Shown one piece after another: positions 1 through 64,000 of a stretch of DNA of 64,000 nucleotides. Each line of letters starts with the position of its first letter. Positions within the stretch are counted from its first letter, which is position 1. This DNA comes from Sinosporangium album (GTDB lineage Bacteria > Actinomycetota > Actinomycetes > Streptosporangiales > Streptosporangiaceae). The notes under the pieces were generated by a model that was given only the letters and a program-made list of their open reading frames with translations, searched no databases and was not told the DNA's origin. The DNA lies in assembly GCF_900100605.1 (NCBI RefSeq), contig NZ_FNCN01000014.1, forward strand, positions 62,001 through 126,000, read 5' to 3'. The translations under genes and the position numbers were made by a program.

Positions 1-2
1 CC

Positions 3-173
3 TCGATCAACGCGGGCGTCGGCACCGTCGGCGGAGGGCTCGCGGGACCGGCCACCAGGTGGGCGATGGCCGAGCTTGGAAAGGGGTTCCGACCCGGTGG
101 ATCGGCCGGGACCTCGTGTGGCCTCACTCGCCCTCCTCAGATTCGCCGAAGATGTCATTCCAAATGTCATTGA
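3..173 (+). CDS. Possible 3' end of an unidentified CDS (5' partial)
   Basis: One forward frame is open from the window edge to a TGA at 171-173, about 56 residues. Its first 35 codons end almost always in G or C, the coding bias of this genome, and read like a Gly/Ala-rich tail (INAGVGTVGGGLAG). The bias fades after about position 105, where the frame begins to overlap the convergent P-loop ATPase gene. The family cannot be told from this fragment. It may be a genuine C-terminus or chance openness; sequence to the left would decide. Confidence 0.3.
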   Translation, partial: SINAGVGTVGGGLAGPATRWAMAELGKGFRPGGSAGTSCGLTRPPQIRRRCHSKCH

Positions 174-1098
174 GGAAGTCACTGAGATTCTCATAGCTTA
201 TCGGGACGACGGGGTGGCGGGGAATATAGGTGCTGTACAGCCTGCAGAAATACTCCTGGAGAAAGCGAAGCGTGAAGAGCGGTCTCACTTCGCCGACCTC
301 GTTGAAAAACTTCACGAGCGCGTCGTCGGGGATCTGCGGGAGGTCGCGCCGCCGGTCGGGAGGGACGCGCCGCATGTGGTCCTTGAACCAGAGCAGGCCG
401 TCCTCGGCTCTGAGCGGCCCGATCTTCACCGGGACGAGCGAGGAGGTCAGCTCCCTCTTGATCCTGTTGATGGGGGTGATGCCGAAGGTCGCGATCTCGG
501 CGAAGAAGACGATGTTCCTGAGGGCGAGCCTGGCCAGCTCGTGGATCTCCTCCTCCGACCTCGCCCTCGGCATCAGGACCAGCAGGACGAGGCTGTACTT
601 CTTGAGCAGGCCGCTGAGGAACTGGTAGCCCTCGACGAGATCCTTCTCCACGGGCAGCGCCTCCAGTTTCTCCCACTCCGGCAGGGTGAAGAACTGGGCC
701 ACCTGCTCGCGCAGCCGCTCGACGCAGACGCTGAACAGCGTGCGCGCCCGCTTCTTGTGGTCGCCCTCGGGGTGGATGTCCATGAGGTCGACGATCACCG
801 GGCTGCCCGACGGCGTGTCCTGGCCGTGCGGCTGCGCCGCCTGTTCGCGTAGCCGCGAGTTGAGCCAGTGCACGCATTTGTTGACCAGGGCCGACTTGCC
901 GCAGCCGTCGTGGCCGGTCACGAGGACCACATGGCCGTTGACCAGGAGCTTGCCGAGCGGGTTGAACGACTGGGTGAACCTGTCGAACGAGGCGAACACA
1001 TCGTCCACACCCACGTAGAGCCCGTCGTGCGCCGTGTCCAACCAGGGGCAGAGCGCCTCGCTGGAATGCACGACGGGTGGCGGACAGAATGGTGTCAC
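124..1098 (-). CDS. P-loop NTPase (AAA/STAND-like), unknown role
   Basis: 324 residues. A Walker A motif (GHDGCGKSAL) lies near residue 65, a hydrophobic strand before an acidic residue (VIVDLMDI) near 105, and a second hydrophobic strand (YSLVLLVLMPRA) near 175 that may form the Walker B region but lacks a clear DE pair. There is no signal peptide or membrane helix, so it should be cytoplasmic. The GTG start overlaps the TGA of the upstream membrane-protein gene as GTGA, so the two are translationally coupled and probably act together. The C-terminal half carries helical, charged segments and no domain I can name. STAND or AAA-type ATPase is inferred from the P-loop alone. Confidence 0.7.
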   Translation of the reverse strand: MTPFCPPPVVHSSEALCPWLDTAHDGLYVGVDDVFASFDRFTQSFNPLGKLLVNGHVVLVTGHDGCGKSALVNKCVHWLNSRLREQAAQPHGQDTPSGSPVIVDLMDIHPEGDHKKRARTLFSVCVERLREQVAQFFTLPEWEKLEALPVEKDLVEGYQFLSGLLKKYSLVLLVLMPRARSEEEIHELARLALRNIVFFAEIATFGITPINRIKRELTSSLVPVKIGPLRAEDGLLWFKDHMRRVPPDRRRDLPQIPDDALVKFFNEVGEVRPLFTLRFLQEYFCRLYSTYIPRHPVVPISYENLSDFLNDIWNDIFGESEEGE

Positions 1099-2237
1099 GT
1101 CGGACGCTCCGCATTATCTCGCTTTTCCGGCTCCCGTTTTTCCGGCGAAACTCCGCCGGTATCTCCTTCGCGGACCGTTCCGCCGCCCACCGCCCGCCCT
1201 TCCGGCGTTTCCTCCCCTCTTCGCGTGGGATGCTCGGAAGTGGGCTCAGGCGTTTTCCCCGTCTTTCTCCGAACGGCCGCCCGTGGCCGTCCGGCTCGCG
1301 CCCGGGAGAACACGCCTGTGGTCTTCCCCGCGGTCCAGTCGAAGGCGGCCGACAGCTCGCTGCGCGCGAGCGCGTCGACCAGGTCCCTGGTGCTGTTCTC
1401 GAATTCCCGGAGGGCCGCCAGGAGGCGGTCGGTCTCGGCGTCCGCCCCGTGGATCCGGGTCGCGAGCCAGGCGTCGTAGCCGATCACGGCGAGCTCGTCC
1501 TCCAGCACGGCCCGCAGGCGGGCCGCCGGAGCCCGGCACCCCGCCCGCATGGAGCCCACATGGTGAAGCTGCGAGAGCAGGTCGGCGTGCCTCGCCCGGG
1601 TGACGGCCGGATCGGGCTGCCTGCCTTCGGCCTCGGCCCAGTCGTGAAGCTGCTGGCTGTACGCCTCGCGGAACGCCGCGAACCGCGCCAGCAGCAGATC
1701 GCCCTCCCTCCGCCTCCGGTCCGACGCCACGCGCCATTCGGCGCTGCCCAAGGCCAGCAGGGCTCCGAAGGCGATCGGCACCAGCACCCCGAGCCATCCC
1801 GATGGCGCTCCGCCGTTCCCTCCGGGCGCGGCGGGCTGCGGCACCGAGGCGATCAGCGCGGCGCACGCCCGGTCGAAGTCGGCCTTCTTACGTGCGCGCC
1901 ATTGCTCCATGTCGAGCCACTGGCCGCCCACTTTGACGGTGTCGCCGGATCGCTCGCTCGCCACGCCCAGGCTCACCGCCGCGTCCAGCAGCGGGACGCG
2001 CTGGGCGGGGGAGAGGCAGTAGACGAGCTGGGCGTCCTTGGCCGCGGGGTCGGCCAGGAGGGAAGAACCGGCGCCCGCATGGCCCGCATGGCCGGCATGG
2101 CCCGCATGTTCCGTGTAGCCCGTGTAGCCCGTGTAGCCGGCGTGGCTCGCGGAGGTGGAGACCGAAACCGCCGCGGCGGCCGTAGGAACGGACATAAGTG
2201 TCAATGCAGCTATGAAGCCCACGCAGGCGTGCATCAT
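1095..2237 (-). CDS. Membrane-anchored protein with short N-terminal tandem repeats
   Basis: 380 residues from the ATG at 2237, chosen because a typical signal/anchor sequence starts there (hydrophobic to about residue 23, ending TAAAA); ATGs at 2264 and 2270 are alternatives. After it come three GYT and four HAG tripeptide repeats, then a roughly 80-residue outer segment with two Cys, one membrane helix near residues 147-165 (WLGVLVPIAFGALLALG), and a charged helical cytoplasmic region with a basic, proline/glycine-rich tail. It is not a family I recognise. The GTGA overlap with the P-loop ATPase gene suggests a membrane sensor or anchor working with that ATPase (inference). Confidence 0.65.
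   Translation of the reverse strand: MMHACVGFIAALTLMSVPTAAAAVSVSTSASHAGYTGYTGYTEHAGHAGHAGHAGAGSSLLADPAAKDAQLVYCLSPAQRVPLLDAAVSLGVASERSGDTVKVGGQWLDMEQWRARKKADFDRACAALIASVPQPAAPGGNGGAPSGWLGVLVPIAFGALLALGSAEWRVASDRRRREGDLLLARFAAFREAYSQQLHDWAEAEGRQPDPAVTRARHADLLSQLHHVGSMRAGCRAPAARLRAVLEDELAVIGYDAWLATRIHGADAETDRLLAALREFENSTRDLVDALARSELSAAFDWTAGKTTGVFSRARAGRPRAAVRRKTGKTPEPTSEHPTRRGEETPEGRAVGGGTVREGDTGGVSPEKREPEKRDNAERPT
2075..2145 (-). repeat. Coding minisatellite (HAG and GYT units)
   Basis: Short in-frame direct repeats built from GCATGGCC- and GTGTAGCC-type units (as read on the plus strand) encode HAG x4 and GYT x3 directly after the signal sequence of the membrane protein. A related AHAG-type array follows the signal peptide of the metallopeptidase at 18.4-19.3 kb. 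Confidence 0.7.
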
Positions 2238-2488
2238 ACGCCCCGGGACTCCCCAGCCTCCCATGTCCATATACTCCGTCTATGCAGGGCGAAAATATAG
2301 TCCGAAGGTGTGCCGGGTGATATGTCCGCCGGGCAATGGAGATGATAGCCATGGGGAACTTCCATCGCGCGCTATCGCTCACGTCAGCGGAGGGAAATTC
2401 CCGCACTCCGCGTGATCGAGAAAAGTTATGAAGGCGACGTCGCGCAGAGCATTTCCACAGCTCCCGGAAGATGAACCACTTCCGCGGA

Positions 2489-2644
2489 GGACCTCGGCCA
2501 GGGCGTGGCGCTCGGAGCCGCAGCCTTCGGGGCGCAGATCGCCGTAGGGCTGCTCGCGGCCAGGCGCGGCCTGCGGGCCGACCGCGTGCACCTCGCCCTC
2601 GCCCTCGCCCAGCAGCACGGCATCACCGCCGTCATAGGCCGCGG
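2489..2644 (+). pseudogene. Possible remnant of a cation/proton antiporter C-terminus
   Basis: A forward frame without a start reads as a plausible protein fragment: an Ala/Gly-rich hydrophobic stretch (GVALGAAAFGAQIAVGLL), then a basic segment, then LALALAQQHGITAVI. The last motif resembles the ALAQQNGITA segment I associate with the end of the membrane domain in bacterial monovalent cation:proton antiporters. After GITAVI the frame turns into low-complexity sequence, so no intact gene exists. The resemblance is from memory and short; chance similarity is possible. Confidence 0.25.
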
Positions 2645-2687
2645 GCCGGCCCGCCACAAAGGCGACGACCGTCGCCGGTGGAAGGGG

Positions 2688-2737
2688 CCGGTCACGAGCC
2701 GGTCACGAGCCGGTCGGGGGCCGGTCGGGGGCCGGTC
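2688..2737. repeat. Tandem 11-bp repeats
   Basis: Four consecutive 11-base units begin with CCGGTC: two end in ACGAG and two in GGGGG; a fifth partial unit runs up to the padR stop codon. The array lies immediately downstream of padR. No strong hairpin is seen in it. Confidence 0.75.
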
Positions 2738-3484
2738 TCACTCGGCTTCGGGGTCGCCGTCGGCGAGGATCTGGTAGAGCCTGCGCCGGCCGTCGACCAG
2801 CACCTCACGGGCCTGGCGCACCTGGGCGGGCGTGCCGGTCTGCAGGATCTGCAGCATCGCGAAGCCCGACTGCCGCGCGAGGTCCATCAGCTCCCACGTG
2901 GGATCGTCGAGATCGGGCTTCATCTCCTCCCACGGCGCCCCCGTCTCGTCGGGGTGGGCGGCGACATAGTCGCGTCCGGCTTCGGTGAGCTGGAAGGTCT
3001 TGCGCCCGTCGGACTCCTCGGAGCGGACGAGCCCCTCGTCGGTGAGCTGCTGGAGCGCCGGGTAGACCGCACCGGGGCTGGGCTTCCAGCCGCCCTGGCT
3101 GCGCGCGGCGATCTCCTGGATGATCTGGTAGCCGTTGCGCGGCTCCTCGGCCAGCAGGGCGAGGATCGCGGCACGCACGTCGCCGCGCTTGGCCTTGCGC
3201 CCCCGGAAGCCCCGGCCGCGCCCGCCGCCGAAGGGGAACCCGGGGCCGCCGCCCCACGAGCCGCCGAAGTCGAACGGGAACGGACCCCCCCGGCCGCGGT
3301 GTCGGTGCTCGTGGGGGCCCCCGCGGCCTCGCATCTCCTCGTGGTGGTGCCGGTCCTCGTGGTGCTGGTGTCTGCCCCCCGCCATGGCGTGCCATGCCCC
3401 GCGGACCGCGCGCATCACCTGCTCCTGCACCTCGGCGGCGTCGTGGAAGCAGTGCGCTCCGCCCAGGGAGTGGGTTGAACTCAT
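2738..3484 (-). CDS. PadR-family transcriptional regulator
   Basis: 248 residues. The conserved PadR winged-helix lies in the middle (about 95-190): RGDVRAAILALLAEEP, then NGYQIIQEIAARS, SPGAVYPALQQL, DEGLV and TEAGRDYVAAH. Before it is a long His/Gly/Arg-rich extension (HQHHEDRHHHEE), unusual in length and able to bind metal or simply flexible. The C-terminal helix region (LMDLARQSGFAMLQIL) is the usual dimerisation part. A GGGGGGA ribosome-binding site lies 5 bases before the ATG. PadR proteins commonly repress their own gene and an adjacent one; the candidate site is upstream at 3523-3560. No obvious efflux pump is adjacent. Confidence 0.92.
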   Translation of the reverse strand: MSSTHSLGGAHCFHDAAEVQEQVMRAVRGAWHAMAGGRHQHHEDRHHHEEMRGRGGPHEHRHRGRGGPFPFDFGGSWGGGPGFPFGGGRGRGFRGRKAKRGDVRAAILALLAEEPRNGYQIIQEIAARSQGGWKPSPGAVYPALQQLTDEGLVRSEESDGRKTFQLTEAGRDYVAAHPDETGAPWEEMKPDLDDPTWELMDLARQSGFAMLQILQTGTPAQVRQAREVLVDGRRRLYQILADGDPEAE

Positions 3485-3522
3485 GGGAATCCCCCCGCGT
3501 CTAGCGATCGACTTTCGATCAG

Positions 3523-3560
3523 TCTCGATGGCTCAAAGATATATCGAGATGCTATCGAGA
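3523..3560. promoter_or_regulatory. Candidate PadR operator
   Basis: TCTCGAT (3523-3529) and ATCGAGA (3543-3549) form an inverted repeat, and ATCGAGA recurs at 3554-3560 as a direct repeat. They lie 40-75 bases upstream of the padR start within an A/T-rich patch. Autoregulation is the usual PadR pattern, so this is the likely binding site (inference). Confidence 0.5.
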
Positions 3561-3756
3561 ACAACCCCTTGGTGCGGCACGGCGGGGGAGGAGGGGCTCC
3601 GGGGGTGGCGTCCGCCCTGGTCGCAGCGGGTGCGGCGGCGCGGGGCGCGGCCAGGGCGGGAGGAGCTCAAGGTCACAACTGGAAGTGAGCTACATCACGT
3701 AATTATCTCGAAATTGCAGGAACAATCTTGGGAAACCTCGACGTTATCTGGACATA

Positions 3757-3817
3757 GACGGGATCGTTCCGTATCGGGAGGGCTGGGGGGTGCTCTCGGT
3801 ACAGGAATGATCCCGTC
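3757..3817. repeat. 14-bp inverted repeat around a 33-base spacer
   Basis: GACGGGATCGTTCC (3757-3770) and GGAATGATCCCGTC (3804-3817) are complementary at 13 of 14 positions. The element sits between padR and the YdjM-like gene, about 120 bases before the latter. It could be an operator, an RNA stem-loop, or the ends of a very small mobile remnant. Confidence 0.6.
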
Positions 3818-3938
3818 TGTCGTTTCCTCGGGAACGCCCCACGTCCCCCACCGTGTCGGTGAGGTCGCTGTCTTCGCGCCGCGTCGTTACAGACGCGCGG
3901 GGGTCCGATTGAGTAGAGTCCCGTGGCGTGATCTTCGC

Positions 3939-4667
3939 ATGATGGGGCATACGCACGCGCTGACGGGGGCCGTGGCGTGGCTGGGCCTGGCGCCGGTGTT
4001 CGCGACGGTGCCGTGGCTGAACGAATCGACCCGGTGGATCGACACCGGGATCATGGCCGGGGCGCTGACGCCCGCCGAACTGATCGCGGGGGCGCTGATC
4101 TGTGCCGGGGCCGCGATGCTGCCGGACCTCGACCATCCCAGCGCCACGATCGCGCAGACCTTCGGCCCGGTGACCTGGGCGCTCAGCAAAGCCGTCAACT
4201 GGGTGTCCGGCGGGCACCGGGGAGCGACGCACTCGCTGGCGTTCGCGGTGGCCGCCGGGGTGGGCGCGCACTACCTGGCCGATGCCTATCCCGTCGGCAG
4301 GGGCATCCTGGTCGTGCTCATGATCGGGCTGGCGCTGCGGGCCATCGGCATCGGGATTCCCGGCAAGAAGCTGGCGTCGGCCGCGGTGAACGTGGCGATG
4401 ACGGTTGGCCTCTTCGTGGTGTTCCGCTCTTATGGGGTGGGTTATGCCTGGTTGGGGCTGGCGGTGGGGGTGGGGTCGTTCATCCATGTGGTGGGCGACT
4501 GCCTGACCGAGCGCGGCTGTCCGGTGCTGTGGCCGCTCCGGCACAAGTGGCTCCTGCCGTACAAGATCGGCATCAAGACGGGGCGGAAATTCGAGCAGAA
4601 GATCCTGGCCCCGCTGCTGTCGGTGGCGGTGCTCGGGCTTCTCTTCTGGCGTCTGGCACCCCTCTGA
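3939..4667 (+). CDS. YdjM/DUF457-type membrane-bound hydrolase-like protein
   Basis: 242 residues from the first of two adjacent ATGs (3939 or 3942). The N-terminus MGHTHALTG, the PDLDHP motif near residue 65 and GGHRGATHS near residue 92 are the His/Asp motifs of the inner-membrane metal-dependent hydrolase-like family (YdjM, DUF457). Around these are at least five hydrophobic helices. A later HVVGDCLTERG segment supplies another conserved His/Asp. The enzymatic activity of the family is not established to my knowledge; it is an integral membrane protein. No clear Shine-Dalgarno is visible, so the start is somewhat uncertain. It is a monocistronic unit before acnA. Confidence 0.85.
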   Translation: MMGHTHALTGAVAWLGLAPVFATVPWLNESTRWIDTGIMAGALTPAELIAGALICAGAAMLPDLDHPSATIAQTFGPVTWALSKAVNWVSGGHRGATHSLAFAVAAGVGAHYLADAYPVGRGILVVLMIGLALRAIGIGIPGKKLASAAVNVAMTVGLFVVFRSYGVGYAWLGLAVGVGSFIHVVGDCLTERGCPVLWPLRHKWLLPYKIGIKTGRKFEQKILAPLLSVAVLGLLFWRLAPL

Positions 4668-4684
4668 GGCTACCCATCGGTAAC

Positions 4685-4728
4685 TTGATGTCGAGACATC
4701 GCCAGAGATATCTTGACATCGAGACATC
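4685..4728. promoter_or_regulatory. Array of five GAYATC-type half-sites before acnA
   Basis: Five hexamers of the form GAYRTC (GATGTC 4687, GACATC 4695, GATATC 4707, GACATC 4715, GACATC 4723) occur with spacings of 8, 12, 8 and 8 bases. The first pair forms the palindrome GATGTCGAGACATC. A possible promoter, TTGATG (4685-4690), 18 bases, TATCTT (4709-4714), overlaps the array, so a bound factor would cover the polymerase site. I recall related motifs before citrate-cycle genes of actinomycetes but cannot name the regulator. Confidence 0.65.
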
Positions 4729-4755
4729 CGCTGAAACCCGTTGCGGAGCAGCGAC

Positions 4756-7568
<2,813 letters not shown>

Positions 7569-7607
7569 GCGGGGCATCGGGGGTGAACGCCTCCTGACGG
7601 CGCCCGA

Positions 7608-7629
7608 GGCCGCACCGCGAGGTGCGGCC
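7608..7629. terminator. Hairpin after acnA
   Basis: GGCCGCACC, loop GCGA, GGTGCGGCC: a perfect 9-bp stem about 40 bases after the acnA stop. No T-tract follows. The identical hairpin is at 18206-18227 in the right repeat. Confidence 0.6.
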
Positions 7630-7689
7630 GAGGCCGAACCGGCCCGCTCCGGCGCCGGGGGAGTCGTTCGAATTGCATTCCCCAACCGA

Positions 7690-7724
7690 AACCGCCCGGC
7701 GGAATACCCTTCCGCCGGGCGGTT
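7690..7724. terminator. Strong bidirectional hairpin in the left repeat
   Basis: A perfect 15-bp stem (7690-7704 with 7710-7724) around a 5-base loop, followed by a GT-rich tail on the plus strand. The same hairpin at 18288-18322 lies behind the metallopeptidase gene, its probable original terminator. Confidence 0.8.
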
Positions 7725-7841
7725 CGTTGTTTCGGTCCGTCGTTCGCGGCGTTGAAAACGACCCGCGCGGCTTTGGCGCCCTAGGAAACCCGGCTCTTCG
7801 GCGCGGCGACCCGCAACGTCCAGCACGTCGCGACGCTCTGC

Positions 7842-9188
7842 TCAGTTGACTTGAGACCGCACCACACACGACGACAGATGTCCCGGGGCTACTTCGGCGA
7901 GCTCAGCCGGCGGGACCTCGCCATAGCGAACCGACACGGAGCGGCCATCGCGAAGTTGTAAGTCCACAGCCTCTCCAGCAGCGGGGGGCATTGCGTCCTT
8001 CACATCCTTGACGAAGGCCGCTGCGCTGGCTTCGGTGCGAAAGGACAGGTCGGCGTGGAACGGGGAGTGCCTGGTGACCCCGACCATCTCGTCCAGGGCC
8101 GTTGACCTGCCCTCTAGGAACCGAACGGTGTCGTCGACCTCCCAGCCGCAGATCCTGGTGGCCTCTGGGCAACGGGTGTGGAACCGGCAGCCGCTGGGGG
8201 GGCGTGCGGGATCCGGGACGGGTCCGACCAGAAGCTTCCGTTTCATTTGCGACTCTTGCCCGGCGACCGGGTTCGCGGACAGCAGCGCCTCCGTATAGGG
8301 GTGCTGCGGATTGGTGAACAGCTCCTCGCTCTGGCCCGTCTCGACAACCCTGCCCAGATACATCACGACGATGCGGTCACTCATGTGCCGTACGACATTC
8401 AGATCGTGACTCACAAACAGGTAGGTGAGATTGTGGACCTTCTGCAGGTCGCTGAGCAGGTTGAGAATCTGTGCCTGTACTGAGACGTCCAGCGCGCTAG
8501 TGGGCTCGTCGAGCACGATGAACTCGGGTTGAATCGCGAGCGCCCTTGCGATCGAGATGCGTTGACGCTGGCCCCCCGAGAACTGGTGCGGGTAGCGGTA
8601 CAGGTGCTGGCGTCCCAGGCCCACGCTCTCGAGCAGTTCGACGACGCGCTCGATGAGCTCCCACCCGGACGCCTCGCGGTGGACACGCAAGGGACGCCCG
8701 ACGATGTCCTTGATCAGGTGCCGGGGATTCAGCGAGGAGTTGGAGTCCTGGAAGATCACCTGGCAGTTTCGTCGATAGTTTCGCCACCTCTCACCCCGCA
8801 TTCTGTCTACGCGGTGGTCTCGCGCGATGCGGTCGAGCTCGTGCTGCTCGTCGACGCTCAACGACCCGCGCCCGGGGGCAAGCAGTTCATCGAGCCGGCG
8901 ATGGTCCTGCGCGGAGAGGCCGAAATAGACCCCGCCCTCCGTCGGACTTAGTAGCCCGCTGATGCATTCACCGAGCGTCGTCTTCCCGCTGCCGCTCTCA
9001 CCGACAAGGCCGACGATCTCGCCTCGACGAATATCGAGGTCGACGCCGTCGACCGCCTTCACGTGTCCGACAACCCGCTCCAGAAGGCCTTCTTTGATGG
9101 GGAAATGCTTCTTGATTCCGCGCACCGAGGCCACGTAAGGGGTGGCGTGTCCGGCGATCTGGGCGTCCAGCGGTTCGGTCATGGTCAC
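7842..9188 (-). CDS. Oligopeptide/dipeptide ABC transporter ATPase (DppF/OppF-like)
   Basis: About 448 residues from a GTG at 9188 that overlaps the upstream stop (GTGA) and has GGAG 6 bases before it; ATG at 9182 is the alternative. Walker A GESGSGKTT, signature FSGGQRQRISIARAL, Walker B FIVLDEPTSALD and the switch histidine (FVSHDLNV) are all present, followed by the C-terminal Oligo_HPY-type Cys motif (GCRFHTRCPEA). It has an extra charged segment of about 60 residues between Walker A and the Q-loop and about 80 extra residues at the C-terminus. It pairs with the preceding ATPase to energise the permeases encoded upstream. Codon use is less GC3-biased than in the neighbouring core genes, fitting transfer. 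Confidence 0.93.
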   Translation of the reverse strand: MTMTEPLDAQIAGHATPYVASVRGIKKHFPIKEGLLERVVGHVKAVDGVDLDIRRGEIVGLVGESGSGKTTLGECISGLLSPTEGGVYFGLSAQDHRRLDELLAPGRGSLSVDEQHELDRIARDHRVDRMRGERWRNYRRNCQVIFQDSNSSLNPRHLIKDIVGRPLRVHREASGWELIERVVELLESVGLGRQHLYRYPHQFSGGQRQRISIARALAIQPEFIVLDEPTSALDVSVQAQILNLLSDLQKVHNLTYLFVSHDLNVVRHMSDRIVVMYLGRVVETGQSEELFTNPQHPYTEALLSANPVAGQESQMKRKLLVGPVPDPARPPSGCRFHTRCPEATRICGWEVDDTVRFLEGRSTALDEMVGVTRHSPFHADLSFRTEASAAAFVKDVKDAMPPAAGEAVDLQLRDGRSVSVRYGEVPPAELAEVAPGHLSSCVVRSQVN

Positions 9189-10468
9189 GACGCACTCCGA
9201 TTCCTTGACGGCATGTCCTCGGCAGGCAGGCCGAGTGTCTCCGCGTGCTCGTACAGAAAACATGCAGCACGGTGGTCCGGCGGGTCATGAGCGGTGAGCG
9301 TTGGAGTGTGCGCAGCGCAGACCGCGCTTGCGTGGGCGCAGCGGGTGTGGAAGCGGCACTGGCTCGATGGGTTCACCAGTTCCGGGACCATGCCTTCGAT
9401 GGCCGACAACCCGCCACGCGGCTGTCCTCCGGACGGGACGGCGCCCAAGAGCCCGCGCGCGTAGGGGTGGAGCGGATTATCGAAAAGACGAGTGGTAGGG
9501 CCCTGCTCGACGACCTGCCCCGCGTACATCACGACGACCTGGTCGCATACGTCGCGAACCAACGAGAGGTCGTGACTGATGTACAGCACAGCGGTGTGGT
9601 GGCGCTCCTGCAACTCGTGGATGAGATCCAGGATGTGTGCCTGGATCGTGACGTCCAGCGCCGTCGTCGGCTCGTCCGCGATCAGCAGATCGGGAGCGCA
9701 CGCGAGCGCCTGGGCGATCATCACGCGCTGCTTCATCCCGCCCGAAAGCTCATGCGGATAGCTGTTCATGATCTTGCGAGGGTTCGCGATCCGGGTCTCC
9801 GCCAAGGCTTGCGCCACATACTCGTCGACCACCTTCTGGAGCCGATTGCGCCGCCTGCGTAGACCTGGCGCGGCGAGCACCGCGCGCTCGAGCCGGGAGC
9901 TGCGATCGCTCGCCGCCCGCCGCAGGAGTGGGTCATCGGTGCTCAAACCAGCGTCGGCGAGCATCATTTCGGCGCGGTGCTGATGGAAGACCTCGGCCAC
10001 CTGCTGGCCGATGGTCAGGACCGGGTTCAGCGCCAACGACGGGTCCTGGAAAATCATGGCGATCTGCTCGCCACGCACCTTGCGGAACTCCCGGGGCGTG
10101 AGCTTGGTGAGGTCGTACTCCGCCTGTCCGCCACCCTGGCAATCGCTTGCGTGACAGCTCGGGCATTCTTGCCTCGGCCTGAACACGATGCGACCACCCG
10201 CATGGACAGCCGGGGGTGAGGGGACCAGCCCTAAGAAGGAACGGGCCGTCACACTCTTACCGCAGCCGGTCTCGCCGACAAGGCCGACAGTTTGCCCAAC
10301 ACCAATCTCGAAACTGGCGCCGTCCACGGCATGCACAGTCCCGCGTCGAGACTGGAAGTAGATCGAGAGATCATCGACCGTCACCAGCGGCAGAGCGGCA
10401 CCGCGCTCGGCTCCCGAACAGCGCGGCATCAGGGCCACGTCGGACATCTCCACAGGTCGGTTGGTCAT
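9185..10468 (-). CDS. Oligopeptide/dipeptide ABC transporter ATPase (DppD/OppD-like)
   Basis: 427 residues. Walker [11 protein letters not shown] near 55, Q-loop [12 protein letters not shown], signature [16 protein letters not shown], Walker [13 protein letters not shown], and Oligo_HPY-type [10 protein letters not shown] near the end. Two insertions stand out: a Cys-containing one just before the Q-loop ([11 protein letters not shown]) and a basic helical one of about 60 residues before the signature. GGAGG lies 9 bases before the ATG. It is the penultimate gene of the leftward transporter operon and is coupled to the next ATPase by GTGA overlap. Confidence 0.93.
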
Positions 10469-10796
10469 CGGGTCAAGCCTCCATTGGCGCCTGGGGCGCC
10501 GTCACCTAGTGCAAATTTCGGGACCCAGTTCGGAGAATGTCGGGATGTGGAACGCAGGCTCGGCGTCCTCGTACGGAAGGGGACTTCCCACCACAAACGA
10601 TTGCGAACAGGAGTCTCGCCGTCAAGCCAAACAGCGCTATAGATCAGCGGCAAGCATTTGCAAGACGCTCTCCTTATCGCCGTAGGTTTCGCCGGCACAC
10701 GCAGACCGCCCCTGGCAGGCCGGGCGACTTCTCGTGCCGGCCGGCCGTCTTGCGCGGGCCTCACCCTGCTGCCCTCTTGATGGGAAGCCCTACCCA
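10469..10796. other. Gap between the ATPase and SnoaL-like genes
   Basis: 328 bases inside the otherwise tightly packed leftward operon. The part at 10600-10690 is lower in GC. No frame here has a good start or codon bias; the one reverse ORF runs into both flanking genes. It may hold an internal promoter for the two ATPase genes, but I see no convincing hexamers. Confidence 0.4.
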
Positions 10797-11306
10797 TCAA
10801 GCGAGATTCGGCACGTCGACTGCGATACCGAGCTGACGGCAAAGCGCGAGCTCGTCGTTCATGAACCACGCCTCACTCACGCGTCCCTCGGCAAGCCGGA
10901 AGATCGCGACCTCAAGAGTGTCCAACGGCGCTCCGGTCCCCTCTTGTCCCCAAAAGGGCCCGGTGTGGGTCCCGACGAGGCGAAAGACCGTCCACACGAC
11001 GTCGCCATGGGCGACGATATCGACCAACTCGTTACGGCGATCGCTGAACGAGTCCGCGTTGTATCCCGTGTGGGGGCGCGAATCGGCGTCTTCCAAGCCA
11101 GCGAGCTCAGCCAGGTTCAGCATGCCGAGCCGATGGCTCTTGTAATCCTTGGCCAGGAAGCGGCGCCGCGTCTCTTCTCCGAGTGGGCGCTGCTCGGCGA
11201 GGAACTCGCTGACGACGGCCAGGTTGCGCTCTTCCTCGTCCGTCTGATCGCGTCCCGTGCTGTGGGACCCGACCAGGCTCTGAGGCGCCACGGCCGGCGC
11301 GCTCAT
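10797..11306 (-). CDS. SnoaL-like / ester-cyclase-type protein
   Basis: 169 residues from the ATG at 11306, which overlaps the cupin gene's stop (ATGA). The pattern of an N-terminal helix with EFLAEQRP, a central YKSHRLGM segment, NELVDIVAHGDVVWTVFRL, then THTGPFWG, and a final strand pair (LEVAIFRLAEGRVSEAWFMND) is that of the SnoaL/NTF2-like fold of ester cyclases and related small-molecule proteins. Lying between transporter genes and coupled to a cupin, it probably acts on the imported compound or its product. Neither substrate nor reaction can be told from sequence. Confidence 0.7.
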   Translation of the reverse strand: MSAPAVAPQSLVGSHSTGRDQTDEEERNLAVVSEFLAEQRPLGEETRRRFLAKDYKSHRLGMLNLAELAGLEDADSRPHTGYNADSFSDRRNELVDIVAHGDVVWTVFRLVGTHTGPFWGQEGTGAPLDTLEVAIFRLAEGRVSEAWFMNDELALCRQLGIAVDVPNLA

Positions 11307-11665
11307 GTGGTCGTCCGCGTGATCGCCTGGACAGCCTCGTGAACCGCCGTCGGACTGATGCTGATCCAGGTCGAGCCCGCCGAGTGGGTCGGGGCGTGCC
11401 CCGGGGGCAGATAGAACAGCTCGCCCGGCCCGTAGACCTCCGGTTCGCGGTCCGCGAAGTAGTAGGTCGATGTACCCGTGATTTGGTAACCCCAGTGCGG
11501 GCACATGCAGCCATGCTCGCCGAGGGCTCTGCGGAACCGCTCCGTGGCGTCGGAGTCCTCCAGAGTCTCCTCGAAGGAGACAGTGACCCCCTCCCAACTG
11601 GCGCTCACGCACGAGTAGGTTCCCCGGCTGAACCGGGAGGCGTCGTCGATTCTGATCGATGGCAT
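11303..11665 (-). CDS. Cupin-fold protein
   Basis: 120 residues from the ATG at 11665, preceded by AAGGAG (AACAAGGAGATTTC). Strand-rich with CMCPHWGYQITG followed by PGELFYLPPGHAPTHSAG, the two-motif layout of small cupins; potential metal ligands are H and E/H residues in those motifs, not a full canonical set. Its stop overlaps the start of the SnoaL-like gene, indicating coupled expression. It could be a sensor or an enzyme for the transported compound (inference). Confidence 0.7.
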   Translation of the reverse strand: MPSIRIDDASRFSRGTYSCVSASWEGVTVSFEETLEDSDATERFRRALGEHGCMCPHWGYQITGTSTYYFADREPEVYGPGELFYLPPGHAPTHSAGSTWISISPTAVHEAVQAITRTTT

Positions 11666-11887
11666 GAAATCTCCTTGTTGTTGGGTGGAACTGCGGTGGC
11701 GCGGCGGTCGGGTTCGACCCCGCCGGGGGATGCGGCCTCGCCTGGTCAGCCGACGAGCGCACGTCAAACGGTCTTGGCAAAAATTTCGGTCTTCACGAGC
11801 GCCAACTCAGGCGACCGGGCCAGGCCCGTGCAGGAAGCGCTAGTTTCGGCTGATCGGATCCTGGCGAACAAGCAGCTGAAGGACCCC

Positions 11888-12817
11888 TCACCTGCCCTCC
11901 GTCCGCGGGTCAAGCACGTCCCGCAAGCCGTCGCCGACAAGGCTGAACGAGAGTGTCCACAGGAAGATCATCAGGCCGGGAAACGTCGAGCTCCACCACC
12001 AACCGGCGGTGATGCCCGATTGGCCGATGCTCACCAGGCGCCCCCATTCGGCCAGGCCTGCTTGGGACAGGCCCAGGAAGCTCAAGGTGGCGCCGAGCAG
12101 GACCACGCGTCCCATATCGAGCGTTGCCTGGACCGCTATGGGGGTCATCGAGTTCGGCAGGATGTCGCGCCGCACAATGTTGAAGCGGGAGTCCCCGATC
12201 GACCTCGCGGCCCGAACGTATCCTTCCTGACGGACCTGGATGATCCGGCTTCGCGCGATTCGTGCGTACCGGGGCCAGATGACCACACACAGTGCCAGGA
12301 TGATGTTGGTGAAGGACGGTCCGAGCAACGCGGCGATGGTCAGCGGAAAGATCAGTTCGGGCACCGAGAGGAAGACGTCCGCGATGCGCATCAGCACGCT
12401 GTCGACCTTGCCGCCGCTCATCCCTGCCACGCTGCCGACGAGAAGGCCCATCACGATCGCGATGCCCACGACGACGAACGACAACAACAGGGAGAGGCGG
12501 GAGCCCCACACGATCCCGTAGAGCATGTCGCCGCCCAGCACGTTGGTGCCCAAGGGGTGCCCCGGGGTGCCCGGCGGCATGTTGGCAGCCACTAGGTCTC
12601 GCGGCATCTGGTAGGTACCCGTCGGGTTTTCCGGCACCAGGAGGGGAGCAAGTGCCGCCAGCAGCAGCATCAAGAAGATGATGCCCATTCCGATCGCCGT
12701 GGCCGGGTTACGAAGCATCTGTCCCGCAAGGGAAGCCACCCGGCGGGCACGAACGGTGGCTCCATAGCCCCACCTCGGGGCCGACCGTACGGCGGTGGAT
12801 TCGACGAACTGGCTCAT
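11888..12817 (-). CDS. Oligopeptide/dipeptide ABC transporter permease (DppC/OppC-like)
   Basis: 309 residues from the ATG at 12817 (AAGGAAGCG upstream), 2 bases after the preceding permease gene. An N-terminal OppC-type helix (AIGMGIIFLMLLLAALAPLLV) is followed by HPLGTNVLGGDMLYGIVWGSR and five further helices. The cytoplasmic EAA loop, which contacts the ATPases, reads YVRAARSIGDSRFNIVRRDILPN. It forms the membrane channel with the DppB-like partner. A 222-base gap separates it from the cupin gene. Confidence 0.95.
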   Translation of the reverse strand: MSQFVESTAVRSAPRWGYGATVRARRVASLAGQMLRNPATAIGMGIIFLMLLLAALAPLLVPENPTGTYQMPRDLVAANMPPGTPGHPLGTNVLGGDMLYGIVWGSRLSLLLSFVVVGIAIVMGLLVGSVAGMSGGKVDSVLMRIADVFLSVPELIFPLTIAALLGPSFTNIILALCVVIWPRYARIARSRIIQVRQEGYVRAARSIGDSRFNIVRRDILPNSMTPIAVQATLDMGRVVLLGATLSFLGLSQAGLAEWGRLVSIGQSGITAGWWWSSTFPGLMIFLWTLSFSLVGDGLRDVLDPRTEGR

Positions 12818-12819
12818 GT

Positions 12820-13833
12820 TCAATCGCTTCCTTGAAGACTGATTCGCGGGTCCAGGCGGGCACACGCCAGGTCGACCATCAGGTTGACCAGGAGGAAGGA
12901 CACGCTGAGAAACAGCACATAGCCCAAGATCGTGGCGTCATCACCGGCCAGCACGGCCTGAGCCATCCATCTGCCCAAGCCTGGCCACTGGAAGATCGTC
13001 TCCACGACAACTGCGCCTTCGAGGAGAGCCCCGACCGCGAGACCGATTACGGTCACCGTGGGCACCAGGGCATTGCGCCGGGCGTGCCGACGGATGACGA
13101 TCCGCTCCGGGAGGCCCTTGGCCCGGGCGGCGTCCACGTAGTCTCGACCGAGTTCGTCAACCAATGACGACCGCATCATCCGCACGATCATCGCGGCGGC
13201 GACATATCCGAGGACGATGCTGGGTAGCGCCAGGTGCCAGATGGCATCCAGAAAAGTGGTAAGGTTTCCAGCCAGCAGAGAGTCCACGGTGTACAGCCCC
13301 GTGGGATGCGGGATGCTCTCCCACAGGGCAATGTCGTATCTGCCATTGGGGAACCACTTGAGCCACGCCCAGAAGACGATCAACATCATGAGCCCGAACC
13401 AGAAGTTGGGCAGGCTCGCCCCGGCGACCGAGAAGACCCGGGCGAACTGGTCAGGGGGCTTGTTCCGACGTCGCGCAGCGAACGTCCCAAGCCAAATCCC
13501 CAGGCCGACAGCCACCACTCCCGCCGCCAGTGCCAGTTCGATCGTGGCAGCCCACTTTTCGGGGTAGACCTCCATGACCGGGGCCGATGCGGCGCCGGAC
13601 CAACCGAGGTCACCTTGGAGCACGCCCCGCAGCCAGTAGATGTATTGCATGGGGAGAGGATCGTCGAGGTGGAAGCGCTCGTTGAGTGCCGCTACCTCCG
13701 CCTTCGTCATGCCGGGCTCCAGGTAGATTCCGATCGGCGACCCGCCAACCCGGACGAGCACGAACACCAGCATGGTGACGGCCAACATCACGAACGGTAA
13801 CGCGATGAGTCGGCGAATTATGTACTGACGCAT
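12820..13833 (-). CDS. Oligopeptide/dipeptide ABC transporter permease (DppB/OppB-like)
   Basis: 337 residues. The N-terminus MRQYIIRRLIALPFVMLAVT and the periplasmic motif near residue 50 (LNERFHLDDPLPMQYIYWL) are typical of DppB. Six helices are visible, with an EAA loop (YVDAARAKGLPERIVIRRHA) near residue 235. It is the second gene of the leftward operon, 26 bases downstream of the binding-protein gene. Confidence 0.95.
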   Translation of the reverse strand: MRQYIIRRLIALPFVMLAVTMLVFVLVRVGGSPIGIYLEPGMTKAEVAALNERFHLDDPLPMQYIYWLRGVLQGDLGWSGAASAPVMEVYPEKWAATIELALAAGVVAVGLGIWLGTFAARRRNKPPDQFARVFSVAGASLPNFWFGLMMLIVFWAWLKWFPNGRYDIALWESIPHPTGLYTVDSLLAGNLTTFLDAIWHLALPSIVLGYVAAAMIVRMMRSSLVDELGRDYVDAARAKGLPERIVIRRHARRNALVPTVTVIGLAVGALLEGAVVVETIFQWPGLGRWMAQAVLAGDDATILGYVLFLSVSFLLVNLMVDLACARLDPRISLQGSD

Positions 13834-13859
13834 GGCCCTGTGACCTGCTTCCCTGTGGC

Positions 13860-15620
13860 TTACCTTGCGGAGGGCTTAGCGGGCTTGTCGTACAGCGCCC
13901 ACCGCAAGCTGGGCCGGGGCCAGAGCGGGTTCGACGTCACGCCCGTCACCCAGTTCCCGTGAGCCATCGGCAGCGACTCCTGTGCCGTGATGATCCACAT
14001 CGCTTCGTCGTACTGCAGTTTCGACAACTCTCCGTACAGCTTCGCCTGACGATCCGGGTCGGGCGACGTGCTCGCTTCCTCGCACAGGGCGGCGACCCTG
14101 TCAGGGTCGGAGTAGCCGTTGCGGAAGCCACCAACCTGACCCCACTTGCCGTCGGGGTGGGCCTGGTCCGCCGCGTAGTCCGCTGGGGCAGTAAGCCCAG
14201 GGCTGGTGTATGACCACATCGCGGCGGGGATCGGGTCCTCGGCCATCATCTTGTCGAAGGTGGTCTCGGGGACGGATAGCACCTGTACGTGGAACTTCGG
14301 GTTGAGCTTCTCGATTGCGTCCTTCAACGCCAGGGCGGCGCCGTTGAACGGCGCGGCGGTCCCGTCGACGAGGATGGACATCGTGAATCCGCGGTCCCAC
14401 CAGCCGCTCTCCCGGAACAGCTTCTCCGCCATGCTCAGGTCGGTGTTGTACATCCCGGCGTTCGGATCGTGGCCGAACATCCCCTTGGGCAATACGAATC
14501 CGGCCCGTTCGGCGAAGCCGCTCAGCACGCCGGCGATGTAGTCGTTGTAGGGAAAGGTGTAGTTGAATGCCTTCCTGACTCGGACGTCTTGGAAGAAGTC
14601 CGCCGGGATGTCGTCACCCTTGGGGAGGCTCGAGGGGTCGATTTTCATGTTGAAGCCGAGTTGGTTGAGCTGCAGGCCCGGCGTGGACGTATCGACGGTG
14701 ATGTCGCTCTGGCCCCGCACCGTCGCGACCCTGTCGGCCGACATGCTGATGATGTCGGCCGCCTTGGCCTGCAACTCGGTCGCCTGCTCCGCCACGGCGA
14801 CCTTGAGTAGCACCGGAAGGCGCGCCGGCTGACCCCAGTAGTCCTCGTTGATCTCGAAGGACAGGTGGGCACCAGAGACCCATTCCTTGAGCTTGTATGG
14901 TCCGCTGCTGGCGATATTCCTGGTCATCCACGGGTTCGGCTGCCCGGCGACCACGCCACCGTTCTTCTCCACGACCGCCGGGTTCACCACGCTCGCGAGT
15001 GGCGAGGCTGCGATCGAGCGGAGGAACGACCCATCTGGTTCAGAGAGAGCCACCTGAAAGGTGTGGTCGTCCAGCGCAGTCATCTGCCGGATCTTGGCCA
15101 TGCGATCAGCCCCGCTCTCCGGCAGGTTCATCTCCATGACCCGTTCCCAGGAGTACTTCACTGAATCGGCGGTCAAGGGGCTGCCGTCGTGGAACTTGAC
15201 GTCCTTCCGCAGCGGGAACGTGTAGGTCAGTCCGTCCTTGGAGATCAGCCCGTTGTCCGTCGTGGGGACCTCGACAGCCAGGCTCGGCACGAGATCCGAG
15301 GACTTTGCCGGGATGTCCACCAAGCGGTCGTAGACGTTGAAGACAGCGTTCGACCCGATGTCTGTCGCGCTCACTTGGGCGGGGTCCAGCGAGGCCGGCT
15401 GCTCCTTGTCCGCGATCACAAGGGTGCCCGCGTTGGGTATCCCTTCCCCAGTGCCGCTGGGGGCGCACGCCGTGAGCAGCGAGGTAGCCAGCACCACCCC
15501 GAGGAAGCCCCGGCGCCTCGGCGACCACTCCCGGAGCGCGCGTCCCAGCGCGTGCCCCGCCGCTGCGTGACCGGCGTGGGCTGCGGCCTGACGACCTCCG
15601 TCGTCGTCGCTGTGCTTCAT
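13860..15620 (-). CDS. ABC transporter substrate-binding lipoprotein (SBP family 5)
   Basis: 586 residues from the ATG at 15620 (CAGGAAGG upstream). A long Ala/His/Gly-rich leader with an RRR patch precedes the hydrophobic region and lipobox LLTAC (about residue 52), so the mature protein is a membrane-anchored lipoprotein. The body shows SBP_bac_5 landmarks: LDPAQVS, YDRLV, GLTYTFPLRKDVKFHDGSPL, DSVKYSWERV and a C-terminal YGELSKLQYDEAMWI. It captures the substrate for the two permeases. Family 5 proteins bind peptides, nickel or various small solutes; nothing here fixes which. First gene of the operon. Confidence 0.94.
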   Translation of the reverse strand: MKHSDDDGGRQAAAHAGHAAAGHALGRALREWSPRRRGFLGVVLATSLLTACAPSGTGEGIPNAGTLVIADKEQPASLDPAQVSATDIGSNAVFNVYDRLVDIPAKSSDLVPSLAVEVPTTDNGLISKDGLTYTFPLRKDVKFHDGSPLTADSVKYSWERVMEMNLPESGADRMAKIRQMTALDDHTFQVALSEPDGSFLRSIAASPLASVVNPAVVEKNGGVVAGQPNPWMTRNIASSGPYKLKEWVSGAHLSFEINEDYWGQPARLPVLLKVAVAEQATELQAKAADIISMSADRVATVRGQSDITVDTSTPGLQLNQLGFNMKIDPSSLPKGDDIPADFFQDVRVRKAFNYTFPYNDYIAGVLSGFAERAGFVLPKGMFGHDPNAGMYNTDLSMAEKLFRESGWWDRGFTMSILVDGTAAPFNGAALALKDAIEKLNPKFHVQVLSVPETTFDKMMAEDPIPAAMWSYTSPGLTAPADYAADQAHPDGKWGQVGGFRNGYSDPDRVAALCEEASTSPDPDRQAKLYGELSKLQYDEAMWIITAQESLPMAHGNWVTGVTSNPLWPRPSLRWALYDKPAKPSAR

Positions 15621-15724
15621 GAGCAAGCCTTCCTGCGTAAGTCCGTCGTAGACCAGACGAAGACGCTGATGTATGCCCCCGAGAAGTCGGACATTAAGGC
15701 CTGTAGCAGAATTGGTCAAGCCAC

Positions 15725-15781
15725 TATCCACTGTCCAGTATCCACTGTCCAGTAACCATGTTAAGCTCAGTGAGTGGTTAC
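15725..15781. promoter_or_regulatory. Operator/promoter region between SBP and gntR genes
   Basis: A perfect tandem duplication of TATCCACTGTCCAG (15725-15738 and 15739-15752) is followed by the inverted repeat GTAACCA (15752-15758) and TGGTTAC (15775-15781), the second arm covering the gntR start codon. The region is A/T-rich and lies between divergent genes, so it is the probable site through which the GntR protein controls the transporter operon and itself. Confidence 0.65.
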
Positions 15782-16481
15782 CAAGGAGCCGTCATACGGA
15801 CTGACTGCCATCGCCCGGATGGACCTGTTTCGCACCGTCTTGGAGCGCATCGAGCAGTACATCGCCCTGAACGACCTTCAGCCTGGAGATCGGCTCCCGG
15901 GCGATCGAGACCTGGCCAGCCAGCTGGGCGTTAGCCGGCCCGTCGTGCGGCAGGCGCTCAAGGTGTTCGAGGGGCTCGGTCGGGTCGAAGCGCGGCAGGG
16001 CAGCGGCACCTTCATTCGGGACGCTGCACACGGCGTGGCCGCTCGCGAGATGCTTTATGGACTGACCATCGACCAAGACCTCGTCGACAAGTTGCTGCGC
16101 GTCCGGATCGCTATCGAGCTCCAGGTTCTCAGGGAGACTTGTGAACGGGTCGGCCCGGACGAACTTGCGTCGTTGCGCCGCACCCTCGCGGAGGTCAAAC
16201 CCGAGGACATCAACGAGCCCACCGAGCCCCGTCTCTTCCTGGCTTTCGAGGCCGCGTTGGGGCAGATCTGTGGCAATGAAGTGCTCTGGCGCATCCAGGC
16301 GCTGGTCCACCAGATCTGGATCGAGGCGCAACTGTCGTTGGGAGAGTTCTCGGCCCGCGCGTCTCGTGTGCACGACGAGCACACCGACATCCTGCGCGCC
16401 CTCGAGGGTGGCTATCACGAGAAGGCGATGCTGCTTTTCGAGCAGCACCTGCGGGGCCTCAGAGCTGACTCAGCACTCTAG
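15774..16481 (+). CDS. GntR-family regulator, FadR subfamily
   Basis: 235 residues with a GTG start inside the inverted repeat. Winged helix at about 15-85 (LQPGDRLPGDRDLASQLGVSRPVVRQALKVFEGLG, then VEARQGSGTFI), followed by an all-helical FCD/FadR-type effector domain with VRIAIELQVLRETCERV and HDEHTDILRAL, whose histidines usually bind a metal that contacts the effector. Divergent from the transporter operon and followed at once by the deaminase gene, it is the likely local repressor responding to the imported compound or a breakdown product. Confidence 0.93.
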   Translation: MVTKEPSYGLTAIARMDLFRTVLERIEQYIALNDLQPGDRLPGDRDLASQLGVSRPVVRQALKVFEGLGRVEARQGSGTFIRDAAHGVAAREMLYGLTIDQDLVDKLLRVRIAIELQVLRETCERVGPDELASLRRTLAEVKPEDINEPTEPRLFLAFEAALGQICGNEVLWRIQALVHQIWIEAQLSLGEFSARASRVHDEHTDILRALEGGYHEKAMLLFEQHLRGLRADSAL

Positions 16482-16488
16482 ACAGGTG

Positions 16489-17022
16489 ATGGACATGGAG
16501 CTGATCGAGCAAACAATCGCGCTGGCACGCCGGAATGTAGACGATGGCGGCCGCCCGTTTGCCTGCATCATCGCGCGGGGTGACGAAGTGTTAGCCGCCA
16601 GCCCCAACTTGGTTGCCCAGACTCACGACCCCACCGCACATGCCGAGGTCGTAGCCATCCGCGAGGCCTGTCGCAAGCTCGGCACCGAGCACCTGGTTGG
16701 ATGTGACGTCTATGTGATGGCGCATCCCTGCCCGATGTGTCTGGGCGCCTTGTACTACGCGAGTCCCGATCGGGTGCTCTTCCTCACGACGCGCGCCGCC
16801 TACTCCCACCACTACACCGATGACAGGAAATACTTCACGTTGTCGACGTTCTACGAAGAGTTCTCCAAGCCCTGGCAGAGCAGGAATCTGCCGATGATCC
16901 ACGTCGAGGACGAGCGGGCGCTCGACGTCTACCGGCGCTGGGAAGCACTCAACGACGCAAGTAAGCACGCTGGTCGTCGAGGCGCCGACACCGTGCCGAC
17001 GACGCTCGTAAGCGAGCCATAG
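16489..17022 (+). CDS. Zinc-dependent nucleoside/base deaminase (CMP/dCMP deaminase fold)
   Basis: 177 residues from ATG 16489 (ATG 16495 also fits a CAGGTG site). The catalytic HAEVVA (about 47-52) and the zinc motif PCPMC (about 82-86) are both present, followed by LGALYYASPDRVLF. The length and this arrangement resemble guanine deaminase (GuaD) and related nucleoside deaminases. A long C-terminal segment (YFTLSTFYEEFSKPW) is characteristic of neither tRNA nor cytidine deaminases that I know. It starts 7 bases after gntR and is probably co-transcribed, suggesting a purine- or pyrimidine-like substrate for the island (inference). Confidence 0.88.
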   Translation: MDMELIEQTIALARRNVDDGGRPFACIIARGDEVLAASPNLVAQTHDPTAHAEVVAIREACRKLGTEHLVGCDVYVMAHPCPMCLGALYYASPDRVLFLTTRAAYSHHYTDDRKYFTLSTFYEEFSKPWQSRNLPMIHVEDERALDVYRRWEALNDASKHAGRRGADTVPTTLVSEP

Positions 17023-17702
17023 GGACGATCGAAGACGAGGTCGGACCTGTGAGGAGCAGCTTGTTGTTCGGGTGCAGACCACCGCCTCGCCGGGGGAGGC
17101 GGTGGGAACCCTCTCATCAGGACGTTCTCCTGGACCTGCGAAGGATCAAGCTCAGACCGTGTCGGTGCGCGTAGGAACTGACCTTGCGCCGCAACCGAAG
17201 ACTGCTCTCGTGACTGATCCGTGTGTCATCGACCGGGGACTTCGGGTCGGGTGGCAGCCGAGCTTGAGCATGGCGATGGCGGGGAGTGTCATGAATTAGG
17301 CGGGAACTTCACCGGAAGGGACACCTGATGACGATCCAGAAGACTCACTCTCTCGAGACGGTGGGCCGCGTGTCGCTTGCCGCCGGCGGGGAGGCCGCGG
17401 ACGGTGCGGACATGAGGAGAACGCAGGAGTCCGTGGACGGGCTGAGCCTGGACCTGCTGGACGCGCTGACGCTGCTGGCCCAGGACAGGGTCCGCGGCGG
17501 CGGGCTGAGACTGGTCCGTCGACGCCCACGTGGTAGCCGACCCCCGCGCTGGGGATCCAACGGGCCCGGACCTCGTACTGCACACCGCCGCCGGCCCGGA
17601 ATCCCGCCCACACGGTGACGGTGAACGCCAGGTCGACCGCGGCCGTCGCGACCCAGAGGGAAAGGACGACGCCGTGGGGGAGGGTACGCGGGAGGCGCAG
17701 CA
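17023..17702. other. Junk-like region between deaminase and transposase remnant
   Basis: 680 bases with no gene I am sure of. It contains a short forward ORF with a good ribosome site (17328-17618) and mixed-frame sequence leading into the truncated transposase. A GC-rich hairpin (CCGCCTCGCC, loop, GGGGAGGCGG) at 17088-17103 may end the gntR-deaminase transcript. Confidence 0.45.
17328..17618 (+). CDS. Small unidentified ORF
   Basis: 96 residues with GGAAGGG 8 bases before the ATG. The first 60 residues are plausible protein (acidic, then LDLLDALTLLAQD), after which the sequence becomes Arg/Pro-rich and looks out of frame. It may be the start of a gene whose rest was lost when the island formed, or chance. 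No family recognised. Confidence 0.25.
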   Translation: MTIQKTHSLETVGRVSLAAGGEAADGADMRRTQESVDGLSLDLLDALTLLAQDRVRGGGLRLVRRRPRGSRPPRWGSNGPGPRTAHRRRPGIPPTR

Positions 17703-18198
17703 GTTCGAGGGCGTGATCTGGCGGTTCAGCACTGGAGCGCAGTGGCGGGAGATGCCGGCTGGGTTCGGCGCCTGGCCGACCGTGCACAACCGTTTCAGGC
17801 AGTGGCGGGATGCCGGTGTCTTCGAAGCCCTGCCAGAGGCGCTGATCGCCGAGGCGGCGAAGCTGGGCCGGGTGGACCTATCCCTGGTCAGCGTGGATTC
17901 CACCACTGTCCGGGCCCACCACGACGCGGCCGGGACACACCTCGATCCGGACGTGCTGACCGCCTTGGAGAAGGCCGCCGCCGAAGAGGAGAAGGCCCGC
18001 CGAAAGGGGGCGGCCCGGAAGGACAGGACGGGCGGGACGCCGAAAGCGACCCGGAGCGGGAAGAACGCCGGCGCGCCCGGCGACGGCGCGGGCTCCGCCT
18101 GAAGGCCGCCCTGCTCGGCCGCTCGCGCGGCGGGCAGACCAGCAAGATCCACCTGGCCGGCGTCCGCGGGTGCCGCCCGCTGTCCCTGCTCCTGACGG
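17703..18198 (+). pseudogene. IS5-family transposase remnant, truncated and frameshifted
   Basis: The residues GVIWRFSTGAQWREMP, HNRFRQWRDAGVFEAL and LSLVSVDSTTVRAHHDAAG are typical of IS5-family DDE transposases; the D in VDSTT is the first catalytic Asp. The N-terminus is missing, a frame change occurs near 18010-18060, and the sequence resumes in the next frame as LRLKAALLGRSRGG and SKIHLAG, ending in SLLLTA exactly where the right 216-bp repeat begins. The second and third catalytic residues are lost, so the element is dead. No terminal inverted repeats are visible. Confidence 0.85.
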
Positions 18199-18404
18199 CG
18201 CCCGAGGCCGCACCGCGAGGTGCGGCCGAGGCCGAACCGGCCCGCTCCGGCGCCGGGGGAGTCGTTCGAATTGCATTCCCCAACCGAAACCGCCCGGCGG
18301 AATACCCTTCCGCCGGGCGGTTCGTTGTTTCGGTCCGTCGTTCGCGGCGGTGAAAACGACCCGCGCGGCCGTGGCGCCCTAGGAGACCCGGCTCTTCGGC
18401 GCGG
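18189..18404. repeat. 216-bp direct repeat, right copy
   Basis: Same sequence and orientation as 7591-7806 (offset 10598, four mismatches). Its first ten bases are also the end of the transposase homology; its last part is the 3' end of the metallopeptidase gene and that gene's terminator (stem 18288-18322). The natural attachment to an intact gene suggests this is the original copy and the left one the duplicate. Confidence 0.95.
18288..18322 (-). terminator. Terminator of the metallopeptidase gene (in right repeat)
   Basis: Perfect 15-bp stem with a 5-base loop about 55 bases beyond the stop codon of the leftward gene; on that strand the stem is followed by TTTCGGTT. Identical to the hairpin in the left repeat. 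Confidence 0.75.
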
Positions 18405-19272
18405 TGAAGGTGTTGCAGGCGTGCGGACCCTCCAGGTCGTAGCCCTTCTGCAGCCAATGGGCGATGTTCCTGCCCTTGCCGTGCGACGCCGAGTCCGAGT
18501 ACTTCGCGGTCTTCACGATGTACTTGAAGTCGAACGGGTCGCGCTTCAGGGAGTGCCACACGCTGCCGATGAAGGCGCCGGACAGGCATTCGGCCTGAAG
18601 CTCGATACGGCGCAGGTGGCCCAGCCAGACCTTTTCGGAGGCGGCAGGCAGTCTCGTGTAGCCGGGCAGGATGCCGGCCATGTTCTGCACGTGGTGGCCG
18701 TACTCGTGGGCGATCACGTGCATCAGGTCGAGCTCGTACGGCTCCGCCAGCAGAGCCTTGTCGAGCAGCACGACCATGGTGCGCTTGTCCCAGCAGTAGA
18801 CGGCCTGGGCGCCCCGCGGGAACTTGCCGCAGGCCGAGTTGCCGATCTTGGGGATGACCTGCAGCCTGGGCTTGGTGAAGGAGTATCCAGCCTTCTTGAG
18901 CTGAGCGCCCCACGATTCGTTGAGGCAGTCGAGAAGGAACTCCAGATAAACGCGCACACCTTCGATGTCGTCGGCCTGGACGGGCACTTCCTCACAGGTT
19001 TTCAGGCCGAGCGGGCCCGTCTTATAGACGGGGTTGTTCGTCAGCACCCGGGGATAGGCCGGGGCCTGCGCCTCTGCTCCGGCATGGGCCGTACCGGCGA
19101 ATCCGGCATGGGCCGTACCGGCGAATCCGGCATGGGCCGTACCGGCGAATCCGGCATGGGCCGTACCGGCGAATCCGGCATGAGCCGTACCGGCGAATCC
19201 GGCATGAGCCGTACCGGCGAACATCATGCTCGCCAGAACGCCGGCAGCAAGTGACTTGAGGGGGATTCGCAT
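18379..19272 (-). CDS. Secreted neutral zinc metallopeptidase-like protein, repeat-bearing leader
   Basis: 297 residues from ATG 19272 (GTG 19278 is an alternative). The signal peptide ends in AGTAHA and is followed by repeated GFAGTAHA octapeptides. The mature part has HVIAHEYGHHVQ (zinc-binding HExxH), the upstream FDxx-type strand VYCWDKRTMVVLLDK, and ELQAECLSGAFIGSVW with the third ligand Glu; this is the layout of the putative neutral zinc metallopeptidase family (YpfJ-type). Four or more Cys suggest extracytoplasmic disulfides. Substrate unknown. It is followed by the terminator in the right repeat and lies next to a paralogue at 19412-20284. Confidence 0.88.
   Translation of the reverse strand: MRIPLKSLAAGVLASMMFAGTAHAGFAGTAHAGFAGTAHAGFAGTAHAGFAGTAHAGFAGTAHAGAEAQAPAYPRVLTNNPVYKTGPLGLKTCEEVPVQADDIEGVRVYLEFLLDCLNESWGAQLKKAGYSFTKPRLQVIPKIGNSACGKFPRGAQAVYCWDKRTMVVLLDKALLAEPYELDLMHVIAHEYGHHVQNMAGILPGYTRLPAASEKVWLGHLRRIELQAECLSGAFIGSVWHSLKRDPFDFKYIVKTAKYSDSASHGKGRNIAHWLQKGYDLEGPHACNTFTAPKSRVS
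19081..19222 (-). repeat. 24-bp coding minisatellite at the signal-peptide cleavage site
   Basis: Five exact-length 24-base units and a sixth partial unit, each encoding GFAGTAHA. The four leftmost units on the plus strand have GGCATGGGCC and the last two GGCATGAGCC. Each unit recreates an AHA-G type signal-peptidase I site. The array is in frame, so copy-number change would leave the gene readable. Confidence 0.92.
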
Positions 19273-19411
19273 GGGCACAGAACCTTATTGGAGGAAAAGT
19301 TGGCGGTAAAGCGGAATTCCTATCCTTTGTATGGATGGTGGAGCATTGGGGGATGAGGTGGAAGCCGGATTCACGAACCGGAGTCACCCGGGCACGGGAG
19401 AGGGAAGGTTT

Positions 19412-20284
19412 TTACGCCACGCGGCTCGACGACGCGGACCACGTATTGCAGGCCGACGGTGACCCGGCGTTGAACCCTCGCTGCATCCAGTACGCCTGGC
19501 TCGTGCCCTTGCCGTGGTCGTTGGTAGGCCATCCCTTGTGGCCGTTCTTCTTGGTCCAGCGGATCATGCCGTCCCATTCCTCCTGCTCCACGGGCAGAGA
19601 GGTGGACGCGCTGCGCAGGAAGGCGGACGCCAGGCAGTCGGCCTGCAGTTCCGAACGGCGGGAAAGGAGCAGCTTCGCCGACCCGCTGCTGCGGGCCGCC
19701 TGCTGCCAGTAATACGGAAGAATTCCCGACACGTATTGCACATGGTGCGCGTATTCATGGGCGACGAGCTGGGCGAGCCCCAGATCGAAGGGGTCGCTCA
19801 GATTCCGCTTGGTGATGGCGATGTAAACCGTGCGGTTCGTTCCGCAGTAGACACCGGTCGCGCCTTTGTTCCACCTTCCGCACGGGGTCATGATGCGGGA
19901 GGTGACGAACCGCAGCCTGGGCTTGCTGAAGGGGATCTTGGCCTTCTTGAACTGCGCGGCCCACGACGCGTTCAGACAGGTGGTGACCTTGGTGGCATAC
20001 GCCCTGAACGAGGCGGTGCTGCCCGCGCGCGTCGGCGTGGGCGCGCAGGTCGAGGGGGCAAGCGCTCCAGACCGGTAGAGCGGGTTCGCGACGGCCGCGG
20101 TCCGGCCGCGCGGGGGGGCGGTGGCCTCGCTGGAAGCTCCCGTGAGGGTCTGCTGCGGCGCGGCGGCCGCGCTCGTCGCGGCGGCGGCCGGAGTGGCGGC
20201 CAGGGCCGTACCGGTTCCCAACAGGGCGCAGACCGAGGTCACTGCGAAGAGTGACGAGAGTTTCCTCTTGGGGAGAGAGTTCAT
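19412..20284 (-). CDS. Secreted neutral zinc metallopeptidase-like protein (paralogue)
   Basis: 290 residues from ATG 20284 (ATG 20299 also possible; neither has a strong ribosome site). A signal peptide ends near TALAA and is followed by an Ala/Thr-rich linker. The catalytic region reads [18 protein letters not shown] (HExxH) with [15 protein letters not shown] supplying the third ligand. It shares the C-terminal SACNTW-SSSRVA pattern and several Cys with the neighbour at 18379-19272, so the two are paralogues from a local duplication. Substrate unknown. It diverges from dxs. Confidence 0.88.
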
Positions 20285-20470
20285 AGTGAGGTCAACCATA
20301 GGCCAAGCCTGGATATATCAGGGTTTGCAATGCGACAAGTACACGAGAGGTACGGCACCAGCCTGGATCAGCCCCCTCTTACAGTGACCAGCTCCGCATC
20401 CAGTCGGGAAACGGGGCGTTCTCGAACTAGACTCGGTCTGATGGCGAGCTGGAACAGAGGGGATGATTCC

Positions 20471-22393
20471 GTGAGCGAGCCGAGCGCAGGCGAGGGCCTG
20501 TTGGCTTCGATCAAGGGACCGCGCGACGTCAAACGACTCAGGGTCGAGGAGCTGCCGGCACTAGCCGCAGAGATCCGCGACCTGTGCGTGGCGGCAGTCG
20601 CGAAGTCCGGCGGACACCTAGGGCCCAACCTCGGGGTGGTGGAACTGACCATCGCCCTGCATCGGATCTTCGACTCACCACGCGACCGCATCCTGTGGGA
20701 CACCGGTCACCAGGCTTACGTGCACAAGATGCTCACCGGCCGAGCCTCCGACTTCGCCACGCTGCGGCAGGGAGGCGGGCTGTCCGGCTATCCGAGCCAG
20801 GCCGAGTCCGAGCACGACATCATCGAGAACTCCCACGCCTCGACCGCCCTCTCCTACGCCGACGGCCTGGCCAACGCCTACGCGCTGCGCGGCGAGAGGG
20901 ACCGCGCGGTCGTCGCCGTCATCGGCGACGGGGCGCTGACCGGAGGCATGGCCTGGGAGGCGCTCAACAACATCGCCGGCCGCAAAGACCAGGACCACCC
21001 CCTGGTGATCGTCGTCAACGACAACGGCCGCTCCTACTCGCCGACGATCGGCGGCCTCGCCTCGCACCTGTCCGCGCTGCGGACGAACCAGCGCTACGAG
21101 GACGTCCTCGGGTTCGTCAAGGACAACCTCACCAAGGTGCCCCTGGTCGGTCCTCCCGTCTACGACACTCTGCACGGCATCAAGAAGGGCGTGAAGGACA
21201 TCTTCGCCCCGCAGGCCATGTTCGAGGACCTTGGCCTGAAATACATCGGGCCCATCGACGGGCACGACACCGCGATCGTCGAAGCCGCCCTCGCCAAGGC
21301 CAAAGCCTTCCGGCGTCCCGTCATCGTCCACGTCATCACCACCAAGGGCCACGGCTACTCGCCCGCCGAGAACCACGACGAGGACTGCTTCCACTCGCCC
21401 GGCGTCTTCGACCCGGCGACCGGCCAAGAGGTGCCCAAGCCGTACAGCTGGACCAACGTGTTCGGCGACGAGATGGTGAAGCTCGGCAAGGAGCGCGACG
21501 ACATCGTCGCGATCACCGCCGCCATGCTCCACCCCGTGGGCCTCGCCGACTTCGCCGAGTCCTACCCCGACCGCATCTACGACGTGGGCATCGCCGAACA
21601 GCATGCGCTGACCAGCGCCGCCGGGCTCGCCCTCGGCGGGCTCCACCCCGTCGTCTCCCTCTACGCCACCTTCCTCAACCGGGCCTTCGACCAGCTCCTC
21701 ATGGACGTCGCCCTCCACAGGCTTCCCGTCACCGTCACTTTGGACCGGTCCGGCGTCACCGGCGACGACGGCCCCAGCCACAACGGCATGTGGGACCTGT
21801 CGATCCTCCAGGTGATCCCCGGCCTGCGCATCGCCGTACCGCGCGACGCCGACCGGCTGCGCGAACTCCTCCGCGAAGCCGTACGCGTCGACGACGCCCC
21901 CACCGTCGTCCGCTTCCCCAAGGGGCCCGCCGGTGCCGCCTTGGAGGCCGTCGGCAAACTCGGCGAGATGGACGTGCTGCGCTCGGGCGAGCCCGACGTC
22001 CTCATCGTCGCCGTCGGCCCGATGGCCGCCGTCTGCCTGGAGGCCGCCGCCCTTCTCGACGCCCAGGGCATCTCCGCCACCGTCGTCGACCCCCGCTGGG
22101 TCAAGCCCCTCGACGAGGCCCTCGTCCTCGCCGCCGCCGCCCACAAGCTCGTCGCCGTCGTCGAGGACAACGGCCGCGTCGGCGCCGTCGGCGACGCCGT
22201 CGCCCGCCTCCTGCGCGACGCCGACGTCGACATCCCAGTCCGCACCTACGGCATCCCGCAGCGCTTCCTCGACCACGCCAAGCGACCCAAGATCCTCAGC
22301 GAGATCGGCCTCACGCCCCAGGATCTCGCCCGCAACATCACCGAGGCCGTGGCCAAGCGCACCGCCATGCTGGAGAACCACCCGGCCCGCTGA
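20471..22393 (+). CDS. dxs: 1-deoxy-D-xylulose-5-phosphate synthase
   Basis: 640 residues from a GTG at 20471 with AGAGGGGA just upstream; an in-frame ATG at 20441 lacks such a site. The enzyme condenses pyruvate and glyceraldehyde 3-phosphate, the first step of the MEP isoprenoid pathway, using thiamine diphosphate. [15 protein letters not shown], the TPP motif [25 protein letters not shown], and the transketolase-like [15 protein letters not shown] and [16 protein letters not shown] motifs are all intact. Length is normal. It is followed by a perfect 40-bp palindrome and is probably monocistronic. Confidence 0.97.
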
Positions 22394-22425
22394 GCGCACA
22401 CCGCCGGCCGATTCCTTGAGTTCTT

Positions 22426-22465
22426 TGAGTACGGCAGGAGCCCGCGCGGGCTCCTGCCGTACTCA
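22426..22465. terminator. Perfect 40-bp palindrome after dxs
   Basis: Twenty bases pair exactly with the next twenty (centre between 22445 and 22446), followed by ATTTCG. It starts 32 bases after the dxs stop. Stem stability makes it a likely intrinsic terminator. Confidence 0.85.
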
Positions 22466-22601
22466 TTTCGCCGTCCTTAGGAGGCGGCCCGCCGCTGCGC
22501 CGACATGGCCGCGCTCCCACACGGGATGGCGGGCCGGTCATTAAAGATTGAGCGATTCCCCCGGAAATGATCGGGTAGGCACCTCCTTTGAGGGGGGTGT
22601 G

Positions 22602-24065
22602 ATGATGGGGATTTTCCGTACTAAATCAATTGAAGATTCGATCCGCGATACCGAAGAGCCCGATCACCGGCTGCGCCGCAACCTGAACGCACTCGACCTC
22701 ACCGTGTTCGGCGTCGGCGTGATCGTCGGAACCGGCATCTTCGTGCTCACCGGACGAGTCGCACGCGACCTGGCCGGGCCCGCCGTCGCCCTGTCCTTCG
22801 TCGTGGCCGCGGTCGTCTGCACCCTCGCCGCCCTCTGCTACGCAGAATTCGCCTCGACCATTCCGGTGGCGGGCTCGGCCTACACCTTCTCCTTCGCCAC
22901 CATCGGCGAATTCCCCGCGTGGATCATCGGCTGGGACCTCATGCTGGAAATGGCCCTCGGCGCGGCCGTCGTGGCCGTCGGCTGGTCAGGCTATTTCACA
23001 TCACTGCTGTCCACCGCCGGCGTCCACCTGCCGGACACCATCGCCGGCGACAACCCCATCGTCAACCTGCCCGCCGTCGCCATCGTCCTCATCCTCACCG
23101 TCGTCCTCGTCCTCGGCATCAAACTGTCCTCGCGGGTCAACCTCGTCGTCGTCACCATCAAAGTGGCCGTCGTCCTCCTGGTCATCTTCGCCGGACTCTT
23201 CTTCATCGAAGCCGCGAACTACACGCCCTTCATCCCGCCCGCCCGATCCACCCCCGAAGTCGAAGGACTCACCGCGCCACTCATCCAAGTCCTCTTCGGC
23301 ATCACCCCCGTCGCCTACGGAGTGCTCGGCATCTTCTCCGCCGCCGCCATCGTCTTCTTCGCCTACATCGGCTTCGACGTCGTCGCCACCGCGGCCGAGG
23401 AAACCCGCAACCCCCAACGCGACCTGCCCCGCGGCATCATCGGCTCCCTCGTCATCTGCACCATCCTCTACGTCGGCGTCTCCCTCGTCGTCGTCGGCAT
23501 GGAGCCCTACAGCCGGCTCAGCGAAGCCGCCCCCCTCGCCGACGCCTTCCGCGCAGTCGGCCAACCCTGGATCGCCGGCCTCATCAGCATCGGCGCCATC
23601 GCCGGGCTCACCACCGTCGTCATGATCCTCATGCTCGGCCAGAGCCGCATCCTCTTCGCCATGAGCCGCGACGGCCTCCTCCCCAAAGGGCTCGCCCAAG
23701 TCCACCCCACCTTCGGCACCCCCGCCCGCACCACCGTCATCATCGGCGCCGCCACCGCCGTCCTCGCCGGCCTCATCCCCCTGTCCGCCCTCGCCGAACT
23801 CGTCAACATCGGCACCCTGTTCGCCTTCGTGGTCGTCTCCATCGGCATCGTCGTCCTGCGCCGCACCCGCCCCGACCTGCCCCGCGCCTTCCGCACCCCC
23901 CTCGTCCCCGTCCTCCCCGCCCTATCCGTCCTCGCCTGCCTCTACCTCATGCTCAACCTCCCCGTCGAGACCTGGCTCCGCTTCGTCGTCTGGATGATCA
24001 TCGGCGTCGCCATCTTCTTCCTCTACGGCCACCGTCACAGCCGCGCCGCCCGCGACCGCCCCTAA
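22602..24065 (+). CDS. APC-superfamily amino-acid permease (cationic amino-acid transporter type)
   Basis: 487 residues from ATG 22602, with GAGGGGGG upstream; ATG 22605 is equally possible. The N-terminal RTKSIEDSIRDTEEPDHRLRR and then LDLTVFGVGVIVGTGIFVLTG are the typical start of CAT-type permeases. About 12-13 membrane helices follow, with FFAYIGFDVVATAAEETRNPQRDLP near 265 and SRILFAMSRDGLLPKG near 365. It should import amino acids by proton- or gradient-coupled transport; the exact substrate is not visible. Preceded by the dxs terminator. Confidence 0.94.
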   Translation: MMGIFRTKSIEDSIRDTEEPDHRLRRNLNALDLTVFGVGVIVGTGIFVLTGRVARDLAGPAVALSFVVAAVVCTLAALCYAEFASTIPVAGSAYTFSFATIGEFPAWIIGWDLMLEMALGAAVVAVGWSGYFTSLLSTAGVHLPDTIAGDNPIVNLPAVAIVLILTVVLVLGIKLSSRVNLVVVTIKVAVVLLVIFAGLFFIEAANYTPFIPPARSTPEVEGLTAPLIQVLFGITPVAYGVLGIFSAAAIVFFAYIGFDVVATAAEETRNPQRDLPRGIIGSLVICTILYVGVSLVVVGMEPYSRLSEAAPLADAFRAVGQPWIAGLISIGAIAGLTTVVMILMLGQSRILFAMSRDGLLPKGLAQVHPTFGTPARTTVIIGAATAVLAGLIPLSALAELVNIGTLFAFVVVSIGIVVLRRTRPDLPRAFRTPLVPVLPALSVLACLYLMLNLPVETWLRFVVWMIIGVAIFFLYGHRHSRAARDRP

Positions 24066-24389
24066 CCCGTACGGCTCCCGCCCCCCGGCCCCACCCGCCG
24101 CACTCGGTCCCGCCCCGGAGGGCCTTCCCCGACCGAACGGCCCGCCGCCGTACACCCCCAACCTCGCTCGCTTCCTGGCCCGAGGCTGTGACTACGGGCG
24201 AGATCTGTGCAGTCGCTCGGTTGGACTGGACGAGGTGGCATGTTTGAGGGAGGACGGCGGCATCGTGAGGTTATCGGTAGTGCGTGAGTTTCGCCGCGAC
24301 CTCTTCACCCTTGAGCAGGGGCGGTCAGAGGTCGTCTTCCTTCAGGGGTGCGTCGTACTCGCGGTCTCCGGCTTTGAGCATGCGGGCGG
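24066..24389. other. Intergenic, start of the accessory block
   Basis: 324 bases. 24066-24160 is C-rich without structure. Further right, a reverse reading at 24325-24381 gives an 18-codon ORF (MLKAGDREYDAPLKEDDL) with natural-looking composition, and a forward reading near 24276-24398 gives VREFRRDLFTLEQGRSEVV, faintly like the N-terminus of small antitoxins. Both are too short or degenerate to call; they look like gene debris. Confidence 0.35.
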
Positions 24390-24917
24390 TCAGTCGTGAA
24401 GGGCGCCCAGCAGATTCTCAGGGGGGAGAGGTGCGTTGATCGTCTCCGTGTCCGAGCGCTGGATGAGCTCGTCGTAGAGGCTCCGCCCATTCTCTCGCGG
24501 AACGAAGATCGCCGCACGCCGATCTGCAGGGGTGGACCCTGGAAGCTCCCCGACGATGCTAAGGAGATGGCTCAGTCGTCGGATATTTGCACTGTTCATC
24601 GTGCCGCCGACGGCCCAGTGGTGGATGGCCCTGCGGCTGACCCAGAAGAGTCTGGCCAGTTGTTCCCAGGTCAACCCGGAAATCTCGTGCAGCCGCTGAA
24701 CGAGATCAGCGGTTCCAATGGCGACCGCCGCGGCCTCGTGGACCATGTCGGGGCTTATCGCGATGTCTGATCCCCGCGTGGGTTCCCACGCCTGCTCCAC
24801 AACAATCGGCTCTGATTGAACTGTGGTCGGAACAGATGTGAAGAGACCCGTTAGTCTCCCAAGCAGACCGACTCTATGCGACGGTCCGGTCAGATGAGTG
24901 AAGGTCGCTATCGTCAT
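24390..24917 (-). CDS. Helix-turn-helix protein paired with TIGR04255 protein
   Basis: 175 residues. The middle holds an HTH-like segment near 80-110 (LTWEQLARLFWVSRRAIHHWAVGGTMNSANIRRL), of the XRE/Cro type, followed by a helical tail with RSLYDELIQRSD. The N-terminal 55 residues show no domain. The gene starts inside the stop of the TIGR04255 gene (ATGA overlap at 24914-24917), so the two proteins are made together. Likely a DNA-binding regulator or antitoxin-like partner (inference). GC3 is visibly lower than in core genes. Confidence 0.75.
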   Translation of the reverse strand: MTIATFTHLTGPSHRVGLLGRLTGLFTSVPTTVQSEPIVVEQAWEPTRGSDIAISPDMVHEAAAVAIGTADLVQRLHEISGLTWEQLARLFWVSRRAIHHWAVGGTMNSANIRRLSHLLSIVGELPGSTPADRRAAIFVPRENGRSLYDELIQRSDTETINAPLPPENLLGALHD

Positions 24918-25723
24918 GAATCGTCCCTGAAGCGTTCGATAAACTCGTCCTTAACGGCCCATCTGAACATTCGATACGCTTGTGCGGCAAGATCTCTTAA
25001 TTCATCGCTAAGTTCGTCGACATCGAATTCTCGTTGCCTCTGGGAGAAGCTGTCCAGATCGAGGATCCATGACACATCTGCTATCGGTGGCAAGCTCGGG
25101 TCGACAAAGGTGTCCTTTGGGAGGACTCCCCATTTGGCCTGAATTCCGCGGGCATCGTTCTGGAAAACGGTCTCGGTGAGGCTGACTCGGAGAGTGCTTG
25201 ATCCCTCCAACGGCACAGCCAGGCCGCCGAGTACCTCTGGTTGAACCAGTTTAGGAAGTTCGGCGAGCCAATACTGGCCTGCCAGTCGGTTTATGTAACG
25301 TATTCCAAGCCGTTCGACGCGCGGTGGGTTCATGATCTCAGCAAACGCGCCGATCACGTTTCCGAAGCGTTCCGCAAACTCGGTGCGCGACCTGTAGGCC
25401 GTCGTCTCCAGGGAGACAGTGGAAGCGGTGACTGTGACCGTCCATCTCTCGTCAATGCTCCGAAGCAGCCAAACCCGCTGGTCTGTCGGTTCCGTAGCCA
25501 CTCCTGAAGGGGTGAATTGGAAGACCGTCTGTCGAAGCTCTTCGAAGAAGGGAAAATCGGCCGTGACTCTCTGCGCAAACGGGCTGATCGCGTCGGAGCC
25601 TTGCAGCTTGGTGAGGCTGGGGAATCTGACTTGGGCGAGAACGCGATCCAGCGGAGCTCGGCGGAGATCGATTTCCTCGACGGGCTCTGTGCCGAACGGA
25701 CTCGCTGGGCGTAGAAGAGTCAC
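24914..25723 (-). CDS. TIGR04255-family protein
   Basis: 269 residues. The start (DLRRAPLDRVLAQVRFPSL), the central PPRVERLGIRYINRLAG near residue 133 and the tail DLAAQAYRMFRWAVKDEFIERF match the sporadically distributed TIGR04255 family, whose function is not established to my knowledge. No signal peptide or membrane helix; no catalytic motif is obvious. The base composition is closer to neutral than in its neighbours, a sign of transfer. It is first in a two-gene operon with the HTH protein. Confidence 0.78.
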   Translation of the reverse strand: MTLLRPASPFGTEPVEEIDLRRAPLDRVLAQVRFPSLTKLQGSDAISPFAQRVTADFPFFEELRQTVFQFTPSGVATEPTDQRVWLLRSIDERWTVTVTASTVSLETTAYRSRTEFAERFGNVIGAFAEIMNPPRVERLGIRYINRLAGQYWLAELPKLVQPEVLGGLAVPLEGSSTLRVSLTETVFQNDARGIQAKWGVLPKDTFVDPSLPPIADVSWILDLDSFSQRQREFDVDELSDELRDLAAQAYRMFRWAVKDEFIERFRDDS

Positions 25724-26030
25724 GCTTCACAGCCTACTTCACATGCAACTGCCTGCCACGGGTAGGACTGTTTGTCCGTATTGGTCGCGAGGCGGGGGAA
25801 CGCCCTCCAATCCGCGCACATTTCGATGGAGCTCCGGCACGCTTGGGCCGACTCATCGTCGGGCCTTCCGATGGAGCTCGCGGTCGCGACCGGATGCCAG
25901 GAAAGCACGTCGTGATCGCTAAGCGTCCTGTGGTCGTTTGCCGGTCGTTTCACCACTGACTCCCATGCGCCTCTCGCATGTTCACCACACTGTGTGCTCC
26001 CCTGATCACATGACGAGGAGGACGGGCCCG
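25724..26030. other. Intergenic region before the XRE regulator gene
   Basis: 307 bases between divergent genes. No ORF is convincing. It must hold both promoters; the stretch near 25910-26010 is A/T-richer. GAGGAGGA at 26015-26022 is the ribosome site for the rightward gene. Confidence 0.4.
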
Positions 26031-27374
26031 ATGAGCCCTGTTCCACGCACATACCTGGCCGGACGGCGCCGCTTCAAAGGGCTCACCCAGGAGTCGGCCG
26101 CCGAGGCCGTCGGCGTCACCGCCACCACCTGGGCCCGCTGGGAGCGGGGGCAGCAGGGCATCCGGGCCTACTACTGGCCCAGGATCGCCGAGATCCTCGG
26201 CATCCAGGAGAGCGACCTGGCCCGCCTCCTCGGCCTGACCGCCGAGGCCGCCCCCATGCGCCCGACCGGCATCGCCGCCGTCGTCGAGGAGGCGACGCGA
26301 CTGTGGAGGAGCGAGATGGAGACCAACCGCCGGGCCCTGCTGGCCGCCCTGCCGTTCATACCCTCGGCCCTGGGCGAATGGCTGCTGTCCCACACCCACG
26401 ACACACCCCCCGCCACCACCGCCCACCAAGGCCCCGGCCCCAAGGTCGGCCTCAGCGACGCCACCCGGATGCGCGAAGCGTGTGAGGCTTTCAAGAAACT
26501 GGACTCCCAGTTCGGCGCGGGCCTGGTCAGGCCGGCGGTGGTGGAGTACCTCCACAGCACCGTCACCCCGCTGCTCAAGGGCACCTACAGTGCCGACGTC
26601 GGCAGGGAGCTGCTCAGCGCCGCTGCGGAGACGGCCAGGCTGGCAGGATGGACCGCGTTCGACCTAGAGCAGCACGGGTCGGCACAGCAGCACTACGGCC
26701 AGGCCCTCAGCCTGGCCAAGGCCAGCGGCGACGCCCTGACCTCGGTCTGGGTGCTCAGGACCATGTCCCTGCAAGCTTTCCACCTGGGCGAACGGCGCTG
26801 GGCGGGGCGCCTGACCAACGCGGCCCTGGACACCGCCCGCCGGGCAGAGGCGTCCCCGCGCGTCATGGCGATGGTCCTTGTCCAGCACGCGCGAGCACTC
26901 GCCCTGGCCGACGAGCCGGACGGCGACGCCCCGGCCCGCCACGACCGGCAGGTAGAGCGGCTCCTCAACGAGGCCGGACAAGCCCTCGCCAAAGGCCCCC
27001 ACGATCGAGACCCCGCTTGGGCCGCGTTCTACGACTCGGCCCAGCACGCTTTCGGGGAAGGGCGCGTCTGGTCGTCGCTCGGCCACCACCGGCGGGCGCT
27101 GGCCAGCGCCGACAGCGCCGTCTCCTCCTTGGACGGCCTCTTTGTCCGAGCCGTCCAGTTGGGGCGCGTGGACGCCGCCAACGCCCACCTGGCTATGGGC
27201 GACCTGGACCAGGCCGTCGCCACCGCCCGCGCCACCGTGCCCGCCGCCAAGACCCTTGCCTCCTCCCGCACCGCCCAACTCATCCGCCGCTTCGCCAACC
27301 GGCTTGAGCCGTACGGCACCAGCCCCCACGTACGCGAATTCCGCGACCACCTCAAAGCCGCGCTCCCTGTATAA
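26031..27374 (+). CDS. XRE-family regulator with TPR-like C-terminal domain
   Basis: 447 residues from ATG 26031 (GAGGAGGA 8 bases upstream; an ATG at 26010 would precede that site). HTH at about 10-60: RRRFKGLTQESAAEAVGVTATTWARWERGQQ. The remainder is a series of Ala-rich helix pairs (for example AAETARLAGWTAFDLEQHGSAQQHYGQAL) like the tetratricopeptide repeats of actinomycete XRE regulators that resemble Rap/PlcR-type sensors. It probably binds a peptide or protein signal; the target genes are not identifiable. Single gene. Confidence 0.85.
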   Translation: MSPVPRTYLAGRRRFKGLTQESAAEAVGVTATTWARWERGQQGIRAYYWPRIAEILGIQESDLARLLGLTAEAAPMRPTGIAAVVEEATRLWRSEMETNRRALLAALPFIPSALGEWLLSHTHDTPPATTAHQGPGPKVGLSDATRMREACEAFKKLDSQFGAGLVRPAVVEYLHSTVTPLLKGTYSADVGRELLSAAAETARLAGWTAFDLEQHGSAQQHYGQALSLAKASGDALTSVWVLRTMSLQAFHLGERRWAGRLTNAALDTARRAEASPRVMAMVLVQHARALALADEPDGDAPARHDRQVERLLNEAGQALAKGPHDRDPAWAAFYDSAQHAFGEGRVWSSLGHHRRALASADSAVSSLDGLFVRAVQLGRVDAANAHLAMGDLDQAVATARATVPAAKTLASSRTAQLIRRFANRLEPYGTSPHVREFRDHLKAALPV

Positions 27375-27488
27375 CTGCGTCCCCCGGACCGCCGGCCCCG
27401 GCTCTCGCGGAGCCGGGGCGGGTCGTGAATGCACTGGGGGCACGGCTCGGCACTCGGGATAGCCGATGCTGAGCCCGGCATGCCGTGT

Positions 27489-27695
27489 TTACTGCTTGCC
27501 TTTGCGGGTGAGCAGGCGAGCCGCCGCATCGCCGAGCGGATACGTGTACGGGCGGCCGTCGGATATCTCCAGTCCTCTGAGGATCCTGCGGATCTGGGCT
27601 GGTCCGATCGGCCCTTTGGCGAGGTAGCCTGCGAGCTCGGCGACGGTCGTGATGCCCGTCAGCCACGCCGGTCTGTAGCCGGCGATCCCGAACAT
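27489..27695 (-). CDS. Small hypothetical protein
   Basis: 68 residues with an ATG start. The sequence (for example TTVAELAGYLAKGPIGPAQIRRIL, split by Gly/Pro turns) is reasonably protein-like and ends in a basic tail, but no family is recognised and there is no strong ribosome site. A gene remnant is possible, as the surroundings to 28.5 kb look eroded. Confidence 0.35.
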   Translation of the reverse strand: MFGIAGYRPAWLTGITTVAELAGYLAKGPIGPAQIRRILRGLEISDGRPYTYPLGDAAARLLTRKGKQ

Positions 27696-27711
27696 CTGGT
27701 GATGATGTCAG

Positions 27712-27741
27712 GTGCCAGTGCCAGTGCCAGTGCCAGTGCCG
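27712..27741. repeat. Hexanucleotide repeat (GTGCCA)n
   Basis: Four perfect GTGCCA units plus a GTGCCG. It lies just upstream of the small ORF at 27489-27695 and downstream of the Imm53 gene, outside any supported coding sequence. Such arrays are prone to slippage. Confidence 0.85.
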
Positions 27742-27791
27742 GCGGCGCAAGCTTTGATAGCCGAGCCGCAGCGCCAACGTAGGAGGGAACC

Positions 27792-28103
27792 TCAGCGAGG
27801 AGATGAGACAGCGCCTTCTGCGAATTCTCGAAATGCCTCCAGCATTTCACTGAGGTTGAGGGGGCCGCAGGCTCCTTCGAAATGGGTGCCATTGCTCCAG
27901 AAATGCAGCCAGTCATTTTCGGTCCGTTCCACCCGGAGGCCATCTCGTGGGATTCCCGCGAGAGGCGTATCGGCAAGGTCGACCTTCAGGTGCCATCCCG
28001 GATTGTCCAGGGTGTCGATCGACACACCGTAACTGTGCTCCCATTTGCCGTCACAGCGGGAGGTGTACCAATGCTGAAGGAAGCTGAGCGGGTCTGTGAT
28101 CAC
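27792..28103 (-). CDS. Immunity protein 53 (Imm53) family
   Basis: 103 residues from a GTG at 28103. The core LSFLQHWYTSRCDGKWEHSYG followed by SIDTLDNPGWHLKVDL is the hallmark of Imm53 proteins, which neutralise toxins of polymorphic toxin systems. The C-terminal half (TENDWLHFW, LNLSEMLEAFREFAE) also fits. Usually such a gene sits directly after its toxin; here the upstream 440 bases hold no intact toxin, so it is an orphan. The GTG start lacks a clear ribosome site; a start further upstream is possible. Confidence 0.72.
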   Translation of the reverse strand: MITDPLSFLQHWYTSRCDGKWEHSYGVSIDTLDNPGWHLKVDLADTPLAGIPRDGLRVERTENDWLHFWSNGTHFEGACGPLNLSEMLEAFREFAEGAVSSPR

Positions 28104-28547
28104 GTGATAAGTCTGCCGGTCGTGCCTGATATGTGCCGCTGAGGCGGGGTTGCTCCGGCTCCTCGGTGATCGGCGGCCTGCGCCTTGCTGAGGTGCCGTA
28201 GCGGGGCGCCTGCCGGTGGCCATAATCGAGGTTGTACGGCGGGGCCTTGGCAGGCGCGAAAGGCGCGACGGGGCCGGGACCGGGGAACGGCGGGTGGGGC
28301 CAGGAGGGCGAGAGCCGTACGGCTTTGCCTCGCTCGTGCGGCGTCCGTTCCGATCTGTGGCGATGTTCGTCCGGCTTGGACGGTAGGCGTTGTCGCGCCC
28401 CATATCCGCCCCACTGCAGATGACTCTGATCTCCGGACGCTTGCGGGGCTGGGCTGGTTCTCCGTGTACGGAGCGTATCCATTCGTCACTCGCCCTGATG
28501 CTTTTAGGACTACACTTCTAAGAAGTTAACTCCTAAAAGAGGACCGG
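28104..28547. other. Region between Imm53 and the DUF234 ATPase gene
   Basis: 444 bases. Reverse frames read as Pro/Arg-rich, low-complexity sequence (PPFPGPGPVAPFAPAKAPPY) with frame shifts between them, which may be the eroded end of a toxin or linker region upstream of Imm53. The right 50 bases are A/T-rich and carry the nested palindrome of the ATPase gene. Confidence 0.4.
28501..28539. promoter_or_regulatory. Nested palindromic operator before the DUF234 ATPase
   Basis: CTTTTAGGA (28501-28509) and TCCTAAAAG (28531-28539) form perfect outer arms. Between them lies ACTTCTAAGAAGT (28514-28526), a palindrome with one central mismatch, and GTTAAC (28525-28530). The right arm touches the ribosome-binding AGAGGA. 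Much lower GC than the surroundings. A bound protein or RNA fold here would block expression. Confidence 0.75.
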
Positions 28548-30017
28548 ATGAGTCTGCCCAAGCCTTTCGACATGTTTGACCGCGACTGGGAGTGGCGCCA
28601 GTTGTCGGCCTTCGTGGCCAACGAGCAACCGTCCGCCACTCTCGGGGTCGTCTCGGGTCGGCGCAGACAGGGGAAGACCTTCCTGCTCGAATCGCTGTGC
28701 GAGGTCACGGGGGGCTTCTACTATGCGGCGACCGAGGCGGTGCCCCGTCAGGAGGCGCTCCGCCAGCTCGGCGTCGCGGTGGCCCGCTACCAGGGCGCTG
28801 CAGGCAGCGTTCACTTCGCTGACTGGGAGGAGGCCGTTGACGCCCTGCTCTCGCTCGCGCACGATCGTGCGATTCCCGTAGTGCTGGATGAGTTTCCCTA
28901 TCTGGTGCGCGGTGCGAAGGAGTTGCCGTCGGTCATCCAGAAGGCATTGTCGCCGCGCCGTCCCGAGCGGTTGGCTTCGAAGGCCAGATTGCTGCTGTGC
29001 GGTTCGTCGATTTCTTTCATGGGAGGGTTGCTGGCCGGGAGCGCCCCTCTGCGGGGAAGGGCCGGGCTGGAGCTTGTCGTTCCGACGTTCAACTTCAGGC
29101 TCGCCGCGGACTTCTGGATGATCAATGATCACCGGTTGGCGGCTCTGGTCTACTTCGTGCTCGGCGGCACTCCCGCGTATCGCACCGAGTATCTCCAGGG
29201 GGTTGCCCCCGCGGATGTCGATGGATTCGACACTTGGGTCGTCGAGCACATTCTCAATCCGGCCAGTCCGCTCTTTCGCGAGGTCCGCGCGCTGCTCGCC
29301 GAGGATCCCACGCTCAGGGACACCGGCCTGTACCACACGGTGCTGGCCGCGGTGGCGGAGGGGAACGCCACGAGGGGTGGTATCGCCAGCCGGATCGAGC
29401 GGAAGGCGACGGACATCTCCCACCATCTGACTGTGTTGGAGGAGGCGGGTCTACTTGTCTCAGAGTCGGATGCTTTTCGGGCTAATCGGTCAGAATTTCG
29501 AATAACAGAACCGCTTGTCCGCTTTTATCATGCGATTGTCCGTCCCTACTGGACGCAGCTTGAACGCGTACGGCCGGGCCGTACGGAGCGCATCTGGGCG
29601 GCGTCACGCCGCCGATTCGACAGTGCGGTGGCCGGGCCTGTCTTCGAGCGCATGTGCTGGCTCTGGGCTGAGGACATGGCCGACGATGAGACGTTCAAAG
29701 GCACGATCGCCCGCGTGCGGTCAGGAGTGGTCCACGACAAGGCCGAGCGGGTGGGGCATGAGGTGGACGTCGCTGTGTTCGATCCCGACGGGGTTCTGCT
29801 GTCCATCGGCGAGGTCAAGTGGGGTGAGGTCATGGGCCTCGGGCATTTGCAGCGACTGGAGCGGATCGCCGACCTCCTTGAGGCCAGAGGTTCCCGGCCC
29901 CGGGTGCTGACGCTGTTCAGCGGCGCGGGCTTCATGCCCGCGTTGCGCGAGGCGGCCGAGGCGAGCGACGGGGGTGTTCAGTTGGTGGATCTGGAGCGCC
30001 TGTATACGGGCGGGTGA
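28548..30017 (+). CDS. Archaeal-type ATPase with DUF234 C-terminal domain
   Basis: 489 residues. N-terminal ATPase: FDRDWEWRQL, Walker A SGRRRQGKTFLLESL (about 35-50), Walker B-like IPVVLDEFPYLV (about 105), sensor-like LLLCGSSISFMGGLL. A winged-helix segment (RGGIASRIERKATDISHHLTVLEEAGLL) follows near 285. The C-terminal DUF234 part has a nuclease-like pattern, HEVDVAVFD then SIGEVKWGE near 405-425, similar to PD-(D/E)xK folds. Such proteins are sporadic and linked to mobile or defence contexts in some genomes (general knowledge). AGAGGA precedes the ATG by 4-5 bases. Single gene. Confidence 0.88.
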   Translation: MSLPKPFDMFDRDWEWRQLSAFVANEQPSATLGVVSGRRRQGKTFLLESLCEVTGGFYYAATEAVPRQEALRQLGVAVARYQGAAGSVHFADWEEAVDALLSLAHDRAIPVVLDEFPYLVRGAKELPSVIQKALSPRRPERLASKARLLLCGSSISFMGGLLAGSAPLRGRAGLELVVPTFNFRLAADFWMINDHRLAALVYFVLGGTPAYRTEYLQGVAPADVDGFDTWVVEHILNPASPLFREVRALLAEDPTLRDTGLYHTVLAAVAEGNATRGGIASRIERKATDISHHLTVLEEAGLLVSESDAFRANRSEFRITEPLVRFYHAIVRPYWTQLERVRPGRTERIWAASRRRFDSAVAGPVFERMCWLWAEDMADDETFKGTIARVRSGVVHDKAERVGHEVDVAVFDPDGVLLSIGEVKWGEVMGLGHLQRLERIADLLEARGSRPRVLTLFSGAGFMPALREAAEASDGGVQLVDLERLYTGG

Positions 30018-30093
30018 CCACGACGGTCGGTACGCCGCGCAGGCAGGCCCGGCCCCTCCCTCGGGCAGGGACTGCCTGCGCGCCAACACGGGG

Positions 30094-32163
30094 TCAGGCA
30101 GGCACGGAGGCGACGCCGCGAGCAAGGAAGCGTTCGCCGGACAGGCCGGCGCGGTCGAGGTAGGGGGTGATGCCGCCGAGGTGGAAGGGCCAGCCGGCGC
30201 CGAGGATCATGCAGAGGTCGATGTCCTGGGCGGCGGTGACGACGCCTTCGTCGAGCATGAGGTGGATTTCCTCGGCGAGGGCGGTGAGGGCGCGGTGCCG
30301 TACGTCGGCGGCGGTGGAGGGGGAGGTGCCGCCGGTGAAGAGGGCGACGGCTTCGGGGTCGAGGGTGAAGTCGGGCGCGTAGACGCCGGGTTTGCCGGCG
30401 TGGACGAGTTTGGTGAGGTTGGCGGAGACGGGGTAGCGGTCGGGGAACGCGTCGTGGAGGGTTTCGGCGACGTGGAGGGCGACGGCGGGGCCGACGAGCT
30501 GGAGCAGGGCGAAGGGCGACATGGGGAGGCCGAGGTCGTCGAGGGCGTGTTCGGCGACCGCGAGGGGGGTGCCTTCGTCGACGGTGGCGATGATCTCGCC
30601 CATGAGGCGGGTGAGGATGCGGTTGACGACGAAGGCGGGGGCGTCCTTGACGAGGACGCAGGACTTGCGGAGGGTTTTGCCGATGTCGAAGGCGGTGGCG
30701 AGGGTGGCGTCGTCGGTGCGGTCGCCTCGGACGATCTCCAGAAGGGGGAGGATGGCGACCGGGTTGAAGAAGTGGAAGCCGACGACCCGCTCGGGGTGTT
30801 TCAGCTCGGCGGCCATGGCGCTGACCGACAGGGACGAGGTGTTGGTGGCGAGGACGCATTCGGCGGAGACGACCTGCTCGACCTCGGCGAAGACCTTCTG
30901 CTTGAGGGCGAGGTCTTCGAAGACGGCTTCGATGACGAAGTCGGCGTCGGCGAAGGAGTCCTTGCTGAGCGAGCCGGTGACCAGGCCTTTCAGGCGGCTC
31001 GCCTCGTCCGCGGAGATGCGGCCCTTGCCGAGGAGCTTGTCCACTTCGGTGTGGACGTAGCCGATGCCTTTGTCGAGGCGTTCCCGGTCGAGGTCGGTGA
31101 GGACGACGGGCACGTGGAGGCGGCGGGCGAACAGGAGGGCGAGCTGGGAGGCCATGAGGCCGGCGCCGACGACGCCGACCTTGGCCACCTTGCGGGCGAG
31201 CGCCTTGTCGGGGGCGCCCGCGGGCCGCATGGCGCGGCGCTGGACGAGGTCGAAGGAGTAGAGGCCGGCGCGCAGTTCGTCGCCCATGATGAGGTCGGCG
31301 AGTGCGTTGGCTTCGGCGGCGAAGCCTTCGTCGCGGCCTGCCGTACGGGCGAGGGCGATGAGGTCGAGGGCGCGGTAGGGCGCGGGGGAGGAGCCGCGGA
31401 GTTTGAGGTCGACCAGGCCGCGGGCGGCGTCGATGACGGGGGTCCAGTCGCCGTCGTGGGCGGGCCGTTCGACGGCGGTCTCGCCGCGCAGCACCTGGGA
31501 CGCCCAGCGCAGCGACTCCTCCAGGAAGTCGGCGGGTTCGAAGAGGGCGTCGGCGACGCCGAGTTCGAAGACCTCGCGGCCCTTGATCATGCGGTTCTGC
31601 GAGAGCGGGTTCTCGATGATCAGCTTGATGGCCGCTTGGGGGCCGATGAGCCTGGGCAGGAGCTGCGTGCCACCCCAGCCCGGCACGAGCCCGAGGAAGC
31701 ATTCGGGCAGCGCGAAGGCGGGCACGCCCGAGGAGACGGTGCGGTAGGTGCAGTGGAGGGCGAGCTCCACGCCTCCGCCCATGGCCGCGCCGTTGATGAA
31801 CGCGAAGCTCGGGATGGGCAGTTCGCCGAGGCGGCGGAAGACGGCGTGGCCGAGCCGGCCGATCTGCAGGGCGGTGTCGCGGTCGCCGATGACGCCGACG
31901 CCTTTGAGGTCGGCGCCGACGGCGAAGATGAACGGCTTGCCGATGACGCCGACGGCGGCGAGGTCGGTGCGTTCGGCGATCGAGTCGAGGGCCTCCGCCA
32001 GCGCGGTGAGGCCGCCGGGGCCGAAGGTGTTGGGCTTGGTGTGGTCGAACCCGTTGTCCAGTGTGATGAGCGCCAGGGTGCCGGCGCCTCCGGGCAGTTC
32101 GACGTCGCGCACGAGGGCCTTGGTGACGACCTCGTCGGTGAAGAGTCCCTTGATGTCGCTCAC
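30094..32163 (-). CDS. fadB: 3-hydroxyacyl-CoA dehydrogenase / enoyl-CoA hydratase (multifunctional)
   Basis: 689 residues from a GTG at 32163 overlapping the thiolase stop (GTGA). The N-terminal crotonase part (about 1-280) has the oxyanion-hole segments FIFAVGADLKGV and FINGAAMGGGVELALHC, with LPECFLGLVPGWGGTQLLPRL. The dehydrogenase part starts with VGVVGAGLMASQLA (about 340; NAD-binding GxGxxx) and contains HFFNP and DAPAFVVNRIL. Together these hydrate and oxidise enoyl-CoA in fatty-acid beta-oxidation. In the NAD motif the sixth position is an A rather than G (GAGLMA), a mild variation. Operon with fadA. Confidence 0.95.
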   Translation of the reverse strand: MSDIKGLFTDEVVTKALVRDVELPGGAGTLALITLDNGFDHTKPNTFGPGGLTALAEALDSIAERTDLAAVGVIGKPFIFAVGADLKGVGVIGDRDTALQIGRLGHAVFRRLGELPIPSFAFINGAAMGGGVELALHCTYRTVSSGVPAFALPECFLGLVPGWGGTQLLPRLIGPQAAIKLIIENPLSQNRMIKGREVFELGVADALFEPADFLEESLRWASQVLRGETAVERPAHDGDWTPVIDAARGLVDLKLRGSSPAPYRALDLIALARTAGRDEGFAAEANALADLIMGDELRAGLYSFDLVQRRAMRPAGAPDKALARKVAKVGVVGAGLMASQLALLFARRLHVPVVLTDLDRERLDKGIGYVHTEVDKLLGKGRISADEASRLKGLVTGSLSKDSFADADFVIEAVFEDLALKQKVFAEVEQVVSAECVLATNTSSLSVSAMAAELKHPERVVGFHFFNPVAILPLLEIVRGDRTDDATLATAFDIGKTLRKSCVLVKDAPAFVVNRILTRLMGEIIATVDEGTPLAVAEHALDDLGLPMSPFALLQLVGPAVALHVAETLHDAFPDRYPVSANLTKLVHAGKPGVYAPDFTLDPEAVALFTGGTSPSTAADVRHRALTALAEEIHLMLDEGVVTAAQDIDLCMILGAGWPFHLGGITPYLDRAGLSGERFLARGVASVPA

Positions 32164-33368
32164 TTCGCACCTTCCCACGAGGGGTTCTCCCAGATGACCG
32201 TTCCGCCCATGCCCATGCCCACGCACATCGTGGTCAGGCCGTAGCGCACGTCGGGACGCGCGGCGAACTGGCGGGCGAGCTGCGTCATCAGCCGCACGCC
32301 GGACGAGGCCAGGGGGTGGCCGAAGGCGATGGCTCCGCCGTACGGATTGACCCGGGGGTCGTCGTCGGCGATGCCGAAGTGGTCGAGGAAGGCGAGCACC
32401 TGTACGGCGAAAGCCTCGTTGATCTCCACCAGGCCGATGTCGCCGATGGCGAGGCCGGCCAGGCGCAGCGCCTTCTCGGTGGAGGGGATGGGTCCGATGC
32501 CCATCACCTCGGGGTCGACGCCCGCGAAGGCGTAGGACACGAGCCGCATCTTGGCGGTGAGGCCGAGCTCGTCGGCGACGTCGGCGGCGGCGACGAGGCA
32601 TCCGGTCGCGCCGTCGGTGAGGCCGGCGGCGTTGCCGGCGGTGACGCGCCCGTGGGGGCGGAAGGGCGTCTTGAGCCCGGCGAGCGCCTCCAGGGTGGTG
32701 CCGGGGCGCGGCGGTTCGTCGGCGGTGGCGAGGCCCCAGCCCTTCTCGGTGGAGCGGGTGGCCGTGGGGACGAGGTCGCGCTGGATGAACCCGTCGGCGT
32801 ACGCCTTGTCGACCTTCTCCTGGGAGGCGACGGCGTAGGCGTCGGCGCGTTCCCGGCTGATGCCGGGGTAGCGGTCGTGGAGGTTCTCCGCGGTCATGCC
32901 CATCACGAGCGCGGAGGGGTCGACGAGTTTCTCGGCGAGGAAGCGCGGGTTGGGGTCGACGCCTTCGCCCATCGGGTGGCGGCCCATGTGTTCGACGCCG
33001 CCGGCGATGGCGACGTCGTAGGCGCCGAAGGCGATGCCTCCGGCGACGGAGGTGACGGCGGTCATGGCCCCGGCGCACATGCGGTCGATCGCGAAGCCGG
33101 GCACGGTCTTCGGGAGTCCGGCGAGGACGGCGGCGGCGCGGCCGATGGTCAGGCCCTGGTCGCCGATCTGGGTGGTGGCGGCGATGGCGACCTCGTCCAC
33201 CCGCTCGGGCGGAAGATTGGGATTTCGGCGCATCAGCGCGCGGATGACCCGGATGACCAGGTCGTCGGCGCGTGTCTCGGCGTAGAGGCCCTTGGGGCCT
33301 GAACGGCCGAACGGCGTGCGTACTCCGTCGACGAAAACGACGTCACGAGACGAAGGCACTCGGTTCAC
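32160..33368 (-). CDS. fadA: Acetyl-CoA acyltransferase (thiolase)
   Basis: 402 residues. Nucleophilic Cys in DRMCAGAMTAV (about 93), NEAFAVQVLAF, GGAIAFGHPLASSG with the catalytic His and CVGMGMGGTV with the second catalytic Cys near the C-terminus. It cleaves 3-ketoacyl-CoA to acetyl-CoA in beta-oxidation. The gene is upstream of and coupled to fadB; the pair forms the complex. No regulator is adjacent. Confidence 0.96.
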   Translation of the reverse strand: MNRVPSSRDVVFVDGVRTPFGRSGPKGLYAETRADDLVIRVIRALMRRNPNLPPERVDEVAIAATTQIGDQGLTIGRAAAVLAGLPKTVPGFAIDRMCAGAMTAVTSVAGGIAFGAYDVAIAGGVEHMGRHPMGEGVDPNPRFLAEKLVDPSALVMGMTAENLHDRYPGISRERADAYAVASQEKVDKAYADGFIQRDLVPTATRSTEKGWGLATADEPPRPGTTLEALAGLKTPFRPHGRVTAGNAAGLTDGATGCLVAAADVADELGLTAKMRLVSYAFAGVDPEVMGIGPIPSTEKALRLAGLAIGDIGLVEINEAFAVQVLAFLDHFGIADDDPRVNPYGGAIAFGHPLASSGVRLMTQLARQFAARPDVRYGLTTMCVGMGMGGTVIWENPSWEGAK

Positions 33369-33450
33369 TCCTCAGTGCGCGAAGCCGGCGAACCGGCGAG
33401 TCTCCGGTTGATCCTCCGGCCGGCCCGGAGAGATCCCGGTCGGCCCTATG

Positions 33451-34230
33451 CTACTCGCCGGTAACTATATTCCACGCTATCAGAGCCGCCAGCGTGCCGA
33501 ACAGAAGCCCGAACACGAGCATCGCGCTCGGATTCCACAGGTGCGCCCGCGCCGCGATCAAGGCCGCGACCGCCAGCGCCGCCCCGGCGCAGAGCCCCGC
33601 GCCGCGTCTCGCGCCGACCGGCGACCCCGGATCCCACGGGTCTCCCGGAGCCGGCGACCCGCGCAGCGCGTGTACGGCTCCCGCCGCCACATCCTTGATC
33701 CACCATATGGCGAACCCCGCCCCCGCCGCGTAGGCCGCGTAGGCGGCCGCCTCGGCGCCGCGCCGCGCCGAGGAGGCCACGCCGTACAGGCCGGACTCGC
33801 TGAGCAGCCGGGGGAGGGTCAGGCCGAGCAGCAGCATGATCCCCCACCCGGCCGCCGCGAGCAGGCGGCACGCGGCGCGGCGTGCCGCCGGAGGCGCGCA
33901 GACGCGCGCGAACAGCTCGTTCTCCAGCCGGACCGCGCCCGCGACGGCCCGCGCCCAGTGGATCTGCGCCGCCGCCATGGACGGCACCGCGATCACGAAC
34001 AGCGCCAGCGCCGCGGCGGCGAACGGCGCCGCCCGGCCCCCGGGAACCCGGGCCACGAGCAGCTGGGCCGAGGTGACCGCCGCGATCGAGGCGGCGGTCA
34101 CGGAGGCGGCGAGGCGGCCCAAGGCCTGGGCGCGCGATCGCAGCCGGGTCAGCCGCTGCACTCCCGGCAGCCCTCCGGTGGGAAGGCGGTGGCGGAGGAC
34201 GTCCTGGAGAGGCGAGTCGCGATAGGACAT
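33451..34230 (-). CDS. Integral membrane protein, unknown
   Basis: 259 residues, Ala-rich. About five to six hydrophobic helices: near 40-60 (ASVTAASIAAVTSAQLLV), 70-95, 125-145 (GWGIMLLLGLTLP), 160-178, 205-225 and 238-256. The first 35 residues are basic and cytoplasmic. I recognise no family. It lies between fadA and the RNase D gene but is not tightly coupled to either (over 60 bases on each side). Confidence 0.65.
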   Translation of the reverse strand: MSYRDSPLQDVLRHRLPTGGLPGVQRLTRLRSRAQALGRLAASVTAASIAAVTSAQLLVARVPGGRAAPFAAAALALFVIAVPSMAAAQIHWARAVAGAVRLENELFARVCAPPAARRAACRLLAAAGWGIMLLLGLTLPRLLSESGLYGVASSARRGAEAAAYAAYAAGAGFAIWWIKDVAAGAVHALRGSPAPGDPWDPGSPVGARRGAGLCAGAALAVAALIAARAHLWNPSAMLVFGLLFGTLAALIAWNIVTGE

Positions 34231-34298
34231 TGTGCAATCATGCCGTCACCCCGTGCGACCGGTAGGGCGTTTTATCGATACGCGGGAATTCAGGCCGA

Positions 34299-35540
34299 TC
34301 AGATCTCCCCTTTGCTCTCCAGCCGGGTCAGGGCCTTGGCCAGCGGGTGGGCCGTCAGCTCGATCTGCCAGGGTCTCGCGCCGAGCTCGCGCAGCCGTAC
34401 GGCGATCGCCTCGTCGCTGACGTCCTCGGGAGGTTCCCAGGTCAGGCGGCGCACGGCGTCGGGCTGCAGGAGGTTCTCCGTGGGCATGCGGTGTTCGTCC
34501 GCCAGCGCGGCCACGACGGCTCGCGCGGCGGCGAGCCGCTTGGCCGCGACCGGATCGCGGTCGGCCCACCGGTTCGCCGGGGGCGGGCCGTCACCGGGGC
34601 CGGTGGGCTGGGGGAGCTGCGCCTCCCGCAGCATGCGCGCCTTGTTGATCGCCGCCAGCCAGTCGCGCAGGTGGCGGCGGGCGCTGCGCCCGGTGAATCC
34701 GCTGATCTCGGTCAGGGTGCGGGTGGTGCGGGGCGACTCCAGGGCCGCGGTCACGATCGCCGAGTCGGCGAGCACCCGCCCGGGGGCGAGGTCGGCCTCG
34801 CGCGCGATGCTGTCGCGGAGCTGCCACAGCTCCCGCACGACCGCGAGCCCGCGCAACGACCGCACCTTGTGGATGCCGGACGTGCGCCGCCACGGGTCGC
34901 TGCGCGGCTGGGGGGTCGGGGCGTTGAGCACGGCCTGGAACTCCTGCCGCGCCCAGTCGAGTTTGCCGCTCTCCTCGAGTTGCCCGGAGAGCACGTCGCG
35001 CAGCTCGATCAGCACCTCGACGTCGAGCGCCGCGTAGCGCAGCCAGTCCTCGGGCAGCGGCCTGGTGGACCAGTCGGCCGCCGAATGCCCTTTCTCCAGG
35101 CGCAACCCGAGGATGGTCTCCACCATCGTCCCGAGCCCCACCCGCTCATAGCCGAGCAGCCGCCCGGCGAGCTCGGTGTCGAACAGAGAGCGCGGCCGGA
35201 AACCCAGCTCGCTCAGGCACGGCAGGTCCTGGGAGGCCGCGTGCAGCACGATCTCGGCGTCGGCCAGTACGGCGTCCAGCGCTGACAGGTCGCCGCACGG
35301 CACCGGGTCGACCAGCGCCGTCCCCGCGCCGGTGCGGCGGAGCTGGACGAGATAGGCCCTCCCGCTGTAGCGGTATCCCGAGGCGCGCTCGGCGTCGACC
35401 GCCACGGGACCCTCGGCGTTCGCGAAGGCCCGAGTGACCTCGGCGAGTTCGGCCGCCGTCTGGATGACACGGGGTATTCCCTCTCGGGGTTCGAGCAGCG
35501 GGACGACGTCGTGCTCAGGAACAGTTCTATCGTCGGTCAC
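34299..35540 (-). CDS. rnd: Ribonuclease D-like 3'-5' exonuclease with HRDC domain
   Basis: 413 residues from a GTG at 35540 that overlaps the DUF3000 stop (GTGA). The DEDD exonuclease domain is intact: VAVDAERASGYRYSGRAYLVQL (motif I, D and E), HAASQDLPCL (motif II), and LRYAALDVEVLIELRD (motif III, Y and D). One HRDC domain follows (LRGLAVVRELWQLRD onward), with a second weaker one near the C-terminus. It matures tRNAs or other RNAs in characterised bacteria. The arrangement DUF3000-rnd beside hemE is common in actinobacteria. Confidence 0.93.
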   Translation of the reverse strand: MTDDRTVPEHDVVPLLEPREGIPRVIQTAAELAEVTRAFANAEGPVAVDAERASGYRYSGRAYLVQLRRTGAGTALVDPVPCGDLSALDAVLADAEIVLHAASQDLPCLSELGFRPRSLFDTELAGRLLGYERVGLGTMVETILGLRLEKGHSAADWSTRPLPEDWLRYAALDVEVLIELRDVLSGQLEESGKLDWARQEFQAVLNAPTPQPRSDPWRRTSGIHKVRSLRGLAVVRELWQLRDSIAREADLAPGRVLADSAIVTAALESPRTTRTLTEISGFTGRSARRHLRDWLAAINKARMLREAQLPQPTGPGDGPPPANRWADRDPVAAKRLAAARAVVAALADEHRMPTENLLQPDAVRRLTWEPPEDVSDEAIAVRLRELGARPWQIELTAHPLAKALTRLESKGEI

Positions 35541-36133
35541 GACCTGAAGGACTCCGGATCTTCGCGCCTGCGCGGCGACAGCGTCGCCACGTCGGGTGGC
35601 AGGGGTGGAATGCCCGCGGCCAGGCACATCAGGTCGCACCAGGCGGCCGTGTGGCCCGACAGGTCCTCGTCGTGGGGCGACCATGACGCGCGCAGTTCCA
35701 GCTCGGTCGTGACCGGGTCCTCGGCTTTGTTGCCGAATCCTTCGGACACCGCGCGGGTCACTGTGCCGCCCGCCGCGCGGTATCCCGCGCTGTGGGCGTC
35801 GAGGGACTCGGTCAGCCAGCTCCAGGCGACGGGGCCGAGCAGCGGGTCTGTGGTGATCTCCGGCTCCATGTCCGCTCTGACGTAGGCGACCAGGCGGAAG
35901 GGCCCGTCCCAGCCGCGCTGCCCGTCGGGGTCGAAGAGCAGGATGAGCCGCCCGACCGCGAGTTCGTCGTCGTCGCGGTAGACCGAGGCGCCCATGGCCT
36001 TGGAGTAGGGCGCCAGCCGCTGGGGCGCCGGGATGTCCTCAAGTTCGATCTCGGGCCGGATCTCGTTGAGACGCATGCTCTCGACCGCGCGCGTGAAGGC
36101 GGCGGGAGGCGGCGGCGTGTCACCGAGGGTCAT
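35537..36133 (-). CDS. DUF3000-family protein
   Basis: 198 residues from ATG 36133. LILLFDPDGQRGWDGPFRLVAYVRADMEPEI, LGPVAWSWLTESLD and GGTVTRAVSEGFG are conserved features of DUF3000, an actinobacterial family of unknown function. No membrane segments. Coupled to the RNase D gene by overlap and divergent from hemE, its usual position. Confidence 0.88.
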   Translation of the reverse strand: MTLGDTPPPPAAFTRAVESMRLNEIRPEIELEDIPAPQRLAPYSKAMGASVYRDDDELAVGRLILLFDPDGQRGWDGPFRLVAYVRADMEPEITTDPLLGPVAWSWLTESLDAHSAGYRAAGGTVTRAVSEGFGNKAEDPVTTELELRASWSPHDEDLSGHTAAWCDLMCLAAGIPPLPPDVATLSPRRREDPESFRS

Positions 36134-36737
36134 GTCGGAAGCGTAGGTTGAAGTCTGGCGCATAGGGACCACAGGGGTATGAGCAGTCGTCAGTGGCACG
36201 GGGCATGATTCATCCGGTCGGGCAAGCTGAGGTCGGCGGTCGGTGCTGATCGGCTCATGCTTGAGCTGGGCACGGCCGACCGATAGCTCGCATCGCAGGA
36301 TGAAAGGGGCTCACTCCGCATCGTGGTCATCACACGGGCCTTTCGTCGTGTTGTGCTCCGACGGTGGCACGCCGCCACGACATTTCCCCGCATCGTGATC
36401 GGCGTGTCCCGAAAGTGGTGACGGAATCGATGCCGCGCGGTCCCTTGACGAACATTTGCGCTAACCGAATAGAGATCACTACACCCCCGTGACGCGCACT
36501 GTACTCTCCTTTGCCGCCTTTGGAGGCCAAGCTCGGGGTTGGATGTGGGAGATCCTCCCGAAAGCTGAGGGGCGAACTGGGTGAACGCCCCTAAACCTCC
36601 AATGCTTCACATGATCCAGACTTGGCACCTTCCATGTCCACTTTTCGGACATCCTCATGTACGGCGGTGCCGTTCCGAGAGGGCGGAGCTCGGGCGGCGG
36701 TGCGCGGACCGCCCCTCGTCCATGGGACCCTGAAGGG
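36134..36737. other. DUF3000 / hemE intergenic region with structured hemE leader
   Basis: 604 bases. A possible hemE promoter is TTGACG (36445-36450), 19 bases, TAGAGAT. Downstream are a 31-codon GTG-started ORF at 36489-36584 (VTRTVLSFAAFGG...), and hairpins GGGAG/CTCCC (36547-36559), GGGGCG/CGCCCC (36569-36591) and ATGTCC/GGACAT (36634-36652). The 200-plus-base leader may be regulatory; I recognise no riboswitch class. The left half shows nothing distinctive. Confidence 0.45.
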
Positions 36738-37760
36738 GTGAACCCAGCAGAGTCCGCCTTCCTGCGCGCCTGCCGCCGCGAGCCCGTGCCGCACACCCCG
36801 GTGTGGTTCATGCGCCAGGCCGGTCGCTCGCTGCCCGAATACCGCGCCGTGCGCGCCGACGTGCCCATGCTGACCGCCTGCGCCGTTCCCGACCTCATCG
36901 TCGAGATCACCATGCAGCCGGTCCGGCGCTACGGCGTCGACGCCGCCATCTTCTTCAGCGACATCGTCGTCCCGCTCAAGGCCATCGGGATCGACCTCGA
37001 CATCAAGCCCGGGGTCGGCCCCGTCATCGCCGCGCCCATCCGCGACGCCGCCGGCGTCGCCACGCTGCGCCCGATCGAGCCCGACGACGTGCCCTACGTC
37101 ACCGAGGCGATCCGGGCCCTGGTCGGGGAGCTCGGCGGCACCCCGCTGATCGGGTTCGCCGGAGCCCCGTTCACCCTCGCGTCCTACCTGATCGAGGGCG
37201 GCCCCTCCAAGAACCACGACCGCACCAAGGCCATGATGTACGGCGAGCCCGCCCTGTGGCACGCGCTCATGGACCGGCTCACCGGCATCGTGATCGGCCA
37301 CCTGCGGCTCCAGGTGGAGGCCGGGGCCTCCGCTCTGCAGCTCTTCGACTCCTGGGTGGGCGCGGTCGCCCCCGACGACTACCGCGAGTTCGTCCTGCCG
37401 TACACGAGCCGCATCTTCGCCGCGCTCGACGACCTGTCGGTGCCGCGCATCCACTTCGGCGTCGGCACCGGCGAACTGCTCGGCCTGCTCGGCGAGGCGG
37501 GCGCCGACGTGGTCGGGGTCGACTGGCGGGTGCCGCTCGACGAGGCGGCCGTCAGGGTCGGACCGGGCAAGGCGCTCCAGGGCAACCTCGACCCCGCCAT
37601 CCTGCTCGCGCCGTTCGACGTGGTGGAGCAGCGGGCCCGCGACGTGCTCGCCAGGGGGGCCAAGGCCGAGGGACACATCTTCAACCTCGGCCACGGCGTG
37701 CTCCCCGGCACCGACCCCGACCAGCTCGCCCGCCTCACCGACCTCGTCCACGAGCACTGA
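36738..37760 (+). CDS. hemE: Uroporphyrinogen decarboxylase
   Basis: 340 residues from a GTG at 36738. The N-terminal [27 protein letters not shown] carries the conserved RQAGR motif, followed by [17 protein letters not shown] with the catalytic Asp and [27 protein letters not shown] and [13 protein letters not shown] complete the family pattern. It decarboxylates uroporphyrinogen III to coproporphyrinogen III. The AAGGGG just before the start is too close to serve as a normal ribosome site, so the leader above may matter. Ends 4 bases from the convergent DUF4349 gene. Confidence 0.96.
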
Positions 37761-37764
37761 GGGC

Positions 37765-38859
37765 TCACTTCCCGCGGTCCGCCCCCTCCTCTTCCTCCTC
37801 CGCCGGGGTGTCCTCGGCGGTCTCGCTCCGCGCCGGGTAAGGCGCGGGGGAGGCCGAGGCCACCGGGGACGCTGCGGGGGAAGCCGTGGCGGAGGGCGCG
37901 GGGGAGGCCGAGGCCGCCGCGGCGGCGCGCCGAGCGCGGCGGCGCCGCAGGGACCGGCGGACCGGCAGCACGACCAGCAGCGCCACCGGCACGATCACGA
38001 CGAGCCAGGGGAGCAGCGCGCCTGTCACGGCGAGGGCGACCGTGCCCGCCTCCAGCAGGGAGCGCCACCCTGCCGCGAGGCCGTCGCCGAAGCCCGCGGG
38101 CTCGTCGTCGGGGACGGGCTCGGTCGTCGTGCTCGCGTGGAGGGTCAGCGTGATCGTCGCCATCGACGTCTGCGACGCCAGGGCCTTCTGCCTGGCCGCA
38201 AGCGCCTCCAGCTCGCTCTCCCGGTCCGCCAGCTCCCGCTCGACCTTGAGCACGTCGCCGACCGTCTTGGCCCTGTCCAGCAGGGCGCGCAGCGAGTCCA
38301 GGGCGGCGCGGGCCGACTTGAGCCTGCTCTCGACGTCGGCCACGTCCTCGGTGACGTCCTCGGAGTCCTGGCTGATCGACTTGCGTTCCCCGAGCGCCGA
38401 GCCGAGGCGGTCCAGAGTGCTCTGGTAGGCCGCGGGCGGCACCTTGAAGACGAGCGTGGAGGTCTGCCTGCCGTACGAGCTGGACTCCTCCCTGCCCAGG
38501 TGGCCTCCGGCGGCGGCGACGAGCTCCTTGGCCTTCCCCGCGGCCTCGGCCACGTCGTGGGCCCGCACGGACAGGGAGGCGGTGTAGATGACGCTCCGCC
38601 CCTGGGGCGGCTCCAGTCGTACGGCATCGCCTCCGCTCGCGGGCGACCCTCCATTCGGGAGCGAACCTCCGCTCTCGGAGACGCGGCCGATGGACTCCTT
38701 CGGGGAGGGATCGTACCCCTGCCGCACCGATGATTGCGCGGTCGGCGCCGCGGCGGCCGTGTCGGAGTTGCTGTAGAGCGCGGACTCGTGGCCTGCACCG
38801 CATGAGGAGATCGTCACGGTGGCCGCGGCCAACGCCACGCCGTACCGAAGTCTGTTCAT
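37765..38859 (-). CDS. DUF4349 lipoprotein
   Basis: 364 residues. The signal ends in a lipobox (TISSC, Cys near 20). The DUF4349 region starts at about 75 (GRSVIYTASLSVRAHDVAEA), includes TSTLVFKVPPAAYQSTLDRLG, a long coiled coil near 145-200 (DVADVESRLKSARAALDSLRALLDRA), and TLHASTT. One C-terminal membrane helix (LPWLVVIVPVALLVVLPV, near 290) is followed by a basic stop-transfer and an ASPA-rich tail ending acidic. Function of the family is unknown. Lies between the heme genes but on the opposite strand. Confidence 0.88.
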   Translation of the reverse strand: MNRLRYGVALAAATVTISSCGAGHESALYSNSDTAAAAPTAQSSVRQGYDPSPKESIGRVSESGGSLPNGGSPASGGDAVRLEPPQGRSVIYTASLSVRAHDVAEAAGKAKELVAAAGGHLGREESSSYGRQTSTLVFKVPPAAYQSTLDRLGSALGERKSISQDSEDVTEDVADVESRLKSARAALDSLRALLDRAKTVGDVLKVERELADRESELEALAARQKALASQTSMATITLTLHASTTTEPVPDDEPAGFGDGLAAGWRSLLEAGTVALAVTGALLPWLVVIVPVALLVVLPVRRSLRRRRARRAAAAASASPAPSATASPAASPVASASPAPYPARSETAEDTPAEEEEEGADRGK

Positions 38860-38980
38860 GACCCCATCACGGACAAGATTGGCAATGGGTTCGACGTTGG
38901 AGTCACGATGGCGTCACGGCGGGGTGAGTGACGGAGGGGCGTGTGCCGACCCCGCCGCCCGGCCGGTAGCGTCGGGTGTC

Positions 38981-40429
38981 ATGGAAGGCAATCGACGTCA
39001 TGTCGTGGTCATCGGCGGGGGCATCGCGGGGCTCGCGGCGGCCTGGTTCCTCCGGCAGGGCGGCGACAGGGTCCGCGTGACGGTTCTCGAGGGCTCGGAC
39101 CGGGTGGGCGGCAAACTCCGCGCGTCCGAGGTCGCCGGAGTCATGGTGGACGAGGGCGCCGAGGCGATGATCGCGCGGCGCCCCGAGGGCAAGGAGCTCG
39201 CCGCGCTCGTCGGCCTCGGCGACGAGCTGGTCGACCCGGGCAGCACGAAGGCATCGATCCTCAGCAGGGGCGCGCTGCGCCCGATGCCCGAGGGGCAGGT
39301 CATGGGCGTGCCCTCCGACCTGCTGGCGCTCGCGAAAACGGGCATCCTCTCGCCTGCGGGGCTCGCCCGCGTGCCGCTCGACCAGATCCTGCCGGCCACC
39401 CTGATCAACACCGACGTGTCGGTGGCCGCCTATGTCAGGGCGCGGCTCGGCGGAGAGGTCCTCGACCGGATCGTCGAGCCGCTCCTCGGCGGCGTCTACG
39501 CGGGCCGGGCCGAGCGGCTGTCCCTGGACGCCACGATGCCGCGCGTGGCCGCCGCGGCCCGCTCCGAGCGGTCGCTGCTCGCCATCGCCCGCGACCTCGC
39601 CGCCGGCGTCCCGTCGGACGCGGGACCGGTCTTCACCACGCTGAAGCGGGGCATGGGCAGCCTGCCCGAGGCGGTCGCCGCCGCCTCCGGCGCGGAGATC
39701 CGCATCGGGGTCATGGTGAGGGAACTCCGCCGCACGGAGGAGGGGTGGAGGCTCGTCACGGGGCCCGCCCGGGCGCCCGAGACGGTCGAGGCCGACGCCG
39801 TGATCGTCGCCGTTCCGGCGATCCCGGCGCGGCGGCTCCTGGAATCCGACGTGCCGAAGGCCGCCGCCGAGCTCGCCCGCATCGACTACGCGAGCATGGC
39901 CGTCGTCACGCTGGCCTACCCACGTTCGGCCTTCCCCTCCGCACCGCTCGGCAGCGGCTACCTGGTCCCGCCCGTGGAGGGCCGCCCGGTCAAGGCCGTG
40001 ACGTTCAGCTCCATCAAGTGGCCTCATCTCGCGTCGGCCGACCCCGACCTGGTCGTGGTGCGCTGCTCCCTCGGCCGCCTGGGGGAGGAGCACGTGCTCC
40101 AGCGGTCCGACTCCGAGCTGATCTCGCTCGCCATGGACGAGATGGGCGAGATCATGGGCGCCCGCGGGCTGCCGCGCGGCACGCGCGTGACCCGGTGGGG
40201 CGGGTCGCTCCCGCAATACGACGTGGGCCACCTCGACCGGGTCGCCAGGATCCGGGCCGCGGTGGCCGAGCAGCCCGGCCTCGCCGTGTGCGGCGCCGCC
40301 TTCGACGGGGTGGGGATCCCGGCCTGCGTGGCCACCGGGCGCACGGCGGCGGCCCGGATTCTCGACCATGTCACGCAGGGGAGACAATGGCGGGACAGCG
40401 CGATTAGCGTCGCCGGAGCAGGCTCCTAG
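38981..40429 (+). CDS. hemG: Coproporphyrinogen III oxidase (HemG/HemY/CgoX type)
   Basis: 482 residues from ATG 38981. FAD dinucleotide fold VVVIGGGIAGLAAAWFLRQGG at the start, VTVLEGSDRVGGKLRA, and the C-terminal FAD motif GLAVCGAAFDGVGIPACVATGRTAA. In actinobacteria this enzyme oxidises coproporphyrinogen III to coproporphyrin III for the coproporphyrin-dependent heme route, consistent with hemQ 86 bases downstream. Separated from hemE by the inverted DUF4349 gene. Confidence 0.95.
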   Translation: MEGNRRHVVVIGGGIAGLAAAWFLRQGGDRVRVTVLEGSDRVGGKLRASEVAGVMVDEGAEAMIARRPEGKELAALVGLGDELVDPGSTKASILSRGALRPMPEGQVMGVPSDLLALAKTGILSPAGLARVPLDQILPATLINTDVSVAAYVRARLGGEVLDRIVEPLLGGVYAGRAERLSLDATMPRVAAAARSERSLLAIARDLAAGVPSDAGPVFTTLKRGMGSLPEAVAAASGAEIRIGVMVRELRRTEEGWRLVTGPARAPETVEADAVIVAVPAIPARRLLESDVPKAAAELARIDYASMAVVTLAYPRSAFPSAPLGSGYLVPPVEGRPVKAVTFSSIKWPHLASADPDLVVVRCSLGRLGEEHVLQRSDSELISLAMDEMGEIMGARGLPRGTRVTRWGGSLPQYDVGHLDRVARIRAAVAEQPGLAVCGAAFDGVGIPACVATGRTAAARILDHVTQGRQWRDSAISVAGAGS

Positions 40430-40515
40430 CGGCTCGCGTCCGGTGTTCCCGGGCGCGGCGCGCCCGGGGCACTTCGAGCGGCTCGCGCCCGGCTGGACGC
40501 GTCTGATTCGGAAGG

Positions 40516-41223
40516 GTGAGGAAGACGAACGACACATCGCGGCCCAAGGCACGCGACCTCAACAACGTGATCCGCTACACCATGTGGTCGGTCTTCAGGG
40601 TGCGCGAGCACTGCCCCGACGCCCGGGACTCCCTCGCCGTCGAGGTCGACGAGCTGCTGGCGCAGGTCGCCGAGAAGGACGTCGTGACCCGTGGCGTCTA
40701 CGACGTGGCGGGGTTCCGCGGCGACGCGGACTACATGTTCTGGTGGCACGCGGCGACGCCAGAAGCCCTCCAGGAGGTCTACACGCGGTTCCGCCGCACC
40801 CGGCTCGGCCGTCTCAGCGAGCCGGTCTGGTCGGCGATGGCGCTCCACCGCCCCGCGGAGTTCAACAAGTCGCACATCCCCGCCTTCCTGGCGGAGGAGG
40901 AGCCCCGGGCCTACGTCAGCGTCTACCCGTTCGTCCGGTCCCTGGAGTGGTATCTCCTGGACGACGCCGACCGGCGCAGGATGCTCGCCGAGCACGGCAT
41001 GATGGCCCGCGACTACCCCGACGTGCGCGCCAACACCGTGGCCTGCTTCTCGCTCAACGACTACGAGTGGATGCTGGCCTTCGAGGCCGACGAACTGCAC
41101 CGCATCGTCGACCTGATGCGCACGCTGCGCGGTGCCGAGGCCCGTAGGCACACCCGTGAGGAGACGCCGTTCTACACGGGGGCGCGTAAACCCGTGTCCG
41201 AACTGGTCGCCTCGCTGCCCTGA
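40516..41223 (+). CDS. hemQ: Coproheme decarboxylase (HemQ, chlorite-dismutase family)
   Basis: 235 residues, normal for Hem[16 protein letters not shown] at the start, the central [14 protein letters not shown] and [11 protein letters not shown], and the active-site [14 protein letters not shown] and [31 protein letters not shown] are all present; the His of the HGMM motif is the proximal heme ligand and the Tyr of SVYPF the catalytic Tyr by family knowledge. It decarboxylates coproheme III to heme b with peroxide. The start is a GTG very near 40516. Probably co-transcribed with hemG. Confidence 0.95.
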
Positions 41224-41260
41224 CCCGCTTGACCCGCTTGACCTGCTTGACCTGCTTGAC
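41221..41260. repeat. Tandem 9-bp repeats beginning in the hemQ stop codon
   Basis: Four 9-base units TGACCCGCT, TGACCCGCT, TGACCTGCT, TGACCTGCT, and a partial fifth. The first TGA is the hemQ stop. The array lies just before the terminator palindrome. Confidence 0.85.
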
Positions 41261-41534
41261 CCCGTGGGGCCCGGAAGGACGTCCTTCCGGGCCCCGCCAC
41301 GTTCAGCGCACCCTCACCCGTGTCTTGCTGCAGAGGCAGCAGCGCTGCACCATAACGTTTCCTATGCTTTCGATGGTTTCCCATCTGTGGCGCAGGTGCA
41401 GACGTATCTTGCCCAACGACTCCACCGTTTCCCCGTCCGGTTTTCGAACCCCCAACCGAGTACCCAACGGTGAACGCGTCAACCAGTCCCCCAGTTTGCT
41501 ATAGGTTTAAAGATCGGCTACGTTCCGCCGAACG
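41224..41534. other. Intergenic region after hemQ
   Basis: 311 bases between convergent hemQ and msrB. It contains the 9-bp repeats, the terminator palindrome, and a lower-GC part (41340-41530). No gene is seen. Confidence 0.5.
41266..41295. terminator. Perfect 30-bp palindrome between hemQ and msrB
   Basis: A 15-bp perfect inverted repeat, GGGGCCCGGAAGGAC followed directly by its complement, 42 bases beyond the hemQ stop. It may end transcription of hemQ; msrB, arriving from the other side, stops over 200 bases away. Confidence 0.8.
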
Positions 41535-41936
41535 CTAGGATGACGAAGCCAGGCGCAGCGAGATCGAGTTGATGCAGTAGCGGTCGTCGGTGGGTGTCGG
41601 ATAGCCCTCACCGTGGAAGACGTGCCCGAGGTGGGAGTCGCAGCGGGCGCAGCGCACCTCGGTGCGCACCATGCTGTGGGAACGGTCCTCGATCAGCACG
41701 ACCGCCTCCGACTCGCTGGGCTCGAAGAAGGACGGCCAGCCGCAGTGCGAGTCGAACTTCGCCTCGGATCTGAAGAGCTCCGCACCGCAGGCGCGGCAGG
41801 AGTAGACGCCGACGGCTTTGCTGTCGGTGTACTCCCCGGTGAACGGACGCTCAGTGCCGGCCTCTCTGAGCACGTGGAACTCTTCAGGCGTGAGTTGCGC
41901 CCGCCACTCCGCGTCGCTTTTGATCACCTTGTCCAT
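41535..41936 (-). CDS. msrB: Peptide-methionine (R)-S-oxide reductase
   Basis: 133 residues, the length of a free-standing MsrB. Zinc-binding pairs CRACG and [40 protein letters not shown] and the catalytic Cys in [10 protein letters not shown] near the C-terminus are intact. It repairs oxidised methionine in proteins. Monocistronic, divergent from the LigD-type gene. Confidence 0.97.
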
Positions 41937-42033
41937 GTAATCAGCCTACGGGTGAGATGCCACCGATCCGGCTTGGCGTGGCCGGGGCATGAGTTCCGGT
42001 TGGCCGAATCCAGGTGCGGGTAGCGTCTGAAAT

Positions 42034-43044
42034 GTGGCATCGCCGTACATCGAACTGGACGCCGGGGGACGGACGGTCAAGGTCAGCAACCCCGACAAGA
42101 TCTACTTCCCGGACATCGGGGCGACCAAGCGCGACCTGGTGGAGTACTACATCAGCGTCGGTGAGGGAGCCGTACGCGCCCTGCGCGACCGGCCCACCTA
42201 TCTCAAACGCCATCCCGACGGCGTCCACACCGAGGCGATCTACCAGAAACGCCTCCCCGCACGCCACCCCGACTGGATGCAGACCGTCACCGTCCGGTTC
42301 CCCAGCGGGCGCAGCGCCGACGCCCTCAAAGTCACCCAGGTCGCCGACCTCGCCTACTGCGCCAACCTCGGCACCATCGACTTCCACCCCTGGCCCGCCC
42401 GGGCCGGCGACCTCGACCACCCCGACGAACTCCGCATCGACGTCGACCCCCAGCCCGGCACCGATTTCGAACACGCCCGCACCGTGGCCCTCGCCGTACG
42501 CGACCTCCTCGGCGAACTCGGTATCACCGGCTATCCCAAGACATCGGGCAGCCGCGGCATCCACGTCAACGTGCGCATCGAAACCCGCTGGACCTTCACC
42601 GAAGTACGGCACGCCGCCATCGCCCTCGCCCGCGAAATCGAACGGCGCGCACCCGACCTCGTCACCACCGCCTGGTGGAAGGAGGAACGCGGCGAGAAGG
42701 TCTTCATCGACTACAACCAGAACGCCAGGGACCGCACTGTGGCCGCGGCCTACTCCGTGCGCGCCAAACCCCACGCCCCCGTCTCCACCCCGCTCACCTG
42801 GAAAGAGCTCGAAACCGCCGACCCGGACGCCTTCGACCTGCGCACCGTCCCCGTGAGATTCGCCGAACTCGGCGACGTCCACGCGGGTATCGACGACCAG
42901 GCGTTCTCCCTGGCCACGCTGCTGGACTGGTATGAGACCGACGAACGCGGCGACATGCCCTACCCGCCCAACTACCCGAAGATGCCCGGCGAACCACGCC
43001 GCGTCCAACCCAGCAAAGCCCGCCGCGAACCCGACGGCCGGTAG
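42034..43044 (+). CDS. LigD-type polymerase domain protein (NHEJ primase-polymerase)
   Basis: 336 residues, GTG start. A free-standing version of the archaeo-eukaryotic-primase-like polymerase of bacterial LigD: KVSNPDKIYFPD, DRPTYLKRHPDGV, the catalytic LRIDVDPQPG (two Asp), KTSGSRGIHVNVRI and VFIDYNQNARDRTVAAAYSVRA with the third Asp. In mycobacteria and relatives such proteins fill gaps in double-strand-break repair or act with Ku and ligase. It faces an ATP-dependent ligase gene whose end is 41 bases away, so the parts of a LigD are encoded separately. No ku gene is visible in the window. Confidence 0.92.
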   Translation: MASPYIELDAGGRTVKVSNPDKIYFPDIGATKRDLVEYYISVGEGAVRALRDRPTYLKRHPDGVHTEAIYQKRLPARHPDWMQTVTVRFPSGRSADALKVTQVADLAYCANLGTIDFHPWPARAGDLDHPDELRIDVDPQPGTDFEHARTVALAVRDLLGELGITGYPKTSGSRGIHVNVRIETRWTFTEVRHAAIALAREIERRAPDLVTTAWWKEERGEKVFIDYNQNARDRTVAAAYSVRAKPHAPVSTPLTWKELETADPDAFDLRTVPVRFAELGDVHAGIDDQAFSLATLLDWYETDERGDMPYPPNYPKMPGEPRRVQPSKARREPDGR

Positions 43045-43085
43045 CCTGCCGAGACATCCCCCCGCGGGGCGGGTCGGCGCGGGCG

Positions 43086-44150
43086 TCAGCGGGCCAGGAT
43101 GGCGTCGAGGTCGTAGCCGAGCGGCCGTTCGAGCTGGCCGTAGGTGCAGGAGGCCGGGGTGCGGTCGACGCGCCAGCGGCGGAACCTGGCGGTGTGGCGG
43201 AAGCGGTCGCCCTCCATATGGTCGTAGGCCACCTCGGCCACGAGCTCCGGCCGGAGAGGGATGAACGACAGGTCCTTCTTGGCGTTCCACCGCGACACCG
43301 CGCCCGGCAGGCGCTGCCCACCCGGCTGCTCCGCCCACGCGCCCCACGGGTGTGCGGCCAGGTCGCCCTCGACGTACGGCGCGAGCTCCGTGACCAGTTC
43401 CGCGCGGCGGGCCATGGGGAAGGCCCCGGCGACGCCGACGTGGTGGAGCACCCCCGCGTCGTCGTAGAGGCCCAGCAGCAGCGAGCCGACCACGGGACCG
43501 GACTTGTGCTCCCGGTAGCCCGCGATCACCACGTCGGCGGTGCGCTCATGCTTGACCTTGAACATGACCCGCTTGTCCGGCATGTAGCCGAGGTCGCCGG
43601 GTTTGACGATGATGCCGTCGATGCCGGCGCCCTCGAAGATCTCGAACCACTCGGCGGCCTGCTCGCCGTTGGTGGTGACAGGCGTCAGCCGTACGCTGCC
43701 GCCCGCATGCCCGAAGATCTCCTTGAGACGGGCGCGGCGCTCGGCGAACGGCGCCTCCATGAGGCTGTCGTCGCCGACGGCGAGCAGGTCGAACGCGACG
43801 AACCACGCGGGGGTCTGCTCGGCGAGCAGCCGCACCCGGGACGCGGCGGGATGGATGCGGTTCTGCAGCGAGTCGAAGTCGAGCTCGGCGCCGCGCCGGA
43901 TCACGATCTCGCCGTCGAGGACGACACGCTCGGGAAGCTCCCGCCGTACGGCGTCGACCAGCTCGGGGAAGTAGCGGGTGAAAGGCCGCTCGTTGCGGCT
44001 GCCGAGATGGACGTCGTCGCCGTCGCGGAACACGATGCAGCGGAAGCCGTCCCACTTCGGCTCGTAGAACAGCGTGCCGTCCTGCGGCGGCATGGTCTTG
44101 ACCGCTTTGGCGAGCATCGGCGCGATCGGCGGAAGGACCGGCAGGTCCAT
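43086..44150 (-). CDS. ATP-dependent DNA ligase (LigC-like)
   Basis: 354 residues from ATG 44150. The nucleotidyl-lysine motif EPKWDGFR is near residue 33, followed by LGSRNERPFTRYFP, VLDGEIVI, EGIIVK-equivalent GIDGIIVKPGDLGYMPDKR and FKVKHERTADVVI. The C-terminal OB-fold region ends in GQLERPLGYDL. The size and motifs match mycobacterial LigC, which supports break and excision repair with stand-alone polymerases. It ends close to the LigD-type polymerase gene, on the other strand, and is 2 bases downstream of the RibD-C gene. Confidence 0.93.
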   Translation of the reverse strand: MDLPVLPPIAPMLAKAVKTMPPQDGTLFYEPKWDGFRCIVFRDGDDVHLGSRNERPFTRYFPELVDAVRRELPERVVLDGEIVIRRGAELDFDSLQNRIHPAASRVRLLAEQTPAWFVAFDLLAVGDDSLMEAPFAERRARLKEIFGHAGGSVRLTPVTTNGEQAAEWFEIFEGAGIDGIIVKPGDLGYMPDKRVMFKVKHERTADVVIAGYREHKSGPVVGSLLLGLYDDAGVLHHVGVAGAFPMARRAELVTELAPYVEGDLAAHPWGAWAEQPGGQRLPGAVSRWNAKKDLSFIPLRPELVAEVAYDHMEGDRFRHTARFRRWRVDRTPASCTYGQLERPLGYDLDAILAR

Positions 44151-44152
44151 GG

Positions 44153-44872
44153 TTACCCCCGGACGTACTTGCAGAAGAGGAACCCCTCCTCTTCCAACAG
44201 ATGGGCCAGCCCCATGGTGAGCTGGCATATCTCTCCGTTGAGTATGCGTGCCGCCCCGCCGCCGATGAGCATTGGGCTCAGGGTGAGGCAGAGCTCGTCG
44301 AGCACTCCCGCGGTGGCGAGCTGCCCGTTGACGCGCGGACCGCCTTCGCACAGGACGCGCGTCAGGCCGCGGGCGTGGAGCTCGGCGACGGCGCGGGCGA
44401 GGTCGACGCGGTCGTCGCCGGCGATGACGACGTCGGCGGCCTTGGCGGCTTCGCGCCGCCGGTCGGCGGGGGCCGACTCGCACGTGATGACGATGGTGCG
44501 GGAGCCGGCTTCGGTCTCGGTGAACAGCGGGCTGGCGAGGTCGACATCCAGACGGCGCGTGATCACGGCGATGGGGGGTGCGGGGGTGCGCCCGGAGCGG
44601 AGTTCCTCCCAGGAGGAGCGCGGCCGGGCCGGGCCGTACGCCTCGGTGCGCACCGTCGACGCGCCGACCAGGATCACGTCGGCAAGGCCCCGCAGGACGC
44701 CGAAGATCCGCCGGTCGCCCTTGCTCGACAGCCCTCCCGACAGGCCCTTCACCCACGCGCCCCCGTCGGAGCTCGCCACCATGTTGACCCGCAGCCAGGG
44801 GCGGCCCTCCGGGTAGGCGTAGGCGAGCGGGATGTCCACGTCAAGGTCGGGTTCAGGAAGGAGTCTGCGCAC
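44153..44872 (-). CDS. RibD C-terminal / pyrimidine-reductase-like protein
   Basis: 239 residues from a GTG at 44872 (AAGGTGG upstream). RVNMVASSDGGAWVKGLSGGLSSKGDRRIFGVLRGLADVILVG is the dihydrofolate-reductase-like core of RibD C-terminal proteins; VLCEGGPRVNGQL and LCLTLSPMLIGG follow. There is no N-terminal deaminase domain, so it is a stand-alone reductase; the family includes riboflavin-biosynthesis and other NADPH-dependent reductases. Only 2 bases separate it from the ligase gene, so they are likely co-transcribed. Substrate not assignable. Confidence 0.88.
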   Translation of the reverse strand: MRRLLPEPDLDVDIPLAYAYPEGRPWLRVNMVASSDGGAWVKGLSGGLSSKGDRRIFGVLRGLADVILVGASTVRTEAYGPARPRSSWEELRSGRTPAPPIAVITRRLDVDLASPLFTETEAGSRTIVITCESAPADRRREAAKAADVVIAGDDRVDLARAVAELHARGLTRVLCEGGPRVNGQLATAGVLDELCLTLSPMLIGGGAARILNGEICQLTMGLAHLLEEEGFLFCKYVRG

Positions 44873-45051
44873 GTATCCACCTTGGCACAGGCGTGTCGCG
44901 CACGGCGGCCCGGGTAGCGGGGCGGATTCGGCAGGGGATGTGCGCAGTGTTACGCATCCGGCATGCCATGTGCTGAAGGGGGAGGATGTCCCCTCACGGC
45001 GGTACGGCTCCCGTGCCCACGAATGGCGACGTGCGAAGGGGCGCCTGCGGA

Positions 45052-45085
45052 AAGGTCCGCCGCCCCGGCCGGGGCGGCGGACCTT
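45052..45085. terminator. 34-bp palindrome after the amidase gene
   Basis: A perfect 17-bp inverted repeat centred between 45068 and 45069, AAGGTCCGCCGCCCCGG and complement. It is 50 bases beyond the amidase stop and ends in the direction of leftward transcription with CTTT. Confidence 0.8.
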
Positions 45086-45115
45086 CTCGCAGGACCTCGC
45101 AGGACCTCGCAGGAC
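45086..45115. repeat. Tandem 10-bp repeats (CTCGCAGGAC)
   Basis: Three perfect units between the amidase stop and its terminator palindrome. They would lie in the 3' untranslated part of the mRNA. No function is evident. Confidence 0.85.
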
Positions 45116-45135
45116 GTGCGGCGATCTCCGCTGTT

Positions 45136-46635
45136 TCAGCCTTGGAGACCGGGATAGGTGTGGTGCCAGGGCCGCAGCGCCTCGAACGCGGCGCTCGCGG
45201 CGAGCACATCGCCGTCGTCGCGCCGCCGTCCGATGATCTGCATGCCGACCGGCAGCCCCGCAGCGGTGAGCCCCGCCGGGATCGACGCCGCCGGGTGCCC
45301 GGTCAGGTTGATCAGATAGGTGAGGCACCAGCCGAGCAGCGGGTCGACCGGCTCACCGTTGACGTGGGTCGGGCCCTTGGTGTCGCCGTCGTCGGTGTTG
45401 AGCACGGCGGGCACGCCGACCGTGGGGGTGACCAGGAGGTCGTAGTTCCCGAACACGTCCTGGATCGTGTCGAAGACCTGGCTGCGTATCAGCTGCGCCC
45501 GCGACAAGTCCAGCGCCGTCAGCCGGTAGCCGGTCGCGACGGACTCGTGGATCTCGCGCGGCAGATCGTCGGGGTGGTCCCTGATCAGGTCGATACCGGA
45601 GGATTTGAGGTTCTCGACGGTCTCCATGTTCTGGACCGCGATCAGGTTGTTGAACATGGCGGTCAGCTCGGTGTGGCTGTGGCGCAGGTCGATCTCGACC
45701 TGCTCGACCGTCGCCCCCGCCTCCTCGAAGGCGAGTACGGCTTGCGCCACCGTCTTGGCCACCTCCGGGTCGACGGGGTAGGCGCCGAAGTCCGGGCTGT
45801 AGGCGATTCGCCAGCCTCGCACCGAGCGGCCGAGGTGAGGGGTGAAGTCGGACGGCCGTCCGGCGCTGAACGGGTCGCCGGCGTGGAATCCCGACATCAC
45901 GTTCAGCCCGATCGCGGCGTCCCGCACATTCCTGGTGATCGTGCCTTCGTGAACGAAGGGGCCGACGCCTCCGAAGGCGTTGGGCCGGATCACGGCGGGG
46001 ACCCGGCCGGCCGACGGCTTGAAGCCGTACAGCCCGCACCAGGACGACGGAACCCTGATGGACCCGCCGGCGTCGGTGCCCTCCGCGAACGGGACCATGC
46101 CGTCGGCCACGGCCGCGGCGCTGCCTCCCGAGGACCCGCCAGGGTTCCTCGCCGTGTCGAAGGGGTTCCTGCTCGGCCCGAACATGGGGTTGTCGGTGGT
46201 GCCGCGCAGCCCCAGCACGGGCGCGTTGGTCTTGCCCACGATGATGGCCCCGGCGCGCTCCATGCGCTCGGCCCACAGGCAGGAGAAGTCCGGGGTGAAG
46301 TCGGCGAGCGCCCGTACGCCACCCATGGTGGAGACCCAGCCCGGCTTGAAGTCGAACAGGTCCTTCATCGCCGTCGGAACGCCGTGGAATGCTCCAAGTT
46401 CGGCGCCCGAGGTGATGTCGCGCTCGGCGGCGCGGGCACTGTCGCGTGCCTCGTCGAACCTCTGGTAGATGAAGGCGTTGATCACGGGGTTGCGCCGTTC
46501 GATCCGGTCCAGGAAGGCGTCCATCACCTCCACGGGCGACAGTTCGCGACGGCGGATCCGGTCGGCCAGTTCGGCGGCCGGCATGAAGTGCAGCTCGTTC
46601 GGCGCCTGCTCCGGCGCCTGCTCCGACGCTGTCAT
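45136..46635 (-). CDS. Amidase-signature family amidase
   Basis: 499 residues. The catalytic triad region is intact: Lys in GVPTAMKDLFDF (about 90), then GKTNAPVLGLRGTT, the Ser-rich NPGGSSGGSAAAVADGMVPFAEGTDAGGSIRVPSSWCGL (about 165-205) with the cis-Ser and nucleophilic Ser. It hydrolyses an amide; the true substrate cannot be told. The gene overlaps the upstream amidohydrolase gene by 4 bases, so the two act together in degrading an amide or cyclic compound (inference). Length is normal. Confidence 0.95.
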   Translation of the reverse strand: MTASEQAPEQAPNELHFMPAAELADRIRRRELSPVEVMDAFLDRIERRNPVINAFIYQRFDEARDSARAAERDITSGAELGAFHGVPTAMKDLFDFKPGWVSTMGGVRALADFTPDFSCLWAERMERAGAIIVGKTNAPVLGLRGTTDNPMFGPSRNPFDTARNPGGSSGGSAAAVADGMVPFAEGTDAGGSIRVPSSWCGLYGFKPSAGRVPAVIRPNAFGGVGPFVHEGTITRNVRDAAIGLNVMSGFHAGDPFSAGRPSDFTPHLGRSVRGWRIAYSPDFGAYPVDPEVAKTVAQAVLAFEEAGATVEQVEIDLRHSHTELTAMFNNLIAVQNMETVENLKSSGIDLIRDHPDDLPREIHESVATGYRLTALDLSRAQLIRSQVFDTIQDVFGNYDLLVTPTVGVPAVLNTDDGDTKGPTHVNGEPVDPLLGWCLTYLINLTGHPAASIPAGLTAAGLPVGMQIIGRRRDDGDVLAASAAFEALRPWHHTYPGLQG

Positions 46636-48398
46636 GATTCCTCCAGAAGGTCTGCGAACCGGTCACGGCCATGGACCGCGCGGCCACCGACAAAGGTCGC
46701 CAGCGCCTTGATGTCCTTGATGTCATTTTCCGCGCACGTCATCGGGTCGCCGTCGAAAACGGCCAGGTCGGCCAGCTTGCCCGCCTCCAGCGAGCCCAGC
46801 TCGTCCTCCATGAACAGCGAGTAGGCCCCGTTCGCGGTGAAGATGCGGATGGCCTCCTCGCGGCTGATCCGCTGGTGCGCGCCGAGCACCTCCCCGGTGA
46901 GCCCGGTGCGCCGCGCGAGCGACTGCCAGATCGTGAACATGGGGTCGTGCGGTCCCCAGTCGGTCTCCTGGCAGACCGGCACCCCCGCGTCGAGCCACCA
47001 GCGCAGCGGGACCGCGTTGTCGGCGAAGTCCGGGCCCATGCGGTCCACGAAGAGCTCGGCGCCCTTGCCCCAGATGAAGTTGGTGGTGGTCGTCGGGATG
47101 ACGCCGAGGCGGGCGCACTCCTGGACCTGGTCGAACGTGGCGAACTCCGCGTGCTCCAGCACCCACCTGCGGTCCCGGATGGGGATCTCGCGGTCGATCT
47201 CGCCGAGCGTGTCGAGGAAGAGTTGGATCGCTCCACGCCCGCCGGCGCACGTGTGGATGCGCAAGCCGTACGACGCCACCATCTTCAGGATGGTGCGGTA
47301 GAGGTCCGGCGGGATGATCGACGCCGGCATGATCTCGTGGCCGTAGGGGCCGGGGTAGGGGCGGTCCGACCAGCCGGTGCCGTGCCAGTGGGGGCCGTCC
47401 ACGCCGATGCCCACCCCGGTGATGCCCACGCGGTTGTTGCCGAAGCCCTTACCGCCCGCGAAGGAGAGCATGCGCAGCATGCGATCGATCTCGGGGAGGG
47501 GGAGCGTCCAGTTGATCTCGAAAGTGTAGAACATCCTGAGCGGCAGGTCGAGCTCGGCGTACGCCCGGAGCTCCTCGGGCGTGGTCAGGTGGTTCTCCAG
47601 CAGGGTGGTCGTGCCGCCCGCGGTGAAGTCGGGGGCCATCATGCGGATGCCGTCGCGGATCATCTCGTACGTCGGCGGCGGCACGAACTGCGTGAGCTGC
47701 TGGAAGAAGCTCGACGGGTTGTAGATGGGCTGCATATAGCGCAGCTCGCCCGTGGGCCACCCGGTGGCCGGGTCGCGCACCACCTCGATGCCGTCCAGGT
47801 AGAAGGCCGTGTCGGTGATGCGGACGCGCCGGCCGTCGCCGTGCGGCACCGTCCCGTCGAGCAGCCCCGCGAGGCGCAGCGCCTCGCTGTTGAACAGCGC
47901 GCTGTTCGGCACGCGGTTGGTGGGCGCGGTGATGTAGACGGGGTGCCGGGGCGCCGCCGCGTCGAGCTCCGCTCGGGTGGGGAAGCGGCCCTCGGCGAGG
48001 CCGCCCGGCACGTTGAAGAAGTACGGATGGTCCCCGACGGGCGTGGTGAGGATGGGGCTCCCCTCGGGCACCCGCTGCGCGGCGGCCCGGATCCGATCGC
48101 AGATCTCGGCGGCGGAGCGGGCCCCGTTGAGGTCGACCCAGTGCTTTTCGATGCTGAAGTAGCCGAGGTGTCCGTGCGTGTCGATGATGCCGGGGAGCAC
48201 GGTGGCCCCCTCTAGGTCGATCACGCGGGTCGCGCCGCCGGCGAGCGACCGGATCTCGTCATTGTCCCCGACGGCGAGGAGCCGTTCGCCCCGGATCGCG
48301 ACCGCCTGCGCGGTGCGGAACTCGGCGTCGACCGTGAGGACGTTCCCGTTCACCAGGACGGTATCGGCGGGGGAAACTGGCGTGGGCTTGCTGGCCAT
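46632..48398 (-). CDS. Amidohydrolase family protein (YtcJ-like)
   Basis: 588 residues. The metal-binding start VLPGIIDTHGHLGYFS (HxH near 75) is intact, and the amidohydrolase 3-type features include YGLRIHTCAGGRGAIQLFLD, WVLEHAEFATFDQVQECARLGV, and the C-terminal RISREEAIRIFTANGAYSLFMEDELGSLEAGKLADLAVFDGDP. Family members such as YtcJ hydrolyse N-substituted amides. First gene of a two-gene operon with the amidase; the upstream ACATGG-CCATGT inverted repeat is a candidate operator. Substrate unknown. Confidence 0.92.
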   Translation of the reverse strand: MASKPTPVSPADTVLVNGNVLTVDAEFRTAQAVAIRGERLLAVGDNDEIRSLAGGATRVIDLEGATVLPGIIDTHGHLGYFSIEKHWVDLNGARSAAEICDRIRAAAQRVPEGSPILTTPVGDHPYFFNVPGGLAEGRFPTRAELDAAAPRHPVYITAPTNRVPNSALFNSEALRLAGLLDGTVPHGDGRRVRITDTAFYLDGIEVVRDPATGWPTGELRYMQPIYNPSSFFQQLTQFVPPPTYEMIRDGIRMMAPDFTAGGTTTLLENHLTTPEELRAYAELDLPLRMFYTFEINWTLPLPEIDRMLRMLSFAGGKGFGNNRVGITGVGIGVDGPHWHGTGWSDRPYPGPYGHEIMPASIIPPDLYRTILKMVASYGLRIHTCAGGRGAIQLFLDTLGEIDREIPIRDRRWVLEHAEFATFDQVQECARLGVIPTTTTNFIWGKGAELFVDRMGPDFADNAVPLRWWLDAGVPVCQETDWGPHDPMFTIWQSLARRTGLTGEVLGAHQRISREEAIRIFTANGAYSLFMEDELGSLEAGKLADLAVFDGDPMTCAENDIKDIKALATFVGGRAVHGRDRFADLLEES

Positions 48399-48442
48399 GA
48401 CACCCCTAAAAAAGGCCTAATGGTTATGCGCTGTTCAGCCTC

Positions 48443-48462
48443 ACATGGCAAAACTTCCATGT
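48443..48462. promoter_or_regulatory. Candidate operator upstream of the amidohydrolase operon
   Basis: ACATGG (48443-48448), spacer of 8, CCATGT (48457-48462), in the A/T-rich 110-base gap between the amidohydrolase start and the glgX end. It sits 45-64 bases upstream of the start on the leftward strand, a usual distance for a repressor site. Confidence 0.45.
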
Positions 48463-48510
48463 CAAGGCCGTCAAAGGCGCGTAAACATGTATACCTTTTT
48501 GGGGGGGCGT

Positions 48511-50625
<2,115 letters not shown>

Positions 50626-50732
50626 GTGCACCCATTGTCCACGCTCGGGCGTGCGCGCGTGCGTCAATCACGCGCGACACGCCCATGCGCCCCGGGTCTC
50701 GGCCGCGTGGCGGAAGCCCGGGGCACGGCGGA

Positions 50733-51161
50733 TCAGCTCAGCAGCTCGGCCTGCAGCGTGATGGTCGTGCCTGCCAGGGCCTTGGAGACGGGGCAGTTGG
50801 CCTTCGCGGTCTCGGCGGCGGTCTGGAACTCCTCGGCGCTGATGCCGGGGACGTTGGCCCTGACCGAGATCACGATGCCGGTGATGCCCTCGCCGGGCTG
50901 GAACGTCACGTCGGCGCGGGTCTCGACGGTCTGCGGCGGGGTGCCCGCCTGGGCCAGGCCGTGGGACAGCGCCATCGAGAAGCAGGACGAGTGGGCGGCG
51001 GCGATGAGCTCCTCGGGGCTCGTCTTGCCGTTCGCCTGCTCCGCGCGGGAAGGCCACGAGACGTCGAAGGTGCCGACGCCCGAGGAGTCCAGGGACACCG
51101 TCCCGGAGCCGTCCAGCAGCGCGCCCTTCCACTGCGTCGTCGCGGTGCGGGTGGTCGCCAT
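50733..51161 (-). CDS. OsmC-family peroxiredoxin
   Basis: 142 residues from ATG 51161. LIAAAHSSCFSMALSHGL carries the first reactive Cys (about 60) and AETAKANCPVSKAL the second (about 122), the OsmC/Ohr pair that reduces organic hydroperoxides. NGKTSPEELIAAAHSSCF is typical of the OsmC branch. It ends just before glgX with a short gap. No OhrR-type regulator is adjacent. Confidence 0.94.
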   Translation of the reverse strand: MATTRTATTQWKGALLDGSGTVSLDSSGVGTFDVSWPSRAEQANGKTSPEELIAAAHSSCFSMALSHGLAQAGTPPQTVETRADVTFQPGEGITGIVISVRANVPGISAEEFQTAAETAKANCPVSKALAGTTITLQAELLS

Positions 51162-51342
51162 ATCAGATCTCTCCCTAGTCGCTTGTGCTGCACGGGGTTG
51201 CTGTGCGTGTCCGAGCCTATTCCCCCCGGGCGGGCACACGGATCACCGCGTCGGCGTTCAGCCGTACGGCGCCGCCGGGCCGCCCGCTTCTATGCAGCTG
51301 TGGGGCTTACGCGGCTGGTAGAGCCTCTACGGCTAGCCAGAG

Positions 51343-52341
51343 CTAGTAGACGGAGATGTGCGGGTGGTCGTAGTGGTTCGCGGTTGCCCCGCCGCGGTCG
51401 GACATGTAGCGCCACGAGCCGGTTCGCACGTGCCAGATGCGCTGACGGTAGATCACGTACATGATGCCGAGCCGCTTGGCGTTCTTGATCACCCAGTTGG
51501 AGATGTCGTGGCCCCGCTGGATCTCCCGGGATCCCGGCATCGAGCCGCCGTGGCTCAGCATGAAGTCGCAGGCCCGGCCGAGCGGATGCTCGCCGCCGTC
51601 GTTGATCGCGCGGTAGCAGCCCACCCCGAAGGGCACGCCGAAGCGTTCCACGATGAGGTTCCTGACCAGGCGCATGCGGGGCGTGATGTTGTCGGGGCCG
51701 CCTGGAAGCTGGGGGATGAAGGTGCCGTTGGGGCGCATCCCGGGCGTCGGGTAGAGAAGATCGATCCTGTCTTTGATCTTCACGATGGTCTTCTCGGCGT
51801 CTTTCCGCTGCTTCTCAAGGGTGTCGAGGGCCGTGCGGAGGTCCGAGGTCTTCTGGCTGGCCTCCGTCTGCGCCTGCTGGTGGGCGTCGCGGATCTGGGT
51901 GTAACTGCTCAGACGCGCGTTCTGCGCGGCCACCATCTGCTCGGCGAGGGCCATCTGGCCCAGTACGGCGCGCGGGTCGTTGCCACCGATCAGAGCGGCG
52001 TTGGGTTCGAATCCACCGGAACGGTGGCGTTCAGCGGCTATGAGGCGGATTTCCCGGGCCGCGACGTCGAAGCGGCGCTGCGACTCCCCCAGCTTCTTCT
52101 TGGCGTCGCGCTCATCCTTCTCGGCCTTCTGGAGCGTTCTGCGGCCCTCGTAATACCGTTTGATCAGCCCGTCGGACTCCTTTTCGAGCTGTTTCAGCTC
52201 CTGCTTGAGCTGTTTGGCGCTCGGTTTGGGCTTGGCGTAGGCCGCGGCGGGCACGCAGGCCGCGACCGCGGCGGCCGTCAGTGAGGCGGCCAGGACCCGG
52301 GCCACGCCATGTCCACGGGCGCCCTGGGACACCACGACCAC
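51343..52341 (-). CDS. Secreted coiled-coil protein with ARB_07466-type C-terminal domain
   Basis: 332 residues from a GTG at 52341 (GGAGGAG 7 bases upstream). A signal peptide ends near PAAAYA; then a long coiled coil (about 35-200: KQELKQLEKESDGLIKRYYE, KQRKDAEKTIVKIKDRI) is followed by a C-terminal domain with GVGCYRAINDGGEHPLGRACDFML, DISNWVIKNAKRLGIMYVIYRQRIWHV and a final HYDHPHISVY. Such proteins are typically cell-wall associated and the C-terminal domain resembles the ARB_07466-like fold. A hydrolase or scaffold role at the wall is inferred from this architecture. Confidence 0.85.
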   Translation of the reverse strand: MVVVSQGARGHGVARVLAASLTAAAVAACVPAAAYAKPKPSAKQLKQELKQLEKESDGLIKRYYEGRRTLQKAEKDERDAKKKLGESQRRFDVAAREIRLIAAERHRSGGFEPNAALIGGNDPRAVLGQMALAEQMVAAQNARLSSYTQIRDAHQQAQTEASQKTSDLRTALDTLEKQRKDAEKTIVKIKDRIDLLYPTPGMRPNGTFIPQLPGGPDNITPRMRLVRNLIVERFGVPFGVGCYRAINDGGEHPLGRACDFMLSHGGSMPGSREIQRGHDISNWVIKNAKRLGIMYVIYRQRIWHVRTGSWRYMSDRGGATANHYDHPHISVY

Positions 52342-52644
52342 GCCTTTTCTCCTCCCGACGGCGGCGGCAGGCCGCCGTGCGACTGCCCCCAAACTCCGAC
52401 GAACGATAGTAGAGGAGGCTTCGATCGGTCGTGCATTACAGCAAATATGGCATTTGTCTCGTATGGGTGACGCGTGCCTCGCCCGGTGCCGTCATGCCGC
52501 CGTCACACCGCCGCCGAACTGCGGCGACATCGAGAGATTGGGAAGACGGGAAATCGGCAAACCTCGGAGAGGCTGGGGAAGCAGGGAAGGTGCGTACGGC
52601 GAAGCCGCCGGACCCAGGCGCGGCGCATTCGCGCGCGCCTTACG
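52342..52644. other. Intergenic region upstream of the coiled-coil gene
   Basis: 303 bases. An A/T-richer stretch at 52400-52460 should hold the promoter of the leftward coiled-coil gene. The rest shows short inverted repeats but no recognised riboswitch or gene. Confidence 0.4.
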
Positions 52645-53385
52645 TCAACCCCAGTGGCGGGGCCTGTCCTGTGGCAGCCCCTGCGGCGGCGACCCATGAT
52701 GGGGTGGCCCGTGGTGCGGCGGCAGGCCATGCCGTGGGGAGCCGTCCTCGAGGAGCTCCCGCCGTACCTCCTGGAGCTTCTCCCGCCACGCCGACCACTG
52801 CAGCGCGACGGGGCCGGCGTGGGAGTCGCCCACGACCTTGACATCGCCCAGCACCGCATAAGCCTTGATCCGGATCAAGGGCACGTTCATCCCCGCCGGG
52901 GCCTCCTGGACCTTGAGCTTCTTGTCGCCCATGATGGCGATGCCCTCAAGCTCGACGTCGACCCCGTCCGGAACGATGATCTTCACGTCGCCCATCACCG
53001 CGGTGGCCACGATGTCGATCTCGTTGCCCCGCACCTCGGCCTGGCGGAGGTCCAGCGTGACATCGCCCATGACGGCGACCGCGCCGATCTCGTGATCGAT
53101 GCGCCATTTGCCCTTGCGCTTGGAGTCGCCCATCACCGCGACGAACCACTTCCGGGCCTTCCCGCCGCGCTCCTCGCGTGCAGGGAGCGGCATGGCGGTG
53201 CGCGCCGCGGGCAGGTCCGAGGTGATCACCACGAGCTCGGCGCGGGTCTGAGCGGTGTAGGCGGCCCCGGTGCGCTCGGTCAGCTCGGCCAGCGTCAGCC
53301 GTCCTTCGACGGATGCTTCACGCAGACGCTCGACGACGGCCTCGCGCTCAGCATCGGAGGCCCGAATGAGACCCGGATCATTCAC
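52645..53385 (-). CDS. DUF1707 protein with repeated VMGD strands
   Basis: 246 residues. The N-terminal 55 residues are a DUF1707 domain (IRASDAEREAVVERLREASVEGRLTLAELTERT). Then come four copies of a strand unit around AVMGD/IMGD/VLGD (FVAVMGDSKRKG, VAVMGDVTLDL, TAVMGDVKIIV, IAIMGDKKLKV), the LiaF-like beta-helical pattern. The tail is Pro/His/Gly-rich. DUF1707 proteins are actinobacterial and mostly uncharacterised; several are membrane-associated, this one lacks a clear membrane helix. Confidence 0.85.
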   Translation of the reverse strand: MNDPGLIRASDAEREAVVERLREASVEGRLTLAELTERTGAAYTAQTRAELVVITSDLPAARTAMPLPAREERGGKARKWFVAVMGDSKRKGKWRIDHEIGAVAVMGDVTLDLRQAEVRGNEIDIVATAVMGDVKIIVPDGVDVELEGIAIMGDKKLKVQEAPAGMNVPLIRIKAYAVLGDVKVVGDSHAGPVALQWSAWREKLQEVRRELLEDGSPRHGLPPHHGPPHHGSPPQGLPQDRPRHWG

Positions 53386-53644
53386 CCCTTGAATCTAACC
53401 CGTGCGTAGCGTCCCACTCCTCATCCGTAGGGAGGAAACTCCTACATACTCTGACGGACCGGTGAAATGTTGAAATGGTGGGAGTGGCGACGCCGAGGCA
53501 TCCTGGCCCGCGCTGTTCCGTCCTGATAGTGCGGGTGACGTTCGGAGATCGGGAACGCTTGGGTGGCACGCGCCCGCGGTGCGCACCGCAGGCCTGAGGC
53601 GGGGCGTTCACCGGCGTGATGCGGTGAACGCCCGGCGGTGTCGG

Positions 53645-54388
53645 TCAGCCCGCGATGAGGGCGGGAGCGCTGCGCGCGGTCTGGTCGTGGCGTTCCAGGA
53701 GGAGGGCGGCGAGTTCGGGGGCGTCGCCGAGGACGTCGGCCACGGTGTCGGCGCCGGCGGCCAGCGCGGTGTGCCGCACCTTGTCGGAGAAGTAGCCGGG
53801 GGCGAGCAGGTAGGGGGCGACAACCACGCGGGGAGCGCCGGCGTGCAGGAGGCGCGCGACCTCCTGGGCGGGGGTGGGAGATGCCGCGGAGGCGTAGGCG
53901 GGGCTCACGGCCCACCATCCGCGCTCGCGCGCCCAATCGCGGGCCGTCCTGGCGATCACGGCGTTGGCCTCGGCGTCGCTGGAACCGGCCGACACGAGCA
54001 CGACGGCGGTCGACGGGTCGCCGATGAGCACGCCGGCCTCGCTGAGGCGGCGCTCCAGCGCCCGCACGAGCAGAGGGTGGGGGCCGAGGGTGGGGCCGTA
54101 GTGCACACGGCGCAGCGGCTCGCGCAGCTCGGCGTCGCGCAACGCGGCGGGGATGTCCACCTTGCTGTGGTAGGCCGCGGTGAGCAGGAGGGGCAGCACC
54201 ACGGCCTCGTCGAGGCCGTGGAGGGCGTGCCCGAGGGTGGGGGGAGCATGGTCGAGGTAGGCGCCGCGTACGGCGAGGCCCGGGCGGGCCCGCCGCACGC
54301 GTCTCAGCAGGGCTTCGACGGTCGCGGCGGCACGCGGGTCGCGCGATCCGTGCGCCACCGCGATCAGCGGGATCTCATGTCGGGACAT
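53645..54388 (-). CDS. Sirohydrochlorin chelatase-like (CbiX/SirB family)
   Basis: 247 residues. Both halves of the chelatase fold are present: LIAVAHGSRDPRA with the metal-binding His near residue 14, LPLLLTAAYHSKVDIP with the second His, and a second-half copy (VVLVSAGSSDAEANAV, VVVAPYLLAPGYFSDKV). It inserts iron (or cobalt) in sirohydrochlorin; beside sulfite reductase the iron role, making siroheme, is most likely. 160 bases after cysH, probably the last gene of the sulfur operon. Confidence 0.9.
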   Translation of the reverse strand: MSRHEIPLIAVAHGSRDPRAAATVEALLRRVRRARPGLAVRGAYLDHAPPTLGHALHGLDEAVVLPLLLTAAYHSKVDIPAALRDAELREPLRRVHYGPTLGPHPLLVRALERRLSEAGVLIGDPSTAVVLVSAGSSDAEANAVIARTARDWARERGWWAVSPAYASAASPTPAQEVARLLHAGAPRVVVAPYLLAPGYFSDKVRHTALAAGADTVADVLGDAPELAALLLERHDQTARSAPALIAG

Positions 54389-54548
54389 GTCGTGTGTTTA
54401 GGCCATTCGCTTGGGAGCATGGGACCGCATCGGGAGGAGCGAGGCCGACCCGGCAGACGGCCCCGCCCCCGCAGGCACGGGCCTGTGCCTGCGGGGTGAG
54501 CTGTGCCGTACGAGGTGGCTGTGCCACGCGAGGCGGGCCGGGTGCCGG

Positions 54549-55277
54549 TCAGATGTGCAGTCCGCACTCGGTCTTGCCGAGGCCGGCCCAGCGTCCGCTG
54601 CGCGGGTCCTCGCCGGGCGCGACCTGGCGGGTGCAGGGCGCGCAGCCGATCGACGGGTAGTTGTCGTAATGCAGCGGGTTGATCAGCACCCCGTTGTCGG
54701 CGATGTAGTTGTCGACGTCCTCCTGCGTCCACCGCGCGATGGGGTTGACCTTGACCATCTGCCGCTTCTCGTCCCACTCGACGACCTTGATCCCGGCCCG
54801 TGTGGCGGCCTCGTCGCGGCGGATGCCGGAGATCCAGGCGAGGTAGGGCTCCAAAGCCCGGTTCAAAGGCTCCACTTTGCGCAAATAGCAGCACAAATCG
54901 GGGTTGCGTCCGAACAGCCGGGGGCCCAGGTCCCGCTCCTGCTCGGCCACCGTACGCGAGGGCATCACGTCGATGACGTTGACGTCGTAGACCTGCCGGA
55001 CGGCGTCACGCGTGCCGATCGTCTCCACGAAGTGGTAGCCCGTGTCGATGAACAGCGTGTCCACACCCGGCTTCACCCGGCTCACCAGGTCGATCAGGAG
55101 CGCGTCGCTCATGGAGGCCGTGATGCACAGGCGGTCGCCGAAGGTCGCCGCCGCCCACCGGATGATCTCGCGGGCCGAGGCATCCTCCAGGAACACCGCC
55201 GCCGAGGCGACGATGTCCTGGATGTCCATGACTCCACGCTGCTGCTTCAGTCCGATCTCGATGTCCACGACGCTCAT
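54549..55277 (-). CDS. cysH: Adenylyl-sulfate (APS) reductase
   Basis: 242 residues from ATG 55277. LCITASMSDALLIDLVSRV, VDTLFIDTGYHFVET, and the Cys pairs CCYLRKVEPL (about 140) and CAPCTR...GKTECGLHI (end) that bind a 4Fe-4S cluster and the catalytic Cys. The double Cys-Cys and CxxC pattern marks APS rather than PAPS reductase. It reduces APS to sulfite with thioredoxin. The start overlaps the stop of the zinc-ribbon gene. Confidence 0.96.
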   Translation of the reverse strand: MSVVDIEIGLKQQRGVMDIQDIVASAAVFLEDASAREIIRWAAATFGDRLCITASMSDALLIDLVSRVKPGVDTLFIDTGYHFVETIGTRDAVRQVYDVNVIDVMPSRTVAEQERDLGPRLFGRNPDLCCYLRKVEPLNRALEPYLAWISGIRRDEAATRAGIKVVEWDEKRQMVKVNPIARWTQEDVDNYIADNGVLINPLHYDNYPSIGCAPCTRQVAPGEDPRSGRWAGLGKTECGLHI

Positions 55278-55417
55278 GTGCGCACTCCGATCCCGAGGAA
55301 CTTCAGCTTGAAGGCGCGGGCACAGGACCTGCAGTACCACCCGCCGTCGGTCTCGTAGGGTTCGAGGTCTTCGTCACCGCAATAGGGGCAGTGGAAGGGG
55401 ACGGCGCGCTCCGTCAT
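55274..55417 (-). CDS. 47-residue zinc-ribbon protein in the sulfur operon
   Basis: A gene too short for routine detection. It begins at the ATG 55417 inside the sir stop and ends at the cysH start (ATGA overlaps at both ends). Two CxxC pairs (HCPYCGDEDL and YCRSCARAF) make a treble-clef or zinc-ribbon. The tight overlap and codon bias show it is translated. I recall similar small proteins between sulfite reductase and cysH in other actinomycetes but not their function; a role in the sulfur pathway is inferred from position. Confidence 0.85.
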   Translation of the reverse strand: MTERAVPFHCPYCGDEDLEPYETDGGWYCRSCARAFKLKFLGIGVRT

Positions 55418-57096
55418 TTGAGATCCGCGTCGTCGGCCCGTTGGACCCAGGCGGCGAAGGTCTCACCGTCGGTCTTCTGCGCCTCGAAGTTGCGGACCAC
55501 CCTCTCCACGTAGTCCGGCAGCTCCTCGGCGGTGGCCTTGAGCCCGCGGACCTTCTTGCCGAAGGTCGGGTTGAGCCCGACGGACCCGCCGAGGTGGATC
55601 TGGAAGCCCTCCACCTGCTCGCCCTGGTCGTTGACCACGAGCTGGCCCTTCAGGCCGATGTCGGCCACCTGGATGCGGGCGCAGGAGTTGGGGCAGCCGT
55701 TCACGTTGATCGTGAGCGGGTCCTTGAAGTCCGGAAGCCGCTGCTCCAGCTCGTCGATGAGCCCGCTCGCCAGGTTCTTGGTCTCGACGATGGCGAGCTT
55801 GCAGTACTCGATGCCGGTGCACGCCATCGTCTGGCGGCGGAACGTCGAGGGGTTGACCTGCAGGTCGGCCGCCTCAAGCTCGGCCACCAGGCTGTCGACC
55901 CGGTCCGGGGCGACGTCGAGGATGACCATCTTCTGCTCGACCGTCGTGCGCACCCGCGACGAGCCGTGCCGCTCGGCGATGTCGGCGATCAGGTGCAGGG
56001 TGTCACCGTCGAGACGCCCCACCCTGGGGGCGAAGCCCACATAGAAGTTGCCGTCGCGCTGCGGGTGGACGCCCACGTGGTCGCGGCGCCCGCCGCGGGG
56101 TGGCGCGGGGGCCGGGCCGTCGGGCAGGGCGTAGCCGAGGTATTCCTTCTCCAGGATCTCCCGGAACTTCTCCGGCCCCCAGTCGTTGACCAGGAACTTG
56201 ATGCGGGCCCTGTGGCGCAGCCTGCGGTAGCCGTAGTCGCGGAACACCCCGCAGACGCCCGCGTAGACCTCGGGCACCCGCTCCTCGCTGACGAAGGTGC
56301 CGAGGCGCTTGCCGAACATGGGGTTGGTGGACAGGCCGCCGCCCACCCACAGGTCGTAGCCGCGCTCACCGGCCTCGTTGACCACGCCCACGAACGCCAC
56401 GTCGTTGATCTCGTGGACGGTGCAGTGGGCGGAGCACCCGCTGACGGCCCCCTTGAACTTGCGGGGGAGGTTGGAGAAGGCGGGGTCGCCGATGTAGCGC
56501 TCGAGGATCTGAGCGATCGGCTCGGTGCCGTCGATGGTCTCGTCGGCATCGATGCCGGCCAGCGGACATCCGATCACGACACGCGGGGTGTCGCCGCACG
56601 CCTCCGTGGTGGACAGGCCGACCGCCTCCAGGGCCTCCCAGATGGCCGGGACGGATTCGACCTCGATCCAGTGCAACTGGATGTTCTGCCGGTCGGTGAC
56701 GTCGGCGGTGCCCCTGCCGTACTTGTTGGAGATGTCGGCGATCACCCGAAGCTGTTCGAGGCTCAGCTGCCCACCGTCGATGCGGACGCGCAGCATGAAA
56801 TAGCGGTCGTCGAGCTCCTCGGGCTCAAGGATCGCGGTCTTGCCGCCGTCGATGCCCGGGCGCCGCTGGGTGTAGAGGCCGAACCAGCGGAAACGGCCCC
56901 GCAGGTCGGAGGGGTCGATCGAGTCGAAACCCCCCTTGGAGTAGATGTCGATGATCCGCTGGCGGACGTTGAGTCCGTCGTCGTTCTTCTTGTTCTCCTC
57001 GTTCTTGTTGAGGGGCTCGCGATAACCGAGTGCCCATTGGCCTTCGCCCTTGGGTCGCTTGTGGTGCCGGCTGGCTGGCCTGGCCGGGGTCGTCAT
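55414..57096 (-). CDS. sir: Ferredoxin-type sulfite reductase
   Basis: 560 residues from ATG 57096 (AAGGA 7 bases upstream; upstream in-frame ATGs exist). It reduces sulfite to sulfide with siroheme and a 4Fe-4S cluster bound by the Cys of TMACTGIEYCKLAIVE (about 440) and VNGCPNSCARIQ (about 480). The Tyr-Cys pairing seen in actinobacterial enzymes is possible in CTGIEYCK. DVTDRQNIQLHWIE and VIGCPLAGID are other landmarks. First of the sulfur operon, 144 bases after the leader peptide. Confidence 0.96.
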   Translation of the reverse strand: MTTPARPASRHHKRPKGEGQWALGYREPLNKNEENKKNDDGLNVRQRIIDIYSKGGFDSIDPSDLRGRFRWFGLYTQRRPGIDGGKTAILEPEELDDRYFMLRVRIDGGQLSLEQLRVIADISNKYGRGTADVTDRQNIQLHWIEVESVPAIWEALEAVGLSTTEACGDTPRVVIGCPLAGIDADETIDGTEPIAQILERYIGDPAFSNLPRKFKGAVSGCSAHCTVHEINDVAFVGVVNEAGERGYDLWVGGGLSTNPMFGKRLGTFVSEERVPEVYAGVCGVFRDYGYRRLRHRARIKFLVNDWGPEKFREILEKEYLGYALPDGPAPAPPRGGRRDHVGVHPQRDGNFYVGFAPRVGRLDGDTLHLIADIAERHGSSRVRTTVEQKMVILDVAPDRVDSLVAELEAADLQVNPSTFRRQTMACTGIEYCKLAIVETKNLASGLIDELEQRLPDFKDPLTINVNGCPNSCARIQVADIGLKGQLVVNDQGEQVEGFQIHLGGSVGLNPTFGKKVRGLKATAEELPDYVERVVRNFEAQKTDGETFAAWVQRADDADLK

Positions 57097-57240
57097 GTGC
57101 GCGTCCTTCATCTCAAAGGGATCTCGGCGTCGTGGACGCGCGGCACAGGCGACCTCCCGGCTCATCGTCGAGTGCGGGGGTCAAGGGTGAGATTCAAGAC
57201 ACCTGGCGCGCGCCCTGCTGAAGACAGACGGGTGCGGATA

Positions 57241-57309
57241 TCAACGGGCGTCGCAACAGATGGCACTGCGGACACGCAGGAAGTCGACGTGGCGTCGCAC
57301 GACGAGCAT
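57241..57309 (-). CDS. Cysteine leader peptide before the sulfur operon
   Basis: 22 codons from an ATG at 57309 (an in-frame ATG at 57324 gives 27). It ends RRHVDFLRVRSAICC-D-A-R, the pattern of the short actinobacterial leader peptides (RRHVDxxRxxSAxC) upstream of sulfur-metabolism genes. The adjacent Cys codons near its end should slow ribosomes when cysteinyl-tRNA is scarce. Followed by 144 bases of leader up to sir. This is recognition from memory of the family, but the match is close. Confidence 0.85.
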   Translation of the reverse strand: MLVVRRHVDFLRVRSAICCDAR

Positions 57310-57606
57310 CGGGTCCGTAGGCATGCCCAAAACCATACCTGGCACGACTGGAATGTCCAATGCCGGGTCCACCATTCGGATGGGCGCCGGTCCGGGCGGC
57401 CTCGCCGGGACGTACGCACCTCCCGTGATGTGGGCCGGGGCCCGCATCGCCTGCGCCGGCGGGCATCCGGGGGTCTTTCGGCGGAGTCCAACGATCTTCC
57501 AGGGCCGCGGACGGGGGCCTGACGGGCCTTTGACGGGCCTTTGACGGGTACGGAAAAAATTCCTGATGGGCGCAGGGATGCAAGGTGTGGCAATACCGTT
57601 AGGTCC
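57310..57606. other. Intergenic region between leader peptide and BrkB genes
   Basis: 297 bases with both promoters. Short GC-rich inverted repeats occur, but no further gene. The stretch around 57520-57600 (tandem GACGGGCCTTT units, then AAAAAATTCC) lies just before the rightward gene. Confidence 0.4.
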
Positions 57607-58584
57607 ATGACGTCCACGGAGGCGCCCACGCCCGCGACACGCCGCAAGGAACGTGTGTCGCGGCGGGCTGCGATCCGCGCCAGGGCGGGGCTCACGTGGG
57701 TGCGCGGCACGGACGCCTGGGAGCTCCTGCGCTCGACCACGATGGCCGGTGTCACCTACCGCGTCACCGGCCTGGCCGGAGAGGCGGCCTTCTTCGCCCT
57801 GCTGTCGCTTCCCCCCTTCGTGCTGGGGCTGGTCGGTGTGCTGGCCCATCTGAGCACCGTGCTCGGGGAGTCGACCGTGGTCGAGATCCGCGGCTGGGTA
57901 GAGCAGCAGGCCCATCTGCTGTTCACCGACAACGCCGTCGACAGGGTGGTCACGCCTCTGATCGACGACGTGCTCAGAGGCGTGGACCAAGGCACGGTGT
58001 CGCTGATCTCCCTGGGGTTCGTGTTATCGCTGTGGTCGGGGTCGCGGGCGCTGTTCGTGTATGTGGACTTGATCTCGGTGGCCTACGGCCTGGGCGAGGA
58101 GCGCGGCATCATCCGCACCAGGCTCATGTCCTTCGGGCTCTACCTCGTCGCCCTGCTGATCGGCATCACCGTCATGCCGGTGCTGGTGGTCGGGCCGACC
58201 CTGCTGTCGGCGGCGCTGCCGAGCCAGGTGGCGTGGATCAGCCTGCTCTACTGGCCGGTCGTGGTCGCCGGCTCGGTGCTGTTCTTGACGCTTCTTTACC
58301 ATGTCAGCGTGCCTGTGCGCACCCGGTGGTGGCGCGAGTTGCCAGGAGCGGTGCTCGCGTTGTTCATTTGGATTGTGTGCGCCGCCGTACTCCGGGCGGT
58401 GCTGGCCGCGTGGTTCAGTCCCCTGTCGGTGTACGGCTCGCTCGCCGCGCCGGTGGCCGTTCTGCTGTGGCTCTACATCACGGCGCTGGCCGTGCTCATC
58501 GGGGCCACCCTCAACGCCGAGGTGGACAGGTTGTGGCCGGTGCAGGGGACCGCTCGCACAGGTCGCGGGTCCGCTATCGTCTAG
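57607..58584 (+). CDS. YihY/BrkB-family membrane protein
   Basis: 325 residues. A charged N-terminus is followed by GEAAFFALLSLPPFVLGLVGVLAHL, SLISLGFVLSLWSGSRALFVYVDLISVAYG and six or so helices, ending with LWLYITALAVLIGATLNAEVDRLWP, the conserved family motif. YihY/BrkB proteins were once called ribonuclease BN; their role in the envelope is not established. Monocistronic; its stop overlaps the start of the ZTP riboswitch. Confidence 0.92.
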   Translation: MTSTEAPTPATRRKERVSRRAAIRARAGLTWVRGTDAWELLRSTTMAGVTYRVTGLAGEAAFFALLSLPPFVLGLVGVLAHLSTVLGESTVVEIRGWVEQQAHLLFTDNAVDRVVTPLIDDVLRGVDQGTVSLISLGFVLSLWSGSRALFVYVDLISVAYGLGEERGIIRTRLMSFGLYLVALLIGITVMPVLVVGPTLLSAALPSQVAWISLLYWPVVVAGSVLFLTLLYHVSVPVRTRWWRELPGAVLALFIWIVCAAVLRAVLAAWFSPLSVYGSLAAPVAVLLWLYITALAVLIGATLNAEVDRLWPVQGTARTGRGSAIV

Positions 58585-58654
58585 GACGCGACCGGCGCAT
58601 CGAGGTGGGGCACCACCGGGGAGCTGAGACGCGGGGACCGAGCGCCTGGGTCCT
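58583..58654 (+). promoter_or_regulatory. ZTP riboswitch (pfl motif) before glyA
   Basis: AGGAC (58583-58587) can pair with GTCCT (58650-58654) to form P1. Between them are the conserved segments GACCGGC, CCACCGGGGAGC and GCGCCTGGGTC, the ZTP/pfl riboswitch signature. This class senses ZMP/ZTP, which accumulates when 10-formyl-tetrahydrofolate is scarce, and activates folate and one-carbon genes; glyA is a classic target. The expression platform should lie in 58655-58700, which carries the glyA ribosome site. Confidence 0.85.
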
Positions 58655-58702
58655 CGCGCGACAACCAGGACCATTCGCGGGATATCACATCAAGGAGGGG
58701 CA

Positions 58703-59950
58703 ATGAGCCTCGCTCAGGTAGACCCGGAGATCGCCGGTCTCATCGCCGCTGAGGAGCGCAGGCAGGCCGACACGGTCAAGCTGATCCCTTCGGAGAACTA
58801 CGTCTCCAAGGCGGTCCTCGAGGCCACCGGCACTGTCCTCACCAACAAATACTCCGAGGGTTACGCGGGCAAGCGCTACTACGAGGGCCAGCAGGTCATC
58901 GACCAGGTCGAGACCCTCGCGGTCGAGCGTGCCAAGGCCCTGTTCGGCGTCAACCACGCCAACGTGCAGCCCTACTCCGGTTCGCCCGCCAACCTGGCGA
59001 TCTATCTCGCCTTCCTCAAGCCGGGCGACACCGTCCTCGGCATGGGGCTTCCCTTCGGCGGCCACCTCACCCACGGCTGGTCGGTGTCGGCCACCGGCAA
59101 GTGGTTCAACCCGGTCCGCTACAGCGTGCGCCAGGACACCGGCCGCATCGACTTCGACGAGGTCCGCTCCCTCGCGCTGGAGCACCGGCCCAAGCTGATC
59201 TTCTGCGGTGGCACGGCCATCCCGCGCACGATCGACTTCCCGGCCTTCGCCGAGATCGCCCGTGAGGTCGGCGCGGTGCTCGCGGCCGACATCGCCCACA
59301 TCGCCGGCCTCGTCGCCGGCGGCGCCCACCCCTCGCCCGTGGGCCACGCCGATGTGATCTCCACCACGACGCACAAGACGCTGCGCGGCCCCCGCGGCGC
59401 CATGCTCATGGCCGACTCCGACGAGCACGCCACCGCTCTCAACAAGGCCGTGTTCCCCGGCCTGCAGGGCGGCCCGCACAACCACACCACCGCGGCCATC
59501 GCGGTGGCGCTCAAGGAGGCCTCGACCGACGCGTTCAAGGCATACGCCCACCAGGTGGTCGCCAACGCCAAGGCCCTCGCCGACGAGCTTCTCGCCCGCG
59601 GGTTCGACCTCGTCTCCGGCGGCACCGACAACCACCTGATCCTGATCGACCTCACCTCCAAGGGCGTCGCGGGCAAGCCCGCCGCCCAGGCGCTCGACCG
59701 GGCAGGGCTGGAGACCAACTACAACTCGGTGCCCTACGACCCGCGCAAGCCGTTCGACCCGTCCGGCATCCGCATCGGCACCCCGTCGGTGACGAGCCGC
59801 GGCATGGGCGAGGCCGAGATGCGCCAGATCGGCGCGTGGATGGACGAGGTCGTCACCGCTCTCGCCAAGGGCGACGCCGAGGATGTCATCGCCCGTGTCC
59901 ACAGCGAGGTGAGCGAGCTCACCGCCGGCTTCCCGACTCCGGGGCTGTAG
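58703..59950 (+). CDS. glyA: Serine hydroxymethyltransferase
   Basis: 415 residues, ATG with AGGAGGGG upstream. SENYVSKAVLEATGTVLTNKYSEGYAGKRYYEGQ, HVQPYSGS-type region, and the PLP lysine in ISTTTHKTLRGPRG (K225). It converts serine and tetrahydrofolate to glycine and methylene-tetrahydrofolate. Under the ZTP riboswitch, it should be induced when folate is limiting. Monocistronic, with a hairpin terminator behind. Confidence 0.97.
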   Translation: MSLAQVDPEIAGLIAAEERRQADTVKLIPSENYVSKAVLEATGTVLTNKYSEGYAGKRYYEGQQVIDQVETLAVERAKALFGVNHANVQPYSGSPANLAIYLAFLKPGDTVLGMGLPFGGHLTHGWSVSATGKWFNPVRYSVRQDTGRIDFDEVRSLALEHRPKLIFCGGTAIPRTIDFPAFAEIAREVGAVLAADIAHIAGLVAGGAHPSPVGHADVISTTTHKTLRGPRGAMLMADSDEHATALNKAVFPGLQGGPHNHTTAAIAVALKEASTDAFKAYAHQVVANAKALADELLARGFDLVSGGTDNHLILIDLTSKGVAGKPAAQALDRAGLETNYNSVPYDPRKPFDPSGIRIGTPSVTSRGMGEAEMRQIGAWMDEVVTALAKGDAEDVIARVHSEVSELTAGFPTPGL

Positions 59951-59987
59951 AACCTCCGGGTCCGTTCACCCATACGGTCCGTACGGC

Positions 59988-60017
59988 GGCGCGGGTCTCC
60001 CTCGGGAGGTCCGCGCC
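59988..60017 (+). terminator. Hairpin after glyA
   Basis: GGCGCGG pairs with CCGCGCC and, inside it, CTCCC with GGGAG, 38 bases after the stop. No T-tract follows. It is probably the glyA terminator. Confidence 0.6.
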
Positions 60018-60041
60018 GTCGGTGTCTTCAGCCCCGTTCCC

Positions 60042-60083
60042 GTGGTCCCGTTGCGGTGGTCCCGTTGCGGTGGTCCGGTCGCC
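60042..60083. repeat. 14-bp tandem repeat (GTGGTCCCGTTGCG)
   Basis: Two perfect units and a diverged third between glyA and the toxin-antitoxin genes. Outside coding sequence. Confidence 0.7.
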
Positions 60084-60157
60084 GTGGCAGGGGTGACGAG
60101 GCGCGACTCTAATCGCCGCACTCCATGCAAAAACGACGGGACTTTGTTCGCGTAAGC

Positions 60158-60206
60158 GTCCACGTGGACCATGTGAGTATGACTACATTACCCTCGTGAG
60201 TATGAC
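60158..60206. promoter_or_regulatory. Operator region of the toxin-antitoxin pair
   Basis: The perfect palindrome GTCCACGTGGAC (60158-60169) is followed by GTGAGTATGAC at 60173-60183, which recurs at 60196-60206 spanning the antitoxin GTG start. The arrangement fits autoregulation by a ribbon-helix-helix antitoxin. Confidence 0.6.
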
Positions 60207-60435
60207 CAAGAAGATCACGATCAGCCTGCCCGACGATCTGGCGGAGGAGGCCCAGCGGTCGGGTAACGCTTCTGGCTATATCGCACATGCCCTGCGCGAA
60301 CAGCGGAGGATCAGAAACGGCATGGCGGCCCTCGACCGCCTGTTCGGGGCCGGCTGGCAGGAGCAGGTCAGCGACTCCGACCGGCGGCGCGCCGAGAGCC
60401 TGTTCGACGAAGCACACCGGCAGGAGGCGGGGTGA
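60196..60435 (+). CDS. Antitoxin, ribbon-helix-helix type
   Basis: 79 residues from a GTG at 60196 (ATG 60202 is an alternative). KKITISLPDDLAEEAQRSG is the ribbon-helix-helix start; SGYIAHALREQRRI continues the fold and the acidic C-terminal tail (SDSDRRRAESLFDEAHRQEAG) would bind the toxin. Its stop overlaps the toxin start (GTGA). It probably represses its own operon through the direct repeats upstream. Confidence 0.8.
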   Translation: MSMTKKITISLPDDLAEEAQRSGNASGYIAHALREQRRIRNGMAALDRLFGAGWQEQVSDSDRRRAESLFDEAHRQEAG

Positions 60436-60875
60436 GGGCCGATGGGGGAGACGACGGGCTGACCGGCCACATCCTGGACCTCGCGGCCGTCTGGCATTTA
60501 CTCGACGGCAAAAGCCAATACGGTCGCGAGATCGTGCGGCAGTCTGTCATGCGCAACACCACGCTGCTGCTGCCCGCCCTCGCCGCCGAGCACCTGGCCG
60601 CCATGCGGCCCGAGCAGGCCGAAGGACTGCTCGCGGTGCCGGTGGTCACCATAGGAGCCCTGACCGAGGCCGACGCCGTCGGCGCGGGCCGGGTCGGGGC
60701 GCAGATGCTGGAGAACCTTCGCAGAGTTCCCCGCGCGGTCGACGCCGAGCTTCCGGCCGTGCTCGCCGGGGCTCATGCCGTACTCCTGTCGGAGGCCCGG
60801 GGCGGATGGCGGGTCATCACCGCGGCACCGTCCCTCTACGACGGGCTCGGCGTGCGCCTGGAGATCCTTCCCTAG
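60432..60875 (+). CDS. Toxin, PIN-domain-like (VapC type)
   Basis: 147 residues, GTG start after AGGAGG. HILDLAAVWHLLDG gives a first acidic residue, LAAEHLAAM a Glu, PRAVDAELPAVLAGAHAV a third and RVITAAPSLYDGL the end strand: the VapC order, though the last part lacks the usual acidic pair. With the antitoxin it forms a type II system, in which PIN toxins cleave RNA. The divergence of the terminal motif leaves activity uncertain. Confidence 0.6.
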   Translation: MRADGGDDGLTGHILDLAAVWHLLDGKSQYGREIVRQSVMRNTTLLLPALAAEHLAAMRPEQAEGLLAVPVVTIGALTEADAVGAGRVGAQMLENLRRVPRAVDAELPAVLAGAHAVLLSEARGGWRVITAAPSLYDGLGVRLEILP

Positions 60876-61328
60876 CGCCGGCGGCGGCTCGGCGGACGTG
60901 CGCCGTCCGACGGCGGGGTCTCGCTGATTCGCGGCAGTCCACGGGGATCGTTCCGTTGAACGGTTGTACTGGGCCATGCGCCGGCAATGCGATGTCCAGA
61001 ATCCGATAGAGGGCGCTTTTCTAGTCGGGTGTTTTTCGCCTCTCGGTCGAGGCTGCGTTTCCATCGGGTGATGTTTAGAACGCGGTAAAGGTGTTTTCCC
61101 GCTGGGAGGCGTGCCCCGGGCCGTATCTCCGCCTTAAAGAACAGTCAAGATCGGATACGATCTGGGATTTGTTCCGCAAGGAGCGCTCCAGAATCTCTTG
61201 ATTTTATTTCTTGCCATTTTACAGCGGTCCACATATTGCAATATTCACACCGTCGGTCCACGATTCTCCAGCGATTTGTAAGATCAATCACTTCGTCCCG
61301 GGCTACCGCCTGGCGTGAAGGAGATCGT
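60876..61328. other. Intergenic region before the subtilase-like gene
   Basis: 453 bases. The right 200 (61135-61328) are strikingly A/T-rich for this genome and hold the inverted repeat AGATCG-GATA-CGATCT (61148-61163) and the perfect palindrome ATATTGCAATAT (61233-61244). These mark a regulated promoter. No gene is seen. Confidence 0.55.
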
Positions 61329-64000
61329 GTGTCCAAACCCCCCACGCGATGGCGGGCGGCCTTGACCGGGACCGTCGCCGCCCTCGCTCTCTTGGTGCCC
61401 GCGGGTGTGGCGCAGGCGGCACCCGGCAATGACAAGATCGACAAGACCGTGCTGGGCAAGGGCGAGAAGTCGTTCCTGGTACGGCTGAAGGCGCAGGCCG
61501 ATCTCACGGCGGCGCTCAAGGCCACGAGCAAGGCCGACAAGTCCGCGGAGGTGTTCAAGGCCAAGGCCGCGTCGGCGGACGCGTCCCAGGCGGACCTCCG
61601 CCGACTGCTCACCGACCGCAAGGCGCGGTTCACTCCGTTCTGGGTGGTCAACGTGGTCAGGGTGACGGGTGACGCCGCACTGGCCACGGAGATCGCCAAG
61701 TTGCCGGAGGTGGAGCGCGTCGAGGCCGACCCGGTCGTCACCATGCCCGAGCCCGCGCGCGCAGCCGAGCCCGCCAAGGCGCACGCCAAGGTCGACGCGG
61801 TGGAGTGGAACATCGACCGGGTCGAGGCCCCGAAGGTCTGGAACGAGTACGGCGCCCGCGGCGAGGGCGTCGTCGTCGGAAGCATCAGCACGGGCGTGGA
61901 GCTCGACCATCCCGCGCTCGCCGCGCAGTACCGCGGCAGGAAGATCGACGGGACCGTCGATCACAACTACCACTGGTATGACGCGACGCGGACGTGTGCC
62001 GGGGGCACCCCGTGCGACGTGGACGGCGCGGGGACCGGCAACCTGGGCGTTGTGCTCGGGGCGGCGGGCACCGACACCATCGGCGTGGCTCCGAAGGCGA
62101 CCTGGATGGCCGCCAAGGCGTGCGGGGTCGGATGGCATTGCTACGCCGGAGACCTGATCGCCGCAGGCCAGTGGATGCTCGCGCCCACCGACCTGTCCGG
62201 CCGCAACCCGCGCCCGGACCTGGCCCCAGACGTCATCGTCAACACCTGGGCCATGCGCAACGACAGCGACAGCCCCGGGGCGGGCTACCACCGCATCTAC
62301 AAGGAGATCGTCGACGCGTGGACCGCCGCGGGTATCTTCCCGGCGCTCGACAACGGGTACAGCTATTCGACGACCTGCGGAGCCTCTTACCCTCGGCCCG
62401 GCGGCAACGTCAACGCCTACAGCGCCGGCGCGTTCGACGTCGACAACAAGATCTACTTCCAGTCGGCGCTCGGGCCCGGTGAGAACGGCGAGGTCAAGCC
62501 CAACATCGCCGCGCCGGGCGTCGCCGTACGCACGGCGGCGAAGGGCGGCGGCTACGGAGTGGCGACCGCCACGCATCTCCCGGCCGCCCACGTGGCGGGC
62601 GCGGTGGCGCTGCTGTGGTCCGCGGTGCCGAGCCTGCACCGCGATCTTCCCGGCACCCGGGCGACGCTGGACGGTGGCGCGGTCGACGTCGAGGACACCA
62701 CGTGCGGCGGCAGCGCCGCGAAGAACAACGTATGGGGTGAGGGACGCCTCTCCGCCTATGCCTCTGTCCGCGGTGCGTCCCAAAGGGGCGTCGGCGGGCT
62801 GCGCGGCAAGGTCGCCGCTCAGAGCGGGACTCCGCTCGGCGACGCCGTTGTCACCGTCGCCGCTCCGCGTCCCCGCACGGCCGTGACCAAGGCCGACGGC
62901 ACCTACGAGTTCCCCCGCCTGGCCGCCGGCGCCCACCAGGTCACGGTGAAGAAGCTGGGGTACGGCGAGGCCACCGCCTCCGTCACCGTGGCGGAGGGCA
63001 CGCCGACCCTGCACGACGTACGGCTTGCCGCCGTGCCTGTGCGCACCGTGTCGGGCAAGATCACCGCGGACGGGGAGCCGCAGCAGGGCGCGAACGTCAC
63101 CGTGGTGGGAACGCCGGAGAGCGTCGCGACCGACGCCTCAGGCGCCTACCGCATCGCGGTGCCCGACGGTGACCACCGGCTTCGGGCCACCGTGACGAGC
63201 GGCTGTGCCGGCGCGGCCACCGTGCCGGTCGCGGTGAACGGGGACCTCGTCAAGGACATCGCTCTGCCGCGCCGTGAGGACGCCTTCGGCTACACCTGCT
63301 CTATCGGCAGCGAACCCTTCGTCGGGGGTACGAACCCGGTGAACGACACGATGGGGGCCTACCCGGTCTCTCTGCCGTTCACCTTCCCGTTCTACGACGA
63401 CGCCTACTCCTCACTGCGGGTGGGCCGGCAGGGGTACATCGTCTTCGAGCCTTACGGCGACATGATGGAAAACCTTCGTGTTCCCACGTATCTAGGGCGT
63501 CAAGGAGCGATCTATCCCTACTGGGATGACCTTCTGAAGAACCCGGAGTCCGGCATCTACACCGCCACACTGGGAACGGCGCCCAACCGCACCTTCGTCC
63601 TGGAATGGCGTGACTACTCGGTGCGGGCGGACCCGAACTCCCGCCTCTCCTTCTCGGCTCTCCTTGGTGAGAACGGCTCGATCGAATTCCGCTACCGGGG
63701 TGTCACCAACGCCCACACCGCCGGAGGCAGCGCCACCATCGGCTTCGAAGACGACAAGCGGGGCATCGGCGGAGGTTTCTCCTATTCCTTCAACGAGCCG
63801 GTGCTCGTCGACGGACAGAGTCTGACGTTCGCCCCATCCAGGCACGGAGTGCTGACCGGCACCGTCACCAACGCCAACGACGGCCAGCCGGTGGCCGACG
63901 CGACGGTCAAACTCGGCGACCACGTGCTCGTCGCCACGGACGCCAACGGCGGGTTCATCAGGCACGCGCCGGCCGGAGAGCACACGGCCTCGGTCGTGAA
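61329..64000 (+). CDS. Secreted subtilase-fold protein, catalytic triad apparently replaced (3' partial)
   Basis: 890 codons are visible and the gene runs off the window. GTG start with GAAGGAG upstream. A signal peptide ends near GVAQA, followed by an inhibitor-I9-like propeptide (about 35-150), then a subtilase (S8) fold: VVVGSISTGVELDHPAL where D-T/S-G should be, IGVAPKATWMAAKAC after a region that should have HGTH but reads DGAGTGNLGV, and VATATHLPAAHVAGAVALLW where GTSMAAPHVAG is expected. So Asp, His and Ser are all changed. Downstream are carboxypeptidase-regulatory-like beta-sandwich repeats (GLRGKVAAQSGTPLGDAVV, VSGKITADGEPQQGANVTV, LTGTVTNANDGQPVADATV). Probably a binding protein, not a protease. 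Confidence 0.88.
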   Translation, partial: MSKPPTRWRAALTGTVAALALLVPAGVAQAAPGNDKIDKTVLGKGEKSFLVRLKAQADLTAALKATSKADKSAEVFKAKAASADASQADLRRLLTDRKARFTPFWVVNVVRVTGDAALATEIAKLPEVERVEADPVVTMPEPARAAEPAKAHAKVDAVEWNIDRVEAPKVWNEYGARGEGVVVGSISTGVELDHPALAAQYRGRKIDGTVDHNYHWYDATRTCAGGTPCDVDGAGTGNLGVVLGAAGTDTIGVAPKATWMAAKACGVGWHCYAGDLIAAGQWMLAPTDLSGRNPRPDLAPDVIVNTWAMRNDSDSPGAGYHRIYKEIVDAWTAAGIFPALDNGYSYSTTCGASYPRPGGNVNAYSAGAFDVDNKIYFQSALGPGENGEVKPNIAAPGVAVRTAAKGGGYGVATATHLPAAHVAGAVALLWSAVPSLHRDLPGTRATLDGGAVDVEDTTCGGSAAKNNVWGEGRLSAYASVRGASQRGVGGLRGKVAAQSGTPLGDAVVTVAAPRPRTAVTKADGTYEFPRLAAGAHQVTVKKLGYGEATASVTVAEGTPTLHDVRLAAVPVRTVSGKITADGEPQQGANVTVVGTPESVATDASGAYRIAVPDGDHRLRATVTSGCAGAATVPVAVNGDLVKDIALPRREDAFGYTCSIGSEPFVGGTNPVNDTMGAYPVSLPFTFPFYDDAYSSLRVGRQGYIVFEPYGDMMENLRVPTYLGRQGAIYPYWDDLLKNPESGIYTATLGTAPNRTFVLEWRDYSVRADPNSRLSFSALLGENGSIEFRYRGVTNAHTAGGSATIGFEDDKRGIGGGFSYSFNEPVLVDGQSLTFAPSRHGVLTGTVTNANDGQPVADATVKLGDHVLVATDANGGFIRHAPAGEHTASVV

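Follow-up and report, generated by a model that had tools for sequence, protein, structure and literature searches.

The only bacterial subtilisin-like pseudoproteases that we recognised in the literature, judged by titles and the openings of abstracts, are the Csp proteins of clostridia. CspA and CspC of Clostridioides difficile are S8 proteins that have a subtilisin fold and have lost triad residues, like the protein described here, and their genome likewise encodes an active paralogue, CspB; CspC leaves its own propeptide unprocessed (PMC6636752). A second paper describes a heterodimer of the pseudoproteases CspC and CspA (PMC12880746). Csp proteins carry a jelly-roll insertion and have a role in spores. 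Bacterial pseudo-subtilases with a known role seem to be few, and among titles and abstract openings we found no publication on the subtilase family to which the present gene belongs.

The gene comes from Sinosporangium album, a soil actinomycete that is not known as a pathogen. The window is the whole stretch of DNA that we analysed, 64,000 nucleotides long, and the gene lies at its end. It starts with a GTG at 61329 on the forward strand, with AAGGAG ahead of it (61318-61323), and runs on for about 871 nt past base 64000; the complete gene in the assembly encodes 1181 amino acids (locus L009, 4875). The features of the window part are as follows.

61214..61291, + strand: conserved family leader (promoter- or operator-like), containing CGGTCCAC twice, at 61225 and 61254 (29 nt apart)
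61329..64000, running on past the window, + strand: pseudo-subtilase gene, first of a three-gene set (GTG start with AAGGAG; omega of its clade about 0.2)
61329..61418, + strand: signal peptide, residues 1-30 (by inspection: basic start, hydrophobic core, AQA/AP)
61446..61778, + strand: propeptide, limits approximate, predicted to be folded onto the catalytic domain (structure model; unprocessed pro-subtilisins match from model residue 13-15)
61806..62768, + strand: S8 domain without catalytic residues (Pfam, alignment, structure model)
61887..61889, + strand: catalytic Asp replaced by Ser, residue 187 (alignment with complete-triad members)
62028..62030, + strand: catalytic His replaced by Ala, residue 234 (alignment with complete-triad members)
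62358..62360, + strand: oxyanion Asn replaced by Tyr, residue 344 (alignment)
62574..62576, + strand: catalytic Ser replaced by His, residue 416 (alignment with complete-triad members)
62799..63026, + strand: CarboxypepD_reg beta-sandwich 1 (Pfam)
63048..63248, + strand: CarboxypepD_reg beta-sandwich 2, end approximate (Pfam)
63249..63863, + strand: all-beta middle domain with no Pfam match, limits approximate (Pfam scan; the homologous part of a sister protein was modelled)
63864..64000, + strand: third CarboxypepD_reg domain, beginning only (Pfam on the full gene, locus L009)

The original prediction, made from the window alone, was a subtilase that keeps its fold and has Asp, His and Ser of the triad replaced in three quoted motifs. 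All three motifs are present, and alignment with complete-triad members of the family agrees with the three replacements. It adds a fourth that was absent from the first list, Tyr for Asn344 of the oxyanion hole, so that Ser, Ala, Tyr and His stand at the places where an active S8 protease requires the triad and the oxyanion Asn. The Pfam model S8 (PF00082) nevertheless matches the window part with 58.7 bits, above its curated cut-off of 21.8. The structure model (pLDDT 92.4, pTM 0.93) has the propeptide in place and finds its best PDB match in unprocessed pro-subtilisin E (3whi; Z 45.0, rmsd 2.2 over 348 residues). Model residues 15-450 superpose on pro-subtilisins, and no alternative site with an intact Asp, His and Ser was found there. 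The pro-subtilisin fold is predicted to be intact and, as far as sequence can tell, the fold has been kept while catalysis has been lost.

The beta-sandwich domains that had been noted after the S8 domain are also there: CarboxypepD_reg domains reach 105.6 bits in the window part. Beyond the end of the window, the full gene in locus L009 encodes an Ig/BACON-like domain and then a malectin domain (PF11721, 72.0 bits, cut-off 23). We modelled the C-terminal half on the sister protein L115. The fold search with this part gave low overall TM-scores (at most 0.21 of the query), and the middle domain has therefore been left without a name.

How close is this protein to the Csp proteins? The NCBIfam model CspC_non_triad gives 18.5 bits against a cut-off of 675, and CspBA 24.1 against 1250. 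The S8 domain, with 321 aa, is in the length class of the active relatives, and no insertion of about 130 residues, the size of the CspC jelly-roll, is seen. Csp proteins do not occur among the 50 fold matches listed, an absence that carries no weight in itself; at sequence level CspB does match weakly (E 3.5e-6). The window family differs from Csp in its beta-sandwich and malectin domains at the C-terminus, in a signal peptide identified by inspection, in its many copies within a genome and in its conserved leader. CspA and CspC are the closest functional precedent, and the window protein is no member of their family.

Relatives of the window protein occur in Nonomuraea, Planotetraspora, Streptomyces and others: these are secreted S8 proteases that likewise combine CarboxypepD_reg and malectin domains, and S8 identity outside the genus is at most 57%. 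One of them that we scanned (L088) has the domain order of the window gene. We take bacillopeptidase F-like proteins of Bacillus to be more distant relatives. Matches at E <= 1e-40 occur in at least 85 of the 297 genomes of the taxonomic family, both Sinosporangium genomes included. With at most seven candidates scored per genome, there are usually one to four matches among those listed, and six or seven in three genomes of the genus g74, whose fetched copies have intact catalytic residues except for one partial piece. Several Streptomyces genomes (L127, L126, L123, L130, L136) carry two or three tandem copies, all of them catalytically complete.

In Sinosporangium the picture is different. 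Members with an S8 domain number 13 in the window genome, where contigs C56, C50, C6 and C44 each carry a tandem group of three and one gene stands alone. In the sister genome, Sinosporangium siamense NBRC 109515, they number 20, counting S8 domains of at least 280 aa, and fragments come in addition. For the census we counted distinct S8 domains of at least 280 aa, identical or contained sequences once, and dropped shorter pieces (e.g. L103, L170 and the pieces on C13). A triad residue is absent in 18 of the 33 members (8 own, 10 sister), with one to three triad residues lost; we call these copies dead. Asp, His, Asn and Ser are complete in 14, and the remaining one has the triad but Asp in place of the oxyanion Asn. 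Outside the genus, in a sample formed by the fetched part of the listed matches, 182 of 183 S8 domains keep all four residues, unlike the window gene, and a single one is dead. The subtilase itself is thus ordinary, and its frequent loss of catalysis is a feature of Sinosporangium. The only dead copy found outside the genus in this sample belongs to Streptomyces albipurpureus (L145, 9329-13054). It has lost all four residues (GGMG) and its S8 domain has no Pfam S8 match at E 0.05; as in the window gene, CarboxypepD_reg, BACON-like and malectin domains are kept.

We asked whether the loss in the window gene could be a recent mutation, which the original prediction had named as a way in which it might fail. 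In the full-length tree (39 rows), the gene falls inside a clade of eight members, four per species, which are all dead (support 100/100). The tree of S8 domains alone (89 rows, bootstrap not settled) contains the same clade with 98/98, although the position of the window gene inside it differs between the two trees. Intact homologues are indeed the rule outside the genus, but a loss common to eight members in two species is not a recent event, and we reject this explanation. A second, mostly dead group holds the second and third gene of the window set and the sister gene C32e; these three group with 97/94. Dead and active states require at least five changes on the full-length tree, forced by its starred branches, which would correspond to at least five independent losses provided that loss is irreversible.

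The residues at the four catalytic places vary among the members of the dead clade: SAYH, AEFG, TQFP, GFPS, SSLS, GYLW, GNLD and GNSD. If the altered site (Ser187, Ala234 and His416 in the window protein) carried out another reaction, such variation would be hard to reconcile with it, and we give new chemistry next to no chance.

A more obvious alternative is that the dead copies are decaying leftovers of duplication without a function. Decay does occur in the family, since one sister copy (locus L085, C13:198000-206000) is broken into pieces, with the leader still in front of it. The S8 domains of dead copies are also somewhat less constrained: in the codon model, omega is 0.197 in the dead clade and 0.170 in a second dead set of four, compared to 0.132 in nine active copies. 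However, the dead copies tested (12 of the 18) are under purifying selection with omega of about 0.2, and in the dead clade the model is better by 261 lnL units than one with omega and kappa fixed at 1. Pairwise S8 dN/dS values (0.21-0.58 for five dead cross-species pairs, 0.24-0.44 for six active pairs) overlap and are all below 1, if above the values of the codon model. No stop codon interrupts the long reading frames of any of the 18 dead copies, while four of them, simulated roughly under neutrality with assumed base frequencies and half the pairwise synonymous distance per lineage, gave means of 4, 11, 7 and 11 stops per lineage; the lowest run was free of stops in two of the four. With omega and open frames speaking against pseudogenes, and the leader kept, we consider functionless relicts very improbable.

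Selection acts on every domain that we tested. In the six dead-clade members with the full set of domains, omega is lowest for malectin (0.127) and amounts to 0.181 for S8; active copies give values of about 0.125 for either domain. Two short members of the clade, the single genes on own contig C53 and sister contig C14 (L086 and L082), end early and have no malectin domain.

The catalytic cleft, taken as 38 codons around the catalytic residues, behaves in another way. In the dead clade its tree length is 9.9 compared to 5.6 for the rest of the domain; in active copies the relation is reversed (3.6 vs 6.0). In five pooled cross-species pairs of dead copies, identity is 106/190 in the cleft and 1054/1394 in the rest (p ~4e-9), whereas four pooled active pairs show no such difference (119/153 vs 809/1081, p 0.42). 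Two dead and three active pairs, either within a species or repeating a member, were left out of the pooling, and among the five dead pairs C50B alone is not significant (p 0.21). The cleft is under relaxed constraint in the dead copies. Omega, based on only 38 codons in the cleft, is higher there than in the remainder of the domain in all three sets: 0.425 vs 0.169 in the dead clade, 0.233 vs 0.151 in the second dead set and 0.224 vs 0.123 in active copies.

These numbers bear on two alternatives. The first is that dead subtilases are decoys which soak up the protease inhibitors of competitors and so shield their active paralogues. A kept fold, secretion (by inspection) and a leader in common with active paralogues would all suit a decoy. 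Yet in the five dead pairs, though not in the active ones, the cleft, which is where standard inhibitors bind, has changed more than the remainder of the domain, and it evolves fastest of the parts tested in the dead S8 domains. In addition, several copies carry a bulky residue (His, Trp or Phe) at the position aligned with Ser. Clade A also contains an insertion, several residues long, behind the conserved Trp of the S1 region, at the point where the model is least confident; by analogy with subtilisin we take this site to lie beside the S1 pocket. Since the cleft is not conserved, the inhibitor or decoy role that had been proposed for the protein is disfavoured, and we regard it as improbable.

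The second alternative turns the variation into a function: the old cleft might have become a diversified binding site, by which the family recognises many partners such as competitors, phage or kin. The long cleft tree in dead copies, its reversal in active ones and the number of copies (13 and 20 in the two species) are what this would lead one to expect. On the other hand, the cleft omega of 0.425 is below 1, and relaxed constraint suffices to explain it without positive selection, which is not shown; moreover, the cleft omega is elevated in active copies too. We find such variable recognition doubtful.

An A/T-rich region with palindromes upstream of the gene had been taken as a sign of regulation. 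The region is real and corresponds to a conserved 76-nt leader of the family, with the consensus CGGTCCAC, three bases, TTGAAA, about 17 bases, TCCACSATTCT and then GATCATT; in the window, TTGAAA reads TTGCAA and CGGTCCAC is present twice. The palindromes were not borne out as conserved RNA structure, as no conserved base pairs were found in the leader. From 13 lead genes we built a sequence-only model of 76 nt (R1) and used it to score 150 of 595 and 150 of 771 first-pass candidates in the two genomes. There are 5 own and 12 sister matches at E < 1e-3, each before a family gene, and the next match has E > 0.4. Thirteen of these 17 are training sequences; the four new ones are own C44 and sister C45, C13 and C12:174585. 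A further sister gene, f2 (C12:179760), seems by eye to be preceded by part of the leader; R1 does not match there, and we placed f2 among the genes without a leader. In 12 of 15 unbroken S8 genes, 511-556 bases separate the end of the leader from the S8 domain, and the spacing is longer in own C6 (739), sister C45 (679) and C12:174585 (914). With matches before family genes only in the two genomes, the leader probably is a regulated promoter region, as had been suggested.

A wider regulon was considered and rejected. A short pattern with up to two mismatches occurs about as often as its reversed control (34 vs 26 and 53 vs 52), and its eight exact matches all precede dead family genes, from which the pattern had been designed; the 76-nt model gave family genes only at E < 1e-3 among the candidates scored. 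Among 25 relatives, chosen because they bear the family, 14 have exactly one leader match each at E <= 0.1 (weak in G274, E 0.09) and 11 gave none. In 12 of the 14 the leader lies 504-547 bases ahead of an S8 domain with a complete match, and in the other two (G165 and G084) it precedes partial or broken copies.

Unbroken S8 genes behind the leader, as assigned by us, are dead in 12 of 15 cases, compared to 6 of the 18 other members (p = 0.013, kinship ignored). This enrichment at the lead position mostly reflects one clade. The leader of the own C44 group stands before a gene with no S8 domain at all: the frame (L012 12899-14992, minus strand, 697 aa) keeps CarboxypepD_reg, BACON_2 and malectin.

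Dead and active copies also occur in the same operons. The order dead, dead, active is common to own C50 and sister C12, and the order dead, active, active to own C6 and sister C32. In the window set, genes 2 and 3 follow after 75 and 74 nt, and both lack triad residues. For the genes on either side of the window operon, no counterpart was found in the stored flanking sequence of the ten loci that were compared; with no conserved neighbourhood, orthology of the operon rests on the tree, that is, on the grouping of C32e with window genes 2 and 3 mentioned above.

Operons and a leader common to dead and active copies are what we would expect if the dead proteins were sensors that bind a signal and control a catalytic relative, in the manner of CspA and CspC. 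There is a real precedent in the CspC/CspA heterodimer (PMC12880746) next to an active CspB (PMC6636752). Against it, we see no conserved pocket, the cleft residues differ in nearly every dead copy, and the scores of the CspC and CspBA models are far below their cut-offs. Furthermore, none of the three genes in the window operon is active, and an active partner would have to be encoded at another locus. We therefore judge a Csp-like regulator unlikely, although less so than the alternatives discussed so far.

We favour the view, to which we would give a probability of about one half, that the window protein is a maintained secreted pseudoprotease which binds or scaffolds, probably on glycans and together with co-regulated active paralogues. 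Purifying selection on all domains tested and the leader common to dead and active members support it. Fold, switch and C-terminal domains are kept and the cleft has been let go, which fits a structural or binding role better than a decoy; a single shared ligand site should likewise be conserved, and the cleft is not. The common leader, and often a common operon, makes a partner role of the active paralogues plausible. The binding role originally proposed as probable thus stands, within what can be read from sequence.

As a mechanism, we suggest the following. Having no nucleophile, the window protein presumably cannot clip its own propeptide; unless active paralogues do so for it, it would keep a pro-like form. 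Outside the cell its role may be that of a binding or scaffold subunit without catalysis, which its malectin and beta-sandwich domains would attach to a surface of glycan or cell wall. The subtilase domain would then offer a protein surface to active paralogues with the same leader or to an external ligand. That the malectin domain binds sugar is suggested by its Pfam name. The genes on C53 and C14 are without malectin, one in each species, so glycan binding cannot be the whole function. More tentatively, the leader-run operons, in which the pseudo-subtilase is usually first, could serve a non-proteolytic display, with a freely varying cleft on a glycan-anchored scaffold as the surface for recognition or assembly; some operons would then be wholly without catalysis.

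In this two-species family, repeated catalytic losses can be placed on a tree next to matched active copies, and the same family offers a domain-deleted copy, a broken copy and one common leader. The purpose of a dead protease thereby becomes directly testable in Sinosporangium.

Two short overlapping genes (60196-60875, 77 and 147 aa) lie directly upstream in the window; by eye they resemble an antitoxin and a PIN-type toxin, and neither has a Pfam match at E 0.05. Downstream of the three-gene set there is a gene for what looks, by eye, like a small heat-shock protein (L009 12414-12833).
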